64,000 nt of DNA. Source: Polynucleobacter sp. MWH-UH2A. GTDB taxonomy: Bacteria > Pseudomonadota > Gammaproteobacteria > Burkholderiales > Burkholderiaceae. Location: positions 1,798,001 through 1,862,000 of the forward strand of contig NZ_CP061321.1 of the NCBI RefSeq assembly GCF_018687195.1. The letters run 5' to 3'. A program made the translations under genes and the position numbers. The notes under the pieces were generated by a model. That model saw nothing but the letters and a program-made list of their open reading frames with translations. It searched no databases and had not been told where the DNA came from. Shown in pieces: positions 1 through 64,000 of this stretch. How positions within the stretch are numbered: position 1 is the stretch's first letter; each line of letters starts with the position of its first letter.

Positions 1-563
1 TCGTAACTCACTTGGACAACTGGATGATTTCCTTTGCCGTCAATATTGCTTTTAGGTCCGGTTGGATGACGCCAATTTGCACCCGGTACGTAAGCCCACC
101 ATTGCGAATAGTCATTGAGGTTTACCTTAGCCTTTGTACCCACAAACACCATAGCGCCTGGCACAAATACGGAAGCTAGTGGCTTAGGCGTTCCTGGGGG
201 TAATTGCACTCGAATGGTTTCCCAGTCGGGAATTTGCTCTGCAGTGGTTTTGTAATTAGTCTCTTTTACAAATTGAGCAAATTGATCATTGGTAACGTGA
301 GTGGTATCCATCCAAAAACCAAATACTTTCACTTTATGGGTCGGTCTCTCATTGGCTTGAGATTTTTGATGATCGCTACCCATTAAAAATTCACCTCCTG
401 GAATCCAGGCCATACCAATGGGCGCATTTTTTCCATCACTTAATATGATTGCTGGTGTAACTTGTTTTGGCTTGGAGAAGAATTGCTTCCACGCAAAGAA
501 AGCACCGATGCCTAACAAGACAATTGCGAGAGCTAACAAAATCTTTCGTTGTAAAACATTCAT
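1..563 (-). CDS. Formylglycine-generating-enzyme family protein (C-terminus beyond window edge)
   Basis: The reading frame starts at ATG 563-561 and stays open for 187 codons to the left edge, so the 3' end is missing. A membrane anchor or signal segment near residues 7-24 is followed by a SUMF1/FGE-sulfatase domain: the N-terminal GMAWIPGGEFLMGS box, then WWAYVPGANWRHPTG and HPVVQVSY near the edge. The family oxidises a cysteine in client sulfatases to formylglycine, although many bacterial members have other roles. It begins 3 bases after the stop of the outer-membrane protein gene and shares its strand with the arylsulfatase, which makes sulfatase maturation the likely job. The active-site cysteines normally lie in the C-terminal part and cannot be checked here. 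Confidence 0.85.
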   Translation of the reverse strand, partial: MNVLQRKILLALAIVLLGIGAFFAWKQFFSKPKQVTPAIILSDGKNAPIGMAWIPGGEFLMGSDHQKSQANERPTHKVKVFGFWMDTTHVTNDQFAQFVKETNYKTTAEQIPDWETIRVQLPPGTPKPLASVFVPGAMVFVGTKAKVNLNDYSQWWAYVPGANWRHPTGPKSNIDGKGNHPVVQVSY

Positions 564-566
564 TTC

Positions 567-1529
567 TTATTTACCTAGTGGCAGGCTAATCGTTGCGATT
601 GTGGCATACCCCTCAACACGATTCTTGGCCCAGAACTCTTTATAAGTTCTTAAGTTAATGTAAGCCTGATTAGCCCCCATATTAAATACATAGCCTATTT
701 GGGGGCCAACGGCTGCCACTTGTGACTTGAAAGCACCAACCTTATCCCCACTACCCGAATCACCCGTCAACTGGTAGTACACATAGCCCGCAATACCCAC
801 TTGCCATTGCTGAGACAAAAATTGAGAAACAGACCAATCAAGATGCGAATCAACGCCATTTTTATAGTTGGTCTGATTGTTCTGCATGTTATAGGTTGCA
901 CCAGCTATACCTGAAAACTCTAGACCTGTAGTGTTATTGAGATAGGTATATCCGCCACCTGCATCCATCGCGCCATGCCCAATTCCAATGCCCGACAAAC
1001 TAGCTGGACTATAGGCGCCAACTGGAATGTCGCCAGTGATATAGGTTTTGTAATTATTGTTTCCACTATTCCAAGTCAGACTTGCTAACGGGTAAATATC
1101 TGAACCACCAGTCATGGTATTTGTGCGATTGAGATCAATATTCGGGTGAGTGACACTCACTGATGCGGTGGTTGTGTTTGTTCCAGGACCCCACCCCAAA
1201 CCAATATAAGGTTGACCACCCAGAATCTTTTCCTCAGCAACATATCCCAGCTGAATGAGTCCAAGAGTCATGCTTGTTGACAATCCCGCGTTGACACTTT
1301 GACCATGTTGAAAGGTTTTAGATTTATCTGCGCTTCCACTATAGACATAGGGCATTGCTACCAATGACCAACCGGTTGCCATTGGTACTGCAGCCATACT
1401 TGCGTATTGACCCGACATCCAAAAAGGAACTCCGCCCTCATCAGCGTAGGTGTAAAAGGGAGTGACCAAGGTGGTAAATAGAAAAAAAGACTCGACTATT
1501 TTTAGTCGAGTCCATGCAGGCATATTCAT
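567..1529 (-). CDS. SphA / phenol-degradation MetA-type outer-membrane protein
   Basis: A 320-residue exported protein with an N-terminal signal sequence (hydrophobic residues 14-28, probable cleavage after TYA-D). The mature part is rich in Gly, Asn, Tyr and alternating beta-strand patterns, and opens with EGGVPFWMSGQYASMAAVP followed by a GW segment, the hallmark of the SphA/COG4313 family (Pfam Phenol_MetA_deg). It ends in a strand with a lysine terminus rather than the usual Phe. These proteins are predicted outer-membrane channels for hydrophobic or aromatic substrates; the substrate is unknown. It lies between the arylsulfatase and the FGE-like gene, so it may admit sulfate esters or release products. 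That role is inferred from position only. Confidence 0.75.
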   Translation of the reverse strand: MNMPAWTRLKIVESFFLFTTLVTPFYTYADEGGVPFWMSGQYASMAAVPMATGWSLVAMPYVYSGSADKSKTFQHGQSVNAGLSTSMTLGLIQLGYVAEEKILGGQPYIGLGWGPGTNTTTASVSVTHPNIDLNRTNTMTGGSDIYPLASLTWNSGNNNYKTYITGDIPVGAYSPASLSGIGIGHGAMDAGGGYTYLNNTTGLEFSGIAGATYNMQNNQTNYKNGVDSHLDWSVSQFLSQQWQVGIAGYVYYQLTGDSGSGDKVGAFKSQVAAVGPQIGYVFNMGANQAYINLRTYKEFWAKNRVEGYATIATISLPLGK

Positions 1530-1566
1530 TTTATAAGCGTGTCTAAGAGTGGCCTCTTATTCGCAA

Positions 1567-3093
1567 TTAATTACTCAACGGCTGAGAAAAATTGGTGACG
1601 TTTGATGGAGGCGGATTTGGAAACTTCTTAACCGAAGCCAAATACTCTTCAACCACTTTAAATATGGGTCCACCAATCCATGCATAGTTGGTCAATTGCA
1701 AATCTTCATGAGGATCCATTTCAACGTTATAGAACTTTGGGGTATATAAAGGCGCTGAGTTAGCCCACAATCCACCGACTGTTTGCTGCCCCGTCCCAGT
1801 GCGATTCATATCCTTAAAATAAATTCTCCACTGCTTCCAACGAGCAGCAACTAAATCAGGTCCAATGAAAGATAGCAAGGACTCCCGATTACCTGTTGCG
1901 CTTTTGCCCATGAGTACATCAAGCTGGTTTACACCGTCAATTGCTCGGTCAGTTGGAAGTTTTGCACCCAGAATATTTGCAAATGTTGGCATGAAATCCA
2001 TAATAGAAAACATTGCGTTAGATGTGCTGCCAGGCGCCGTATGCCCTGGCCATCGAATGATGCAAAACGTACGGACAGCACCTTCAGTTGCTTCACCTAA
2101 ATCGCCACGAAATGGGCCATTCGATCCCATATCTGGAGCTCCAAGCCCCTGACGATCCCAGTGCATCACCGTTTGACCCGTTGAGCCATTATCGGAGGCG
2201 AACACCAAAATCGTGTTGTCTTCGATATTCATTTCCTTAAGAGCATCCATAACCTGACCAAGGTGATAATCACCCTCCATCATTTTGTCGCCATATTGAC
2301 CAATGCGTGATTTACCAGCAAATTGCTTGGAGGGTAAATTTGGATAATGCCCCATAGAGAAAGGCAAATACAAAAAGAAGGGTTTGCCCGCAGCATTTTG
2401 CTGCTTCATAAATGCTATGGATTTATCAGTCAGCTCATTATCAATCTCAGCTCGAACAGCCATGGTGTAGGGCTTCACTCGTTCCAGAGGTCCATTGCCC
2501 TTTTGCTGGTTGATCCAAGGGCCTTTGTCATACAAAACTTTATCGGGGACATCGCCAAATGAATGTGTTTGTATAGCCTGAGGCACGAGGCTGGCGGAGT
2601 CCCAAGAAATATCGGGTGGGATGCCATAGAACTGATCAAATCCATGGGCACCTGGCAAGCTCTGAGGGGCGCTACCTAGATGCCACTTACCATAAAGCGC
2701 TGTTGAATAGCCAGCATCTTTGAATAATTGACCCATTGTGTAAGCCTTGCCAGATAAAGTGCTTGGCGAACCAGGAATAATAACTAGCGATAATCCATTG
2801 CGTATTGAATACTGACCAGTCATTAATGCAGCACGTGATGGAGTGCATGCGGGCTCAACTAAATATTGCGTTAGACGCAAACCACTTTTCGCTAATTCGT
2901 CTGAACGAGGTGTGGGTGCGCCACGCAACTCTCCGCCGCCATATGAACCCAAATCTCCATAACCAACGTTATCTGCCAAAATAAAAATGACATTGGGGTT
3001 TTTTGAAGAAGTATTTGCAGTAGTTTGTGCAATGACCGAAGATGTCATTATCAATACAACTGAGACTCCAACCGAAATTCGCTCTAAAAACAT
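1567..3093 (-). CDS. Exported arylsulfatase (type I, formylglycine-dependent)
   Basis: A 508-residue sulfatase that hydrolyses sulfate esters in the periplasm. A signal peptide covers about residues 1-22. The core has NVIFILADNVGYGDLG (metal site 1, Asp41-Asn42), the maturation motif Cys83-Thr-Pro-Ser86-Arg87 whose Cys should become formylglycine, GKWHLG (catalytic Lys and His), and FASDNG (metal ligands). The second residue of the first metal pair is Asn rather than the usual Asp. The start at ATG 3093 has GGAGAC just upstream. It is the first gene of a unit with the outer-membrane protein (37-base gap) and the FGE-like gene. The natural substrate cannot be read from the sequence. Confidence 0.92.
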   Translation of the reverse strand: MFLERISVGVSVVLIMTSSVIAQTTANTSSKNPNVIFILADNVGYGDLGSYGGGELRGAPTPRSDELAKSGLRLTQYLVEPACTPSRAALMTGQYSIRNGLSLVIIPGSPSTLSGKAYTMGQLFKDAGYSTALYGKWHLGSAPQSLPGAHGFDQFYGIPPDISWDSASLVPQAIQTHSFGDVPDKVLYDKGPWINQQKGNGPLERVKPYTMAVRAEIDNELTDKSIAFMKQQNAAGKPFFLYLPFSMGHYPNLPSKQFAGKSRIGQYGDKMMEGDYHLGQVMDALKEMNIEDNTILVFASDNGSTGQTVMHWDRQGLGAPDMGSNGPFRGDLGEATEGAVRTFCIIRWPGHTAPGSTSNAMFSIMDFMPTFANILGAKLPTDRAIDGVNQLDVLMGKSATGNRESLLSFIGPDLVAARWKQWRIYFKDMNRTGTGQQTVGGLWANSAPLYTPKFYNVEMDPHEDLQLTNYAWIGGPIFKVVEEYLASVKKFPNPPPSNVTNFSQPLSN

Positions 3094-3254
3094 AATGTCT
3101 CCAAGTGCTGACTAGGTCGTTTGAGAATGAAATATAACAGAACCCTAATCATCGCTTAGAGCGCCATAGATCAAGGAGTGCTTATTATTACTTATATAAG
3201 CATGTATTTTGAACCTAGCCCAATATCAACCAGGATATTTAACTCTATCCTAAA

Positions 3255-3273
3255 GTGTCGTTTAAAACGACAC
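3255..3273. promoter_or_regulatory. Perfect 19-bp palindrome in the parA-sulfatase gap
   Basis: GTGTCGTTT and AAACGACAC flank a single central A. It lies in the 264-base gap after the ParA-type gene and about 160 bases upstream of the arylsulfatase start. Neither side has a convincing T-run, so an operator fits better than a terminator. A second, weaker inverted repeat (GCCTAA, 7-base loop, TTAGGC) is at 3288-3306. No gene is seen in 3094-3357. Confidence 0.35.
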
Positions 3274-3357
3274 CCTCTTACACACCCGCCTAAATCAGTC
3301 TTAGGCTCTTGTATTACTTGGCGAATTAATTAGTGCGACCTATTACTACTCCGAGGC

Positions 3358-4212
3358 TTACTTTTTTCTCAAAAAAGAAGGAATAAAGCTAAATTCCGCT
3401 TGAGCCGCCTGACTAGAAACAGGCTCTATTGGCGGGTTAAATATTGACCCCTGCCGTACCTCAGCAGCTTGAACTGGGTAGGTTGGGCGCATCACAATCT
3501 GGGGCTGCAATACCTGAGGAGCTTGCGCTTTTCGCCTTTTTACCTCCATGATCTTTTCATAAACAAAATCGCCGAACTCGATCATGTTCTCAGAAATAAT
3601 ACCGTTATCAATACGAAACCAAAAATCATTTAATACTTCATTATTAATTTGCGAGATTCGATATATCGGCGGGCAGATAGCGCAGTTATCTAAAAACTCC
3701 AATCCAAGGAATTTAATTTCATTGAGCTGATTACGATCAATGCGACTAGGGGCAACCAAGATGGTTTGCCCTTTTTGCTTTATCTTCATCATTTGTCTTT
3801 GAACATATTCAAGAATAAAGATTTCGGTGCTGGCAATCTCAACCTTGCTATTAGAGCTGGGCACAATAATGACATCAAATTCAAGCATGAAGTCATAAGG
3901 CAAGCCAAAAGTCCAAGTCAAATCTGCAATCGTAATTTCAGCATGGGCGCCATAGCGCCGTAGCGCTGCCTTAGCCTCAAGCATTGTTTGATTTGAGTTT
4001 TGCTGATAAGACAAGCCTGACTTATATGTCTGAATATTGGCGTGGGGATTTTTACTGATTAAGACTGATGAAGTGCCCTGTTTGTCGTAATCTATAAGCG
4101 AGACTTTATGATTTTTTTCAATGGCAATAAATCCAGCTAGATTAGCTGAGATTGTGCTTTTTCCCACCCCGCCCTTTTGGTTGGTAATGAGGATTTTAAG
4201 CTTATCTCTCAT
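3358..4212 (-). CDS. ParA/MinD-type ATPase with FtsZ-like C-terminal tail
   Basis: A 284-residue protein. The deviant Walker A motif NQKGGVGKST (residues 11-20) and SLIDYDKQGTSS (about 38-49) identify a ParA-superfamily ATPase, the class that positions plasmids, chromosomes, septa and protein cargo. The second Asp-x-Asp-x-Gln box reads DYDKQG, with Lys where Pro is usual. The ATPase fold ends near residue 225. It is followed by a Pro, Gln and Ala-rich, probably disordered stretch and a terminal FIPSFLRKK that resembles the FtsZ C-terminal peptide. The start overlaps the end of the Sel1-repeat gene by 4 bases (ATGA). It is the last gene of the five-gene operon. A plasmid-partition role is unlikely because no ParB or parS candidate is nearby. 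Confidence 0.85.
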   Translation of the reverse strand: MRDKLKILITNQKGGVGKSTISANLAGFIAIEKNHKVSLIDYDKQGTSSVLISKNPHANIQTYKSGLSYQQNSNQTMLEAKAALRRYGAHAEITIADLTWTFGLPYDFMLEFDVIIVPSSNSKVEIASTEIFILEYVQRQMMKIKQKGQTILVAPSRIDRNQLNEIKFLGLEFLDNCAICPPIYRISQINNEVLNDFWFRIDNGIISENMIEFGDFVYEKIMEVKRRKAQAPQVLQPQIVMRPTYPVQAAEVRQGSIFNPPIEPVSSQAAQAEFSFIPSFLRKK

Positions 4213-4880
4213 AGTAGCTTGTATAGCTGACGCATGTTCTGAGTCTTTGCATACATGTGCTGTGCCTCTTCAAGCTCCCTAGAAAAATCTTCCTTAACTG
4301 CATGTTGCATAATTAACAAGACTCTTTTAGCTTGATCATGTTTTTCTAAACTTGCGAGTGTAAGATAAAGAAACGCTTTGCGATGGTTTACTGGAACGAT
4401 CTCACCTTTGCCATAATAGCTGCCAACCGTATAGGCAGCTTGACGACTCCCTAGCTGCGCACCCTTTTCAAGCAACTCTAAGCCCCTATTGATATCTTGG
4501 GGAACTCCCTGTGCGGAGCCTGAACCGGTAATAAAAATATTTCCTAAATTACAGAATGCATCATGAACCTCTTCCTTGATGGCCTTTGCATAAAACTCAA
4601 CTGCCTTTTTAAAGTCGGGCTTACCACCAACTGTGCCCTGCTCATGAATTAAACCCAAGTTGTAATCAGCGTAACCATTGCCTCTAGCGGTCTCTCTATT
4701 GAGCCAGTTCATTAACCGCTCTGCTTGCTCCGTCTTTAGCAGGCCATCAAAGCACATCTTTACTAGGGCAAATTGGGCATCTGCGCTTAGTTCAAACTGC
4801 GCTAAATCAAAAAAGATATCAAACGCTGCATCATTTTTTCCATTTCGAAGATTTAATTCTCCCAGTTCCACGCTAGACAT
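4209..4880 (-). CDS. Sel1/TPR-like repeat protein
   Basis: A 223-residue protein without signal or membrane segments. Sel1-like repeats are visible from about residue 70: GYADYNLGLIHEQGT, DAFCNLGNIFITGSG and QAAYTVGSYYGKGE, each followed by a helix such as FKKAVEFYAKAIKE or INRGLELLEKGAQ. Such repeats are protein-binding scaffolds. The start at ATG 4880 is supported by GGAGA upstream. It is translationally coupled to the ParA-type gene (4-base overlap) and follows the TPR gene after 41 bases. The partner is unknown; the neighbouring ATPase is the obvious candidate. Confidence 0.8.
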   Translation of the reverse strand: MSSVELGELNLRNGKNDAAFDIFFDLAQFELSADAQFALVKMCFDGLLKTEQAERLMNWLNRETARGNGYADYNLGLIHEQGTVGGKPDFKKAVEFYAKAIKEEVHDAFCNLGNIFITGSGSAQGVPQDINRGLELLEKGAQLGSRQAAYTVGSYYGKGEIVPVNHRKAFLYLTLASLEKHDQAKRVLLIMQHAVKEDFSRELEEAQHMYAKTQNMRQLYKLL

Positions 4881-4921
4881 TGACTCTCCTTCTTAGCAAT
4901 TTTCTAATGCACTCAATTTTA

Positions 4922-5332
4922 TTAACTATTAGTTTGTTGATTTATTTGAATCACTTGATCAAGCAAGCCATTTGCCTCTGTGATACCTAGAGATAGGGCT
5001 TTTTTATAGGCCTCACCCGCTTCCTCGTATTGCTGCAGGTAATTGCAAACTAAGCCGTAGTGCAAGCTGGCCCTAGCCTTGTTTATTAAATATTCGTGGC
5101 GCAAGGCATCAAGCAAACTTTCAATCTCGGATTCATTTAACTGGCCATTAATTGCCATCTGACTTGTCTTTGAATAATGCTTTTCTGGAGACAAAGATTC
5201 GGCCTGCATATAGTGTCCAAATGCCACTGAGAATTGTTCATTCTTTAGAGCAAGATCACCACGCTCTAAATAATGCTTAATCACTTCAGATGAAGGCTTG
5301 GCGCTCAATTTATTTAATAGCCGAAAAAGCAT
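4922..5332 (-). CDS. Small TPR-repeat protein
   Basis: A 136-residue cytoplasmic protein. Two TPR-like helix pairs are visible: ERGDLALKNEQFSVAFGHYMQAESLSPE near residues 24-51 and a second near 94-120 (HYGLVCNYLQQYEEAGEAYKKAL). The gene starts inside the previous gene (23-base overlap) with no clear Shine-Dalgarno sequence, which suggests translational coupling. TPRs mediate protein contacts, so it probably serves as an adaptor in the same complex as the Sel1 protein and the ATPase. No closer family is recognised. Confidence 0.75.
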   Translation of the reverse strand: MLFRLLNKLSAKPSSEVIKHYLERGDLALKNEQFSVAFGHYMQAESLSPEKHYSKTSQMAINGQLNESEIESLLDALRHEYLINKARASLHYGLVCNYLQQYEEAGEAYKKALSLGITEANGLLDQVIQINQQTNS

Positions 5333-5543
5333 TTGGATCTATTGGGTAAGATTGAGCACCAATATCTGATAGATCAAATTGAATAAGCGCCCCTTCCCCT
5401 TCTTGATACTCCAAAATAGTGGCATCCCTGTATAAACTTACCACTTCGATACAAGCTTCACGCAAACTATCGGCATCAATGCGAATAGTTGAAATTGGGC
5501 TATTAGCAGTTTTGTTAACTCTAAAGCGAATTTTCCAATTCAT
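5310..5543 (-). CDS. Hypothetical 77-residue protein of the ParA operon
   Basis: I do not recognise this family. The longer frame from 5588 would overlap the upstream gene. ATG 5543 is preferred because an AAGGA box formed by the end of the upstream gene sits 6 bases before it, giving a 2-base gap to that stop codon. The 77 residues look like one small alpha/beta domain (WKIRFRVN, TIRIDADSLREACIEVVSLY, ATILEYQEG, LIQFDLS) with no signal or membrane segment. The tight spacing on both sides indicates it works with the HTH and TPR proteins. Confidence 0.7.
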   Translation of the reverse strand: MNWKIRFRVNKTANSPISTIRIDADSLREACIEVVSLYRDATILEYQEGEGALIQFDLSDIGAQSYPIDPNAFSAIK

Positions 5544-5545
5544 CA

Positions 5546-5863
5546 CTAATCCTTCTTTCGCAAAAATGCTGGAATTTCTATATCCCACTCCTTGGCGGTA
5601 GTGGACTGAATTTTCTTTGCAGGACTGGAAAATTCCTCTATGTGTGCGCTTATTTCCTTTGCATAAGCTTGGGCGCCTTCTATGAATTGATGAAATGACT
5701 TTTTGGTAGAAAATATATTGCCATCCTCAATTGCCACAAGCTCGACTACTGACATTTGTAATTTTGATGCAAGAATGGCCAAGTTATGGCCCTGCTTTTC
5801 TCTGTTAGCTCGTAGTTTTTTTCCTATTAATTTGGCTATTTTTATTTGTTCTACGTTAGCCAT
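5546..5863 (-). CDS. RodZ-like HTH protein with FtsZ-like C-terminal tail
   Basis: A 105-residue protein. The start at ATG 5863 is chosen over 5899 because GGAGGGGG lies directly before it. Residues 8-70 form a helix-turn-helix of the XRE/RodZ N-terminal type (GKKLRANREKQGHNLAILASKLQMS, then VELVAIEDGN and FHQFIEGAQAYAKEI). Unlike RodZ it has no transmembrane or periplasmic part. A short polar linker leads to the C-terminus EIPAFLRKKD, nearly identical to the FtsZ C-terminal peptide that recruits FtsA, ZipA and other division proteins. It is the first gene of the operon. It may regulate the operon, act as a cytoskeletal adaptor, or both; the sequence does not decide. Confidence 0.75.
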   Translation of the reverse strand: MANVEQIKIAKLIGKKLRANREKQGHNLAILASKLQMSVVELVAIEDGNIFSTKKSFHQFIEGAQAYAKEISAHIEEFSSPAKKIQSTTAKEWDIEIPAFLRKKD

Positions 5864-5892
5864 TGCCCCCTCCATAATGAGGGAAATACTAC

Positions 5893-5918
5893 TGAACATT
5901 CATGAGACTGAATATTCA
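5893..5918. promoter_or_regulatory. Tandem TGAAYATTCA operator-like repeats
   Basis: TGAACATTCA (5893-5902) and the perfect palindrome TGAATATTCA (5909-5918) have centres 16 bases apart, placing them on roughly the same DNA face. They lie 30-55 bases upstream of the HTH gene start, where a repressor or autoregulator would bind. A possible -10 (TATACT, minus strand) lies just beyond, near 5945. The site is seen directly; its function is inferred. Confidence 0.4.
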
Positions 5919-6286
5919 CCTTTAGGCTATTAACATGAGAGCTAGTATAGGTAATAGTTAGTGCGCCAAGGAACGCTCTACACCTCTTTTTTTGCGCCAC
6001 CATCAAGCACAGTTACATAACAAAACTAATGCATGCGTGAGCAAAGAAGGGTTAGCTAGTTGTTGCCATCAGAGAAAAATAAACAGCACCATAAAAGAAA
6101 ATAGGCTAACTCAGAACTATCATTTTAAACGGCAACACTCGCCACTACCCTCCGATCTGAGCCTTATGTTTTAAGGATTTATTCCACGAAAACCTTATTC
6201 TTCGGCACTTTGCGGGCGGTGTATCACACATTGTGTAGGACGGCGAAAACCATGGTTTTCTAAGTTGTTGATTTTATTAGGGAAAG
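5919..6286. other. Non-coding stretch between the HTH operon and the tRNA-like remnant
   Basis: There is no credible gene on either strand. The only frame of note (5992-6174, plus strand) has no family signature or good ribosome binding site. A perfect 16-bp palindrome, GAAAACCATGGTTTTC, sits at 6245-6260. The region looks like decayed or regulatory DNA at the edge of an accessory block. Confidence 0.4.
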
Positions 6287-6371
6287 GGTTGGCAACCTAA
6301 GAACCTTGCGAGTTATGATTCCGTCGCTCTAACCAGCTGAGCTAATTCGCTCAATTCTGTAGTCGCCAACC
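6287..6371 (-). pseudogene. Degraded tRNA-like sequence, CAT anticodon
   Basis: Read on the minus strand, 6352-6308 begins GAGCGAATTAGCTCAGCTGG and carries a complete tRNA D-arm (GCTC, AGCTGGTTA, GAGC) and an anticodon loop ATCATAA, as in a Met or lysidine-Ile tRNA. The anticodon stem pairs only 3 of 5 positions. There is no T-arm (no TTCRA loop) and no 3' acceptor strand or CCA. The segment is enclosed by a 7-bp inverted repeat, GGTTGGC and GCCAACC, at 6371-6365 and 6293-6287. This is best read as a tRNA gene remnant rather than a working tRNA. Confidence 0.5.
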
Positions 6372-6393
6372 ACATAAACCGTAATATAGGTAC

Positions 6394-6714
6394 ATGAAAA
6401 CGCCCTTCTCAAAAATACTGAGCTTGTTTGTTTTTCTCGCCTTTGCGCCCTCGGGGGTATTTGCCGCTCAGATCTTCATCACCAACTACCCATCAGAAGC
6501 AAATGCAAAAGTCTTCGTCACGAAATATCCTTCGGAAGCTAATTGCATTGTGTATGAGACCCAATACTCCAGCGACAACGAACCTGGCGTATGGTTCTAT
6601 ACAAAATACAAAAGTGATGCCCGTGCCGTAATCTATTACACCCAATATAAATCCGATGCCGACCTTATTGTCTATTACACAAAGTACAAGAGTGATGCGC
6701 GCTGTCGTTATTAA
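6394..6714 (+). CDS. Secreted 7(1) septoil-knot domain repeat protein
   Basis: A 106-residue protein with a signal peptide (cleavage near VFA-AQ, residue 24). The mature part is six near-identical units of 11-14 residues with the pattern hydrophobic-Y-x-T-x-Y-x-S-D-A, for example QIFITNYPSEAN, GVWFYTKYKSDAR and LIVYYTKYKSDAR, plus a final partial strand CRY. This is the pattern of the small beta-rich septoil-knot family (formerly a DUF). Two cysteines (Cys51 and Cys104) could form a disulfide closing the fold. The family's function is unknown to me. It precedes the MOSC gene by 23 bases and may be cotranscribed with it. Confidence 0.75.
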   Translation: MKTPFSKILSLFVFLAFAPSGVFAAQIFITNYPSEANAKVFVTKYPSEANCIVYETQYSSDNEPGVWFYTKYKSDARAVIYYTQYKSDADLIVYYTKYKSDARCRY

Positions 6715-6737
6715 TACCAATTAACAATCTTTAGCCA

Positions 6738-7349
6738 ATGCGACTACTTTCTATTTCTTCTGGCAAGGTGACGCCTTTATTTGGCAACCACCACCCAGAT
6801 TACAAATCTGTGCCATCTGCAATTCGTAAGACAAGCATTAGCAACCTACAAAATGCAATGGCTGTTGACATCAATAATCTTGGCGTTAAGGGTGATGAAC
6901 AGGCAGATCTCAATGTGCATGGTGGATTGGAAAAAGCGGTTTATGTTTACCCAACAGAACATTACACATTTTGGAATGAACTACTCACTCGCGAAACCAA
7001 AAAACCGATTGCTCTTCAACATGGTGCTCTTGGTGAAAACTTCACGATTGAGGGTCTACTCGAAACCGAAGTCTTTGTTGGCGACAAACTGGTGATCGGC
7101 GAACTGCAATTTGCTGTTACTAAATTACGCGAACCATGTTTTAAATTCAATGCAGCACTTGGCTACAAAGGTGCTGCTAAAGCCATGGTGCAATCGGGCT
7201 ATAGCGGCTGGTACTTACGGGTAATCAAGACAGGAATAGTCTCTGCAGGAGAAAGGATTCAGCTAATTCCCGGCCCAAGAGATACGTCTATCGCCCAGCA
7301 AAACCGAAATCTTTTAGCTAATCGCAATCAAAAAGATCTCTGGGATTGA
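6738..7349 (+). CDS. MOSC domain protein, YiiM-like
   Basis: A 203-residue cytoplasmic protein matching MOSC proteins of the YiiM type: an N-terminal beta segment (LLSISSGKVTPL), VKGDEQADLNVHGGLEKAVYVYP, the GENFTIEGL motif, and the conserved cysteine in KLREPCFKF near residue 136. MOSC domains bind molybdenum cofactor or carry sulfur through this Cys. YiiM proteins are linked to reduction of N-hydroxylated compounds. The start has no clear Shine-Dalgarno box, so coupling to the septoil-knot gene is possible. It is followed by a terminator shared with the convergent MFS gene. Confidence 0.85.
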   Translation: MRLLSISSGKVTPLFGNHHPDYKSVPSAIRKTSISNLQNAMAVDINNLGVKGDEQADLNVHGGLEKAVYVYPTEHYTFWNELLTRETKKPIALQHGALGENFTIEGLLETEVFVGDKLVIGELQFAVTKLREPCFKFNAALGYKGAAKAMVQSGYSGWYLRVIKTGIVSAGERIQLIPGPRDTSIAQQNRNLLANRNQKDLWD

Positions 7350-7356
7350 AATAAAA

Positions 7357-7380
7357 AACCCGATCATTTCTGATCGGGTT
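7357..7380. terminator. Bidirectional terminator between MOSC and MFS genes
   Basis: A 10-bp stem AACCCGATCA / TGATCGGGTT with a TTTC loop. The minus strand has a run of six T after the stem, so it serves the MFS gene best. The plus side has only TTTA after the GGG. Confidence 0.8.
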
Positions 7381-7407
7381 TAGCCTACTGCAGATATTGA
7401 CTACGCA

Positions 7408-9078
7408 TTAGTCACGCGCATAAATATCCACGTCTTTGGTTTCACGAACAAACAGTGTGCCGATTACTAAGGTAATAGCAGCAATGATGATTGGGTACCA
7501 GAGACCGTAGTAAATATTACCGTTTTGCGCAACCAAAGCAAAGGAGATCGTTGGCAATAAGCCACCGAACCAACCGTTACCAATATGGTATGGCAATGAC
7601 ATAGAGGTATAACGAATGCGGGTTGGGAACATCTCAACCAACATTGCAGCGATTGGGCCATAAACCATGGTTACCAAAATCACTAAGTAAACCAACAAGA
7701 GCAACACAGCAACATAGTTAATTTGTGCTGGATCTGCTTTAGTTGGATAACCCTCTTTGTTCAAAGCTTCGCGAATGGCCTTCTTGAATTCAGCATCTTT
7801 TGTTTTAGCTTCAGCAGGATCAATACCCTTAGCTGTATAGCCCTGAATTTCAATATCACCAATTTTTACTACCGCTGTAGAACCAGCTGGACCAGGAACA
7901 GTGCTATAGCTAGCAGAGTTTGAAGCCATCACCTGTTTTGCAATATCGCAAGAACTAGTGAATTTCGCTGTACCAGTTGGGTTGAACTGGAATGTACATT
8001 CATTCACGTCAGCAGTAATCGTTGCTGGTGCAGTTGCCATCGCTTTTTCTAACGCTGGGTTAGCGTAGTGAGTCAAAGCGTTAAAGACAGAAACTGGGGT
8101 GTTTGGAATGTAAGTAATTACAGCCAACAACAAACCACCCATAATGATGATCTTACGACCAATCTTGTCTGACAAGCTACCAAACACTACGAAGAATGGT
8201 GTACCGATAACCAAAGAAGCGGCAATCAATAAGTTCGCAGTCTTTGCGTCTACTTTCAATACTTGAGTGAGGTAGAACAAAGCGTAGAACTGACCGGTGT
8301 ACCAAACCACTGCCTGACCTGCAACCAAGCCAAACAATGCCAAGATAACAATCTTCAAGTTCTTCCATTGACCGAAAGACTCAGACAAAGGTGCTTTAGA
8401 TAACTTACCTTCTTCTTTCATCTTCTTGAAAGCTGGTGACTCATTCATGGATAAACGAATCCAAACAGAGATCGCCAACAATGCGATAGAAACGATGAAA
8501 GGAACGCGCCAGCCCCAAACATCAAAGTCTGGGCCAGTGAATTCACGTGTGAAGAGAATCACGAGCAAGGACAAGAACAAGCCCAAAGTAGCTGTTGTCT
8601 GAATCCATGCTGTGTAGGCACCACGACGGCCATGAGGCGCGTGTTCTGCAACATAAGTAGCAGCACCACCGTACTCACCACCCAAAGCCAAACCTTGAAG
8701 CATACGTAATGCAATCAAAATGACTGGGGCAGCAACACCAATGGTTGCGTAGTTAGGCAGAATACCGACGATGAAAGTCGCGCCACCCATCAATAAGATG
8801 GTTACCAAGAAGGTATATTTACGACCAATCAAATCGCCTAAGCGACCGAACACCAGTGCACCAAATGGGCGCACGATAAAACCGGCAGCAAACGCTAAGA
8901 GAGCGAAAATGAAGGCAGAGCCAGCATCTAGGCCTGAGAAGAATTGCTTAGCAATAATTGCCGCAAGTGAACCGTATAAATAAAAGTCGTACCACTCAAA
9001 AACCGTACCTAATGAAGATGCAAAAATAACCTTGCGTTCTTCTGCGGTCATTGGGGCTGCTTTATGCGCTGTTGACAT
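7408..9078 (-). CDS. MFS transporter, metabolite:H+ symporter type
   Basis: A 556-residue inner-membrane transporter. FEWYDFYLYG (TM1) and GRLGDLIGRK (loop 2-3) place it in the metabolite:H+ symporter group (ProP, ShiA, KgtP relatives), which takes up organic acids or compatible solutes with protons. It is about 110 residues longer than usual. Residues about 325-452, between predicted TM9 and TM10, form a soluble insertion with Cys361 and Cys377, probably periplasmic. The last helices and the signature GPIAAMLVEMFPTRIRYT follow. The gene stands alone between a terminator and a 211-base upstream gap. The substrate is not determined. Confidence 0.9.
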   Translation of the reverse strand: MSTAHKAAPMTAEERKVIFASSLGTVFEWYDFYLYGSLAAIIAKQFFSGLDAGSAFIFALLAFAAGFIVRPFGALVFGRLGDLIGRKYTFLVTILLMGGATFIVGILPNYATIGVAAPVILIALRMLQGLALGGEYGGAATYVAEHAPHGRRGAYTAWIQTTATLGLFLSLLVILFTREFTGPDFDVWGWRVPFIVSIALLAISVWIRLSMNESPAFKKMKEEGKLSKAPLSESFGQWKNLKIVILALFGLVAGQAVVWYTGQFYALFYLTQVLKVDAKTANLLIAASLVIGTPFFVVFGSLSDKIGRKIIIMGGLLLAVITYIPNTPVSVFNALTHYANPALEKAMATAPATITADVNECTFQFNPTGTAKFTSSCDIAKQVMASNSASYSTVPGPAGSTAVVKIGDIEIQGYTAKGIDPAEAKTKDAEFKKAIREALNKEGYPTKADPAQINYVAVLLLLVYLVILVTMVYGPIAAMLVEMFPTRIRYTSMSLPYHIGNGWFGGLLPTISFALVAQNGNIYYGLWYPIIIAAITLVIGTLFVRETKDVDIYARD

Positions 9079-9289
9079 CCGTAGCTCCTAACTATTTTTA
9101 TTGAAATAAAAAACAACGAACTGATTATGCTGTGAAAAAAAATCAAGAAATCTACTAATTAGGGTAATTCCCCATCAATTGGTGTGCGGGTTTTCCCGAG
9201 AAACATTCAAACCGATTGCATTAAAGCAACAAATGTTCGCCTGATGTCTAATATCAACAAACACTCATATAACTAGGGACAAAATAACC

Positions 9290-10888
9290 ATGCAACCAAA
9301 ATGGGGAATCAGAGGGATGGCGGTAGCGCCTCACTCTCTCGCATCCGAATCCGCTTTAGCAGTTCTTCGTGAGGGCGGCAACGCACTCGAAGCGATGGTC
9401 GCTGCAGCAGCAACGATTGCCGTCGTCTATCCACACATGAATTCCATTGGCGGGGATTCCTTTTGGGTCATTCACTCTCCTGGCAAAGCCATGGGTGGAA
9501 TTGATGCTTGCGGTGCTGCTGCCGGTTTGGCAACAAAAGAGTGGTACAGAGAGCGCGGCATTACCAAAGCGATCCCTTTTAGAGGGCCGGTAGCCGCCAA
9601 CACGGTTGCAGGAACCATTTCTGGCTGGGGTGCCGCTCACAAACTTTCCAAGCAAGGCTTGGGCGGAAGAATGCCACTATCGAGATTGCTGGCAGATGCC
9701 ATTCACTATGCAGAAACTGGTGTGCCGGTTACCCACAGCCAATCCAGCCTGACAGCAAAAAAACGGGAAGAACTGAAATCTATTCCCGGATTTGCTAAAA
9801 CATTTTTAGTAGATGGAAAAGCGCCTGCTGTTGGCAGCATTTTTAAACAGGCTCGCCTTGCAAAAACCTTGCGACAAATTGCCGACAAGGGAACAGATGA
9901 TTACTATCGCGGCGAACTTGCAGAATTAATCGGAAAAGAACTTACGGATATTGGAAGTCCTCTACGTCTAGCCGACCTCCATCGCCATCATGCAAAGCTG
10001 ATTGATCCGCTTGAACTCAAACACAGCATGGGTCATGTTTACAACATGATTCCGCCTACCCAAGGCGTGGTCTCACTCATGATTGTTGGCATCTTGGACC
10101 AATTAAATCTGAAACGTTTCAAAGTCGATAGCGCTGAATATGTCCATCATTGCGTTGAGGCGACCAAACAAGCATTTAAGATTCGCGATCAATTTGTCAC
10201 AGACCCCGCTTATATGACCAAGAATGCGCAATCCTTCTTGGCACCAGCGTTTCTGAAAAAACTTGCCAAGAATATTGACCCCAATAAGGCGCTGCCATGG
10301 GGTCAAGGAAAAGGCCCAGCCGATACGATTTGGATGGGCGTCATTGATGGTGACGGCAACTGCGTTTCATTTATCCAAAGTATCTATCACGAGTTTGGTG
10401 CAGGAATTGTTCTGCCGAAATCTGGAATTAATTGGCAGAACCGTGGTTGCAGTTTTTCACTAGATCCGAAAACACTCAATCACCTTGAGCCCTATCGCAA
10501 ACCATTTCATACGCTGAATCCAGCCATGGCTTTATTTAAAGATGGTCGTTCAATGGTGTACGGCACTATGGGTGGTGATGGCCAACCACAAACGCAATGT
10601 GCGGTATTCACACGCACTGCTACATATGGACTTGATCCACAAGATGCCATCAGTCGCCCTCGTTGGTTATTGGGTCGCACTTGGGGACAAACCAGTGACA
10701 GTTTGAAATTAGAGTCACGCTTTAGTCCATGGGTTGCAAAAGAGTTACATGCTTTAGGCCATGAAATTGAAATGCTTGATGCGTTTGATGAAACAGTTGG
10801 TCACGCGGGCTGCATCATTCGCGAACCCTCGGGAACACTCCGTGGCGGATGGGATCCGCGCAGTGATGGCGCTGTTAGCGCGTTTTAG
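9290..10888 (+). CDS. Gamma-glutamyltransferase family enzyme
   Basis: A 532-residue Ntn-hydrolase of the GGT family, which is made as a precursor and cleaves itself before a catalytic Thr to give two subunits. The likely nucleophile is Thr346 in GPADTIWMGVIDGDGN. Supporting motifs are NSIGGDSFWV near residue 51, FGAGIVLPKSGI and GTMGGDGQPQTQ. It lacks a signal peptide, unlike periplasmic glutathione GGTs, so it is probably cytoplasmic. It resembles the YwrD or oxamate-amidohydrolase-like branch. A weak ribosome binding site (AGGGAC) precedes the ATG. Its end overlaps that of the convergent TRIC-type gene by 14 bases. Confidence 0.85.
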   Translation: MQPKWGIRGMAVAPHSLASESALAVLREGGNALEAMVAAAATIAVVYPHMNSIGGDSFWVIHSPGKAMGGIDACGAAAGLATKEWYRERGITKAIPFRGPVAANTVAGTISGWGAAHKLSKQGLGGRMPLSRLLADAIHYAETGVPVTHSQSSLTAKKREELKSIPGFAKTFLVDGKAPAVGSIFKQARLAKTLRQIADKGTDDYYRGELAELIGKELTDIGSPLRLADLHRHHAKLIDPLELKHSMGHVYNMIPPTQGVVSLMIVGILDQLNLKRFKVDSAEYVHHCVEATKQAFKIRDQFVTDPAYMTKNAQSFLAPAFLKKLAKNIDPNKALPWGQGKGPADTIWMGVIDGDGNCVSFIQSIYHEFGAGIVLPKSGINWQNRGCSFSLDPKTLNHLEPYRKPFHTLNPAMALFKDGRSMVYGTMGGDGQPQTQCAVFTRTATYGLDPQDAISRPRWLLGRTWGQTSDSLKLESRFSPWVAKELHALGHEIEMLDAFDETVGHAGCIIREPSGTLRGGWDPRSDGAVSAF

Positions 10889-11504
10889 TAATAAACAATT
10901 TGGGCACGCGCAGATCCCAATGAATAGCGGCTGCGCGTAATCCAAATATTCCCAACATGCAGAGTACAGAGCCCTCGATCGCATATTGAGGTAAAAAATT
11001 CAAAACCAAAACATAAGCACAACACCCCAAAGTCACTGGGATGGCATAGAGCTCATGCGACATGATGAGGGTTTTTCTTCCAGCCAAAACATCCCGAATC
11101 AAACCGCCGCCAATGGCAGTAATCACACCCAGAATCACGGGGGCAACTGGTAGCCCGAAATTCATGCTAGATGCTTTATCGGCACCCTGTATTCCAAAAA
11201 GCGCCGCACCAAAACCGTCGATGTAAAGCATCCAACGATAAATTTGCGGTTGCGTAAAAAATGATTCGGCAACAAATGTCAGCACACTTGCTCCTAAAGC
11301 AAGCCACACATACATTTGATTCTCAGACCAAAAAACGGGGGCCTCCAAAATGATGTCGCGAATGGTTCCGCCCCCAATTGCCGTAATCAAACCCAGCACC
11401 AAAACGCCAAAAAGATCAACGCCGCGATCCGCAATCGCCAATACGCCTGTCACCGCAAACGCCATAGTTGCAATGACGCCAACCCAAAACTGAATATGTT
11501 CCAT
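10875..11504 (-). CDS. TRIC-type / UPF0126 membrane protein
   Basis: A 209-residue protein with about seven transmembrane helices arranged as two related halves, each with a glycine-rich TAIGGGxIRDxxL motif (GLITAIGGGTIRDIILE and GVITAIGGGLIRDVLAG). This is the prokaryotic trimeric intracellular cation channel family (YadS/YicG-like). ATG 11504 is preferred because the first helix begins directly after it; the frame is open to ATG 11549, which would add 15 polar residues. Family members conduct K+ or possibly small metabolites. It is convergent with the GGT gene and divergent from the glutathione transferase gene. Confidence 0.85.
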   Translation of the reverse strand: MEHIQFWVGVIATMAFAVTGVLAIADRGVDLFGVLVLGLITAIGGGTIRDIILEAPVFWSENQMYVWLALGASVLTFVAESFFTQPQIYRWMLYIDGFGAALFGIQGADKASSMNFGLPVAPVILGVITAIGGGLIRDVLAGRKTLIMSHELYAIPVTLGCCAYVLVLNFLPQYAIEGSVLCMLGIFGLRAAAIHWDLRVPKLFITKTR

Positions 11505-11593
11505 AGGAATTAGTCTAAAACACTTTGAATAAACTTCATCCAAATGCATCGCCCTGCATATACTGAGAGCAACTTATTCTTGAAAACCACAAT

Positions 11594-12292
11594 ATGACTA
11601 CGACATCGAATTCCAAGCCTAGGCTCTACAGCTTTTGGCGTAGCTCAGCCGCCTTCCGTGTTCGTATTGCCTTAAACCTCAAAGGCATCCCCTGCGACAT
11701 CACTCCTGTTCACATAACTAAAAGTGGTGGCGCCCAATTTGATCTAGATTACTCAGAAAAAAATCCCACTCACTTAGTGCCGCTATTTGAAGATGGCAAA
11801 GTCAGCATTCATCAATCATTAGCCATTATTGAGTATCTAGAAGAAACGCATCCCAACCCAAGGCTTTTGCCCACATCACCCGAAGACCGCGCTTGGGTTC
11901 GATCTTTGGCAATGGATATTGCTTGTGATATTCATCCCATTAATAACTTACGTGTGTTGCGATACCTAGTAAAAAATGTCGGCAGTACTAATGAAACAAA
12001 AGATACTTGGTATCAGCACTGGATAAAGTTAGGTCTTAACAGCTTAGAAAAACAGCTCAGCACCGATTCTCGTGTTAGACGTTTTGCATACGGAGATCAA
12101 CCGGGACTAGTTGAGGCTTGCTTAGTACCCCAATTATTCAACGCACTTAGTAGCGGCATGGATCTCACTCCCTACCCTAGCTTAGTCAAAATATTGCATG
12201 AGTGCTTAAAGTTACCAGCCTTTATGGATGCTTCTTGGGAAAAACAAATCGATGCAGAGGGTTTAAACCCTAGCATTCCACCACAAAAATAA
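11594..12292 (+). CDS. maiA: Maleylacetoacetate isomerase / zeta-class glutathione transferase
   Basis: A 232-residue glutathione-dependent enzyme. The N-terminal thioredoxin-like domain carries the zeta-class motif RSSAAFRVRIAL (residues about 16-27), with catalytic Ser-Ser, and the glutathione-binding HQSLAIIEYLEE. The C-terminal helical domain follows (DQPGLVEACLVPQLFNA). The family isomerises maleylacetoacetate or maleylpyruvate in aromatic catabolism. No other aromatic-degradation gene is nearby, so the physiological substrate is open. Its last 30 bases overlap the end of the convergent AEC transporter gene. Confidence 0.8.
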   Translation: MTTTSNSKPRLYSFWRSSAAFRVRIALNLKGIPCDITPVHITKSGGAQFDLDYSEKNPTHLVPLFEDGKVSIHQSLAIIEYLEETHPNPRLLPTSPEDRAWVRSLAMDIACDIHPINNLRVLRYLVKNVGSTNETKDTWYQHWIKLGLNSLEKQLSTDSRVRRFAYGDQPGLVEACLVPQLFNALSSGMDLTPYPSLVKILHECLKLPAFMDASWEKQIDAEGLNPSIPPQK

Positions 12293-13192
12293 GGACAGCG
12301 TTAATAGAGAGCCAATCGTAGTAATTAATACCACTCGCGATATCACACTGCCATCAGCCTTGTAATACTGAGCCAACATAAAAGGGCCTGTACCTGTTGG
12401 AAGCGCACTCAAAATCACAATCGCATTTAACCAAAGTGTTGGCAAGTTCAAAATTGGTCCCGCAATCAACCAGGCAATGAGAGGCTGGAAAATCAGCTTC
12501 GCAATACTGATACCCCATGTCTGACTAGCCGAAGCTTTGCTCTTTTGCAGTAGAAACAATCCAATAGATACTAAAGCGCAAGGTGTTGCCGCAGCAGCTA
12601 AGAAGGCAATCACTTGCGCAATGGGTTCGTACAAAGTTTGACCGGAGGAGGCCCATGCCAAGCCAGCAACCGGTGCAACCAACAATGGATTAGCACAGAG
12701 CGACTTGAATACGCTAAGCACAATTTCATGAGGTTTTTTATGGGACAGAATATCGATCTCGATTAACACCGTCACTAATGCAAACATTACAAACACAATA
12801 AATGTGGAAATAATTGCAGGGGCCATTCCCTCCTGACCTAATGCAAGAGCGCAGAGCGGTATACCCATGTAGCCCGTGTTTGAATACGAAGCACTTAATC
12901 CATTAAAGCTCGCCGCAGCCAAATCTTTGCTCTTCAAGTAGCTAATGGCAAGAACCACCACAAAGACAATGAAGCAGCTAAAGAAAAAGGCAGCGATAAA
13001 GCCGGGTTGCCAGAGCGTTTGCCAACCACTTGTAGCGGCAAAATTAAACAGCTGCGCTGGGAGTGCTAACCAAACTACAAAGCGATTGAGCTCAACCGAA
13101 GCACTCTCGCCCAGCTTCCCAGTACGCCCACAAACATACCCGATCAGTATGAGGGCAAAAACTGGAAGGACTACATTAAATACGTAGAGCAA
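12263..13192 (-). CDS. AEC (auxin efflux carrier) family transporter
   Basis: A 309-residue integral membrane protein with about ten helices. It begins LYVFNVVLPVFALILIGYVCGRTG, the typical N-terminus of bacterial AEC/MdcF-like carriers, and ends in a helix-rich half with PLIAWLIAGP and LSALPTGTGPFMLAQYY. The start is TTG at 13192; no in-frame ATG precedes it after the upstream stop. AEC proteins move organic anions such as malonate or malate. The gene lies 16 bases after the gamma carbonic anhydrase gene and is probably in the same transcript. Confidence 0.85.
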   Translation of the reverse strand: MLYVFNVVLPVFALILIGYVCGRTGKLGESASVELNRFVVWLALPAQLFNFAATSGWQTLWQPGFIAAFFFSCFIVFVVVLAISYLKSKDLAAASFNGLSASYSNTGYMGIPLCALALGQEGMAPAIISTFIVFVMFALVTVLIEIDILSHKKPHEIVLSVFKSLCANPLLVAPVAGLAWASSGQTLYEPIAQVIAFLAAAATPCALVSIGLFLLQKSKASASQTWGISIAKLIFQPLIAWLIAGPILNLPTLWLNAIVILSALPTGTGPFMLAQYYKADGSVISRVVLITTIGSLLTLSLFLWWNARV

Positions 13193-13208
13193 GATAGCGT
13201 AAGCAGAA

Positions 13209-13733
13209 TTAGGAAATCTTTTTCAGGGTTTTGGTATAGCGTTGCGCATTTTTCACATAACGCCCTGCGATCTCACCAATCCCTGCAATTTGCTCGGGGG
13301 TTAAAGTTTTAACCGCTTTAGCAGGCGACCCAATAATCATTGAGCCATCGGGAAATTCTTTTCCCTCAGTTACGAGAGCGCCAGCACCAACTAGGCAACG
13401 CTTGCCAATTTTTGCGCCGTTCAAAATAACCGCGCCAATACCAATCAAACTCCCATCGCCGATTTGGCACCCGTGCAGCATCACTTGATGACCTACGGTG
13501 ACATTCTTCCCAATAGTGAGTGGATAGCCAGGATCGGTATGCAAGACGGATGCGTCCTGCACGTTACTGCCTTCGCCCACCTGAATAAGATCGTTATCGC
13601 CACGGATAACAACTTTGGGCCAAACATTGGCATCTTTGTGAAGTACTACTTTGCCGATGACCTCAGCGCTCTCGGCAACCCAAGCACCCTCAGAGAGTTG
13701 AGGTGCATTTCCATCTAGTTCAAATATAGCCAT
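13209..13733 (-). CDS. Gamma carbonic anhydrase family protein
   Basis: A 174-residue left-handed beta-helix protein. Hexapeptide repeats run through residues about 20-125 ([50 protein letters not shown]). The three zinc histidines expected for gamma carbonic anhydrases (YrdA, PaaY group) are present: one in VLHTDPG and two in [10 protein letters not shown]. It probably trimerises in the cytoplasm. Many members bind metal but show little hydratase activity, so the reaction is uncertain. It is followed by the AEC gene. Confidence 0.9.
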
Positions 13734-13784
13734 GATCCATTATAGGTATGAATCAGGCTATATCAGCATGGCTCCTGAAACGAC

Positions 13785-14987
13785 TTACCAGTTAGGCTCG
13801 CGATCTGGAGTTGAAGAAATTCGATGAACACTTAAGTCAGCGCCCTCAAACTCTTCCTCTTGAGACATCCGAATACCAATGACGGCCTTCAGCGCACCAT
13901 AAACTACAAAGCCACCAACCAAGGCAATGCCCACGCCCATCAAACTACCAATCAGTTGGCCTGTAAAAGCAATACCACCAATGCCGCCGAATGCTTTTGT
14001 TCCAAAAATACCAGCAGCTAAACCACCCCAAAGTCCGCACAAACCATGCAGAGGCCAAACACCCAACACATCATCTAACTTCCAACGGTTTTGAACCAAG
14101 GTAAACATATATACAAAGAGAGCACCAGCAACCAAACCTACAAAAAGAGCGCCCACTGGATGCATCAAATCAGATCCGGCACAAACTGCAACCAAGCCAG
14201 CAAGTGGACCGTTGTAGGCAAAGCCAGGATCATTTCGTCCGACAACCCATGCTGCAAGTGTTCCACCAACCATTGCCATTAATGAATTCAAGGCAACTAA
14301 ACCGCTAATCTTGTCGATAGTTTGGGCACTCATCACATTAAAACCAAACCAACCCACCGCTAAGATCCAAGCGCCTAATGCCAAAAAGGGAATGCTGGAT
14401 GGTGGATGCGCAGAAATTTGCCCTTCTTTGGTGTAACGACCACGACGTGCGCCCAGCAAGATAACCGCTGGCAAGGCAATCCAACCGCCAACAGCATGAA
14501 CCACCACTGAGCCTGCGAAATCATGGAACTCTTCGCCAGTGAAACCCTTGATCCATGCCTGAATACCGTAATGCTGATTCCACGCAATGCCTTCGAAGAA
14601 AGGATAAACAAAACCGACCAAAACAAAAGTGGCAATCAATTGAGGATTGAATTTAGCTCTCTCGGCAATACCACCAGAAATAATGGCAGGAATTGCAGCA
14701 GCAAAAGTGAGGAGAAAGAAAAACTTCACTAGCTCATAGCCATTTTTCTCGGCCAACAGTTCTGCGCCTGAAAAGAAGTTGACTCCATATGCAATGCTGT
14801 AACCAATGAAGAAATAGGCAATAGTTGAAACCGCAAAATCCACCAAGATTTTTACTAAGGCATTTACTTGATTCTTTTTACGCACAGTGCCCAACTCTAA
14901 AAATGCAAAGCCTGCATGCATAGCAAGCACCATGATGGCGCCCAACAAAATGAATAGGGCATCGCTGCCAGATTTCAAAATTTCCAC
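13785..14987 (-). CDS. amtB: Ammonium transporter
   Basis: A 400-residue Amt/Mep/Rh channel with about eleven helices. Key features are the pore twin histidines in FAGSVVVHAVGGWIALP and WPLHGLCGLWGG. The start is GTG at 14987, supported by AGAAGGGG upstream. No signal peptide is evident, as in many beta-proteobacterial Amt proteins. No glnK gene adjoins it, which is unusual because amtB and glnK are commonly paired. A near-consensus NtrC palindrome about 65-80 bases upstream suggests induction under nitrogen limitation. Confidence 0.93.
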   Translation of the reverse strand: MEILKSGSDALFILLGAIMVLAMHAGFAFLELGTVRKKNQVNALVKILVDFAVSTIAYFFIGYSIAYGVNFFSGAELLAEKNGYELVKFFFLLTFAAAIPAIISGGIAERAKFNPQLIATFVLVGFVYPFFEGIAWNQHYGIQAWIKGFTGEEFHDFAGSVVVHAVGGWIALPAVILLGARRGRYTKEGQISAHPPSSIPFLALGAWILAVGWFGFNVMSAQTIDKISGLVALNSLMAMVGGTLAAWVVGRNDPGFAYNGPLAGLVAVCAGSDLMHPVGALFVGLVAGALFVYMFTLVQNRWKLDDVLGVWPLHGLCGLWGGLAAGIFGTKAFGGIGGIAFTGQLIGSLMGVGIALVGGFVVYGALKAVIGIRMSQEEEFEGADLSVHRISSTPDREPNW

Positions 14988-15050
14988 TTGTTTTCCCCTT
15001 CTATTTTTTGCATCATTATGGGGAGTTAATAAACCTATTACGGTGCAAAA

Positions 15051-15067
15051 TGCACTTAATTAGTGCA
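15051..15067. promoter_or_regulatory. NtrC-type binding site upstream of amtB
   Basis: TGCACTTAATTAGTGCA is a near-perfect 17-bp dyad fitting the NtrC pattern GCAC-N7-GTGC. It lies 64 bases before the amtB GTG and 57 bases before the divergent Rap1a-like gene. A second dyad, GTGCA-AAA-TGCAC, overlaps it at 15043-15055. I did not find a good sigma-54 -24/-12 element between it and amtB. Confidence 0.55.
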
Positions 15068-15123
15068 TATATTGGCTAAAATGATGGTTTATGATGGATT
15101 TACACACACCAACAGGAGAACCC

Positions 15124-15492
15124 ATGAAAAAAGTCCTTATTTTTTTAGCTGTAGCGGCAGCTTTTTCTGGCTTAGTACAAGCCCAACCCAATGCAGCCGT
15201 TAAGGTTCTCAGCACACAAGAGCTGGTCAATGTTTGTAAGTTACCCGCCAGCCCAGAATCTAGAAGCTTTTGCGTGGGCTACTCAACTGCTATTTATGAC
15301 ACTTACCTAGCTACGCGTCATCCCCAGCGCGCAAAACCATTTATCTGTGTAAAGCAACCCGCTCCATCACGTGATGAAGTTATCGCTGATTTTGTGAAAT
15401 TCGGACAAGACAATCCACAAACCGCAGACAAACCTGCTGCTGGTGTGTTCTTAGGTTTCTTGGCAGCACGATTCCCTTGCGCCAGAAAATAA
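15124..15492 (+). CDS. Rap1a/Tai-like exported protein
   Basis: A 122-residue protein with a signal peptide (MKKVLIFLAVAAAFSGLVQA). ATG 15124 is chosen over 15091 because AGGAGA lies just before it. The mature part has four cysteines in the pattern of the Rap1a/Tai immunity fold: LVNVCKLP, RSFCVGYSTAIYD, PFICVKQP and the terminal ARFPCAR, with an AAGVFLGFLAARFPC helix. Named members neutralise type VI amidase effectors in the periplasm. No effector or T6SS gene is in the window, and many such proteins are orphan. Function is therefore unassigned. Confidence 0.7.
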   Translation: MKKVLIFLAVAAAFSGLVQAQPNAAVKVLSTQELVNVCKLPASPESRSFCVGYSTAIYDTYLATRHPQRAKPFICVKQPAPSRDEVIADFVKFGQDNPQTADKPAAGVFLGFLAARFPCARK

Positions 15493-15538
15493 TCCGATCA
15501 TTCCGTTCAATTCAAATTAATTAAAAGGATCTGTTGAT

Positions 15539-15826
15539 ATGAAAAAAATTATCGCGATTACTGCAGCAACTCTTGCAATTGCTGGCTGTTCCAATATGAG
15601 CAACACTGAACAACGCACATTATCCGGTGCTGGCATTGGCGCAGCAGCGGGCGCTATTGGCACCGCAATTTTCCATGGCAACCCAATTTGGGGAGCAGTC
15701 GGTGGTGCAGCAGTTGGTGCAGCATCTGGCTATATTTATGATTCCTACAAAAAAGAGCAGGCATCTGAATACAACGCAGGATATAACGCTGGGAAGAATA
15801 ACAAGCCAGCAAACTCACCAAACTAA
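15539..15826 (+). CDS. Glycine-zipper lipoprotein
   Basis: A 95-residue protein. The signal sequence ends in a lipobox LAIAGC (Cys17), so it should be lipid-anchored. Residues about 28-67 are a glycine zipper (SGAGIGAAAGAIGTAIFHG, then WGAVGGAAVGAASGYIYD), which forms tightly packed membrane-inserting helices as in SlyB or YMGG-type proteins. The tail is polar. It is 46 bases after the Rap1a-like gene and is followed by a strong terminator. Its role is unknown; similar proteins affect envelope integrity. Confidence 0.8.
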   Translation: MKKIIAITAATLAIAGCSNMSNTEQRTLSGAGIGAAAGAIGTAIFHGNPIWGAVGGAAVGAASGYIYDSYKKEQASEYNAGYNAGKNNKPANSPN

Positions 15827-15869
15827 GCTCAACCTACCTAACGTTGGTAACAGCGTTAGTGCAAAAACT

Positions 15870-15905
15870 ACCCAGCTTGTATTAACTTACAAGCTGGGTT
15901 TTTAT
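15870..15905 (+). terminator. Rho-independent terminator of the lipoprotein transcript
   Basis: An 11-bp stem ACCCAGCTTGT / ACAAGCTGGGT with an 8-base loop, followed by TTTTTATTT. The last bases of the convergent OsmC gene, including its stop codon at 15882-15884, lie inside the hairpin. Confidence 0.85.
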
Positions 15906-16271
15906 TTGGATTTCTCCAGCCAGCGCTTTATGAATGGGGCATTTATTGGCAATTTCAATTAAGCGGTTTTTTTCTTCATCGCTCAGATTGCCTTGCAGTT
16001 GAATATCGCGCGTAAATATCTCAACATCATTCGCTCGCTCAATATCGATAGTCACAATCGCATTCTCTAAATTCATGGATTTGCGACCCGCATACATTTT
16101 TAATGTCATGCTAGTGCATGCCGCTAATGCCGCCCCCAAATATTCATGAGGTGTAGGTCCGGTATCTTGTCCACCATTACTCGCATAGGCATCTGATAAG
16201 AAATGTAACTCACCCGTGTGCAACTTCTGCTGCAATGGCCCATCACCAAATTGTGAAACAACTTTTCTCAT
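15882..16271 (-). CDS. OsmC family peroxide-detoxification protein
   Basis: A 129-residue OsmC/Ohr-family protein with both redox cysteines: Cys52 in LAACTSMTLKMYAGRKSM and the second in KCPIHKAL near residue 110. The family reduces organic hydroperoxides in the cytoplasm. GGAGAC upstream supports ATG 16271. The rhodanese gene lies 39 bases upstream on the same strand, suggesting a small stress or sulfur unit. This protein is only distantly similar to the second OsmC gene at 47522. Confidence 0.87.
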   Translation of the reverse strand: MRKVVSQFGDGPLQQKLHTGELHFLSDAYASNGGQDTGPTPHEYLGAALAACTSMTLKMYAGRKSMNLENAIVTIDIERANDVEIFTRDIQLQGNLSDEEKNRLIEIANKCPIHKALAGEIQIKTQLVS

Positions 16272-16310
16272 ACTGTCTCCGAAATTAGATTAATCATCAT
16301 TTAGCAAAGC

Positions 16311-16724
16311 TTAACTCTTTGAGGATTTTGTTGGCTTCTCTGCGACCGGCAAGTTCGCCTGCTTCCAGGCGCTAAACCCACCTTCCAAATGGCTCACATG
16401 GGGAAGACCCATATCTTGTAATGTATTAGCAGCGAGAGCAGATCGCCAAGCCGAAGCACAATACAGAATAAAGCGCTTGTCCTCGCCAAAAATAGGTTTG
16501 TAATAGGGGCTATCTGGATCCACCCAAAACTCCAGCATCCCCCGAGGGGCATGCAAAGCGCCAGGAATCATTCCTTCACGCTCAAGCTCTCGAATATCCC
16601 GAATATCTACAAACACCACATTAGGATCTTGATGTAATTTTTGCGCTTGATTGAGCGCAATCGTCTCTATTTTCTCCATGGCACTATCAATGAGCGCTCT
16701 ATATCCAATCTTTAATTTCACCAC
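16311..16724 (-). CDS. Rhodanese-like sulfurtransferase
   Basis: A 137-residue single-domain rhodanese. The active-site loop is YCASAWRSALAA, with the persulfide-carrying Cys near residue 90; the domain also shows VFVDIRDIRELEREG and HLEGGFSAWK. The start is one of two adjacent GTG codons (16724 or 16721) after AGGAG; the second has the better spacing. The protein is cytoplasmic. Rhodaneses of this kind transfer sulfane sulfur, but the physiological donor and acceptor are unknown. Confidence 0.88.
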   Translation of the reverse strand: MVKLKIGYRALIDSAMEKIETIALNQAQKLHQDPNVVFVDIRDIRELEREGMIPGALHAPRGMLEFWVDPDSPYYKPIFGEDKRFILYCASAWRSALAANTLQDMGLPHVSHLEGGFSAWKQANLPVAEKPTKSSKS

Positions 16725-16779
16725 AATCTCCTAAAGTGACAATTCTCTTTATTGTTGGGTCACCTGCTAACATTCTCCT

Positions 16780-18042
16780 ATGAACTTTACCCCGATAGAA
16801 CTTGGTGCAAGCATTATTTTTGCAATAGCTGTTTTGCACACCTTTTGCACTAGTTATTTTGAATCATTAGCAAAGCATTCGCCCAGACACGCAGGACTTT
16901 GGCATCTTTTGGGGGAAGTCGAGATCGTATTTGGTTTTTGGGCTGCTGCTCTGATCATTTATATCTGCTTAGTGGGCGACTTGCATACCGCCAAGTCTTA
17001 TTTAAATTCTCGGAACTTTACAGAACCCTTATTTGTATTTGCCATCATGATCGTGGCTGGTAGCAAACCAGTATTGCACTTTTCAACACAACTACTACAT
17101 GCTTTAACTCGGGCATTACAGCGCTTACTTGGCATCAGAGGCGCTCCAGTACTGTATTTCCTAACACTTGGTTTAACCCCTCTTTTGGGGTCGTTAATAA
17201 CCGAACCAGCAGCAATGACTTTGGCAGCATTCCTATTGCGTGACCTCGTCTATCGACATCAATGCTCTAAACCATTACTGTTTGGCACTCTTGGCGCGCT
17301 ATTTGTCAACATTTCGATTGGTGGCACCCTGACTAATTTCGCAGCACCGCCAGTACTGATGGTTGCATCCACCTGGGAGTGGAGCTCAGCATTTATGTTT
17401 CATCATTTCGGCATTGAATCCTGTATTGCCATCTTCATTAACGCTTTAGTAGCAACGCTCTTATTCCATCGCCAAATTCAAGAGCCAACAACATCCGATC
17501 ATCACACAAAAATTCCGTTGACCGTGATTGCAGTTCATCTACTGTTCTTGCTGGGAGTGGTGGTATTTGCTCACGACCCCATTATTTTTATATGGCTTCT
17601 CTTATTTTTTATTGGTTACACCACAGCTTACCCAAAATATCAGAGCCCACTCATATTAAAAGAGGCTTTGCTAGTTGGATTTTTCTTGGCTGGCTTGGTT
17701 GTCCTTGGAGGTCTTCAAGGCTGGTGGCTACAACCCATCCTCGAAATGATGAGCCCAACGGCTGTGTTCTATGGCAGCCTGGCTCTCACTGCAATTACCG
17801 ACAATGCCGCTCTAACGTATTTGGGATCATTGGTAACGGGCACATCACTGGACTTCAAACTTGCACTGGTCGGCGGAGCTGTTGCTGGTGGCGGTCTTAC
17901 GGTCATTGCAAATGCTCCAAATCCAGCAGGCATTGCCATACTGCGTAGCTACTTTCCTGGTGCCGCGGTCTCGGCACTCTATCTATTGATTGCTGCAATA
18001 CCGCCCACGCTAGTAGCAATTGCCGTCTATCGACTACTTTAG
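16780..18042 (+). CDS. Putative Na+/H+ antiporter (Na_H_antiport_3 family)
   Basis: A 420-residue membrane protein with about twelve helices. Recognisable segments are TSYFESLAKHSPRHAGLWHLLGEVE near the N-terminus, LTLGLTPLLGSLITEPAAMTLAA, and SIGGTLTNFAAPPVLMVA. These match the putative Na+/H+ antiporter family seen in Burkholderiales and chlamydiae, part of the ion-transporter superfamily. The ion specificity is inferred from the family name only. It stands alone, divergent from the rhodanese gene. Confidence 0.8.
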   Translation: MNFTPIELGASIIFAIAVLHTFCTSYFESLAKHSPRHAGLWHLLGEVEIVFGFWAAALIIYICLVGDLHTAKSYLNSRNFTEPLFVFAIMIVAGSKPVLHFSTQLLHALTRALQRLLGIRGAPVLYFLTLGLTPLLGSLITEPAAMTLAAFLLRDLVYRHQCSKPLLFGTLGALFVNISIGGTLTNFAAPPVLMVASTWEWSSAFMFHHFGIESCIAIFINALVATLLFHRQIQEPTTSDHHTKIPLTVIAVHLLFLLGVVVFAHDPIIFIWLLLFFIGYTTAYPKYQSPLILKEALLVGFFLAGLVVLGGLQGWWLQPILEMMSPTAVFYGSLALTAITDNAALTYLGSLVTGTSLDFKLALVGGAVAGGGLTVIANAPNPAGIAILRSYFPGAAVSALYLLIAAIPPTLVAIAVYRLL

Positions 18043-18107
18043 GTCCAACAAAGCTATCCACAGTAAAATCTGAGCTTCGCCCCCAGCTATAAACCTGAGA
18101 ACGGCAT

Positions 18108-19454
18108 ATGAAAAAGCTCTATATCAAAACCTTTGGTTGCCAAATGAACGAGTACGACTCGGGCAAAATGGCCGACCTTCTCCATGCCGATGAGGGTATG
18201 GAAATGACTAACTCCCCAGAAGATGCGGATGTTGTTCTTCTAAATACCTGCTCAATCAGAGAAAAAGCGGAAGACAAAGTCTTTTCTGACCTTGGTCGCC
18301 TAAGAGAGTTAAAAAAGACAAGACCTAATTTACTGATTGGAGTTGGTGGCTGCGTTGCCAGCCAAGAAGGTCAACAAATCGTCAGTCGCGCACCCTATGT
18401 CGATGTTGTCTTTGGCCCTCAAACTCTTCATCGCCTGACCGATCTGATTGCCGAACGTCGTAAAACAGGAATTCCTCAGGTTGACATTTCGTTTCCAGAA
18501 ATTGAAAAGTTTGATCGCCTGCCAGCCTCACGACAAACGCGTGGATCTGCATATGTATCCATCATGGAGGGTTGCTCAAAATATTGCAGCTACTGTGTTG
18601 TTCCTTACACCCGAGGCGAGGAAGTATCGCGTCCATTTGATGATGTTCTGACTGAAGTTGCTGGACTTGCTGCGAATGGCGTTAAAGAAATTGTTTTACT
18701 AGGTCAGAATGTCAATGCTTACCGAGGGAAAATGGGTGATACCGCAGAGCTAGTTGACTTTGCATTACTCATTGAATACATTGCCGAGGTGCCGGGTGTT
18801 GAGCGCATTCGTTTTACCACTAGTCATCCGAAAGAATTTACACAGCGCTTAATTGATACGTATGCAAAAGCTCCGAAATTAGTAAGTCATCTACATTTAC
18901 CCGTACAACATGGTTCAGATGCCATGCTATCGGCGATGAAACGAGGCTACACGGCACTTGAATATAAAAGCATTATTCGCAAAATGCGTGCTGTGCGACC
19001 CGACCTCACACTCTCTAGCGACTTTATTGTTGGCTTTCCAGGTGAAACCGATGCGGACTTTGAAAAACTCCTGAAGATGGTTCGTGAACTGCATTTCGAT
19101 AACAGTTTTTGCTTCATCTTTAGTCCACGCCCTGGTACACCTGCAGCCAATCTAAGTGATACCACACCATATGAAGTGAAGTTAAAGCGTTTGCAAACAT
19201 TGCTTGGTCTCGTTGAGGAACAAGCAAATCAAATCAGTCAAAAAATGTTGGGCAATATTGAAACTGTTTTAGTTGAAGGCCTAGCAAAAGATGGTGCAAA
19301 CCTACAAGGTAGGGCTGAGAATAATCGCGTAGTCCACTTTGCCGCCCCCAGCGATGAGATTGAATCTCTCACAGGACAAATGGTTGATATTCAAATTACC
19401 GAAGTACTCAATTACACCCTCAGAGGTGAGATGGTAGAAGTGCATGCCAGCTAA
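18108..19454 (+). CDS. miaB: tRNA-2-methylthio-N6-dimethylallyladenosine synthase
   Basis: A 448-residue radical-SAM methylthiotransferase that converts i6A37 to ms2i6A37 in tRNAs reading UNN codons. The N-terminal cluster cysteines are in [24 protein letters not shown] and GVGGCVASQ. The radical-SAM triad is CSKYCSYC, and a C-terminal TRAM domain is present. Length is normal. It overlaps ybeY by 11 bases and opens the miaB-ybeY-ybeX-lnt series. phoH, usually between miaB and ybeY in this group, is absent here. Confidence 0.97.
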
Positions 19455-19902
19455 ATTAATGATTGATCTTCAGTTTGCTAGCCCAACTCTTGAGAGCGTT
19501 GTTGAAAAGACTGCTTCGGCAGCGCTAATCAAAAAATGGGTGAAAAGTACGGGCGCCAATTCAGGACTCATTACCCTTAGGTTTGTAAATGCTACCGAAG
19601 GTAAAAAGTTAAATGCAGCTTTTCGCCAAAAAGATTACGCTACGAATGTGCTGACTTTTCCGTATGAGCGTTCAAAGAATAGCCTCACAGCAGACATCAT
19701 TTTTTGCTTGCCCGTCATTCAAAAAGAAGCAAAGGAACAAGGGAAAACATTGAAAGCCCATTTAGCGCACTTAATTATTCATGGATGTCTTCATGCCCAG
19801 GGTCTTGATCATGAAACCGATCGAGAAGCAAAAAAGATGGAAGCGCTGGAAATTAAACTTCTTAAAGTGCTCGGATTTGCTAATCCCTATTTAAATACAT
19901 AA
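19444..19902 (+). CDS. ybeY: Endoribonuclease / rRNA maturation factor YbeY
   Basis: A 152-residue zinc-dependent RNase acting on the 16S rRNA 3' end and in ribosome quality control. The metal motif [11 protein letters not shown] (three His) lies near residues 117-127, and [16 protein letters not shown] is the other family box. It starts inside miaB, indicating translational coupling. Confidence 0.95.
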
Positions 19903-19938
19903 TTTTCATTTGTCATCGTTCTACGCTATTCTTGCTAT

Positions 19939-20775
19939 ATGCCTGACCCCAAATCCCTTTTAGATCGCCTGGCTGATTTCTTATCGCCACAACCAACTAG
20001 CCCGAGCGAGCGTCGCCAAGAACTCATTGAAACGCTGCGCGAAGCCCAAATAGAGGGGCTAATTGATGATGATGCACTTTCCATGATTGAGGGCGTCTTT
20101 CAGGTGGGGCAATTGTGTGCGCGGGATATTTTGGTACCGCGAGCACAAATCGACTGGATTGACATCAATCTACCTTTATCGGAATTAATGAAGGTCGCAA
20201 TTGAAGCGGCCCACTCCCGTTTCCCAGTCTTCGAAGGAACACGCGATAACGTGATTGGCATTCTGCTGGCTAAAGATTTATTACGTCATGCGACTGAAAA
20301 GGATTTTCAAATACGAGACTGGTTGCGACCTGCAGTATTTATTCCGGAATCTAAACGCTTAAGTGTTTTATTGCGTGACTTTAAAGACAATCGCAATCAT
20401 TTGGCAATCGTAGTAGATGAATATGGTGGCGTAGCGGGCATTATTACGATTGAAGATGTCCTCGAGCAAATTGTTGGTGATATCGAAGATGAACACGATA
20501 TTGACGAGGAAGCCGATAACATCATCGCTCTAGATAATGGCGACATTCGAGTTAAAGGCATCACTGAGCTTGAGCAATTTAACGATACCATTGGCACCCA
20601 CTTTGCGATTGAAGATATTGATACTGTTGCAGGCCTTGTAATACAGCACCTAGGACGTGTTCCTAAAATAGGCGAACGCATCACTATTGATGGCATTGAA
20701 TTTGAAGTACAACGTGCCGATCCACGACAAATACATGTGTTGTTAGCACGGCAATTAGCTCAAAAGATTGACTAG
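19939..20775 (+). CDS. ybeX: CorC/YbeX-type CBS-domain protein
   Basis: A 278-residue cytoplasmic protein with an N-terminal acidic helix region, two CBS domains (residues about 65-190: RDILVPRAQIDWID, FPVFEGTRDNVIGILLAKDLL and VVDEYGGVAGIITIEDVLEQIVGDIEDE) and a C-terminal CorC_HlyC/transporter-associated domain. Known as a magnesium and cobalt efflux accessory factor. In E. coli YbeX is also tied to ribosome assembly, which fits its position between ybeY and lnt. Confidence 0.92.
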   Translation: MPDPKSLLDRLADFLSPQPTSPSERRQELIETLREAQIEGLIDDDALSMIEGVFQVGQLCARDILVPRAQIDWIDINLPLSELMKVAIEAAHSRFPVFEGTRDNVIGILLAKDLLRHATEKDFQIRDWLRPAVFIPESKRLSVLLRDFKDNRNHLAIVVDEYGGVAGIITIEDVLEQIVGDIEDEHDIDEEADNIIALDNGDIRVKGITELEQFNDTIGTHFAIEDIDTVAGLVIQHLGRVPKIGERITIDGIEFEVQRADPRQIHVLLARQLAQKID

Positions 20776-20783
20776 GGCACAAC

Positions 20784-22304
20784 TTGCTCATCCCCCAATA
20801 CATTACAAAACGTATTTCAGCATGGATCATGCTTCTTGGGCTTGGGGCACTTCTTGCTTTAGTTGCTGAACTACCCTACGGTGGCTGGCTGCAAATCCCA
20901 ATCCTGAGTATCGTTTGGTGGAGGCTTCGCCTTGAGGTCCCTGAAACAGCAAAACGCTATTTTGGTCTGGGCCTTACCTTCGGTATTGGTTATTTCCTAG
21001 TCGGATTGTGGTGGTTGTACATCAGCATGCATGATGTTGGCGGCATGAACCCCATCCTCTCCGGGGTTGCCGTTTTACTTCTGTCACTCTACATGGCCAT
21101 GTATTTTTCTGCGGCCACTTTCACTATTCGCTACTGCAAGCAAAGTCGCATCGCTGGCTTACTACTTGCAGCTAGTTGGGTAGTAATGGAATATTTGCGC
21201 GGCTATATCTTTACCGGCTTTCCTTGGATGGGGTTGGCAGAAAACCAATTCAATGGTCCTTTTGCGCTCATAGCACCAATCTTTGGCGGGCTTGCGTGCA
21301 CATTCCTAGTGGTATGGACTTCATGGGAAATCCTAGCTCTGAGAGTGCGACCCTTCACCAGCATTATCACAATATTTGCAACAATCGCTCTCACTCAATT
21401 AGCCGGACAAGGCTCCTACACCAAACCTTTTGGCGAACCAATCAGCGTCCGTCTCATTCAGGGAAATTTTGAGCAAAGCCTCAAATTTAATCCTCAAGCA
21501 ATTAGTCAACAGATTGATTTTTATGTTTCAGAAATTCAGAAACAGGCTGCTGATCTCATCATCATTCCTGAAACTGCTTTTCCTTGGCCACAAAATAATC
21601 TCCCATACGGCTTACTCAATTACCTACAAAATTATTCCAATACGAGCTTAAGCAATCTTTTGCTGGGCTTGGTGGGTGAAGCTCGCGGCGATCAAGAGAT
21701 GCAATACACCAATCGCGCTATTGGCTTGTCGCCCAATACACAGCCGTATCAATACGATAAGGTTCATTTGGTTCCATTTGGTGAATTTATTCCTCCAGGC
21801 TTTCACTGGTTTATCAAAGCATTTAATGTTCCATTGAGTGACTTTGCACGAGGTAGTTTTGATCAAAAGCCCTTTAGGATTGAACGCAAGAATCAGGCGA
21901 GCGTAAATGCAACAATCACCATTTGCTATGAGGATGTCTTTGGCGATGAATTGGCTTTGCGCATACGACGCAGTCAAGAACCTGTTCACTTGCTCATCAA
22001 TATGACTAACTTAGCTTGGTTTGGTGAATCACAAGCCCCGACTCAACAATTACGTCTTTCACAACTACGGTCGCTCGAAACAGGCTTACCCGCCATAAGA
22101 GCAACCAATACTGGGATTACCGCCGTCTTGGGATCAGATGGCAAAGTAATTCAAACCCTTCCGGAATTTACTCAAGCCACGCTCACCGTCACAATCCAGC
22201 CATACAGTGGTCAAACGCCCTATGTCAGATGGGGCAACCTGCCCATCCTCAGCCTTTCTGCGGCATTGCTAATCTGGGGCTTGATTCGTCATCGTCGTTT
22301 TTAA
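20784..22304 (+). CDS. lnt: Apolipoprotein N-acyltransferase
   Basis: A 506-residue inner-membrane enzyme that adds the third acyl chain to lipoproteins. Six or so N-terminal helices are followed by a periplasmic nitrilase-like domain with the Glu-Lys-Cys triad in IIIPETAFPW, KVHLVPFGEF and ICYEDVFGDE, and a C-terminal helix. The start is TTG at 20784, 8 bases after ybeX; the next in-frame ATG would remove part of the first helix. It probably processes, among others, the glycine-zipper lipoprotein in this window. Confidence 0.95.
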   Translation: MLIPQYITKRISAWIMLLGLGALLALVAELPYGGWLQIPILSIVWWRLRLEVPETAKRYFGLGLTFGIGYFLVGLWWLYISMHDVGGMNPILSGVAVLLLSLYMAMYFSAATFTIRYCKQSRIAGLLLAASWVVMEYLRGYIFTGFPWMGLAENQFNGPFALIAPIFGGLACTFLVVWTSWEILALRVRPFTSIITIFATIALTQLAGQGSYTKPFGEPISVRLIQGNFEQSLKFNPQAISQQIDFYVSEIQKQAADLIIIPETAFPWPQNNLPYGLLNYLQNYSNTSLSNLLLGLVGEARGDQEMQYTNRAIGLSPNTQPYQYDKVHLVPFGEFIPPGFHWFIKAFNVPLSDFARGSFDQKPFRIERKNQASVNATITICYEDVFGDELALRIRRSQEPVHLLINMTNLAWFGESQAPTQQLRLSQLRSLETGLPAIRATNTGITAVLGSDGKVIQTLPEFTQATLTVTIQPYSGQTPYVRWGNLPILSLSAALLIWGLIRHRRF

Positions 22305-22363
22305 GCATTTTTAACTCTACAGCGAGCTAGCCATGTAAAATCAATGGCTTAGCCAGGTTAATC

Positions 22364-23248
22364 ATGCTTACTTTTCAGCAAATCATTCTCAAACTTCAAG
22401 AATATTGGGACCAACAAGGTTGCGCCCTATTACAACCCATCGACCTAGAGGTTGGCGCAGGGACATCCCATACCGCGACCTTCTTAAGAGCAATTGGCCC
22501 AGAGCCATGGAAGGCTGCTTATGTGCAACCATCGCGTCGACCTAAAGACGGGCGCTATGGAGAAAACCCAAACCGCTTGCAACATTACTATCAATATCAA
22601 GTGGTTTTAAAGCCGGCTCCTGAAAATATTCTGGAATTGTATTTAGGATCTTTGGCAGCACTCGGTCTAGATCTCAAACAAAACGACATTCGTTTTGTTG
22701 AAGACGATTGGGAAAATCCAACCCTTGGCGCATGGGGCTTAGGCTGGGAAGTATGGCTGAATGGCATGGAAGTCACCCAGTTCACCTACTTTCAACAAGT
22801 AGGTGGCTTGGACTGTAAACCAGTCTTGGGCGAAATCACCTATGGCATTGAGCGTTTAGCGATGTACATCCAAAATTGCTCCAATGTTTATTATCTCGTT
22901 TGGGCAGATGGAATTTCTTATGGTGATGTTTATCACCAAAACGAAGTTGAGCAATCTTGCTACAACTTTGAACACTCAAATACAGAGTTGTTATTTGCGA
23001 ACTTTGGAAACTACGAAAGTGAAGCAAAGCGCTTAATGGAAGTGCCTTTAGCCTTACCCGCTTACGAAATGGTTTTGAAAGCTGCGCACACTTTTAATCT
23101 CTTAGATGCTCGTGGCGCTATTTCAGTGACTGAGCGTGCTGCTTATATTGGACGCATTCGCAATCTATCTCGCGCAGTTGCGCAAGCGTACTTTGATTCC
23201 CGAGAAAAACTTGGCTTTCCTATGTGCCAACGCCAAACTAAGGCTTAA
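22364..23248 (+). CDS. glyQ: Glycyl-tRNA synthetase alpha subunit
   Basis: A 294-residue class II synthetase core subunit of the bacterial alpha2beta2 GlyRS. Typical boxes are [23 protein letters not shown] at the N-terminus, [26 protein letters not shown] (motif 2 region) and [13 protein letters not shown]. It directly precedes glyS (32-base gap). A small inverted repeat, AGCCAT / ATGGCT, lies in the leader at 22329-22349. Confidence 0.97.
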
Positions 23249-23280
23249 GAGCCTGACTGATTGAAATTACCGTCTTATCT

Positions 23281-25419
23281 ATGAGCTCATCAAATTCAAA
23301 CACTCCATCAGCAAGCTTGTTGATTGAAGTCTTTACCGAGGAATTACCGCCAAAGTCACTACGTCGTTTAGGTGAGGCCTTTAGCGAAGGAATTTTTGCA
23401 ATCCTCAAAGCCGCTAATCTGACCACTGAAACTTCTGTTGTAACTGGGTTTGCAACACCGCGTCGCTTAGCAGTTCAAGTAAGCAATGTATTAAACCAAG
23501 CCCAAGATTACCCAGTAAGAGAAAAGCTCTTACCAACCAGCATTGCGTTTGATGCAGATGGCAAAGCAACAGCTCCTTTACTAAAAAAATTAGCTGCTCT
23601 TGGTTTTTCTGATGTTGACCTATCTGCCCTTGAAAAATCGGGTGAAGGTAAAAATGAAGCGCTTTACCTCAATGTAGTTGCGAAAGGTGCTTCACTTGAA
23701 AAGACTGCGCAAACTGCACTAGAACAAACATTGAACAAATTACCGATTGCCAAAATGATGCACTACCAAGTGCAACAAAAAAATGGCGAACTCAGCGATG
23801 TTCAGTTTGCGCGTCCAGCGCATCGTATTCTTGCGCTGCACGGCGATAAGACACTCAATATTCACAGTCTTGGCATTGATGCCGGCAATAAAACTGAGGG
23901 GCATCGCTTCTTGGCGCCTGGCGTCTTTACTATCAGTAATGCAGACCAATATGAAAGCGAACTGCAAAGCAAAGCAAAAATAATCCCTAGCTTTACCAAA
24001 CGTCAGGAACAAATCAAAACAGCCTTACTGAAAGCGGCTGGGGATGATTTGGTTCTGATGCCTGATAGCCTTTTAGATGAGGTGACTTCACTCGTTGAAT
24101 GGCCAGCCATTTATGAATGTCACTTTGACCCAGAATTTTTAGAAGTGCCGCAAGAATGTCTGATTCTTACAATGCAGACTAATCAAAAATACTTTGCGCT
24201 AACGGATAAGCAAGGCAAATTGCGCAATCGATTTTTAATCGTCTCGAATATTGAAACCGCTACGCCTGACGCAATCATTTCGGGTAATGAACGAGTGGTA
24301 CGCCCCCGTTTATCGGATGCACGTTTCTTCTTCCAACAAGATCAAAAACGTCCATTAGCCTCTCGTGTGGCCGACCTTGGTAAGGTGGTCTATCACAATC
24401 AACTTGGGAACCAACTTGATCGTACTAAACGCGTACAAGGCATTGCTGTTGGGATCGCCAAGGAACTCAAAGCCGATGAAAAATTAGCTAGCCGCGCCGC
24501 AGAGATTGCCAAGACAGACTTACTCACCGACATGGTTGGTGAGTTCCCTGAATTACAAGGCATCATGGGAACTTACTACGCTAAGCATGATGGCGAAAAT
24601 GCAGATGTAGCCTCAACATGTAGTGAGCACTATATGCCACGTTTTGCTGGTGACTCTCTGCCTCAAACCCAAACTGGAACGATACTAGCTATCGCCGATA
24701 AACTTGAGACACTGGTAGGAATCTGGGGTGTGGGACTTGCGCCAACTGGCGATAAAGATCCGTACGCCTTACGTCGCCATGCACTTGGTATTTGTCGACT
24801 ACTGTTAGAAAAGAATCTTTCATTGAGCTTGCCAGAGTTAATTGAACTGGCACGCACGCAATTTACCCAGAAAGATGTTCAAGAAAAAGCCAAAACAGCT
24901 GATATCTACGAGTTCATCATCGATCGCCTGCGCGCTTATTTACGTGACCAGTCAATAGCGGGCAAACCATTTACTAGTGCTGAAATAGAGGCGGCCCTCA
25001 GCCAGTCTCCAGATCAAATCAATGATGTCATTGAACGTTTGACAGCCCTTCGTGAATTTAATGCATTACCTCAGGCAGCTCAGTTAGCCGCCGCCAATAA
25101 ACGCATCAGCAACATCCTGAAAAAGACAACTACTGCCATTCCAGCAAACTGCTCAAGCAAACTTTTGCAAATTCCTGCTGAAATTGCTTTGCATCAAGCC
25201 CTCGAATCAGTTGCCCCAACACTCAATGCAGCTTATGAGAAACGTCAATACGTTGAGCTTTTACAGGCATTGGTTGCCTTGAGTGCGCCCATTGATCAGT
25301 TTTTTGCGGATGTCATGGTGATGGATCCCAATACTGAACTGCGGGATAACCGTTTAGCCCTATTGCAACAACTACACCAGAAAATGAACCTTGTTGCCGA
25401 TCTCGGCAAATTAGCATGA
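23281..25419 (+). CDS. glyS: Glycyl-tRNA synthetase beta subunit
   Basis: A 712-residue subunit that binds tRNA-Gly. The N-terminus LLIEVFTEELPPKSL and segments RPAHRILALHGDK, MQTNQKYFAL, VARPRLSDARFFFQQD-like (here VVRPRLSDARFFFQQD) and the HD-like region are family-typical; a DALR anticodon-binding domain closes the protein. Length is normal. Its stop overlaps the gmhB start by 4 bases. Confidence 0.97.
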   Translation: MSSSNSNTPSASLLIEVFTEELPPKSLRRLGEAFSEGIFAILKAANLTTETSVVTGFATPRRLAVQVSNVLNQAQDYPVREKLLPTSIAFDADGKATAPLLKKLAALGFSDVDLSALEKSGEGKNEALYLNVVAKGASLEKTAQTALEQTLNKLPIAKMMHYQVQQKNGELSDVQFARPAHRILALHGDKTLNIHSLGIDAGNKTEGHRFLAPGVFTISNADQYESELQSKAKIIPSFTKRQEQIKTALLKAAGDDLVLMPDSLLDEVTSLVEWPAIYECHFDPEFLEVPQECLILTMQTNQKYFALTDKQGKLRNRFLIVSNIETATPDAIISGNERVVRPRLSDARFFFQQDQKRPLASRVADLGKVVYHNQLGNQLDRTKRVQGIAVGIAKELKADEKLASRAAEIAKTDLLTDMVGEFPELQGIMGTYYAKHDGENADVASTCSEHYMPRFAGDSLPQTQTGTILAIADKLETLVGIWGVGLAPTGDKDPYALRRHALGICRLLLEKNLSLSLPELIELARTQFTQKDVQEKAKTADIYEFIIDRLRAYLRDQSIAGKPFTSAEIEAALSQSPDQINDVIERLTALREFNALPQAAQLAAANKRISNILKKTTTAIPANCSSKLLQIPAEIALHQALESVAPTLNAAYEKRQYVELLQALVALSAPIDQFFADVMVMDPNTELRDNRLALLQQLHQKMNLVADLGKLA

Positions 25420-25988
25420 GCGCCAGCTCTTCTAAACTCATTATTTTGGATCGCGATGGTGTGATCAATGAAGATCGTGATGACTACGTCAAATCAGTTG
25501 ATGAATGGATTCCCATCCCGGGCAGTTTAGAGGCGATTGCATTACTTAACCAAGCCGGTTATCAAATCGCCATTGCCACCAATCAATCTGGATTGGCTAG
25601 GGGGTATTTCACCATCAATGAATTGCATGCCATGCATAGCAAGATGGATAAGCTTCTTAAGCCTCTAGGCGGCAATATTGATAGCATCTTTTTCTGCCCT
25701 CATACCGATGCGCATGCTTGCGATTGCAGGAAGCCCGCGCCAGGGCTGATGAAAGAGATCGCTTTACGCTACAAGAGAACAGATACGAAACAACCTTTAT
25801 TGGGCGTTCCCATTGTTGGCGACTCCCTTCGAGATTTACAAGCAGGCGTAGTATTAGGAGCATCACCCCATTTAGTGCTTACTGGAAAAGGACAAAAAAC
25901 TTTGGCTAAAGGCGAACTTCCAGAGGGCACACAAATTCATGCTGACCTGATGGCATTTGCGAATTCTTTACTAGCAAATAAGATTTAG
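25416..25988 (+). CDS. gmhB: D-glycero-beta-D-manno-heptose-1,7-bisphosphate 7-phosphatase
   Basis: A 190-residue HAD phosphatase in ADP-heptose synthesis for the LPS inner core. The nucleophile motif is LDRDGVINED, and the zinc-binding loop shows CPHTDAHACDC, followed by KPAPG and GDSLRDLQAG (motif IV). It is coupled to glyS by an ATGA overlap and precedes plsC by 7 bases. Confidence 0.95.
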   Translation: MSASSSKLIILDRDGVINEDRDDYVKSVDEWIPIPGSLEAIALLNQAGYQIAIATNQSGLARGYFTINELHAMHSKMDKLLKPLGGNIDSIFFCPHTDAHACDCRKPAPGLMKEIALRYKRTDTKQPLLGVPIVGDSLRDLQAGVVLGASPHLVLTGKGQKTLAKGELPEGTQIHADLMAFANSLLANKI

Positions 25989-25995
25989 GATATTT

Positions 25996-26730
25996 ATGGT
26001 ATTTCTACGGTCTACGATATTTACCCTCTTCTTATTGGTCTTCACGCCAATTTGGTCAGTGCTCTGCATGCTCGCCTTCCCCTTTCTAAGTCCAGAAAAT
26101 CGCTATAACTTCATTGGGCTTTGGAACAAAGTAGTCATTTGGCTCTTGTGGCATCTCTGTGGCATTCATTATGAAATTCGGGGCATGGAAAACATGCGTG
26201 CCGTTTTAGATCAGCCTGTAGTTATTCTGAGCAAACATCAATCTGCTTACGAAACGATTGCTTACATAGCGCTACTGCCAAAACAACTTTGCTTTGTTTT
26301 TAAACGTGAACTGCTTTGGATCCCGTTTTTTGGCTGGGCTCTTGCCTTATTAAAAATGATCCACATTAATCGTGCCAATAAACAGACCGCAGCCCTATCA
26401 GTGGCCAGTCAAGGGCGCAAGCGCTTGAGTGAAGGCAAATGGATCATGCTATTTCCCGAAGGTACAAGGACTCCAAGAGGCTCTACCAATCCCTACCGAA
26501 AAGGTGGCGCAAGACTTGCGAGCGCTACTGGAGCTTTAGTGATTCCGATTGCACACAATGCCGGTATTTGCTGGCCAAAAAATAGCTTTCTCAAGCGCCC
26601 CGGTACTGTCATTTTCTCAATCGGTCCGGCCATTAATTCCGAGGGCAAATCGGGGGAAGAGTTACAACAAGAAGTTGAAGGCTGGATTGAAGCTGAAATG
26701 CGCTTGATAGACCCGAGCGCTTATAAGTAA
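25996..26730 (+). CDS. plsC: 1-acyl-sn-glycerol-3-phosphate acyltransferase
   Basis: A 244-residue membrane-bound acyltransferase making phosphatidic acid. An N-terminal hydrophobic segment (residues 5-27) anchors it. Motif I is SKHQSAYET, where the general HX4D reads HX4E; this variant is common in beta-proteobacterial homologues as I know them. Motif III is MLFPEGTRTPRG, and IPIAHNAG is motif IV. It ends the miaB-to-plsC series and is convergent with rsmA. Confidence 0.92.
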   Translation: MVFLRSTIFTLFLLVFTPIWSVLCMLAFPFLSPENRYNFIGLWNKVVIWLLWHLCGIHYEIRGMENMRAVLDQPVVILSKHQSAYETIAYIALLPKQLCFVFKRELLWIPFFGWALALLKMIHINRANKQTAALSVASQGRKRLSEGKWIMLFPEGTRTPRGSTNPYRKGGARLASATGALVIPIAHNAGICWPKNSFLKRPGTVIFSIGPAINSEGKSGEELQQEVEGWIEAEMRLIDPSAYK

Positions 26731-26741
26731 CTTGAAGAAAG

Positions 26742-27515
26742 TTAAGCGGCTAAGATCTTAGCCCATTCAATATAGCGATCCACTGAAATATCTTGAGCTC
26801 TGGCTTTAAGCTCCCCTTCAGAGAGCTTAAGCTTGCCAGCAAATGCTTGTAGATTAGTTCTCAGCATTTTTCTTCTTTGTGAAAAAGCAGCTGCGACTAC
26901 CTGCTCCAAAGCAGTCCATTGAACATTATTTAAATTGAAGTCTTTTCTAGGGATCATTCGCACTACTGCTGAGTTCACCTTAGGCGCTGGCTCGAATGCC
27001 TCAGGAGGCACCTCAAGAACTAGCTCCATATCGTAGCGTGCCTGTAACATTACAGAAAGCCTGCTGAAATCAGAACTACCGGCCTGCGCCACCATGCGCT
27101 CAACTACTTCAGCCTGCAACATGAATACTTGTTCATCGATGCGTGAGGCCGCAGAAACCAAATGGAACAGCAAAGGCGATGAAATGTTGTATGGCAGATT
27201 GCCAACTACTTTGCATAAACCAGTTGCTGTAGGTTGCTGTGCCCACTCATTAAAATTAAACTTGAGAGCATCGCCTTCAATCACGGTTAATCCTTGAAGA
27301 TTTTCGTGATTCCAGTAGGCTACTAAATCTCGATCAATTTCTAATAAATCAAGATGCGTAAGATTGCTCAGCAATGGCCTTGTTAGTGCGCCCAGACCTG
27401 GACCGATTTCAATGACATGCATATCTGAACTTGGGTTAATCAAACGCACAATGGCATGAATAACGCCCTGATCTTGTAAGAAATTCTGGCCGAAACGTTT
27501 ACGCGCTCGATGCAT
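26742..27515 (-). CDS. rsmA: 16S rRNA dimethyladenosine transferase
   Basis: A 257-residue KsgA that dimethylates A1518 and A1519 of 16S rRNA. It shows RKRFGQNFLQD, the SAM site VIEIGPGLGALT, and the catalytic NLPYNISSPLL. Length is normal. The start shares one base with the pdxA stop codon region, as in the conserved lptD-surA-pdxA-rsmA operon. Confidence 0.97.
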   Translation of the reverse strand: MHRARKRFGQNFLQDQGVIHAIVRLINPSSDMHVIEIGPGLGALTRPLLSNLTHLDLLEIDRDLVAYWNHENLQGLTVIEGDALKFNFNEWAQQPTATGLCKVVGNLPYNISSPLLFHLVSAASRIDEQVFMLQAEVVERMVAQAGSSDFSRLSVMLQARYDMELVLEVPPEAFEPAPKVNSAVVRMIPRKDFNLNNVQWTALEQVVAAAFSQRRKMLRTNLQAFAGKLKLSEGELKARAQDISVDRYIEWAKILAA

Positions 27516-28519
27516 TAGTTAACCAACTGCTTTTTTGTAAGCGCCATTTGATATGCCACACACATGGCTTCCAACATTGATCCAGAGTCAGCAATGCCCT
27601 TGCCGGCAATATCTAAAGCCGTCCCATGATCTACTGAGGTACGAATAATGGGCAAACCCAAGGTGATATTGACGCCACCCCCAAAAGTAACAAACTTAAA
27701 TGGGGCTAAACCTTGATCGTGATACATGGCTATGAAAGCATCAACCTCTTCTAAAGCTTTGGGCTCGAACATAGTATCTCCAGGATACGGACCAGATACA
27801 CGAATACCCATTTTTTTAGCGGCTTCAATTGCAGGAGAAATCACCTCAATTTCTTCTCGACCCAAATAACCAGATTCACCAGCGTGTGGATTTAATCCCG
27901 ATACATGAATTACGGGCTTAGTGATCCCCATTTTTAATTGAAGATCTCGCTGCACAATTTGGATTGTGTCCAATATCAGCTCCCGACTTAATGAAGCAGG
28001 CACTTGTTGTAATGGCAAATGGGTTGTGACTAAAGCCACCCTAAAATCCCTGGACGAACTTAACCCTAAAAATCCTTTATCTAGGGTAGCACTCAACATC
28101 ATCACTACATGGTTCACGCCACAACGTTGCGCGAGGTACTCTGTGTGCCCAGTAAAAGAGAGTCCGGCCTGATTAATAACACTTTTTTGAATAGGTGCCG
28201 TGACCATTGCATCAAACTGCTTCGCCAGACAACCATCAATTGCTCGATCCAAGAGCTGAATGACATAAGGTCCGTTTTGGGCATTTAATATACCCGGGGT
28301 TGCTGCAGCAATAAGTGGTACAGCTTCTACCTGGAGACGCTCAGCATTGAGGTCTTGAGTTACCTTATTTAAAAGGTTTTGATCCCCCAATAGGGTAATG
28401 CTCGCATTTGCTTGCTCAAGCAAAAATTGCTTAGCCGCAGCTATAGATACCTCAGGGCCTACGCCAGCAGGTTCACCAGTAGTAATAACGAGTTTAACGA
28501 GTGGCGCCAGTTGCTGCAT
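27515..28519 (-). CDS. pdxA: 4-hydroxythreonine-4-phosphate dehydrogenase
   Basis: A 334-residue NAD-dependent enzyme of pyridoxal phosphate synthesis. The N-terminus is VITTGEPAGVGPEVS; metal-binding His residues sit in SFTGHTEYLA, SGLNPHAGESG and AMYHDQGLAPFK. The frame opens at TTG 28525, but ATG 28519 is the better start. Either way it overlaps the surA end by about 26-32 bases, so translation is coupled. Confidence 0.96.
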   Translation of the reverse strand: MQQLAPLVKLVITTGEPAGVGPEVSIAAAKQFLLEQANASITLLGDQNLLNKVTQDLNAERLQVEAVPLIAAATPGILNAQNGPYVIQLLDRAIDGCLAKQFDAMVTAPIQKSVINQAGLSFTGHTEYLAQRCGVNHVVMMLSATLDKGFLGLSSSRDFRVALVTTHLPLQQVPASLSRELILDTIQIVQRDLQLKMGITKPVIHVSGLNPHAGESGYLGREEIEVISPAIEAAKKMGIRVSGPYPGDTMFEPKALEEVDAFIAMYHDQGLAPFKFVTFGGGVNITLGLPIIRTSVDHGTALDIAGKGIADSGSMLEAMCVAYQMALTKKQLVN

Positions 28520-29948
28520 CTTCAACGTTCAAGATTTTTACAGTTGCAGTGTCTCGTATTTCACGCAACCAATCCTGATAGGCTTGTTCAAACTTTCTTT
28601 CCCGAATAGCCGCACGTGCAAATTGGCGCTGCTTCTCAACAGTTAATTGGGCTTCACGACGCTCCAATACTTGAATTAAGTGCCAACCAAATTCTGTTTT
28701 TACGGGATTGCTCACTTCACCAATTTGTAAACGATTCATGGCTTGCTCAAATTCAGGAACCAAATCACCTGGGCCCATCCAACCCAAATTTCCACCATTT
28801 GGCACAGAACCATCTTCGGAATATTTTTTTGCCAAGTCACCAAAATCCGCAGTCTTTGCGCGAACCTGATCACGATATCCGGCTAAACGGCGCTCCGCAT
28901 CTTGGTCGGTTAAACCCGGACGATTACGCAACAAAATATGGCGAGCCATTGTCTGCGTGATAGGAATATTTTGAGGGGTATTTGTCGTCGATGCTGCTGG
29001 CTCAGGCTGTTGAGAAGCCTGCCCAGCTGACATGGCCCGACGATCCATTACCTTGAGAACGTGATAACCAGCAGGGCTTTTCACAACCGCATTTGCTACT
29101 TGTCCACCGCCCGTATTGCGAATTGCTTCATAGAATAATTGCGGCAGTCGATCGGGGGAGCGATAACCTAAATCCTGAAATTTAATCTTCGGATTTTCTT
29201 TTGCAGCCATAGCGCCTAGCTGCATAAAATCCGCATCTCCTTTTGCATCACGCAAAAGTTGATCTGCTTTTCTTTTTGCATCCGCTTGCGCGCCTACACC
29301 GGCAGAAGTATCTACCGGGATAAAAATTTGGGCCACGTCAATTTCTTCTGGCTCCCCCTTGGCTGCGGGTGCAGAGCGAGGTGCAGCACCACCAGTCGAC
29401 CGGGTTCTCTCGGCAATAAAGTTATCAATCTCTGCATCCGAAATCTTAATCTTCGCCTCAACTTCTCGCTCTCGATAACGGCTTAATACAACGTCATCAC
29501 GCAATAGCTGCTTATAACGGTCGAAAGTGCTTCCTGATGCAACTATTTTTGCCTTAAATTCAGCGACGCTAATTTTATTTTTTTCTGCAATATCGGCAAT
29601 GATCTTGTCTAGCTCTTTATTAGTAACCGTAACGCCTTCTTGCTCAGCATTTTGTAATTGAATTTTTTCAATAATTAAACGCTCTAAGATCACCTTTCGC
29701 AAAGAACCATCGTCTGGCAATTTAGCGCCCTGCTTTTTGAGTGCTGCGATTCGATCATCAATATCTTTGCGAGTGACATAACCTGTATTGACTACTGCAG
29801 CCACGCCATCAATATTGCGAATTTTGCTATCGCTTGATGTGGACGTTTTGGATGCATCTTGTGCGCCCACCACCCCAGCAAATAAAAATGCGCTGACAAA
29901 AATGGAGCAACGAACTATTTTTTTCAAACTGAACCTACAAAGCATCAT
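28494..29948 (-). CDS. surA: Periplasmic chaperone / peptidyl-prolyl isomerase SurA
   Basis: A 484-residue chaperone for outer-membrane proteins including LptD. A signal peptide (cleaved near VVGAQ) is followed by the SurA N-domain (DGVAAVVNTGYVTRKDIDDR) and two parvulin domains (EEIDVAQIFIPV... and TMARHILLRNRPGLTD through GNLGWMGPGDLVPEFEQAM). It has a 25-residue Ala/Pro/Gln linker between the parvulin domains. Its start codon overlaps the lptD stop by 4 bases. Confidence 0.96.
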   Translation of the reverse strand: MMLCRFSLKKIVRCSIFVSAFLFAGVVGAQDASKTSTSSDSKIRNIDGVAAVVNTGYVTRKDIDDRIAALKKQGAKLPDDGSLRKVILERLIIEKIQLQNAEQEGVTVTNKELDKIIADIAEKNKISVAEFKAKIVASGSTFDRYKQLLRDDVVLSRYREREVEAKIKISDAEIDNFIAERTRSTGGAAPRSAPAAKGEPEEIDVAQIFIPVDTSAGVGAQADAKRKADQLLRDAKGDADFMQLGAMAAKENPKIKFQDLGYRSPDRLPQLFYEAIRNTGGGQVANAVVKSPAGYHVLKVMDRRAMSAGQASQQPEPAASTTNTPQNIPITQTMARHILLRNRPGLTDQDAERRLAGYRDQVRAKTADFGDLAKKYSEDGSVPNGGNLGWMGPGDLVPEFEQAMNRLQIGEVSNPVKTEFGWHLIQVLERREAQLTVEKQRQFARAAIRERKFEQAYQDWLREIRDTATVKILNVEDAATGATR

Positions 29949-32479
29949 TGGTAATTCTCATATATGGATGGAGGGATAGGCTTAGAAGTCGGCATATACC
30001 CAGGTACATTTAACTTCATGATATCAACTGGATTGCTTCCTGCACTAGCAAAACCCCTAAATTCGACTTGGAACAAGACTTGGGTGGTCGTAATGAGGGA
30101 TGTATTCACTGCCTGGGAATAAGCGCCTCGGAAAGTCCAACAGTCTCTTGTCCACTCTAGGCCGACTAAAGTATTTAAAGTCTTGGTTGTTAAAGCATCG
30201 TAGCCCCAACGACCCAATACTGAAACTTCGCGCGTCAGTGGCCATTGACCAGAAATATTGTACTGATCGGTAGTTGTTGCTGCAGGTGTTGCCAGTTGAT
30301 TATTTTGTGCGGACGCCTGGATTGGTGGCGACCATACATTACGGTAACCAAAGTTCAAACTTCTACCAACCGTAGGACGCCAACTTGCACCAACTGTTGT
30401 TTGCACAAAACGATTCAATTGGGTGTTGTACTGCCCAAACATATCTGCACTAAAGTTGCCAAGCAGTCGAACTGAAGCGGAACCTAAAGTATCTGAGTAG
30501 GTTGTAGGGCTGGCAATATTTCCGTTTAAGCCTACTTTTTGTCCTGTAAATTGTTGCTTCTGAGCTAAAGTCACATTCGCGCGCTCTGCACCCGTATTTG
30601 ACTCAATCATGCGACTAGTTAAACCCAAGGTCGCAGCATTCGTATCAGCAACACGATCGTTGCCGATAAAGGTATTGGCTGTAAAAATTTGTGACACACC
30701 AAAACCAGCATCAGCAGTATCAAATACAGGTGTATTGGCCTGACTTTGATATGGCGTGTATGCGTAGAACGCTCTTGGTTCCATTGTTAGCAACATATCG
30801 CGACCAAAGAAACCATGAAGCTCTTTGGCATCTCTTTCAAATGCCAAACCAGAATCCAAACTAAATGTCGGTATCGTGAAACCTTGAACAGCCGCAGGAC
30901 TTGTGCCAGTAAAGGCTGCTGGATTAGCTGTTGCATTGTAAGTGTTCGACTGAAAACTCACTGTAGGTGTAATGTAATAACCAGGCGTAATTTGTGGCAG
31001 TGATAATCCAGCCTTCACTACAGTTCGATCTGCCTGTGTGTATGCGCCTGGTGGCGGTGCATTAAAGTTACTTCCCAATGCGTAAGCGAAACGCGTGTAG
31101 TCTGCAGAGAAGGTGGTCTTCGGTCCTGTTGGCAAAGCTAAATATCGTCCACTTGCATCTGATACCACGGGACTAAGCTGACTGTTGTAAGCAGCGGTGA
31201 TATTAGGCAATACGTTGTAAGGCGCCTGCACTAAATTATTAGGATCTGGCTGCAATGTTTGAAAAGTGGCCGCTTTAGCACCAACCATCCAGTTACTTAG
31301 TTCACCAGTTAACTGCTTAGATGTTCCAAGCTCCTGACGAAACTGACTGGTAACCTGACCTGCAATGCTTTGTGAAAAGTTCGTTGGATACAAGCTATCA
31401 GAGACGCGCGACATATTGGCATAACCACTCCAAGACCCAGGTAATGGTGCACCACCTGGACCAACACCTCCTGCGAATATCTGACGTTGTTGCCAATCGT
31501 ACTTCCAACGGTTTGTGCCAGTTTGTTTATCGTAAGGAAGATACTCACCTGTAGCAACACCAGAATATTCTTTTTCAAGAAAACGATAAGAAGCACCCAA
31601 CATAAAACCACGATGATTCATCTCGCGAGGCAATAGCAATAGATCACGATTCGGAGCGATGTTTACATAGTATGGCGCTGTGATATCTAGGCCATTGTTG
31701 GAGTTATAACCAACAACTGGTGCCAGCAAACCAGTCCTGCGTTCACCTGAGGTTGGTGCTGTGAAATAAGGCACGTAGGCGATTGGTACATTAAAGAAAC
31801 GCATCACGCCATTAGTGCCAACCATTTCTTTTTGCTCATTATCAATTTCCAGACTGCTCGCCGTGAAATACCAATCCATATTCTCTGGAGTACATGTCGT
31901 GTATGTCGCTCGATCAAATACAAAGATGTCTGAGTTTTCGATCGTTAACTTATTGGCTGTGCCATTTCCACGCGTATCTCTGAGTTCATAAGATGGTGTT
32001 TCCATGAAACCTTCGCGTGCATCTACTTTAAATTGACCCTTTGGTCCTTTAAAAGTGGTATTTCCTTTTGACAGTTCAGCATTACCAATTAAGTCAGCAA
32101 TATCGGTATCGGGGTTATAGGTAATCTCATCAGCTTTTAATGCAGCGCCATTACGGCGAATTTGCGCACGGCCTTTTAAATGCATATCACGCTCAACAAC
32201 ACCATCAATCACATCACTGGAAGTGAATGTGAGAGCTTCACCATCAGAGATTGGCTTGCCTACACGTAGTTGATCATCAAGCTTGAGTACGGTGACATTT
32301 CCACGGTCTGGCAAGAGCGTGAAATTCTGTGTAGCTTGCGAAACTGGTGGCAATGCCGCTGGCGCCTGAGCATGTCCCAAAAGCGAAACTGGAAGCAATA
32401 CCACCCCCATCAGTATGCGCAGGGTTATGGCTAAAAAAAGAGGGGCGCAAAAGCCGGCGCGACGGCGATAATGACTCAT
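29945..32479 (-). CDS. lptD: LPS-assembly outer-membrane protein LptD
   Basis: An 844-residue protein that inserts LPS into the outer leaflet with LptE. A signal sequence (to about residue 38) precedes an OstA-type beta-jellyroll (ADEITYNPDTDIADLIGNAEL) and a large C-terminal beta-barrel. The mature protein has only one obvious long-range cysteine pair, Cys196 and Cys780, instead of the four cysteines of the E. coli protein. It heads the lptD-surA-pdxA-rsmA operon and is divergent from amgK with only 32 bases between the start codons. Confidence 0.96.
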   Translation of the reverse strand: MSHYRRRAGFCAPLFLAITLRILMGVVLLPVSLLGHAQAPAALPPVSQATQNFTLLPDRGNVTVLKLDDQLRVGKPISDGEALTFTSSDVIDGVVERDMHLKGRAQIRRNGAALKADEITYNPDTDIADLIGNAELSKGNTTFKGPKGQFKVDAREGFMETPSYELRDTRGNGTANKLTIENSDIFVFDRATYTTCTPENMDWYFTASSLEIDNEQKEMVGTNGVMRFFNVPIAYVPYFTAPTSGERRTGLLAPVVGYNSNNGLDITAPYYVNIAPNRDLLLLPREMNHRGFMLGASYRFLEKEYSGVATGEYLPYDKQTGTNRWKYDWQQRQIFAGGVGPGGAPLPGSWSGYANMSRVSDSLYPTNFSQSIAGQVTSQFRQELGTSKQLTGELSNWMVGAKAATFQTLQPDPNNLVQAPYNVLPNITAAYNSQLSPVVSDASGRYLALPTGPKTTFSADYTRFAYALGSNFNAPPPGAYTQADRTVVKAGLSLPQITPGYYITPTVSFQSNTYNATANPAAFTGTSPAAVQGFTIPTFSLDSGLAFERDAKELHGFFGRDMLLTMEPRAFYAYTPYQSQANTPVFDTADAGFGVSQIFTANTFIGNDRVADTNAATLGLTSRMIESNTGAERANVTLAQKQQFTGQKVGLNGNIASPTTYSDTLGSASVRLLGNFSADMFGQYNTQLNRFVQTTVGASWRPTVGRSLNFGYRNVWSPPIQASAQNNQLATPAATTTDQYNISGQWPLTREVSVLGRWGYDALTTKTLNTLVGLEWTRDCWTFRGAYSQAVNTSLITTTQVLFQVEFRGFASAGSNPVDIMKLNVPGYMPTSKPIPPSIYENYQ

Positions 32480-32511
32480 GGATCCAGACCGCCTTATTAT
32501 ACGAATCGACC

Positions 32512-33510
32512 ATGACTGACTCTCGCTTAAACACCCTAAAAAACTGGCTAAAAGCCCTCCAGGCTAACTGGCAATTAGATCTCGACACTTTGGCCCCAGC
32601 CTCTGCGGATGCCAGCTTTCGACGTTATTTCCGCATTCAGTCCCAAAATCCGAAATTTGGGAGTCTCATCATCATGGATGCCCCGCCCCAGCATGAACCT
32701 CTAGACGCATTCATTCAGGTTGATTTACTGCTTTCAGATGCGGGATTAAATGTGCCAAAAATCTTAGAGCAAAATGCTACTGAAGGGTTTTTGTTACTAA
32801 ACGATCTTGGCAATCAAACCTATCTTGCAGCACTAAATGATCAAACTGCAAACGCACTTTATCAAGACGCAACGCATGCATTAATACAAATGCAAATGGC
32901 AAGTAAGCCTGACATCCTGCCAAATTATGATGAAGCACTATTACAACGAGAATTAGATTTATTTCCTGACTGGTATCTCAAAGCGCATCTTCAAATTGAA
33001 CTTACTGATATCCAAAAGCAACAACTCAAAAATGCGTTTGCATTGATCATCGAAAACAATTTGGCACAAGCTAAAGTCTATGTACATCGCGATTACCATT
33101 CGCGCAATTTGATGGTTACATCTGAGCATAACCCCGGTGTACTGGACTTTCAGGATGCGGTGTATGGACCAATCACTTACGATGCTGCATCGCTTTGGCG
33201 TGATGCCTATGTATCCTGGCCAGAAGAGCGCGTCATCGATTGGGTCATTAAATTCTGGGAGCAAGGTCGCAAAGCAGGGCTAGCAATGCCCGATGACTTT
33301 GGACACTTCTACCGCGATTTTGAATGGATGGGCTTGCAGCGCCACCTTAAGGTTCTTGGTATCTTTGCGAGACTATTTCATCGTGACGGCAAAGATGGTT
33401 ACTTAAAAGACATTCCATTGGTTTTGGAATACGCTATTGCAGCTGCCAATCGCTATATAGAACTGAAACCATTAGCACGTATTTTGGAATCCACCAGAAC
33501 TACTAAGTAA
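32512..33510 (+). CDS. amgK: N-acetylmuramate/N-acetylglucosamine kinase AmgK
   Basis: A 332-residue aminoglycoside-phosphotransferase-fold kinase in the cell-wall recycling bypass that makes UDP-MurNAc directly. Catalytic motifs are VYVHRDYHSRNLMV (Brenner box) and GVLDFQDAVYGP (metal Asp). ATG 32512 is chosen; the frame extends further upstream but would run deep into lptD. The partner murU follows after 15 bases, and the location beside lptD-surA matches Pseudomonas. Confidence 0.92.
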   Translation: MTDSRLNTLKNWLKALQANWQLDLDTLAPASADASFRRYFRIQSQNPKFGSLIIMDAPPQHEPLDAFIQVDLLLSDAGLNVPKILEQNATEGFLLLNDLGNQTYLAALNDQTANALYQDATHALIQMQMASKPDILPNYDEALLQRELDLFPDWYLKAHLQIELTDIQKQQLKNAFALIIENNLAQAKVYVHRDYHSRNLMVTSEHNPGVLDFQDAVYGPITYDAASLWRDAYVSWPEERVIDWVIKFWEQGRKAGLAMPDDFGHFYRDFEWMGLQRHLKVLGIFARLFHRDGKDGYLKDIPLVLEYAIAAANRYIELKPLARILESTRTTK

Positions 33511-33525
33511 CTAAACTTAGCCTCA

Positions 33526-34242
33526 ATGAATCGACGCACATCACTTCCCTGTTTTTTGCTTGCCGCTGGCAGGGGGGAACGCATGCGTCCGCTTACCGAT
33601 AATTTGCCAAAGCCTTTACTAACGATACAAAATAAATCTTTACTTGCATGGCACCTGGAGGCACTTGCAAAAGCTGGCATTGAAGCGGTGGTGATTAATC
33701 ACGCATGGCTTGGCCACAAAATTGAGACAGCTTTGGGCAGCGGAGATCAATTTGGTCTCAAAATCCAATACTCCCCGGAAGAGACTGCCCTCGAAACCGC
33801 TGGAGGCATTGCAAAAGCACTGCCTCTACTTGAGGTAGAAGATTATTTCCTAGTCATTAATGGAGATGTATTTTGCCCAAACCTACCAATCAATAAAATC
33901 CTAGAGCAAGTTGGTAGGCTTAAAGGGCAAGCCAATCCAGTATTGGCACACCTACTGATGGTGCCAAACCCCACCCAACATCCTGACGGGGATTTTTACC
34001 TCCAAGGCAATCAGGTAAGCACTCAAAAGCTACCTGATTCAGAAAAGTTAACCTTTTCTGGAATTGGCATCTACCACAAAGATCTTTTCCAAAATATTGA
34101 GATTGGTAGCCCGGCAAAATTAGCGCCGCTATTACGAGCGGCAATGGACCAAAATAAAGTATCTGGTGAAAAATATCTGGGACCATGGCACGATGTAGGT
34201 ACGCCACAACGCTTACAAGAACTCAATGCAGCATATGAATAA
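33526..34242 (+). CDS. murU: N-acetylmuramate alpha-1-phosphate uridylyltransferase MurU
   Basis: A 238-residue nucleotidyltransferase with the signature FLLAAGRGERMRPLTDNLPKPLL. It carries FLVINGDVFCP (metal Asp) and FSGIGIYHKDLF. It couples MurNAc-1-phosphate to UTP after AmgK, bypassing de novo synthesis and giving intrinsic fosfomycin tolerance where studied. Its end overlaps the start of pepP. Confidence 0.92.
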   Translation: MNRRTSLPCFLLAAGRGERMRPLTDNLPKPLLTIQNKSLLAWHLEALAKAGIEAVVINHAWLGHKIETALGSGDQFGLKIQYSPEETALETAGGIAKALPLLEVEDYFLVINGDVFCPNLPINKILEQVGRLKGQANPVLAHLLMVPNPTQHPDGDFYLQGNQVSTQKLPDSEKLTFSGIGIYHKDLFQNIEIGSPAKLAPLLRAAMDQNKVSGEKYLGPWHDVGTPQRLQELNAAYE

Positions 34243-35596
34243 AACGGATATCTATCAGCATCGCAGAAACGCTTTAGCGAAGCATATTTTTGCCAAAACT
34301 GGCGGTGGTATTGCCGTTATCTCTACTGCACCAGAGCTTGCACGTAACCGTGACAGTGATTTTCCTTATCGCCATGACAGTGACTTTTTTTATTTAACGG
34401 GCTTTGAAGAGCCGGGCGCTACCTTAGTCATGAAAGTCAGTGGTAGCGGTACATCATGCGCCGTTGAGTCTCACTTATTCTGCAGACCTAAAGATCTTGA
34501 ACGTGAAATCTGGGACGGCATTCGTTTGGGGCCTGAATCAGCGCCCAAAGTATTAGGAATTGAGTTTGCTCATAGCAATCTCGATCTTGATCAAAAGCTT
34601 GGCGAACTTCTAGCGGATCAAACTGCGATATATATGCGACTCGCTGAAAGCAAGGAAGCTGATGCGCAACTCAGACGCTGGATGAAACAAGTGCGAGCTC
34701 AAGCACGGAGCGGCATAAATCCACCATCCGAGTTGCACGATATTGAAGTGCTTATTCATGAAATGCGTTTATTCAAAGATGTGCATGAGATTGACATCAT
34801 GCGTCGTGCAGCTGCTATCTCTGCTCGTGCTCATATTCGTGCGATGCAAATCTGCAAACCAGGTATGCGCGAGTACCAGCTTGAGGCTGAACTGCTCCAT
34901 GAATTCCGTAACAGTGGTGCACAAAGCGTGGCATATAACAGTATTGTTGCTGGTGGCGCAAACTCTTGCATCCTTCACTATCAAGCAGGTTCTACCGAAT
35001 TACGTAGTGGCGAGCTTTGCCTAATAGATGCAGGATGCGAATTAGATGGTTACGCCTCAGATATCACTCGCACCTTTCCAGTTAATGGGAAATTTACTGG
35101 TCCACAACGCGCTCTTTACGACATCACCCTTGCCGCCCAAGAGGCAGCAATTTCCATGACCAAACCTGGCAACACTTTCATGCAACCTCATGAGGCCGCA
35201 GTTAAAGTCTTAACACAAGGTTTATTGGATGAGAAGTTAATCAAACTGAGTGATGTGGGCTCTTTAGATAATGCGATTGAATCGGGCGCCTATAGACGTT
35301 TTTATATGCACCGCACCTCTCATTGGTTGGGTATGGATGTACATGATGTGGGCTCTTATAGAGAAGAAATTTCTCAATCTCAAGCAGAAAAACCATGGCG
35401 CATTCTGAAGAGCGGCATGGTCATCACCATTGAGCCTGGTCTTTACATTAGGCCAGCCGATGATATTGATGAGGCCTATTGGAATATTGGTATTCGCATT
35501 GAAGATGATGCGGTGATTAACGAATCAGGCTGTGAACTCATTTCTCGTGGAGTCCCAGTGAAGGCCGACGAGATTGAAGCGCTAATGAAGCGCTAG
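34226..35596 (+). CDS. pepP: Xaa-Pro aminopeptidase (aminopeptidase P)
   Basis: A 456-residue M24 metallopeptidase removing N-terminal residues before proline. The N-terminal creatinase-like domain (DSDFPYRHDSDFFYLTGF) precedes the pita-bread domain with the two-metal ligands in LIDAGCELDGYASDITRTF, HRTSHWLGMDVHDVG, ITIEPGLYI and GIRIEDDAVI. Two starts are possible, ATG 34226 and ATG 34235; both overlap the murU end. The pepP-ubiH pairing is conserved in proteobacteria. Confidence 0.94.
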   Translation: MQHMNKTDIYQHRRNALAKHIFAKTGGGIAVISTAPELARNRDSDFPYRHDSDFFYLTGFEEPGATLVMKVSGSGTSCAVESHLFCRPKDLEREIWDGIRLGPESAPKVLGIEFAHSNLDLDQKLGELLADQTAIYMRLAESKEADAQLRRWMKQVRAQARSGINPPSELHDIEVLIHEMRLFKDVHEIDIMRRAAAISARAHIRAMQICKPGMREYQLEAELLHEFRNSGAQSVAYNSIVAGGANSCILHYQAGSTELRSGELCLIDAGCELDGYASDITRTFPVNGKFTGPQRALYDITLAAQEAAISMTKPGNTFMQPHEAAVKVLTQGLLDEKLIKLSDVGSLDNAIESGAYRRFYMHRTSHWLGMDVHDVGSYREEISQSQAEKPWRILKSGMVITIEPGLYIRPADDIDEAYWNIGIRIEDDAVINESGCELISRGVPVKADEIEALMKR

Positions 35597-35613
35597 TTAT
35601 TTCCATTAGATCT

Positions 35614-36771
35614 ATGAGCACCCATTCTTGCGATATCGTGATTCAAGGTGGCGGCCCCGTTGGGCTCGCTTGCGCTGTTTGGATATTGCAGAAGCTTCCT
35701 CAAGCAAAACTGACTCTAATCGATCGCAACCCCATTAATGATGCCGACTTAAAAGCAGGCGACAGTCGCGGGATTGCTCTTTCTCATGGAAGCAAGTTAC
35801 TGCTCGATACGATTCATGCCTGGCCCAAAGATGGCGCTGAAATTCATCGAGTTCATGTTTCACAAGCAGGTCGTTTTGGTAGAGCCTTAATGACCCGAGA
35901 AGAACTCAATCAAAATGCACTCGGGCATATCGTTCGTTATCACGATATTCATATGGCCTTACGCCAAGCCTTAAGAACCATTCAAGAAAAAAGCCCTCAT
36001 TTTGATTGGCAACATATTACTGGTGATGGCGCATTCGAAGCCACTCAAGCGAAGTGTGTCGTGCATGCCGAAGGTGGTCTGTTTAAACAACAAGATTGGG
36101 TTGAGTCTGGAAAAGATTATGGGCAATCCGCCCTAGTTGGCCTTATCGAAGTAGAAAAGGCTGAGCCCCACCAAGCCTGGGAACGCTTCACCCCAGAAGG
36201 TCCACTAGCCATCTTGCCAAGTCATTATGGGTCCAATACCTTGAATCTCGTATGGTGCGGATCTCCAGAATCTTCACAGCATCGCCTACAACTCAGTGAT
36301 GCAGAGTTTTTGATTTCTTTGCAAAATGAATTCGGCTCTCGCGTTGGTAGATTTCTAAAAGTGCAAGACCGTCGTTTATACGAATTAGGTTTGAACTATC
36401 GTAAAGAAATTATCCAAGACACTGAAGTCTGGATTGGTAATGCTGCACAAACGCTTCACCCCGTAGCAGGGCAAGGTCTGAATCTTGGATTAAGAGACGC
36501 TTTTTTGCTTGCAGAAAAACTATGTCGTGTTTTTGCAGGCCCTCCTGAAGAACAAAACCCAAGGCAAATTCATCAAGCGCTAGAAGAGTATGCGCAAAGT
36601 CGTAAGGCGGATAGAACAGCAACCATTGGCCTGACAGATTTCATGGCTAGAGTTTTCACTTCAAATTTGACGCCAATTGTCATTGCTCGCGGACTAGCTT
36701 TATCAGCGCTTCAATGGCTCCCTCCAGTCAAAACAGCCTTAGCTCGGCAGATGATGTTTGGAAGGCGCTAG
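35614..36771 (+). CDS. ubiH: FAD-dependent ubiquinone-biosynthesis hydroxylase (UbiH/UbiF family)
   Basis: A 385-residue flavoprotein monooxygenase. It has an N-terminal dinucleotide-binding IVIQGGGPVGLACAVWIL, the middle GDSRGIALSHGS and the FAD-binding GNAAQTLHPVAGQGLNLGLRDA. The family hydroxylates the polyprenyl-phenol ring. The UbiH assignment rests on its position after pepP, so UbiF or UbiI-like specificity is possible. It is followed by a 153-base gap before dusB. Confidence 0.85.
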   Translation: MSTHSCDIVIQGGGPVGLACAVWILQKLPQAKLTLIDRNPINDADLKAGDSRGIALSHGSKLLLDTIHAWPKDGAEIHRVHVSQAGRFGRALMTREELNQNALGHIVRYHDIHMALRQALRTIQEKSPHFDWQHITGDGAFEATQAKCVVHAEGGLFKQQDWVESGKDYGQSALVGLIEVEKAEPHQAWERFTPEGPLAILPSHYGSNTLNLVWCGSPESSQHRLQLSDAEFLISLQNEFGSRVGRFLKVQDRRLYELGLNYRKEIIQDTEVWIGNAAQTLHPVAGQGLNLGLRDAFLLAEKLCRVFAGPPEEQNPRQIHQALEEYAQSRKADRTATIGLTDFMARVFTSNLTPIVIARGLALSALQWLPPVKTALARQMMFGRR

Positions 36772-36924
36772 GAGGCTCCTAAAGCCCCTTAAAAGCCTTT
36801 AATTCTTGGCTTGATACCGCTTTATCATCTGCTTAAAAAATAGGCAGATTAGAGGCTAAATGTGCTAAAGTGTCATGCTTTCCGCAACACACATAAATAC
36901 TTTTTCAGCCCCAAACCCCAATAG

Positions 36925-37941
36925 ATGAAGATTGGCCCTCACACCCTTGCAAATCGACTATTTGTCGCCCCAATGGCCGGGGTTACAGATCGCCCATTTA
37001 GGCAGCTTTGCAAAACCTTAGGGGCTGGATACGCGGTTTCAGAAATGGTGGCATCTAATGCTTTGCTTTGGAAGAGTGAAAAGACACAACGTCGCGCAAA
37101 TCACCAAGGCGAATTCAAGCCAATTGCCGTTCAAATTGCCGGCGCAGATCCTGCGATGATGGCTGCCGCTGCAAAAGTAAACGTCGATCATGGTGCCCAA
37201 ATTATCGATATCAACATGGGGTGTCCAGCAAAGAAAGTGTGTAACGTTGCTGCGGGATCTGCACTCTTGCGTGATGAACCGCTAGTCAAAACTATTTTGG
37301 AAGCCGTAGTGAATGCAGTAGGCGTTGGCCCAGATGCGATACCGGTCACATTAAAAATTCGCACGGGATGGGATCGCGATCATAAAAATGCATTAGAGAT
37401 CGCTCATATTGCAGAACAGTCTGGCATCTCTATGCTGACTGTTCATGGTCGCACACGTGCTGATCTTTATCATGGTGAAGCAGAGTACGACACCATTCAA
37501 GCCGTAAAAAATAGCGTCAAGATTCCTGTGGTTGCCAATGGGGATATTGATAGCCCCGAAAAAGCCGTCCGCGTCCTAAAAACCACTGGTGCCGATGCCA
37601 TCATGATTGGTCGTGCCGCACAGGGGCGCCCTTGGATTTTCCGGGAAATACAGCACTACTTGAATACGGGTGAAAAATTACCCATACCCGAAATTAATGA
37701 AATTCAAGGCATCATGAATGCTCACCTCCTAGATCATTACGAGTTCTACGGTGAGCACATTGGTTTAAGAACAGCCCGTAAGCACATAGGCTGGTACTGC
37801 AAAGGCCTCAGAAACTCACACGCATTTCGTCAGCGCATGAACACTGCTGATGACTGCAAAACACAGCTGCAAATGGTGAATGATTATTTTGTTGAAATGA
37901 AATCTCACTCAGATCGCCTGCTCTTTTTAGAAGCAGCTTAA
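36925..37941 (+). CDS. dusB: tRNA-dihydrouridine synthase B
   Basis: A 338-residue FMN enzyme that reduces uridine 17 in the tRNA D-loop. Motifs are APMAGVTDRPFRQL, INMGCPAKKVCN with the catalytic Cys, LTVHGRTR, and ANGDIDSPE with MIGRAAQGRPW. It is followed by fis, the conserved dusB-fis arrangement. Confidence 0.96.
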   Translation: MKIGPHTLANRLFVAPMAGVTDRPFRQLCKTLGAGYAVSEMVASNALLWKSEKTQRRANHQGEFKPIAVQIAGADPAMMAAAAKVNVDHGAQIIDINMGCPAKKVCNVAAGSALLRDEPLVKTILEAVVNAVGVGPDAIPVTLKIRTGWDRDHKNALEIAHIAEQSGISMLTVHGRTRADLYHGEAEYDTIQAVKNSVKIPVVANGDIDSPEKAVRVLKTTGADAIMIGRAAQGRPWIFREIQHYLNTGEKLPIPEINEIQGIMNAHLLDHYEFYGEHIGLRTARKHIGWYCKGLRNSHAFRQRMNTADDCKTQLQMVNDYFVEMKSHSDRLLFLEAA

Positions 37942-38002
37942 TTTATTCACTTTTTCTAATTTTTTTATTCTTATCTTTATTTTTTAGTTTTTTCTGATTT
38001 TT
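37942..38002 (+). promoter_or_regulatory. T-rich leader directly before fis
   Basis: The 61 bases between dusB and fis are strongly T-rich with almost no G and no Shine-Dalgarno-like sequence before the fis ATG. An unstructured, U-rich ribosome-standby or S1-binding region would fit. In E. coli, sequences upstream of fis are needed for its efficient translation. Confidence 0.35.
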
Positions 38003-38242
38003 ATGAGCAATAAGCATCCAATTACCGAATGTATTGAAACCCACTTACAAGGCTACCTAAATGACCTCAAGGGAACCGCTCCGACTGATGTCTATCAAAT
38101 GGTACTAGCAGTAGTAGAAAAGCCAATGCTGGAACTTGTAATGCGTCATGCAAAACAAAACCAATCTCTTGCAGCACAGTACCTCGGCATTAACCGTAAC
38201 ACCTTGCATAAAAAATTGGTTGAACATCAATTACTCAAATAA
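38003..38242 (+). CDS. fis: DNA-binding protein Fis
   Basis: A 79-residue nucleoid-associated protein, shorter at the N-terminus than the 98-residue E. coli Fis, as usual in beta-proteobacteria. The C-terminal HTH is clear: [21 protein letters not shown]. It bends DNA and regulates growth-rate-dependent genes. It is in the dusB-fis-purH series. Confidence 0.93.
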
Positions 38243-38294
38243 TTTGAATTTTGATCAATCCCCTTTAGCCATTGATTCAATAACATTTAAAAAT

Positions 38295-39875
38295 ATGATC
38301 CGCACAGCACTCCTCTCCGTCTCCGATAAAAATGGCATCGTGCCCTTTGCTAAAGCCCTACACGATCAAGGCATCAAACTCATTTCAACTGGTGGCACCG
38401 CTAAATTATTGGCAGAGAATCAATTACCAGTGGTCGAAGTTTCCTCCTTGACTAAATTTCCAGAGATGCTTGATGGACGCGTCAAAACTCTACACCCAAT
38501 GGTGCATGGCGGTTTACTGGCACGCAGAGATTTTCCTGATCACATGGCTGCACTTAAAGAACATGGGATCGATACCATCGATATGTTGGTAATTAATCTC
38601 TATCCTTTTAATGAAACCGTTGCCAAAGAAAATTGTTCTTTTGAAGATGCAGTTGAAAACATCGATATTGGCGGTCCAGCGATGTTGCGTGCAGCAGCTA
38701 AAAATCATCAGGATGTCACTGTGCTGATTTCACCCGAAGATTACGCGCCCGTTCTAGCGGAGATGAAAGCAAACAACAATGCCGTCTCTTATAAAACCAA
38801 CTTGAGTCTCGCTAAAAAAGTATTCGCACATACAGCTCAATACGATGGTGCTATTGCCAACTACCTATCTGCATTGGGTGATGATTTGGATCACAAAGCG
38901 CGTTCAGCCTATCCAGAAACCCTGCATCTTGCCTTCGAAAAAGTGCAAGAGATGCGCTATGGCGAGAACCCACATCAATCAGCCGCTTTTTATAAAGATA
39001 TCCATCCTGTTGCTGGCGCACTCGCTAATTACAAGCAACTTCAAGGCAAAGAGTTGTCTTATAACAATATTGCTGATGCAGACTCTGCTTGGGAATGCGT
39101 GAAAAGCTTTACTGGCAATGCCAGCGGTGCCGCAGCCTGCGTCATCATTAAGCATGCCAATCCTTGTGGCGTTGCAGTTGGTGCAAATGCTCTTGAAGCC
39201 TACCAAAAGGCATTTAAAACAGATCCAAGCTCAGCTTTCGGTGGAATTATTGCTTTCAATGTGCCATGTGATGGTGTAGCCGCTGAAGCAATTTCAAAAC
39301 AATTTGTTGAGGTGTTAATTGCACCTAGCTTTAGCGAAGAAGCAAAAGCTATTTTTGCAGCCAAGCAAAATGTTCGCCTCCTTGAAATTCCACTGGGCAA
39401 TGTATTTAATACTTATGACTTCAAACGTGTTGGCGGCGGATTATTAGTCCAATCACCTGACGCAAAAAATGTCTTACAAAATGAAATGCGCGTAGTTAGT
39501 AAGAGACAGCCAACTCCTAGCGAAATGAATGACATGATGTTTGCATGGCGCGTTGCTAAATTTGTTAAATCTAATGCGATTGTGTATTGCGCTAACGGTA
39601 TGACTCTAGGTATTGGTGCAGGCCAAATGAGCCGCGTAGACTCTGCGCGCATGGCAAGCATCAAAGCGGAAAATGCTGGTCTCAGTCTCAAAGGCTCAGC
39701 GGTGGCTAGCGATGCATTCTTCCCATTTCGTGATGGTCTAGATGTTGTAGTGAATGGTGGTGCCAGCTGCGCAATTCAGCCAGGCGGCAGCATGCGCGAT
39801 GAAGAAATCATCGCTGCTGCTGATGAGCATGGGATTGCCATGATCTTTACTGGCACACGACACTTCCGTCACTAA
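38295..39875 (+). CDS. purH: Bifunctional AICAR formyltransferase / IMP cyclohydrolase
   Basis: A 526-residue enzyme for the last two steps of IMP synthesis. The N-terminal MGS-like cyclohydrolase domain ([39 protein letters not shown]) and the C-terminal transformylase domain ([38 protein letters not shown]) are complete. ATG 38295 is chosen because earlier in-frame codons overlap fis. Confidence 0.97.
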
Positions 39876-39906
39876 GCTTTCAGAGAAAATAGGCTAATCA
39901 ATATTC

Positions 39907-40425
39907 ATGCGTTGGATTGGAATTGACCCGGGTCTACGTACTACTGGTTTTGGCGTCATTGATGTTGATGGCCAAAAACTCACTTACGTAGCCTCTGGGA
40001 CTATTGAGAGTGGAGACCCCGCTAAGGGCTTACCGGATCGACTAGGAACTCTCTATCAGGGCGTAAAAGAGGTTTTGGATACCTATCATCCAGAATCTGC
40101 CGCGATTGAAGAAGTCTTCCTCAACGTCAACCCTCGCTCCACTCTGATGCTGGGCCAAGCCAGGGGTGCAGTGATTGCTGCCTTGGTCTCTGCAAATTTA
40201 CCGGTATCCGAGTTCAGTGCATTGAGAGTGAAGCAAGCAATTGTTGGCACAGGTCGAGCAGCAAAACCTCAGGTACAAGAGATGGTCAAGCGCTTGCTTA
40301 GACTGAGTCGCGCACCCGGTAGCGATGCATCCGATGCACTAGGGGTCGCGATTTGCGCAGCTCATCACGCACAAGTCCCTAAGGCAATCACGTCTGCCTT
40401 AACACCCAAAAACCCCAAGCGCTAA
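39907..40425 (+). CDS. ruvC: Holliday junction endonuclease RuvC
   Basis: A 172-residue resolvase. Acidic catalytic residues are in [18 protein letters not shown] (Asp7), AAIEEVF and the C-terminal [16 protein letters not shown]. It starts the ruvC-ruvA-ruvB cluster. Confidence 0.97.
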
Positions 40426-40472
40426 GAGTTGCATAGACGATGTTTAAGCGCATTACAGGTTAAGATTCTCAT

Positions 40473-41054
40473 ATGATTGGTCGCATTCAAGGAATCCTCG
40501 TTTCAGTTCACCCGCCCCGCTTATTGGTTGATTGCCAAGGCATTGGATATGAGGTGGATGTACCAATGAGTACCTTGTACCAATTACCTCAAGCTGGGCA
40601 AAAAATTACTTTACTGACTCACTTTCAGGTGCGTGAAGACGCGCAACAACTTTTTGGTTTTGCAACAGAAGCAGAACGTGAAGCATTTCGACAGCTAATT
40701 AAAATTAGCGGTGTTGGCTCACGGACTGCGTTGGCTATTCTTTCTGGGATGAGCGTGAACGAGCTTGCCCAAGCTATTGCATTACAAGAGGCTAATCGCC
40801 TTACCCAAGTTCCCGGCATTGGCAAAAAGACTGCAGAACGACTTTGCCTAGAACTCAAAGGCAAGCTTGTCCCTGATTTAGGAATAACTCCAGGTAAAGC
40901 ACTGACTCCTGATACCAATAGCGAAGTCCTACAAGCACTCCTAGCTCTTGGTTATTCCGAGAAAGAAGCGCTCTTAGCGTTGAAGCAAATTCCGCCTGAT
41001 ACATCGGTATCCGATGGTATCCGTATGGGCTTAAAGTATTTATCCAAGGCTTAA
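40473..41054 (+). CDS. ruvA: Holliday junction branch-migration protein RuvA
   Basis: A 193-residue junction-binding subunit. It has an OB-fold N-terminus ([27 protein letters not shown]), two helix-hairpin-helix motifs ([15 protein letters not shown] and [20 protein letters not shown]) and a C-terminal RuvB-binding domain ([16 protein letters not shown]). Length is normal. Confidence 0.97.
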
Positions 41055-41080
41055 CCCGCCAAACCGAATAAACTCATAGC

Positions 41081-42151
41081 ATGGCAATTCATACTGACGA
41101 CCTAAGCTCTATTCCCGAAGATTTACCCGAGGGAAAAGATCGTATTGTCAGTGGTGCCGCAGGAAATGCGGAAGCCATTTTTGAAAAAGCCTTGCGCCCC
41201 AAACAATTAGATGAGTACGTAGGTCAAAGCAAGGCGCGCGCCCAATTAGAGATCTTTATCAGCGCTACCAGAGCACGACAAGAAGCGCTCGATCACGTTT
41301 TGCTATTTGGCTCCCCAGGCCTTGGCAAAACGACCCTGGCTCATATTATTGCCAGAGAGCTTGGTGTCAATCTTCGCCAAACTAGCGGTCCTGTCTTAGA
41401 TAGACCGGGTGATCTTGCAGCCTTACTAACAAACCTGGAAGCAAATGATGTGCTTTTTATCGATGAGATTCATCGACTCTCACCCGTAGTAGAAGAAATT
41501 CTGTATCCCGCTCTAGAAGATTACAGCCTGGACATCATGATTGGCGAAGGTCCTGCAGCACGTAGCGTCAAGATTGATCTCAAACCATTTACTTTGATTG
41601 GCGCAACGACACGCGCTGGCATGTTGACCAATCCTTTGCGTGATCGCTTCGGCATTGTTGCTAGATTAGAGTTTTACAACACCGAAGAACTCACAAAAAT
41701 TATCGAGCGTTCTGCGAATCTGTTGAAAGCGAAGATTGATTCTGAAGGCTCCGTTGAGATTGCCAAACGTGCTCGTGGCACACCACGAATTGCCAACCGT
41801 CTATTACGACGCGTACGAGATTATGCGGAGGTTAAAGGCACCGGCACCATCACCAAGGCCATAGCAGATGCTGCCTTAAAGATGCTAGACGTTGATCCTA
41901 GCGGGTTTGATGTCATGGACAGAAAGCTGCTTGAAGCTATTTTGCATAAGTTTGATGGTGGCCCCGTAGGAATTGATAACTTGGCCGCTGCAATTGGCGA
42001 AGAGCGCGACACCATTGAAGACGTACTCGAGCCCTATCTCATTCAACAAGGCTATCTTCAGAGAACCTCTCGTGGTCGCGTAGCTACTCGCCAAGCTTAC
42101 GAGCACTTTGGCCTAACACCACCAAGCGGTTCAGGTAGTCTAGATATTTAA
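41081..42151 (+). CDS. ruvB: Holliday junction branch-migration ATPase RuvB
   Basis: A 356-residue AAA+ motor. It shows [11 protein letters not shown], Walker [11 protein letters not shown], Walker B LFIDEIHR, sensor 1 IGATTRAG, an arginine-finger region LRDRFGI, and the C-terminal winged helix ([13 protein letters not shown]). It is convergent with tyrS. Confidence 0.97.
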
Positions 42152-42169
42152 TATTTAAGTAAAGCTTAT

Positions 42170-43402
42170 TTAGCTAAGCGTAACCTTAGCAAACTTGCGT
42201 TTGCCCACTTGCACAACGTAAGTGCCCGCTTCAATCTTTACTTGCTTGTCAGATATAGTGACGCCGTCAACCTTTACCCCATTTTGCTCTACATTACGCA
42301 TTGCTTCTGAGGTGGATGGGGCTAAACCAGCAGACTTTAATAGCGCAGCAATCCCCATTGGAGCGCCAGATAGATTTATCTGTGGAATGTCATCTGGAAC
42401 GCCACCCTTCGCGCGGTGATTGAAGTCTTCCAAGGCCTTCTCTGCCGCTGCCTGGGAATGAAAGCGCGCGACGATCTCTTGCGCGAGTAGTACTTTGCAA
42501 TCCTTTGGATTACGGCCCGCTGCAACTTCCTGCTTCATTAAATCAATCTCCGACATGGGTCGGAATGACAACAGCGTGAAGTAGTCCCACATGAGATCAT
42601 CAGAGATACTCAAAAGCTTACCGAACATATCGCCAGCAGGCTCGCTGATACCAATGTAGTTCCCCTTCGATTTACTCATTTTCTCAACGCCATCAAGACC
42701 CACCAATAAAGGCATAGTCAAGATGCATTGTGGCTCCTGGCCATATTCTCTCTGGAGTTCACGACCAACAAGTAAATTGAATTTTTGATCCGTTCCACCC
42801 AGCTCTAAATCACTCTTGAGAGCGACCGAGTCATAACCCTGCATCAGCGGATACAAAAACTCATGAATTGAAATCGGCACGCCATTGCGATAACGCTTAG
42901 TAAAGTCATCTCGCTCCAACATCCGAGCAACGGTGTGTTTAGCAGCGAGCTGAATCATGCCCCTGGCACCTAAAGGATCACACCACTCACTGTTGTATCG
43001 CACTTCTGTTTTCGCTGGATCGAGAACCATACTCGCTTGGCGATAGTAGGTTTCCGCATTTACGGCAATTTCTTCTGCAGTTAATGGAGGACGAGTAGCA
43101 TTGCGACCAGATGGGTCGCCAATCATGCTCGTGAAATCACCAATCAAGAAAATGACGGTGTGTCCTAAATCTTGTAATTGGCGTAATTTATTTAAAACAA
43201 CGGTATGGCCCAAATGAATATCTGGGGCAGTTGGGTCTAAGCCCAACTTAATGCGTAAAGGAGTCTTCGTAGCTTGGCTACGCGCTAACTTCTGCACCCA
43301 GTCCGCTTCAACCAATAATTCATCGCAGCCACGCTTAGTGACTTCCAGCGCCGCAAAGACTTCAGGTGTTAAAGGGTGTTTTTGTTCTGGTTTATCCGCC
43401 AT
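42170..43402 (-). CDS. tyrS: Tyrosyl-tRNA synthetase
   Basis: A 410-residue class I synthetase of the TyrZ-like, KMSKS-type subgroup. Its HIGH-equivalent is HLGH ([18 protein letters not shown]) and its second signature is [11 protein letters not shown]-terminal S4 domain ([19 protein letters not shown]) binds tRNA. ATG 43402 matches the family start; the longer frame from 43492 would run into anmK on the other strand. It is divergent from anmK. Confidence 0.96.
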
Positions 43403-43490
43403 GCTGATTCTGATAACTGATACAGTTAAATTAGTATTTAAATTGCTAAAGCATAATTGTCGCATTCCTGAGAACAAAGCCCAGAACCCC

Positions 43491-44618
43491 ATGAATCAGC
43501 CCCATTCCCTCTATATCGGCATCATGTCAGGCACCAGCCTAGATGGGATTGATGCAGTACTTGCCAAAATTGGCTCAAATGGCGAGGCTGTTGCCATGGA
43601 AGCAGTAAGCCTCCCCTTTCAGCCAGAATTACGTAAAGCCTTATTTGAGCTTCAAAGCCCTGGCCCCAATGAACTTCATCGCGACAAGCAGGCCGGAAAT
43701 GCCCTAGCCCTCGCATATGCAGATGCGGTCAAGCAGCTTCTCGCAAAATCAAAACTACAAGCTTCCGATATTGCCGCTATCGGCGCCCATGGACAAACTG
43801 TACGTCATCAACCGCAACTTGGCGAACTTGCCTATACCCACCAAACACTGAATCCCGCCCTTCTTGCCGAACAAACGGGGATTACTGTTATTGCTGAATT
43901 TAGAAGTCGGGATCTTGCCGCAGGTGGTCATGGCGCACCTTTGGTGCCCGCATTTCATGCACAACAATTTTTGTCCACAGAAGATATTGCCATTCTGAAC
44001 ATTGGTGGCATAGCGAACTTGACCTTGCTTCCAGCAAACGGAGAAGTGTCAGGCTTTGATTGTGGCCCAGGAAATATGTTGATGGATGCCTGGATATATG
44101 AGCACCAAGGAAATACTTTTGATGAAAATGGCAATTGGGCAAGCCAAGGAAAACTCAATGAAGCCCTACTAAAAAATTTATTAGCGGATTCTTTTTTCTC
44201 GAAAGCCCCACCCAAGAGTACCGGTCGAGATGATTTTCATCTTGCTTGGCTACAAGAAAAACTGGGGAAAGAAAATCATCCATTAGAAGATATACAAGCA
44301 ACACTACTTCACTTAACTGCACAATCTGCCATAGAGGCTCTAGTTCGTCATGCCCCGAAAACCCAGAAGCTCATTGTGTGTGGTGGTGGTGCCCGTAATA
44401 CCGCCCTAATGAACTTACTTAAATCCAAGAGCACTGAATTCTTTAAACATAGCCTAGAAATTACTACCAGCGATATCGAGGGAATTGACCCACAACTAGT
44501 TGAGGGCTTAGCTTTTGCATGGCTTGCCTGGGCCCACCAACAAAAACGGCCAGCAAATTTGCCAGCCGTTACCGGAGCTAAGGGACCTAGAATTCTAGGC
44601 GCTTGCTATCCTGCTTAA
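43491..44618 (+). CDS. anmK: Anhydro-N-acetylmuramic acid kinase
   Basis: A 375-residue ASKHA-fold kinase that recycles 1,6-anhydroMurNAc from peptidoglycan to MurNAc-6-phosphate. The N-terminus [18 protein letters not shown] and segments [32 protein letters not shown] and VCGGGARN are diagnostic. ATG 43491 is the family start. Together with amgK and murU it shows active wall recycling in this organism. Confidence 0.96.
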
Positions 44619-44634
44619 ATTGCTTTAACTACTC

Positions 44635-45009
44635 TTACGCAGAAAAAGAAGAGCCGCAGCCACAAGTGGTTGTTGCATTTGGATTCTTGATAACAAATTG
44701 AGATCCATTGATGTCTTCTTTGTAATCAATCTCAGCACCCACCAAATATTGGAAGCTCATTGAATCAACCAACAGGGTGACGCCATTTTTTTCAAACTGG
44801 GTGTCGTCTTCATTTACGGCATCATCAAATGTAAAGCCATACTGGAAACCAGAGCAGCCACCGCCTTGAACAAATACACGCAACTTCAACTCTGGATTGC
44901 CTTCTTCTGCAATCAAGTCAGCCACTTTAGCGGCAGCAGCGTCTGTAAACACCAATGGGGTTGGTGGTTCAGCTAAATCTTGTGTGGTTTGCGTAGCCAG
45001 TTCAGTCAT
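44635..45009 (-). CDS. erpA: Iron-sulfur cluster insertion protein ErpA
   Basis: A 124-residue A-type Fe-S carrier. The three cluster cysteines are in [10 protein letters not shown] and TCGCGSSF near the C-terminus. It delivers clusters to proteins such as those of isoprenoid synthesis. AGGAGC supports the start. It is divergent in role from argC but lies on the same strand, 90 bases downstream of it. Confidence 0.94.
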
Positions 45010-45099
45010 GATTTGCTCCTAATTCAAAAGGCAATGTCTTATTTTAGGCTTTTAATGCCTAGTTTGCTGAAGGGGTATGGATTCATACCCCCACAAGCA

Positions 45100-46158
45100 T
45101 TAAGGCGATACAGCAATCTGGGTAAGACCCGTGGTTTCAGGCAAGCCAAACATGAGGTTCATACACTGCACACCCTGTCCAGAAGCGCCTTTTACCAAGT
45201 TATCTTCTACGACCAAAATAACTAATGTATCGCCACCGCCTGGCCGATGAATTGCGATTCGGATTCCGTTACTACCCCGCACCGAACGCGTTTCAGGGTG
45301 ACTGCCAGCAGGCATCACATCAACAAACGGTTCATTTTGATAAAAGTTCTCGTAGAGCTTCTGATAGTCCACTGCTTTACCAGCCTCAGTCAAACGCACA
45401 TACAAAGTCGAATGAATGCCTCTCACCATTGGCGTGAGATGTGGCACAAATGTCAAACCAATCTGGTTGTGACCAGCGATGGCTTTTAAACCCTGCACGA
45501 TTTCAGGAAGATGGCGATGACCTTTAACACCATAGGCTTTGAAGTTATCACTTGCTTCGGACAACAAAGTGCCAATCTCAGCCTTACGTCCAGCACCAGA
45601 GGTACCTGACTTCGAATCCGAAATAATATGCTCGCCATCAATCAACTGCTTTCCACCCGTTGACTTTGGGGACAGCAATGGTGCAAGTCCTAACTGCACT
45701 GATGTTGGATAGCACCCCGCCAAACCAACAACTCTTGCTTTCTTAATTTGTTCACGATTAATTTCCGCCAAACCATATACCGCTTCAGCCAAAATATCTG
45801 GGCAGCTATGCTCCATGCCATACCACTTGGCAAACTCTTTCACATCCTTCAAACGAAAATCGGCAGCCAAGTCCAAAATCTTGACATTGTTTGCAAGCAA
45901 TTCCTTTGCTTGTGCCATTGCCACGCCATGGGGTGTGGCAAAGAAGACCACATCACATTCATTTAGCTTGGCCTCATCTGGGGTAGTAAATTTCAGATCA
46001 ACTCGGCCACGCAATGATGGAAACATCTCAGCCACTGGCATACCAGCTTCTGTGCGAGAAGTGATGGCAACGATCTTGACCTCAGGATGTTGCGCCAATA
46101 AACGCAACAATTCCACTCCGGTATACCCAGTGCCACCAACAATTCCAACTTTAATCAT
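45100..46158 (-). CDS. argC: N-acetyl-gamma-glutamyl-phosphate reductase
   Basis: A 352-residue arginine-pathway enzyme. It has an NADP-binding [16 protein letters not shown], the catalytic Cys in [14 protein letters not shown], and [10 protein letters not shown] and [12 protein letters not shown] 46158 is preferred over 46179 because GGAG lies 6 bases before it. It follows rpsI after a terminator. Confidence 0.96.
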
Positions 46159-46224
46159 ATCTTTCTCCAAGATGCTCACAGCGAGAAGTTTTATTCAAAC
46201 TTGATAACCTCATTGTAGAAACAA

Positions 46225-46248
46225 AAAGGGCCGCTTGCGCGACCCTTT
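46225..46248 (-). terminator. Terminator downstream of rpsI
   Basis: On the minus strand AAAGGGTCGC and GCGGCCCTTT form a stem (one mismatch) around GCAA, followed by TTTTTG. It separates the rplM-rpsI operon from argC. Confidence 0.8.
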
Positions 46249-46274
46249 CGACAAAACAACAGCGACTGAAAGAA

Positions 46275-46676
46275 TTAGCGCTTGCTGAACTGCTTACGAC
46301 GACGTGCGCCATGCAGACCAACTTTTTTACGCTCAACTTCACGAGCATCGCGAGTTACCAAGCCTGCCTTAGACAGGGTTGGCTTCAGAGCGTTGTCGTA
46401 GTCAATCAATGCACGTGTTACACCGTGACGAACTGCACCAGCTTGGCCAGTTTCACCGCCACCAGAAACGTTTACTTTGATATCAAAGGTCGTTAAGTGG
46501 GCTGTGAGAGCCAAAGGCTGACGAGCGATCATGCGTGATGTTTCACGAGCAAAATAAGCATCGATAGGCTTACCGTTAACAGTAATTTCGCCTTTGCCAG
46601 ATTTAATGAAGACGCGCGCAACAGAACTCTTGCGGCGACCTGTACCGTAATTCCAACTTCCGTAATTAATAGCCAT
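46275..46676 (-). CDS. rpsI: 30S ribosomal protein S9
   Basis: A 133-residue small-subunit protein with [14 protein letters not shown] near the start and the basic C-terminal tail [11 protein letters not shown] that reaches the P-site tRNA. AAGGAAACC supports the ATG. It is 9 bases after rplM. Confidence 0.98.
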
Positions 46677-46685
46677 TTGGTTTCC

Positions 46686-47114
46686 TTAAATCTCTAACGC
46701 TTTTGGCTGTTGAGCCGCATGCGGATGATTAGCATCGCCATAGACTTTCAATTTCTTGATCATGGCATAGCCGAGTGGGCCTTTTGGCAACATACCTTTC
46801 ACAGCCTTCTCCAAGGCGCGACCTGGGAAACGGTCTTGCATCTTGTCAAAGTTAGTCTCAGAAATACCACCTGGGTATCCGCTGTGACGGTAGTACATTT
46901 TGTTCAAGCCTTTAGTGCCTGTAACACGTAACTTAGATGAATTGATCACGACGATAAAGTCGCCAGTGTCAACGTGTGGAGTGAATTCAGGCTTGTGCTT
47001 GCCGCGTAGACGGTGTGCCACTTCACTGGCGACACGACCGAGGACTTTGTCCGTTGCGTCAATCACGAACCATTCACGCTTTACCTCATGGGATTTTGCG
47101 GAAAAAGTTTTCAT
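46686..47114 (-). CDS. rplM: 50S ribosomal protein L13
   Basis: A 142-residue large-subunit protein. It shows [43 protein letters not shown] and [18 protein letters not shown] -10 candidate lies at about 47258-47263, giving a leader of roughly 140 bases. It is the first gene of the rplM-rpsI operon. Confidence 0.98.
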
Positions 47115-47268
47115 GATTTCTCAAATTGTTATAGTCAAAAAATACCCCAATCAAACGACATCCACTTTGGCCCTGCTTATATTTGCAAGCTCGCAGATTC
47201 AGCAATTTAACTGGTACAACGATTACCGCTGACTATTTGGTAATCCAGTAAAGCCTTGGATTATAACC

Positions 47269-47372
47269 CAAAAAAAAACCCAGGAGCTAGTCCTGGGTTG
47301 GAATCCACCTATGTTTGGGTGGAGGAGACACTGGGAGGTAAGTCGCAGTCTTGTATAAGACTGACTACCAAT
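47269..47372 (-). ncRNA. Candidate small RNA with two anti-Shine-Dalgarno motifs, upstream of rplM
   Basis: On the minus strand, a promoter-like TAGAAT (47384-47379) with TTGCAT 18 bases upstream is followed by three hairpins. The first is CAGTCTT-loop-AAGACTG (47363-47346). The second is a short CCACC/GGTGG stem (47322-47305). The last is the terminator AACCCAGGA-CTAGC-TCCTGGGTT with at least nine T (47299-47269). Between the first two stems the RNA reads ACCTCCCAG and CTCCTCCAC, so two CCUCC motifs are exposed. The unit ends well before rplM (47114), which has its own TATAAT just after the terminator. It could instead be a rplM-operon attenuator. Confidence 0.5.
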
Positions 47373-47521
47373 ATGGTCATTCTACACAAAGAACTTACTG
47401 CAATGCAAGAAAATTGACCAAAATCAATTATTTTATGTTGCTATGCAACAACTCTGAATCTGTTAAAAATTGATAAACTCTTGAAAAAATTGATTAATTT
47501 AGTAAGTTAGGGGTCACCAAT

Positions 47522-47944
47522 ATGGAATGTCGAGTATCTTGGTTGGGTAATGGCGGCATGGCTTTTTCTGCAGAAACTGGCAGTGGGCACCTCGTCAATA
47601 TGGATGGAGCCCCCGAAGCGGGAGGTAGAAACCTCGCCCCAAGACCAATGGAACTCATTTTGGCTGGTGCTGGTGGCTGCTCTGCCTTTGATGTCGTATT
47701 AATCCTACAAAGATCCCGTCAGGCTGTCAGCGGCTGCGAAGTGCTTCTCCAGGGAGAAAGAGCAACAGAAGACCCAAAGGTCTTCACCAAAATCAACCTG
47801 CACTTCAAAGTTAAAGGGAAAGACTTGGATCCCGCAAAAGTAGACCGCGCAGTGAAGTTATCACATGAAAAGTACTGCTCTGCCACTACGATGCTATCCA
47901 AAACTGCTGAACTGACATACAGCGTTGAAATCCTTGCAGAATAA
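47522..47944 (+). CDS. OsmC family protein (YhfA-like)
   Basis: A 140-residue OsmC-fold protein. Redox Cys residues are in AGAGGCSAFDVVLIL (near residue 53) and EKYCSATTML (near 120). It resembles the YhfA subgroup more than Ohr or the OsmC protein encoded at 15882-16271. Its substrate is probably a peroxide or thiol. Its stop lies 2 bases from the 3' end of the convergent rnpB gene. Confidence 0.85.
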   Translation: MECRVSWLGNGGMAFSAETGSGHLVNMDGAPEAGGRNLAPRPMELILAGAGGCSAFDVVLILQRSRQAVSGCEVLLQGERATEDPKVFTKINLHFKVKGKDLDPAKVDRAVKLSHEKYCSATTMLSKTAELTYSVEILAE

Positions 47945-47946
47945 GT

Positions 47947-48253
47947 GCAGAGTCAATCGATAAGCCGGATTCTGTCGCCTAAATTTTCATTTAGGGGCAA
48001 TCATTCCTCTAGGCCGTTAGTTACCTAACGGCTCAAGCTCCCTACCCGCAGACTCAGCGGGACGCCTCATCGTCTGCATACTTGGGATTGCTCCAGGTGG
48101 AGGTTACCGCGTTTCACCGTAACTAAATACGCTCGTCTCTGTGGCCCTATTCCTCACGTCACCGTGGATGGCCGTTAGCCATCACCCTACCCTATGGAGT
48201 CCGGACTTTCCTCCCCCTCGATAAAGAGGCGGCGATTGCCTAATTGACTCTGC
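47947..48253 (-). ncRNA. rnpB: RNase P RNA (class A)
   Basis: On the minus strand the RNA starts GCAGAGTCAATTAGGCAATC, with the P4-region GAGGAAAGTCCGGACTCC, and ends GACAGAATCCGGCTTATCG followed by a strand pairing with the 5' end (TTGACTCTGC with GCAGAGTCAA). These are the universally conserved blocks of bacterial RNase P RNA, the catalytic part of the enzyme that trims tRNA 5' leaders. No clear T-run terminator follows its 3' end. Confidence 0.95.
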
Positions 48254-48319
48254 GCCTGCAGTCTAACGCAGTCAGAGCAAATTAGCTGGTAAAAATAAAT
48301 TATCTAAGTTGAAACGACG

Positions 48320-49384
48320 TTAAAGCAAGGACCAGGCAATTGTTTCCCCTGCGCGCAGAGGAACAATCGTTGCATCACCCAAAGGTAATTCCATGGGTAT
48401 CGTTTGAGTTTTTTTAGACAGGGTAATTTTTTTAGTATTGCGCGGTAAAGAATAAAAGTCGGGACCAAAGAAACTGGCGAAGCCTTCTAGTCTTTCTAAC
48501 TTGCCCACACTCTCAAATGCTTCGGCATACAAACCCAAGGCGTTGAAGGCGCTATAACAACCCGCACAACCACAAGCAGCTTCTTTAGCGCCTTTGGCAT
48601 GGGGTGCACTATCGGTGCCCAAGAAGAAGCGTGAATTACCACTGGTAGCAGCCTCAACCAGTGCAACTCGATGCTCTTCGCGTTTTAATACCGGCAAACA
48701 ATAATTATGTGGACGAATGCCTCCCGCAAAAATAGCATTACGGTTCATCAGAAGATGCTGAGGGGTAATGGTTGCCGCGATGGTATTTTTTCCGCCAGCA
48801 TGAGCATCACGCACGTAGTGGGCCGCCTGCTTGGTAGTGATGTGCTCAAACACGATTTTTAATTCTGGAAAATCTTTGCGCAAGGGCTCAAGCACGGAAT
48901 CAATAAACACCGCCTCACGATCAAAGATATCAATTTCAGCAGTAGTCACTTCGCCGTGTACTAACAAAGGCATGCCAACCGCTTGCATCGCTTCCAGAGC
49001 TTTATAGCAATGCTTAATGTTACTAACACCAGCATCGCTATTGGTTGTGGCGCCTGCGGGATATAACTTAAAGGCCGCTATGCCCTCGGCTTTTGCTTTG
49101 TGAACTTCATCTGCAGAAGTGTTATCTGTGAGATACAAAGTCATTAACGGAGTGAAGTCAGTAATACCCAAGGTCTTTAAGTTGGCATCAATACGTAATT
49201 GATATGCTTTTGCCAATTCCACGGTGGTCACTGGTGGCTTTAAATTTGGCATGATGATCGCACGCGCAAATTGACGAGCGGTATCCGCCAACACATCTTT
49301 CATGACATTGCCATCACGAATATGCAAATGCCAGTCATCTGGCTGAATCATTTCAATTGTTGAAGGCATATTCAAATTCGACAT
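48320..49384 (-). CDS. pyrC: Dihydroorotase
   Basis: A 354-residue zinc enzyme of pyrimidine synthesis (class II, E. coli-like). It has [14 protein letters not shown] (zinc His pair), the carbamylated Lys in [22 protein letters not shown], and [13 protein letters not shown]. It follows the glycerate kinase gene by 2 bases on the same strand. Confidence 0.96.
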
Positions 49385-49386
49385 AG

Positions 49387-50724
49387 TTATTTATCAAGCA
49401 AGATAATGCGGAAATCATTGACATTCGTAAGTGTAGGGCCAGTTTCCACTAAAGCCCCCAATTGTGCAAAGAATCCATAACAATCATGGGCGGCTAAATA
49501 TTCCTTTGGCTCTAAATTCATCGCTCTAGCAGACTCTCGAATACCGCTATCGAACCAAGCGCCTGCATTCTTTTCGCTGCCATCAATACCATCAGTATCT
49601 GCGGCTAATGCTGAGATGCGAAGCAAATCTGGGCTTGCAGCAAAAAGAGAAAGTAGATATTCACTACAACGACCGCCACGACCTTTGCTACCTACAGGGA
49701 TCGTCACCGTACATTCCCCACCAGAAATCAGCGCAATTGGTTTATCTGTTTTTACTAGATGCTCGCGAGCTAACTGCGCCTGAGCTGCTCCCACTTCCTG
49801 AGCCTCACCCGTAATCGTATCGCCTAACACAATAGGCTCATATCCATAATCTCTCACCACATTCGCAGCAGCCTCTAAGCTCTTATAAGCCGTTGCAATC
49901 ACATGGTTAGATACTCTTGCGCTCAGCAGATCAATATCTTTTAAGGTTTCAGGTTTCTGCCCTGATACACCTTGTTTGAGATGATTCATCACCGATGCAG
50001 GCACAAGTTCTTGCAAACGATAAGATTCAATAATATTGAGTGCGTCCAAATAAGTTGAATAGTCAGCCGCACAAGGGCCACTAGCAATATCGGCTGGAGC
50101 ATCACCCGTTACATCTGAAATCAACAATGCTTCCACTCGTGCACCACGAGCAATTGCGCATCTTGCAAGATTTCCTCCTAAGATCGCAGATAAGTGCTTG
50201 CGCACAACATTCATCTCTTCGATAGGAGCGCCGCTACGAAGCAAGGCTTCGGTAGTCTTACGCATATCATCGATGGAAATTCCTTCAACTGGTAGTGTTA
50301 ACAAACTGGATCCACCACCGGAAACTAAGGCGATTAATACATCGTCAGCTTCAAGCGTTTGAGTTAACTCCAATACTGCTCTTGCTCCATCCATGCCCGC
50401 TTGGTCTGGCACAGGATGGCCTGCCTCGACGATCTGAATGCGGGAGGTTGGTGAGTGATGGCCATAGCGGGTTAATACAACACCATCAATCTTGACTTGT
50501 GGCCAATGATCTTGAGCATAAGCCTCTAATGCGCTTGCCATAGATGCACTCGCCTTGCCAGCGCCAACCACTAAACATCTCCCTTTAGGCTCTTGCCCAA
50601 CAGGAAATATCTTTGCCAAGTATTGAGGAACAATCACTTGCGGATCTGCTACTGCCACCGCTGCTGCAAAAGCATTCTTTAGAATAGTCTCGCGGGGTAT
50701 TGGCTGGGAAGATTGCTGCGTCAT
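49387..50724 (-). CDS. Glycerate 2-kinase (MOFRL family)
   Basis: A 445-residue type II glycerate kinase (TtuD/GckA-like). It has an N-terminal DUF4147 domain ([47 protein letters not shown]) and a C-terminal MOFRL domain ([30 protein letters not shown]). It makes 2-phosphoglycerate from glycerate, linking to glyoxylate or tartrate breakdown. It is in one unit with pyrC. Confidence 0.92.
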
Positions 50725-50733
50725 TAGTCTATT

Positions 50734-52557
50734 CTAATCAAGCCCAGCACGCTCTTGCATTTGCCACATCTCGGCATACTTGCCTTTAGCTGCCAATAGC
50801 TCTAGATGAGTACCCCGCTCTACGACCTGCCCATGATCCATGACTAAAATTTGGTCAGCGTGAACAATCGTTGAAAGACGATGCGCAATGATGAGCGTCG
50901 TCCGATTTTTTGCCAAATTAAACAACTCCTCCTGAAATGCACGCTCCGTTTTGGAGTCTAATGCGGAGGTAGCCTCATCGAAAATCAGCATCGCCGGTTT
51001 CTTCAACAGCGTTCTCGCAATAGCAACCCGTTGTTTTTCCCCGCCCGATAATTTCAAGCCACGTTCACCCACTTGAGTTTGATAGGCATCCGGTAGGCGT
51101 TTGATAAAGCCATCAATTTGAGCTGCTCTAGCAGCCTCTTGGACTTCTTCAAAACTCGCCGAAGGATCTCCATAAGCAATGTTGTAACCGATGGTGTCAT
51201 TAAATAAGACGGTATCTTGAGGAACGATGCCGATGGCCTTGCGCAAACTGAACTGCGTCACATCTTGAATATTTTGACCATCAATAACGATTTTTCCTGA
51301 CTGCGCATCGTAAAAACGGAATAACAATCTTGCCAAGGTACTTTTCCCGGCGCCACTCTGACCCACAACCGCAGTAGTGGTGCCTGCTGGAATCGTAAAA
51401 CTGACATTACGGAGAATTTCTCGCTTGCTCTCATAATGAAACGACACATTTTCAAAGCGCACATCAGGGCCCCGATTAGGGTTATCAATGTGTAAAGGCT
51501 GCGCATTTGGAGAATCTGCAATTTCTTTTTCCGTATTGAGCAAAGAAAACATGCGGTCCATATCGGTTAGGGATTGCTTGATCTCGCGATAAATAACTCC
51601 CAGAAAATTTAAAGGGATATACAACTGAATCATTAAGGTGTTCACTAGTACTAGATCACCTAGAGTCATTGAGCCGTTAACTACACCAAGCGTAGCGCGC
51701 CATAAAATCAACATCAAACCAATCGCGATAATGATTTGCTGGCCTAAATTTAAGAACGCTAAGGTTTTTTGGGACTTGATGGCTGCTGATTGATAACGCA
51801 AAAGATTGTCATCGTATCGAGCAGTTTCAAAAGCCTCATTCCCAAAATATTTAACAGTCTCAAAATTCAACAAAGAATCAATTGCTTTTTGATTGGCTTT
51901 CGAGTCCATATCATTCATGGCACGTCGATAGTGCGTACGCCATTCAGTCACCACAATCGTGAACGCTATATATAAAACCAAAGCGACTAGAGTAATTGCC
52001 GCAAACCAGATGTCATAGGAATAAGCGAAGTAACCAAGCACCAGGCAAAACTCAATTAAAGTCGGCAAAATACTGTAGAGCGAATAAGAAATGAGGGACT
52101 GTATGCCTCGAGTACCACGCTCAATATCGCGGCTAACGCCACCCGTTTGACGAGCCAAATGAAAACTTAGCGCTAATGAATGTAAATGCTGAAAAACTTG
52201 AAGTGCTACCTTCCGTACCGCATTTTGTGTAACACGAGCAAATAAAGCCTCACGCAACTCCGCAAACAAAGAAGCAGAGATTCTTAATAAGCCATAGGCA
52301 ACAATGATGCCCATAGGTACTACTAATATGGCTTGAGGAGATCCTGCTTTGATATCTAAAGAGTCAATTAACTCCTTCATCAAAATAGGAATGCCTAAAT
52401 TCGCGAACTTAGCTGCTACTAGACAAGTCAGTGCCAGAATGACTCTAAAGCGATACTCCAGCAGATAAGGCAGGAGGTCACGAATAACGCGCCAATCACC
52501 GCGTTGAGGCGTATTTGCATCTCCGCTGGATCGATGGTGACTCGATGAATGTCTCAT
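50734..52557 (-). CDS. ABC exporter of the Atm1/HMT1 type
   Basis: A 607-residue half-transporter with six N-terminal helices and one ATPase domain. It shows Walker A GQSGAGKSTL, signature LSGGEKQRVAIAR, Walker B MLIFDEATSALD and the H-loop AHRLST. The membrane domain with NQKAIDSLLNFETVKYFGNE is characteristic of Atm1-like exporters that move glutathione-linked sulfur or metal compounds. It functions as a dimer in the inner membrane. The exact substrate is inferred from the family. Confidence 0.92.
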   Translation of the reverse strand: MRHSSSHHRSSGDANTPQRGDWRVIRDLLPYLLEYRFRVILALTCLVAAKFANLGIPILMKELIDSLDIKAGSPQAILVVPMGIIVAYGLLRISASLFAELREALFARVTQNAVRKVALQVFQHLHSLALSFHLARQTGGVSRDIERGTRGIQSLISYSLYSILPTLIEFCLVLGYFAYSYDIWFAAITLVALVLYIAFTIVVTEWRTHYRRAMNDMDSKANQKAIDSLLNFETVKYFGNEAFETARYDDNLLRYQSAAIKSQKTLAFLNLGQQIIIAIGLMLILWRATLGVVNGSMTLGDLVLVNTLMIQLYIPLNFLGVIYREIKQSLTDMDRMFSLLNTEKEIADSPNAQPLHIDNPNRGPDVRFENVSFHYESKREILRNVSFTIPAGTTTAVVGQSGAGKSTLARLLFRFYDAQSGKIVIDGQNIQDVTQFSLRKAIGIVPQDTVLFNDTIGYNIAYGDPSASFEEVQEAARAAQIDGFIKRLPDAYQTQVGERGLKLSGGEKQRVAIARTLLKKPAMLIFDEATSALDSKTERAFQEELFNLAKNRTTLIIAHRLSTIVHADQILVMDHGQVVERGTHLELLAAKGKYAEMWQMQERAGLD

Positions 52558-52566
52558 CGTTCTATC

Positions 52567-53025
52567 TTATTCGGTTCTACTGTGATTTGCCGAGAAGAGC
52601 CTCATGATGGCCTCGCCATTGCTACGAGAAAAACATTTCTTAGCTGCCTCTTCAAATGGCAACCACTCATAGGCAACATGTTCTCGTGGCGCTAACTGAA
52701 TTTGAATTCTCTCAGGCACTTCGAGTGAAAACCAATGTTCAGTATTTCGAGTAACGCCAGGAGCATATCGAAAACGCCACTCAGGGTAGATCTCATACTC
52801 AATCTGATGATGCATATTGCGTAAAGAACTAGCTGGTAAGTGGTCAACGGCAATACCAGTTTCTTCAAATACCTCTCGCGCTGCTGCTAAGGCTAAATTC
52901 TCATCTGGTGAATCTAGGCTGCCGGTGACAGACTGCCAGAAGCCATGGCGATCAGCGCGCTCTATCAATAAAACATCCCTATTCGATTTGTAGATAACAA
53001 CTAAAACCGAAATAGGGATTTTCAA
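52567..53025 (-). CDS. nudB: Dihydroneopterin triphosphate diphosphatase (Nudix)
   Basis: A 152-residue Nudix hydrolase of folate synthesis. The Nudix box is GSLDSPDENLALAAAREVFEETGI. HGFWQSVTGS and EHWFSLEVP are NudB-like. The start appears to be TTG 53025, since an in-frame stop precedes it with no ATG and no good ribosome binding site. It lies 30 bases after aspS, the usual neighbour in beta-proteobacteria. Confidence 0.88.
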   Translation of the reverse strand: MKIPISVLVVIYKSNRDVLLIERADRHGFWQSVTGSLDSPDENLALAAAREVFEETGIAVDHLPASSLRNMHHQIEYEIYPEWRFRYAPGVTRNTEHWFSLEVPERIQIQLAPREHVAYEWLPFEEAAKKCFSRSNGEAIMRLFSANHSRTE

Positions 53026-53055
53026 GATAGATACTGCTAACTAATCTAAGTACTT

Positions 53056-54855
53056 TTATGCGGCTGGTGCTGCCTGACGCAAACGAATGTGCAGCTCACG
53101 CAACTGACGCTCATCTACTGGGCTTGGTGCCTGAGTTAATAAGCATTGCGCACGCTGAGTCTTAGGGAATGCAATCACGTCACGAATTGACTCAGCACCC
53201 GTCATCATTGTCACGATACGATCTAAACCAAATGCGATACCGCCATGAGGAGGGGCGCCATATTGCAGGGCGTCCAATAAGAAACCAAACTTTGCCTGCG
53301 CTTCTTCAGCACCAATCTTCAGAGCGCGGAATACTTGGCTCTGAACTGCTTCTTGGTGAATACGCACAGAACCACCACCAATTTCACTACCGTTCAGAAC
53401 CATGTCATACGCTTTAGCCAAACACTTACCGGGATCTGCTTCTAGATACTGCATGTGTTCATCTTTAGGGCTGGTGAACGGATGGTGACAGGCAACCCAA
53501 CGGGCTTCACCCTCGTCATAGTCAAACATCGGGAAATCTACAACCCACAATGGTTTCCAACCCTCAGTAAAGAGACCATGTTCTTTACCCCAAGCAGAAT
53601 GGCCAATACGTAAACGTAAGTTACCGATGGCATCGTTCACAACTTTTTCTTTATCGGCACCAAAGAAAATAATGTCACCATCTTTTGCGCCAGTGCGCTT
53701 CAAAATGCCTTCAATTGCTGCGTCATGCAAATTCTTGACGATCGGGGATTGCAAACCATTACGACCCTCTGCAACAGAGTTCACCTTAATCCATGCCAAA
53801 CCTTTGGCGCCATAGATGCTGACAAATTGCGTGTAATCGTCGATTTCACTACGGCTAATTTCAGCGCCACCAGGAACGCACAAACCAACCACACGCCCAC
53901 CAGCCTGATTAGCAGCGCCAGAGAATACTTTGAAATCAACGTCCTTCATCAAATCCGTTAACTCAGTGAACTCAAAGTTCACACGAAGATCTGGCTTATC
54001 TGAGCCAAAACGCGCCATGCCTTCTGAATACGGCATCGTTGGGAATGGGCTTGGTAATTCAACATTCAAAGTCTTCTTGAAAATATGACGAATCATGTTT
54101 TCAAATAAATCCCGAATTTCTAATTCGCTTAAGAAAGCGGTCTCACAGTCGATCTGAGTAAATTCAGGTTGACGATCGGCACGCAAATCCTCATCGCGAA
54201 AACATTTCGTAATTTGGTAGTAACGATCAAAACCCGCCACCATCAAGAGCTGCTTAAACAATTGAGGCGACTGCGGTAAGGCAAAGAATTGACCGTCATG
54301 CACCCGTGATGGGACTAAGTAATCGCGTGCACCCTCAGGCGTGCTCTTAGTCAACATCGGGGTTTCGATATCAATAAAGCCCATGTCATCTAAATAACGA
54401 CGGCACTCCATTGCAACGTTGTAACGCAAACGCAAATTCTTTTGCATTTGGGGACGACGCAAGTCCAATACACGATGTGTCAAGCGCGTGGTTTCAGATA
54501 AGTTCTCATCATCAATCTGAAACGGTGGAGTCACTGAAGCATTCAGAATCACCAAACTATGACAGAGCACTTCAACCTTACCTGTCGCCAAATCATTATT
54601 TTCAGTACCTGCAGGACGCGCACGTACAAGCCCTTTAATCTGAATACAGAACTCATTACGCACTTGTTCTGCGAGCGCAAACATCTCAGGACGATCTGGG
54701 TCACAAACCACTTGCACAAATGCTTCGCGGTCACGCAAGTCAATAAAGATCACGCCCCCATGGTCACGACGACGATTGACCCAACCAGAGAGGGTGACCT
54801 CTTGACCAATCAGTGCATCGGTTATTTGACCGCAATTATGGCTACGCATTGACAT
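53056..54855 (-). CDS. aspS: Aspartyl-tRNA synthetase
   Basis: A 599-residue class IIb synthetase. It has an N-terminal OB-fold ([22 protein letters not shown]), class II core ([40 protein letters not shown], motif 2), a GAD insertion, and motif 3 [13 protein letters not shown]. Length is normal. Together with the DUF502 protein and nudB it forms a conserved group. Confidence 0.97.
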
Positions 54856-54871
54856 AACAATTTCCTATAAA

Positions 54872-55525
54872 TCAAAAATGGTGTGGCAACTCTGGAGAAG
54901 TTAATCCACTGGAATTATTTGGGGGGACAGAACCCATTGAAACAATATGCTTCAATGCTTCCTCTACGCTCATCTCTAGTTCGATCGTTTGTGCACGTGG
55001 CACGATCATGAAAAATCCAGAGGTTGGGTTGGGTGTAGTTGGCAAAAATACGTTCACGTATCCATCGCCTAACTTACTTGCAACCTCTTTAGCAGGGGTG
55101 CCTGTTTGAAACGCAATCACCCAAGAGTCGGCATGTGGGTAACGAATTAATAGAGCCTTACTAAAAGCCTGACCGCTACCAGAAAATAATGTGGAGGACA
55201 CCTGCTGTACGCTTGAATAAATTGAACGTACAACCGGAATACGATTCACAAATTTATCCCAAACCTTAATCCACCACTGTCCAGCAAAACTGATTGCGAG
55301 AACGCCGGTCAAGACAATCACCGCAACCACAATCAAAATACCTACACCCGGTAGCTCACGAAAATGTTGTAGATCAGCAGCGAACTGATGAGGGAAGACG
55401 GCAATGATGGCTTGCATAACAGAGCCAAAAACACCGTCAAGCAAACCCAAGCCCCATGTAATCACCCAAATGGTGACCGCCATGGGAGCCCATACAAGAA
55501 TGCCAGCGATAAAGTATTTTTTCAT
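54872..55525 (-). CDS. DUF502 inner-membrane protein
   Basis: A 217-residue protein. Two transmembrane helices (residues 6-30 and about 60-85) are followed by a soluble beta-rich part with the conserved boxes IPVVRSIYSSVQQV, YPHADSWVIAFQTG and VFLPTTPNPTSGFFMIVPR, typical of DUF502 proteins. Function is unknown; plant homologues (LCV, COV) affect vascular patterning. It precedes aspS by 16 bases. A hairpin lies 10 bases before its start. Confidence 0.88.
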   Translation of the reverse strand: MKKYFIAGILVWAPMAVTIWVITWGLGLLDGVFGSVMQAIIAVFPHQFAADLQHFRELPGVGILIVVAVIVLTGVLAISFAGQWWIKVWDKFVNRIPVVRSIYSSVQQVSSTLFSGSGQAFSKALLIRYPHADSWVIAFQTGTPAKEVASKLGDGYVNVFLPTTPNPTSGFFMIVPRAQTIELEMSVEEALKHIVSMGSVPPNNSSGLTSPELPHHF

Positions 55526-55534
55526 GTGTTTTGC

Positions 55535-55559
55535 CTAACCCGCTATTTTAGCGGGTTAG
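55535..55559. other. 11-bp stem-loop at the DUF502 ribosome binding region
   Basis: CTAACCCGCTA / TAGCGGGTTAG with a 3-base loop lies between ubiB and the DUF502 gene. No T-run follows on either strand. On the minus strand it ends 10 bases before the DUF502 ATG, and the only AGG-type ribosome binding bases are at its foot. Confidence 0.5.
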
Positions 55560-55577
55560 AGCCCAATGAGGGGGAGG

Positions 55578-57164
55578 CTAGTAAATGCCTAGGGTAATGA
55601 TCAATATTCCAGCCAAAAAACCGCCGGCAAATAGCAAGAAGCCTGCTAATAGGCGATGTGTACGCCTTTCTTGCAATAAAAGCGCCTTTAGAACCTCTAA
55701 TTCAGCGTTTTGGTCTTTTACTGGGGATCTGCTTTGAGCCAAACTATCTGCAATCAAACGGGGTAATGATGGCAAGATTTTGGCCCAGGTAGGCGCCTCT
55801 TGTTTTAAGCCATCAATCAATCCACGCCAACCCAATTGCTTGCTCACCCATTTTTCTAAGATCGGCTTAGCGGTCTTCCATAGATCCAAGTCAGGATCTA
55901 GTTGACGAGCAAGGCCTTCAACATTTAGCAGGGTCTTTTGTAACAAGGTTAATTGCGGCTGAATCTCTACCTTGAAACGACGCGAGGTCTGGAACAAACG
56001 CATCAACACAATACCCAATGAAATTTCTTTGAGAGGTCGATCAAAATAGGGTTCGCATACGGAACGCACTGCACCCTCTAACTCTTCAACGCGCGTATTG
56101 GCGGGCACCCAGCCTGATTCAATATGCAACTCAGCCACTCTACGGTAATCCCGATTGAAAAATGCCAAGAAGTTCAGGGCTAAGTAATTTTTATCTGATT
56201 CACTTAAGGCACCAACAATTCCAAAATCCAAAGAGATAAAACGACCGAATGTCTCCGGCTGGAGACTAATCATGATGTTTCCGGGATGCATGTCAGCATG
56301 GAAAAAACCATACTCAAATACTTGCGTAAAAAAGATTTCCACGCCATCCGCAGCCAATTTTTTAAAGTCAACACCCGCAGCACGCAACTCCGCAGTTCGT
56401 CCAATAGAAATGCCATCCATTTTTTCCATCACGATGACATTGGTATGACATAAATCCCAGTACATTTCTGGAATCATGAGCTTAGTGGAATCAGCAAAGT
56501 ATCGACGTAGCTGGCTAGCGTTAGCTGCTTCACGCATGAGGTCTAACTCATCATGCAAATAGGTATCAAACTCTGCAACGTTCTCACGAGGCTTTAGACG
56601 GCGACCATCCTCAGAACTCTTTTCGATAATCTTTGCCAAGTCATACATCAAGGCAAGGTCACCCTCGATCACAGGCAAAATTCCAGGACGCAACACTTTC
56701 ACCGCAACAGGTCGACCCTGCCACTCAGGGTGTTTTTCTGTTCCTCTTAGAACACCTAAATGTACTTGAGCGACAGATGCGCTGGCCACTGGGGAAGCAT
56801 CAAAACTAATGAAGGTTTCATTAATTGATTGTCCTAATGCCGTCTCAATTAAGTGTTGAGATTCTGCGTTAGAAAATGGCGGCACCTGATCTTGTAGCTT
56901 TGCCAACTCATTGGCAATATCTTCTGGCAACAAATCACGACGAGTAGACAGTACCTGGCCAAACTTCACAAAAATTGGGCCTAGCGCCTCAAGCGTTAGG
57001 CGAATGCGCTCACCTCTCGGCAACTTTGTTCCTGGAGAGGTCCAACAAACCACTGTTAAACAACTACGTCCAATACCTGGCTTTAGTACATCACGTAGCA
57101 ATGGCAATAAACCATAACGCCATGCGGTAAAGAAAATAAATGAGAGACGAGCAATTCGGCGCAC
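55578..57164 (-). CDS. ubiB: Ubiquinone biosynthesis protein kinase-like UbiB
   Basis: A 528-residue ADCK/UbiB family atypical kinase needed for ubiquinone synthesis. It shows the KxGQ signature in [16 protein letters not shown], the GVLRG-type Ala-rich loop, FHADMHPGN (catalytic), LDFGIVG, and a C-terminal transmembrane helix pair ([22 protein letters not shown]). The start is GTG 57164 with AAGGAAG upstream. It follows ubiJ by 3 bases. Confidence 0.96.
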
Positions 57165-57167
57165 GAT

Positions 57168-57788
57168 CTATCTTCCTTTTTGCTCAAGAAACTGAATGCG
57201 CTTTTCCAAGCGATCAACGGAATCACGCAAATCACTTAACCCCGATTTATGAACTATAAAGTCACGCTTATTCAACAGTACTTTTCTTTCTTCGCTGACA
57301 TATTCCACGAGATTGTCCAGCAAATCACCCGTCGCTGATCTAGTGGCCGATACAAACTTCTTTCCCTTGCGAACGGCAAAATGAGCCGGAGCATCACCCA
57401 AGAAGCGTGCCAAATCTTCTTCATACTCCCAGCGGAGTTGACCAGCCAATCGTCCAATTAACTGGGCTAAATCCGCATCACCAGTAATTTTCACTGCTTT
57501 AAATGCTTGTTCCTTTAAATTCCCAGAACCGCCAACTAAATCGCCAAGAGCTTTGGCGGACACCTCTAAAGCTAAGTCTGGATTTTCAAGCTCTTTCAAA
57601 ACTTCAAGACGTCCTGCACTCCCAATACAGAAAGCAAGCCGCCCAAAAGGCAATTCAAGCGAAATTGTTTTACCCGCATGCTTTGCTAATTCAGTACAGG
57701 CCCAGGGTTCACTCTCCAAAACATGATTGATACCACGGCAAGCCGCACTTGCTGCAATCGTATGGGTAGAAGAAGAGAGCGTATTCAT
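57168..57788 (-). CDS. ubiJ: Ubiquinone biosynthesis accessory factor UbiJ
   Basis: A 206-residue SCP2-domain protein that acts as a lipid-binding organiser of the cytoplasmic Ubi complex. The SCP2-like part spans about residues 15-110 (INHVLESEPWACTEL, ISLELPFGRLAFCI) and a basic, helical C-terminus ends in a coiled-coil-like DSVDRLEKRIQFLEQKGR. ATG 57788 is used; the frame back to 57809 begins inside a terminator hairpin. It is translationally close to ubiB. ubiE lies two genes upstream, beyond the Tim44 gene. Confidence 0.85.
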   Translation of the reverse strand: MNTLSSSTHTIAASAACRGINHVLESEPWACTELAKHAGKTISLELPFGRLAFCIGSAGRLEVLKELENPDLALEVSAKALGDLVGGSGNLKEQAFKAVKITGDADLAQLIGRLAGQLRWEYEEDLARFLGDAPAHFAVRKGKKFVSATRSATGDLLDNLVEYVSEERKVLLNKRDFIVHKSGLSDLRDSVDRLEKRIQFLEQKGR

Positions 57789-57794
57789 TAGTGT

Positions 57795-57820
57795 AAAAAA
57801 CCCGCACAAGTGCGGGTTTT
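57795..57820 (-). terminator. Terminator after the Tim44-domain gene
   Basis: AAAACCCGCA / TGCGGGTTTT with a 4-base loop; the minus strand continues in T. Its T-run ends only 6 bases before the ubiJ ATG. Confidence 0.8.
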
Positions 57821-57841
57821 CCGTCGGAAAGTACCTTAAGC

Positions 57842-58732
57842 TTAAACCAACTGAGAGATACCCGCTAGTACCCAGCCTCCCGGACCCTCCAAGGGCTTAC
57901 TTAAATTCCAGATTTCCGAGAAGTCGTTGGCCGGCGCTCCCGGCTGCTCACAAATGACCCCGCTAAATTGAACGCTACAGAAATAATGCGCTTCACTGGT
58001 TTCAATTCCCAATAGGCGCGCATTAACAGTAATCACATCTGTTTGATTTGCGGCATCAACACGTCCCGCAAGATCCTGTGAAATTCTTGCAAACATCTCT
58101 GGTGTTGTGAACTCTTGTAAAGATTGCAAATCGCCCTGATCCCAAGCTCTTTGCAACGTCACGAAAAATTGCTTGGCATTTTCCAAAAAAGTACGCTCAT
58201 CAAAACCTGGAGGCAAAGTGGATTGAAAGGTTTCTGAATCAGCACCAACATCAGCAAACGCATTGGCTGCGGGAATAAATGCAGGCTCTTGTCTGGATGG
58301 CTGACCAAGATTGGTACGTTGCACGCCAGAGGGTGACATTACTGGTAGCAATCTCCGAATCAAAAACATGATGACAAAACCAGCCAACATCGCAATGAGT
58401 AAACCGGTTACCAGCGAGGCTGCAGCTTCACCCAAACCAAAATGGGATAAAAGATATCCAATACCAAGACCAGCGGCTAAGCCGCCCAAAATTCCACCCA
58501 TCCCACCAAAACGACTTGGTGCAGGCGCAGGTGGAGTAACTGCTGGAGCTGGAGCTGTTGGCTGGGCTTGTTGAGCGGGCTTCTGAGCCGGAGTAGCTTG
58601 TTTTTGAATTGGTGCACTAGGGGCCCGACCAAAACTTTTACCGCCACCAAGGCGCGCAGCTTCTACATGGCTCATGCTTGCAAACATTAATGCCATACTC
58701 ACTATTACAGCTCTAAAAAAATGTTGTCTCAT
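57842..58732 (-). CDS. Tim44-domain membrane protein
   Basis: A 296-residue protein. A signal or anchor segment (residues 8-25) leads into a Pro/Ala/Gln-rich linker. Then come a glycine-rich GGMGGILGGLAAGLGIGYLLSHFG and a transmembrane segment (about residues 107-127). The C-terminal half is a Tim44/MRP-L45-like domain (RTFLENAKQFFVTLQRAWDQGDLQSL, EFTTPEMFARI). Bacterial Tim44-like proteins may bind membranes or proteins; the role here is unknown. AAGGAG supports the start. It sits between ubiE and ubiJ. Confidence 0.85.
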   Translation of the reverse strand: MRQHFFRAVIVSMALMFASMSHVEAARLGGGKSFGRAPSAPIQKQATPAQKPAQQAQPTAPAPAVTPPAPAPSRFGGMGGILGGLAAGLGIGYLLSHFGLGEAAASLVTGLLIAMLAGFVIMFLIRRLLPVMSPSGVQRTNLGQPSRQEPAFIPAANAFADVGADSETFQSTLPPGFDERTFLENAKQFFVTLQRAWDQGDLQSLQEFTTPEMFARISQDLAGRVDAANQTDVITVNARLLGIETSEAHYFCSVQFSGVICEQPGAPANDFSEIWNLSKPLEGPGGWVLAGISQLV

Positions 58733-58790
58733 TTGGATTACTCCTTTTAATTACTTTTTGGCATTTTTATTACTGAAAAATACACAACTA

Positions 58791-59534
58791 TCAGTATTTA
58801 ATACCAATATGTAAGGCAACGATACCCCCAGTCATCCTATGGGTTTCTACCTCATCAAAGCCAACATCTAACATCATCTGCTTCAGCGTATCCGCATCAG
58901 GATGCATGCGAATTGACTCAGCTAAATAACGATAACTTTCTGAATCTTGCGCAATCTTTTCGCCCAACCAAGGCAACACCTTAAATGAGTAAGCGTCATA
59001 CACGGGCTGCAAAAACGCATCTGGCTTGGAAAATTCCAACACTAAGACACGTCCACCTGGTTTAATCACGCGACACATTTCACCAAGGGCATCCTCTTTG
59101 TGGGTCATATTCCGTAAACCGAATGCAACCGTCACCACATCAAAATGGTTATTAGGAAAGGGGATTTTCTCTGCATCAAATTGCACGCAAGGGAGCGCAA
59201 TACCGCGGTCGAGCAAACGATCGCGCCCAACACCAAGCATCGATGCATTGATATCGCTTAACCAAACTTGAGCATCAGGATTACGATCCCATTCAGTTGC
59301 TTTTGCAAAAGCTGCGGCAAGATCGCCTGTTCCCCCGGCAATGTCCAGGATCTTTTGACCAGGGCGTACATTGGCGCGCGCAATCGTAATTTTTTTCCAA
59401 ACACGATGCAAACCAAATGACATCAAGTCATTCATCACATCATATTTATTAGCGACTGAGTGAAATACCTCCGCCACCTTGCCGGCTTTTTCTTTCTCAT
59501 CAACGCTTTGGTAACCAAAATGGGTTTTACTCAT
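58791..59534 (-). CDS. ubiE: Ubiquinone/menaquinone C-methyltransferase
   Basis: A 247-residue SAM methyltransferase for ubiquinone. It shows [22 protein letters not shown], the SAM box [30 protein letters not shown] and the C-terminal [15 protein letters not shown] 59534 is chosen because it overlaps the previous stop (TAATG) and has GGAAG 6-7 bases upstream; the longer frame from 59549 lacks these. Confidence 0.96.
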
Positions 59535-59932
59535 TAGTGACTTCCACAAGAATGGTCATGGGAATGGCCTGTTGACGCCATCGGAGCATCCCGATCAAGC
59601 CCAGCGGCTGCTAATTTATCAAGATGCTCTTGCCATATTTGATCTTGGTTTTCACACAAGAACCGTAGGTACTCCCACGAATACAAACCAGAATCATGGC
59701 CATCAGAAAAGGTAGGCTTTAAGGCATAGTGGCCAACAGGCTCAAGACTGGAAATCAGCACATCGCGCTTACCTGTTTGCAAGGTTTCTTGACCAGGACC
59801 ATGACCTTGAACTTCGGCCGATGGCGAGACCACTCTCAATAATTCAAATGGCAAGCGATAAGTTTGACCATCATCGTAAGCAAGCTCTAGCACTTTAGAT
59901 TGCTGATGCACTACTACATTGCTTGGAATCAT
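59534..59932 (-). CDS. DUF971 family protein
   Basis: A 132-residue protein whose N-terminal 90 residues are a DUF971 domain ([58 protein letters not shown]). The same domain occurs fused or adjacent to Fe-S assembly and Mrp-like proteins. The C-terminus is His-rich ([11 protein letters not shown]) and could bind metal. It overlaps both neighbours by one base and is translationally coupled to the oxidoreductase before it and ubiE after it. Confidence 0.88.
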
Positions 59933-62900
59933 TAAACCAACACCCTTTCAATGCCACCTTGATTTGCCTTGGCAACATAATCTTGCATCCAATTCTCACC
60001 AAGCAATTTTTGCGCCATCTCCACCACAATGTAGTCTGCAGTGGTTTCACTATCCGCATTAAATCGAGACAATCCTTGCAAACAAGATGGGCAACTCGTT
60101 AAGACTTTTACATCACCCGTGAAATTATCTTTACGCAAATCATTGGCAGCCTTTTCCATTTCGATTTGCTTACGGAAACGAACCTGAGTGGAGATGTCAG
60201 GGCGAGTAACCGCCAATGTTCCAGACTCACCGCAGCAACGATCGTTCTTAGCAATCGCTTTGCCATCCTCCAGCTGAATCAACTCGTTTACTGTCTTCAA
60301 TGGATCTTGCAACTTCATAGGTGAATGGCAAGGATCGTGATACATATATTTGACGCCATTCACACCAGAAAGCTTAACGCCCTTCTCCATCAAATATTCA
60401 TGAATATCAATAATGCGGCAGCCAGGGAAAATCTGCTCAAACTGATAACCTGCCAGCTGGTCATAACAAGTTCCGCAAGAAACCACGACCGTTTTGATAT
60501 CTAAGTAATTCAAAGTATTGGCAACGCGATGGAACAATACGCGGTTGTCAGTAATCATCTTCTCGGCTTTATCAAAATCGCCATTGCCACGCTGGGGATA
60601 GCCGCAACAGAGATAGCCTGGAGGCAATACAGTTTGTACGCCAACATTCCAAAGCATCGCTTGGGTTGCTAAGCCGACTTGAGAAAATAGACGTTCAGAA
60701 CCACAGCCAGGGAAATAAAACACCGCCTCGCTATCCGCAGAAGTGATCTTCGGATCACGAATAATGGGCACATAGTTCGCATCTTCAATATCCAACAAGG
60801 CGCGCGCAGTCTTCTTAGGTAAATTGCCTGGCATCTTTTTATTTACAAAAAAGATGACTTGCTCTTTCACACTGGGCTTACCTACAGTTGCCGGTGGATG
60901 TGCGGTTTGCTGTTTGGCAAACTTACGCAATACATCATTGCCGAAACGCTGTAATTTGTAACCCCAACCAATCATGGTCTTGCGAGCAAGATGAATCGTA
61001 TCTGGGCTAGTTGCATTCAAGAAGAACATCGAGGCAGCTGTTCCAGGATTGAAGCGCTGTTGCCCCATTTTGCGCAACAAGTTGCGCATATTCATGGTGA
61101 CATCACCGAAATCAATCTTCACGGGGCAAGGGGTTAAGCACTTGTGACATACGGTGCAGTGCGCGGCAACATCATCAAACATTTCCCAATGTCGAATTGA
61201 GATGCCGCGACGTGTTTGCTCTTCATATAAAAATGCTTCGATTAACAATGAAGTAGCAAGAATTTTGTCGCGCGGGCTGTACAACAAATTAGCGCGCGGG
61301 ACATGCGTGGAGCAAACAGGCTTGCACTTTCCACAACGCAAACAATCCTTCACGCTATCAGCAATCGCACCAATATCACTTTGCTGCATGATGATGGACT
61401 CGTGTCCCATCAAACCAAAGCTGGGCGTGTAGGCCATACTCAAGTCAGCATGTGGCATGAGTTTGCCTTTATTAAAGCGCCCCTCAGGATCTACTCGATT
61501 CTTGTAGCTACGGAAGTCTTTCAGCTCTGCTTCGGTTAGATATTCCAACTTGGTAATACCAATGCCATGCTCACCAGAGATAACGCCATCCAAAGAACGC
61601 GCCAACTTCATGATGCGATCGACAGCGCGATGCGCATCCTGCAACATCTCGTAGTCATCTGAATTCACGGGAATATTGGTATGCACATTCCCGTCACCCG
61701 CATGCATATGCAAAGCAACAAAGACGCGCTTACGTAAAATATTTTTATGAATGGCTTCTAACTCATTCAGAATGGGTTCAAACGCTAAGCCACCAAATAT
61801 GATGCGCAACTCTGAGCGCACTTCTTCTTTCCAAGAAGCACGCAGACTATAGTTCTGCAACTGCGGGAAATAGGCATCCATTTGCGTTAGCCATTCAGAC
61901 CAACGCGAACGTACTTCTGCAATTAACTCTAATGCTTGCTGAACACGATCGCCCAAGATCTCAGCGGTCGGAATTTCATAATCCTCTTCGTTTTTACCCA
62001 AGGGCAAAGCGCTCTTTTTGAGGAAGGATTCGAGGCCATCTAAAACCTGAAGCTTGTTCTTCAGAGAGAGTTCAATATTGATTCGATCGATGCCATCGGT
62101 GTACTCACCCATACGTGGCAACGGAATCACTACATCTTCATTGATTTTGAATGCATTGGTATGGCGAGCAATCGCTGCTGTACGAGCACGATCCAACCAA
62201 AACTTCTTACGCGCATCTGCACTGACTGCTACAAAGCCTTCTCCAACACGTAAGTTAGCCATGCGCACCACTTCGCTCGTTGCAGCCGCAACCGCTTCCT
62301 CATCATCACCAGCAATATCACCAATCAACACCATCTTTGGCAAACTATTGCGCTTGGACTTTGTCGAATAGCCAACTGCACGCAAGTAACGGTCATCCAA
62401 ATGCTCAAGACCAGCCAATATTGGGCCACCTTGCTTGCTTAAGGTTTCGAGGTAAGCCTTGATCTCCACAATGCTAGGAATCGCTTCACGGGCCTGACCG
62501 AAAAACTCGAGGCAAACCGTGCGCATGAATTTAGGCATACGATGTAGAACCCAGGTTGCGCTTGTAATCAAGCCATCGCAACCTTCTTTTTGCACGCCAG
62601 GCAAGCCCGCTAAAAACTTATCGGTAACGTCTTTACCGAGACCTTCTTTACGGAAACGCTTCCCTTCTACCTCTAATATTTCTGTCTTCAAAATACGTTG
62701 GCCAGGCTCACTATTGCCATCAGACCAAGTCAGCTGAAAGCGAACTTTCTCAACATCATGAATCTTGCCAAGATTGTGCTCAAGGCGCTCTACATCAAGC
62801 CAATTTCCCTCTGGGTCTACCATGCGCCAGCTGGCCAAGTTATCTAGGGCAGTGCCCCACAAAACCGCTTTCTTACCGCCAGCATTCATCGCGATGTTGC

Positions 62901-63771
62901 CGCCAATACAGCTTGCATCTGCTGAAGTAGGATCAACCGCAAATACAAGGCCAGCATGCTCAGCAGCATCAGATACACGACGCGTTACAACACCAGCACC
63001 AGTGAAGATGGTTGAAACTTCATGATCAACACCTGGTAAGCGTTTATTTTTTACACCATCAATTTGTTGTAGCTTCTCAGTATTAATCACCGCAGACATC
63101 GCATACAAAGGAATGGCGCCGCCTGTATAGCCCGTGCCACCTCCACGCGGAATGATGGTCAAACCCAATTCAACGCAGGCTTTAACCAATCCAGGAATCT
63201 CGGATTCATAATCGGGTTTGAGAACGACTAAGGGGAACTCAACACGCCAGTCCGTTGCATCGGTAACATGCGCAGCACGAGAAACACCGTCAAAACAAAT
63301 GTTGTCACTTGCAGTGTGACGACCTAATTCTTTTCGAGCACGTTTCCGAATTTGCTCAACTTCTTTAAAGCCATTTTCAAAATTTTCAATCGCGCGATAA
63401 GCGGCATTCAACAAAACCTCTACCTGCTCAGCAGAGTCGCCATTGTTTCGCTTTTTCACTTCGCCTAAGCGGTGCCACAAGGCATCAATTAATTGCTGTC
63501 GACGATTAGGGTTATCAAGCAAGTCATCTTGCAAGAAAGGATTGCGCTGTACGACCCAAATATCGCCCAGGATTTCGAACAACATACGTGCTGAGCGACC
63601 AGTCCTGCGAACACCACGCAAATCATTTAAAACGCGCCATGACTCCTCGCCCAAGAGGCGAATCACAATCTCACGATCAGAAAAAGAGGTGTAGTTGTAG
63701 GGAATTTCGCGAAGTCGGGGAGAATCCGCCTCAAAATCCTGCAACTGGTTCAAAGCCAACGGTGCGTTCAT
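59932..63771 (-). CDS. Fused FAD-linked oxidase / Fe-S / CCG-domain oxidoreductase (DUF3683 type)
   Basis: A 1279-residue protein related to D-lactate or glycolate dehydrogenases. Domains in order: a DUF3683 N-terminal region (about 1-170), a FAD-binding PCMH domain with [17 protein letters not shown] (near 200), and a FAD-oxidase C-terminal domain with [12 protein letters not shown]. Two 4Fe-4S sites follow ([14 protein letters not shown] and [13 protein letters not shown]). Last are two CCG/heterodisulfide-reductase-type domains ([42 protein letters not shown]). It joins in one chain what glcD-glcE-glcF encode separately. The substrate is likely a 2-hydroxy acid, but is not proven. Confidence 0.9.
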
Positions 63772-63905
63772 ATCGACATATTTGGTAAATATGCATTTTA
63801 ATTGAGCTACCTCGATACTGGCAGGAAACCGAGAAAGTTGCCGACCAAAGATATAAACCCCTGAAAATCTAAGGGCTTAGGGCTCATCCGTGGTACGCTC
63901 ATCGG

Positions 63906-64000
63906 ATGGCAACGAACTACCTAAAGAAAATTTTATCGGCTCGCGTCTATGACGTAGCGAGAGAAACTGAGCTTCAGCTCGCCCCAGAATTAAGCAAGCG
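63906..64000 (+). CDS. ilvA: Threonine ammonia-lyase, N-terminal fragment (runs off window)
   Basis: An open frame from ATG 63906 to the window end gives 31 codons: ATNYLKKILSARVYDVARET then ELQLAPELSK. This matches the N-terminus of IlvA, which begins isoleucine synthesis by converting threonine to 2-oxobutanoate. It is divergent from the oxidoreductase across a 134-base gap in which no other feature is evident. Confidence 0.85.
   Translation, partial: MATNYLKKILSARVYDVARETELQLAPELSK

Follow-up and report, generated by a model that had tools for sequence, protein, structure and literature searches.

The five-gene run and its two tailed proteins

The window, a 64,000-nucleotide stretch of the Polynucleobacter sp. 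MWH-UH2A genome (NZ_CP061321.1, positions 1,798,001 to 1,862,000), carries five tightly spaced genes on the minus strand, encoding in order an HTH protein, a 77-aa protein, a TPR-repeat protein, a Sel1-repeat protein and a ParA-type ATPase. The HTH protein (5546..5899, 117 aa) is nearest to the cytoplasmic head of RodZ and ends in the FtsZ-type tail EIPAFLRKKD (5549..5578; C-terminal sequence ...WDIEIPAFLRKKD, 5899-5546, minus). The ParA/MinD-type ATPase (3358..4212, 284 aa) has the Walker A motif KGGVGKST and a fold of the ParA/FlhG/MipZ/MinD kind, and ends in FIPSFLRKK (3361..3387; C-terminal sequence ...FSFIPSFLRKK, 4212-3358, minus). An earlier note, made from the sequence alone, had reported both peptides; they are present at these coordinates, and their genes are, as it said, the first and last of the same-strand run.

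Between them lie the genes for the 77-aa protein (5310..5543), which has no Pfam match, the TPR-repeat protein (4922..5332, 136 aa) and the Sel1-repeat protein (4209..4880, 223 aa), all on the minus strand. Relatives of the 77-aa protein adjoin an HTH gene in one genome (G051, 69%) and a ParA gene in another (G240, 47% over 57 aa). The TPR protein has weak relatives (28–35%) downstream of three bactofilin/ParA clusters, and the Sel1 protein shares 51% identity with a protein downstream of a second ParA gene in the same genome. Two flanking genes (6738..9078), which we take to be MOSC-like and MFS-like, give a synteny anchor: genes judged by eye to be similar also border the bactofilin/M23/ParA clusters in G240 and G023, which stand at the syntenic place.

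In AlphaFold2 models of both tailed proteins, a segment with pLDDT <50 separates the domain from the tail, in line with the likely disordered linker that the earlier note had placed before each; the predicted linkers are residues 93–105 of the HTH protein (5585..5623, minus) and residues 234–274 of the ATPase (3391..3513, minus), whose model has 174 residues with pLDDT ≥90. The Pfam matches of the two proteins are of the ParA/CbiA type and HTH_25 only, the latter (PF13413) at 18.7 bits, below its cut-off of 24.6. The Pfam search found no tubulin-like GTPase domain in either, so they are not FtsZ proteins.

The host FtsZ peptide and conservation of the tails

The C-terminal peptide is normally taken as a signature of FtsZ. 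The host FtsZ gene, at ∼166.4–167.8 kb of the same genome, encodes a protein ending in EIPAFLRKQAD (...GADYYEIPAFLRKQAD), and IPAFLRKQAD ends all 24 of 24 FtsZ loci, these being the loci brought in by the motif pattern itself. The host tail is nearly identical to the window tails; a clearly different one, which the earlier note had named as refuting its proposal, was not found. The likeness consists of I-P-x-F-L-R/K-K behind a disordered linker; unlike FtsZ, the carriers lack the GTPase domain, and their residues beyond RK vary.

A degenerate form of the motif pattern occurs at 24 sites in the 2.02-Mb host genome. Read in frame, the long open reading frames ending in [IV]PxFL[RK][RK] at these sites are those of FtsZ, the HTH protein, the ParA-type ATPase and the second ParA (G000:C1:606365-607255; tail ERFIPGFLRKTTE), so that the non-FtsZ proteins with this end, for which the earlier note had suggested a search, are in the host genome the window pair and the second ParA. 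The chance expectation for such C-termini is 0.007 per 2,000 proteins, with the composition taken from 49 ORFs of the window and the proteome size of 2,000 assumed. Twenty other motif sites were read in the genus: two lie within VIT-vWA proteins, and all others are either internal or at the end of frames that are short or doubtful, among them a 32-codon frame in G060 that ends RIPSFLRKT.

The core [IV]PxFL is kept in 112/120 public ParA relatives (the best 120 of 794) and 116/120 public HTH relatives (the best 120 of 197). Within the loci read, the motif is kept at 29 of 30 ParA loci (window locus counted in), in 35 of 36 distinct ParA proteins and at 24/24 small-HTH loci. Among 18 HTH proteins with 24–56% identity to that of the window, the sole invariant residues are G, R, E and G in the head and I, P, F and L in the tail. 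Linkers diverge between relatives, and those of the ParA proteins align poorly. Across 34 ParA proteins the kept residues are written with several codons (Pro 4, Ile/Val 7, Leu 5, Phe 2). The I-P-x-F-L core is almost invariant, unlike the residues that follow it (RKK, RRSE, KKNKDTPE, LIKQS), and in certain lineages the basic residue after FL is replaced (IPAFLSKQN, IPRFLIKQS). Exceptions are ILAFLIKQN at one ParA locus (L017), ISVFLRKK in two public HTH proteins, and a full-length public ParA (P0062) without the motif. The earlier note had regarded orthologues that keep the domains and lack the tail as counter-evidence; the tail is kept with few exceptions, although P0062 and the nearest named relative outside the genus, from a Burkholderiaceae MAG (29%; among 80 of 503 loci listed), have the ATPase domain and no tail. 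With the core I/V-P-x-F-L kept, linkers diverged and codons varied, the tails are, as judged from sequence comparison, under selection.

Three families and their neighbourhoods

The window ATPase has both the KGGVGKS/T Walker A motif and the ParA fold. MipZ is a ParB-linked inhibitor of FtsZ polymerisation; the Pfam MipZ family matches the window ATPase at 22.7 against a cut-off of 20.7, over residues 7–116 only, and generic ParA families score higher. The best sequence matches to solved relatives span the Walker A part only. Window-type ParA proteins differ from these ATPases in adding the C-terminal linker and FtsZ-type tail, and most of their genes lie near bactofilin genes: a bactofilin gene is within ∼2.1 kb of ParA in 18/21 regions read and an M23-peptidase gene within ∼4.7 kb in 15/21. 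For the window ParA itself, the window's first 20 kb contain neither gene. The ParA family occurs in 31/121 genomes of the genus and is therefore not required for division across the genus at large; all 31 of these genomes have a bactofilin, against 33 of the 90 others. The proximity of bactofilin and M23 genes in the ParA clusters resembles the bactofilin–LmdC (M23 endopeptidase) module (PMC10945521), to which the clusters add an FtsZ-tailed ParA-type ATPase, a partner not described in the accessible portions of that source.

A ParA profile search of 200 genomes drawn from the family gave, among the matches listed, E-values of 1e-100 or better in genomes of the same genus only; the remaining matches were at best ∼1e-13, and the ranges listed fell mostly in the Walker A region. 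Matches at 25 loci on viral contigs all fell inside the first 84 query residues, and no tailed ORF was found there.

RodZ-type proteins are the best PDB matches of the HTH profile, and RodZ-type chains the best profile and model matches of the HTH protein, with generic XRE proteins close behind. Head, linker and tail make up all 117 residues: in place of the transmembrane and periplasmic parts of RodZ, which are absent, the small HTH protein bears the FtsZ-type tail. It is distinct from a long RodZ-like protein of the host (weak match, 342 aa). The cytoplasmic domain of E. coli RodZ is reported, in the accessible portions of PMC6946637, to bind MreB and FtsZ. Sensor-kinase-like genes adjoin small HTH genes at 7/15 loci listed. 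Among the 24 HTH genomes, ParA is absent from nine and a bactofilin gene was undetected in five.

A third, unrelated family, found in 7/121 genomes of the genus and not in the host genome, consists of VIT-vWA proteins with a captured stretch of ∼54 residues of the FtsZ tail (76% identity). Here the FtsZ tail is internal and includes the linker motif YDLPRVFRSS; the full peptide is present in 5/9 copies. The clear homology of this captured tail strengthens the case for FtsZ-tail mimicry. For the ParA and HTH tails the likeness spans 7–8 residues only, too few to demonstrate descent from FtsZ.

Proposed docking on FtsZ-tail receptors and other readings

Several unrelated Polynucleobacter proteins thus carry an evolutionarily kept copy of the FtsZ tail, a pattern suggesting that they engage the division machinery in the same way as FtsZ. 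In the reading that we prefer, with a probability of about two in three, the tails are selected copies of the FtsZ peptide that would act as portable plugs, each tethered by a flexible linker, docking the ParA-type ATPase and the RodZ-type head on FtsZ-tail receptors. FtsZ residues I374, F377 and L378 are reported to be critical for ZipA (PMC8669495), and I374 and L378 for ZipA, FtsA, MinC and SlmA (PMC4117426), in the portions of these sources at hand; the I, F and L kept in the tails correspond to the residues so reported for ZipA binding.

The gene ending just before host ftsZ reads, we presume, like FtsA, and a ZipA_C domain gives a partial match, over the cut-off, in the host, the ZipA candidate being at G000:C1:1468595. 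MinC, one of the partners that the earlier note had proposed, was dropped: no MinC_C domain was matched in the host, and the same search matched 6/14 control genomes. The earlier proposal of division-machinery mimicry accordingly gains from the shared host peptide, the conserved tails and the third family, and loses from the missing MinC_C domain and the partial ZipA_C match. FtsA is the main receptor proposed for the plugs, with ZipA a possible second. Through its plug the ParA-type ATPase might couple a wall-shaping bactofilin/M23-peptidase module to the division site, or alternatively take its positional cue from the FtsZ-tail receptors. The HTH protein would carry its RodZ-type head to the same receptors, there competing with FtsZ or co-recruiting partners of its own. 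Weighing against this reading are the exceptions to the motif, the lack of bactofilin and M23 genes in the first part of the window, the sensor-kinase-like neighbours of small HTH genes, the HTH genomes that lack ParA and the limited spread of ParA in the genus. More tentatively, and somewhat doubtfully, the FtsZ tail could be a general plug in Polynucleobacter, by which proteins of at least three unrelated classes dock on FtsA/ZipA: a positioning ATPase linked to bactofilins, RodZ-type heads in soluble form, and a VIT-vWA protein.

It is unlikely that the tails are instead docking motifs for another partner (bactofilin, M23 peptidase, or the 77-aa, TPR or Sel1 proteins), with the FtsZ likeness a convergence on a common hydrophobic-basic motif. 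Convergence is easy for short motifs, and bactofilin genes accompany the ParA family; yet the same motif is on HTH proteins, some from the genomes without a detected bactofilin gene, it equals that of host FtsZ, and the third family bears an undoubted FtsZ tail. ClpX degrons, by which the ...FLRKK ends would set protein turnover, make an improbable explanation. ClpXP degrades FtsZ via its C-terminus, which with the MuA end RRKKAI is counted among ClpX signals in the portions of PMC8138137 at hand, and FLRKK ends many HTH proteins; the near-fixed core with variable last residues is, however, opposite to the pattern expected of a C-terminal degron.

MinD carries a short amphipathic membrane anchor, and a hydrophobic and basic C-terminus on an ATPase with MinD among its fold neighbours could be read the same way. 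Against such an anchor, which we consider very improbable, stand a nearly invariant proline, a count of bulky residues no higher than three, and the occurrence of this sequence in FtsZ, where the peptide acts as a protein ligand according to the portions of the literature at hand. As for a chance resemblance, the motif is short, but the low expectation calculated above and its retention in two families despite diverged linkers and varied codons leave this a negligible prospect, and we take it as ruled out by the conservation of the tails.

If the tail is such a general plug, one receptor site would serve the tubulin, actin-adaptor, ParA and bactofilin systems alike, and competition for that site could switch or hijack division. 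Natural mimics of the FtsZ tail, conserved on several unrelated proteins of a single genus, would show how other cytoskeletal systems are coupled to the division site and would supply ready competitors for FtsA/ZipA binding; they would also suggest how positional control might be added in an organism whose genome gave no MinC_C match. The ParA–bactofilin–M23 cluster offers a connection, open to test, between a positioning ATPase and remodelling of the wall. Our literature search, of limited coverage, found nothing on Polynucleobacter bactofilins or on short-linear-motif mimicry of FtsZ/FtsA.

An anti-phage system was also considered and rejected: the ParA had no match to a defence family, and the HTH match (E 0.0007) was to a generic HTH and unconvincing. 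Two of the VIT-vWA copies lie near defence genes. An order-wide tail survey covered 70 genomes (40 sites and 30 loci read, partly the same and a subset of all sites, with FtsZ tails marked by script); it gave, besides FtsZ, one C-terminal tail on an ORF of >60 aa, carried in G346 by a protein of 157 aa whose gene neighbours zorA-like genes.

Tails at both ends of an operon

The host genome is a single contig of 2,021,093 bases (100% complete). Five tightly packed minus-strand genes run from window position 5899 to 3358 and encode, in order, an HTH protein (117 aa), a 77-aa protein, a TPR protein, a Sel1-repeat protein and a ParA/MinD-type ATPase (284 aa; here ParA). The first product ends EIPAFLRKKD and the last FIPSFLRKK, as the earlier note had read them, and the likeness to FtsZ that it proposed holds in the host itself, whose FtsZ C-terminus is EIPAFLRKQAD. 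Nearby, window 6394-6714 encodes a small secreted-looking protein of degenerate repeats (YPSEA/YKSDA type), with a relative at the syntenic place in another genome, G023 (L042:11253-11573).

Such C-termini exceed what chance would give in this host. A degenerate DNA pattern for the tail gave 24 sites in the genome; when these were read in frame, [IV]PxFL[RK][RK] ended a long ORF in just four cases: FtsZ, both window genes and another ParA of the host, here the second ParA (L032:9315-10265, G000:C1:606.3-607.3 kb; tail FIPGFLRKTTE). With the proteome size taken as 2,000 proteins, composition predicts 0.007 such C-termini. The second ParA gene lies directly 3′ of three bactofilin genes and near an M23 peptidase gene and what we take to be an flhB-like gene, with FliG ∼34 kb away.

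Conservation of the peptide

Clear homologues of ParA, with E below 1e-30, occur in 31 of the 121 genus genomes, and 29 of the 30 ParA loci returned, the window's own included, end in [IV]PxFL; the other, L017, has ILAFL. The earlier note expected orthologues to keep the tail. Most do, with the motif in 35 of 36 distinct proteins from all ParA loci read (leaving out a G020 copy that lacks its N-terminus) and IPxFL ending 24 of 24 small-HTH loci, again counting the window's; but the ILAFL locus departs from it, and one full-length public ParA, P0062, has no tail. Among the best 120 of 794 public ParA homologues, 116 have a loose tail pattern and 112 have [IV]PxFL within the last 26 residues. 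Apart from P0062, the loose pattern is missing from two short entries and from one that continues past the tail; the four with the loose pattern alone read LPAFL, IPKYL, IPHYL or IPQYL.

Strong matches to the small HTH protein occur in 24 genomes of the genus, with 30 reaching E 0.001, the weak matches at L100 and L102-L104 being long RodZ-like proteins without the tail. Of 197 public HTH homologues, the best 120 include 116 with [IV]PxFL, the exceptions being two ISVFLRKK, one IPVYLRKK and one running past the tail. Invariance across 18 HTH proteins is confined to four head residues and to I, P, F and L of the tail.

An alignment of 14 ParA proteins likewise has tail P, F and L invariant and a poorly aligning linker. 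The disordered linker that had been proposed before the ParA tail is supported also by the structural model, in which a confident ParA-type core (mean pLDDT 82.5) is followed by pLDDT under 50 at 234-274. Many different codons encode the kept residues in 34 ParA proteins (Pro 4, Ile/Val 7, Leu 5, Phe 2; ILAFL locus left out), so selection acts on the peptide. At the level of sequence, then, two unrelated families carry an FtsZ-type peptide, under selection, on a linker.

Gene context and possible docking partners

ParF, FlhG, FleN, ParA, MipZ, McdA and MinD are near-equal fold neighbours of the ParA model, so the fold does not discriminate between their functions. Gene context is more specific. 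We read 21 selected ParA regions, several of them truncated by contig ends: bactofilin genes lie no more than about 2.1 kb from ParA in 18, and M23-type genes no more than about 4.7 kb away in 15. One M23 protein was checked against Pfam; the rest were assigned by their similarity to this protein and to two others. Genome-wide, bactofilins occur in 31/31 ParA genomes versus 33/90 others (Fisher 4e-11) and FliG in 28/31 versus 15/90 (Fisher 2e-13), both uncorrected for kinship. PMC10945521 describes bactofilin–M23 pairs as a wall-shaping module. Bactofilin is missing from three regions, namely the window, the first copy of G012 and G054 (at a contig end); in all three a tailed HTH gene lies within about 2 kb of ParA. 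In G023 and G240 a bactofilin/M23/ParA cluster adjoins two flanking genes that look the same as those of the window, and in G240 the 77-aa protein has a relative as well; this suggests that the window operon is derived from that type of cluster.

The HTH protein's head is nearest to RodZ-type heads, which rank first in sequence-profile and model searches (3fym, 2wus_R) with generic XRE proteins close behind; head, linker and tail leave no room for a membrane segment. For E. coli RodZ, PMC6946637 reports that the cytoplasmic part contacts MreB and FtsZ and that the HTH domain does not bind DNA. The small HTH gene adjoins a sensor-kinase-like gene (by reading) in 7 of the 15 loci printed (L081-L083, L087, L088, L090 and L096; response-regulator-like genes too in L088 and L090), so the protein may have a role in transcription.

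The residues kept in the window-family tails are those at the positions of I374, F377 and L378 of E. coli FtsZ, reported as critical for ZipA binding in PMC8669495, while PMC4117426 reports I374 and L378 as critical for ZipA, FtsA, MinC and SlmA; the residue between P and F and those after FL vary. All 24 FtsZ loci read end IPAFLRKQAD, although, as the motif pattern itself brought them in, only the QAD end and the x residue count as independent evidence. ZipA_C has a partial match in the host, over the cut-off (positions 71-127 of 128). MinC, which the earlier note had listed among the partners, is not borne out, a domain search of the host genome giving no MinC_C match. What we take to be an FtsA-like gene ends just before FtsZ.

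We weigh several roles for the tails. They might bind another partner or serve as a membrane anchor. They might also be a ClpX degron, FtsZ and MuA C-termini being named as ClpX signals in PMC8138137, but the last tail residues vary while the inner ones are nearly fixed. The reading we prefer, with a probability of about two in three, is that the tails dock to FtsA and/or ZipA; docking would bring the ATPase/bactofilin module, and likewise the RodZ-type head, to the division site, or make them compete there. The components are of known kinds. Their combination was not found in the literature searched, with limited coverage of subscription papers.

A third, VIT-vWA family with a captured FtsZ tail

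Inspection of further pattern sites turned up a 775-aa VIT-vWA protein encoded 3′ of a MerR-type gene (seen in L291, L292, L295 and L297). Nine copies occur in 7 of the 121 genomes. Five contain the FtsZ peptide, and PRVFRS is kept in three of the other four; genes whose products carry the internal FtsZ-tail stretch lie at L291:6045-8372, L292:6679-9006 and in L295-L297. The G038 copy matches host FtsZ over 54 residues at 76% identity (E 2e-23) and the G018 copy over 61 residues at 67%, the match including a YD[LM]PRVFRSS motif. By these alignments, the VIT-vWA tail is homologous to that of FtsZ and has been captured from it; convergence is rejected. Two copies have defence genes in their neighbourhood: zorA and zorB for the tailed G040 copy, and an HmaA-type helicase gene for that of G075.

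An FtsZ-like tail was also seen outside the genus, in G346, which belongs to another family of the order. There a 157-aa protein (L346:773-1246), with no Pfam match, ends DIDKIPSFLRKQQ and adjoins zorA/zorB-like genes.
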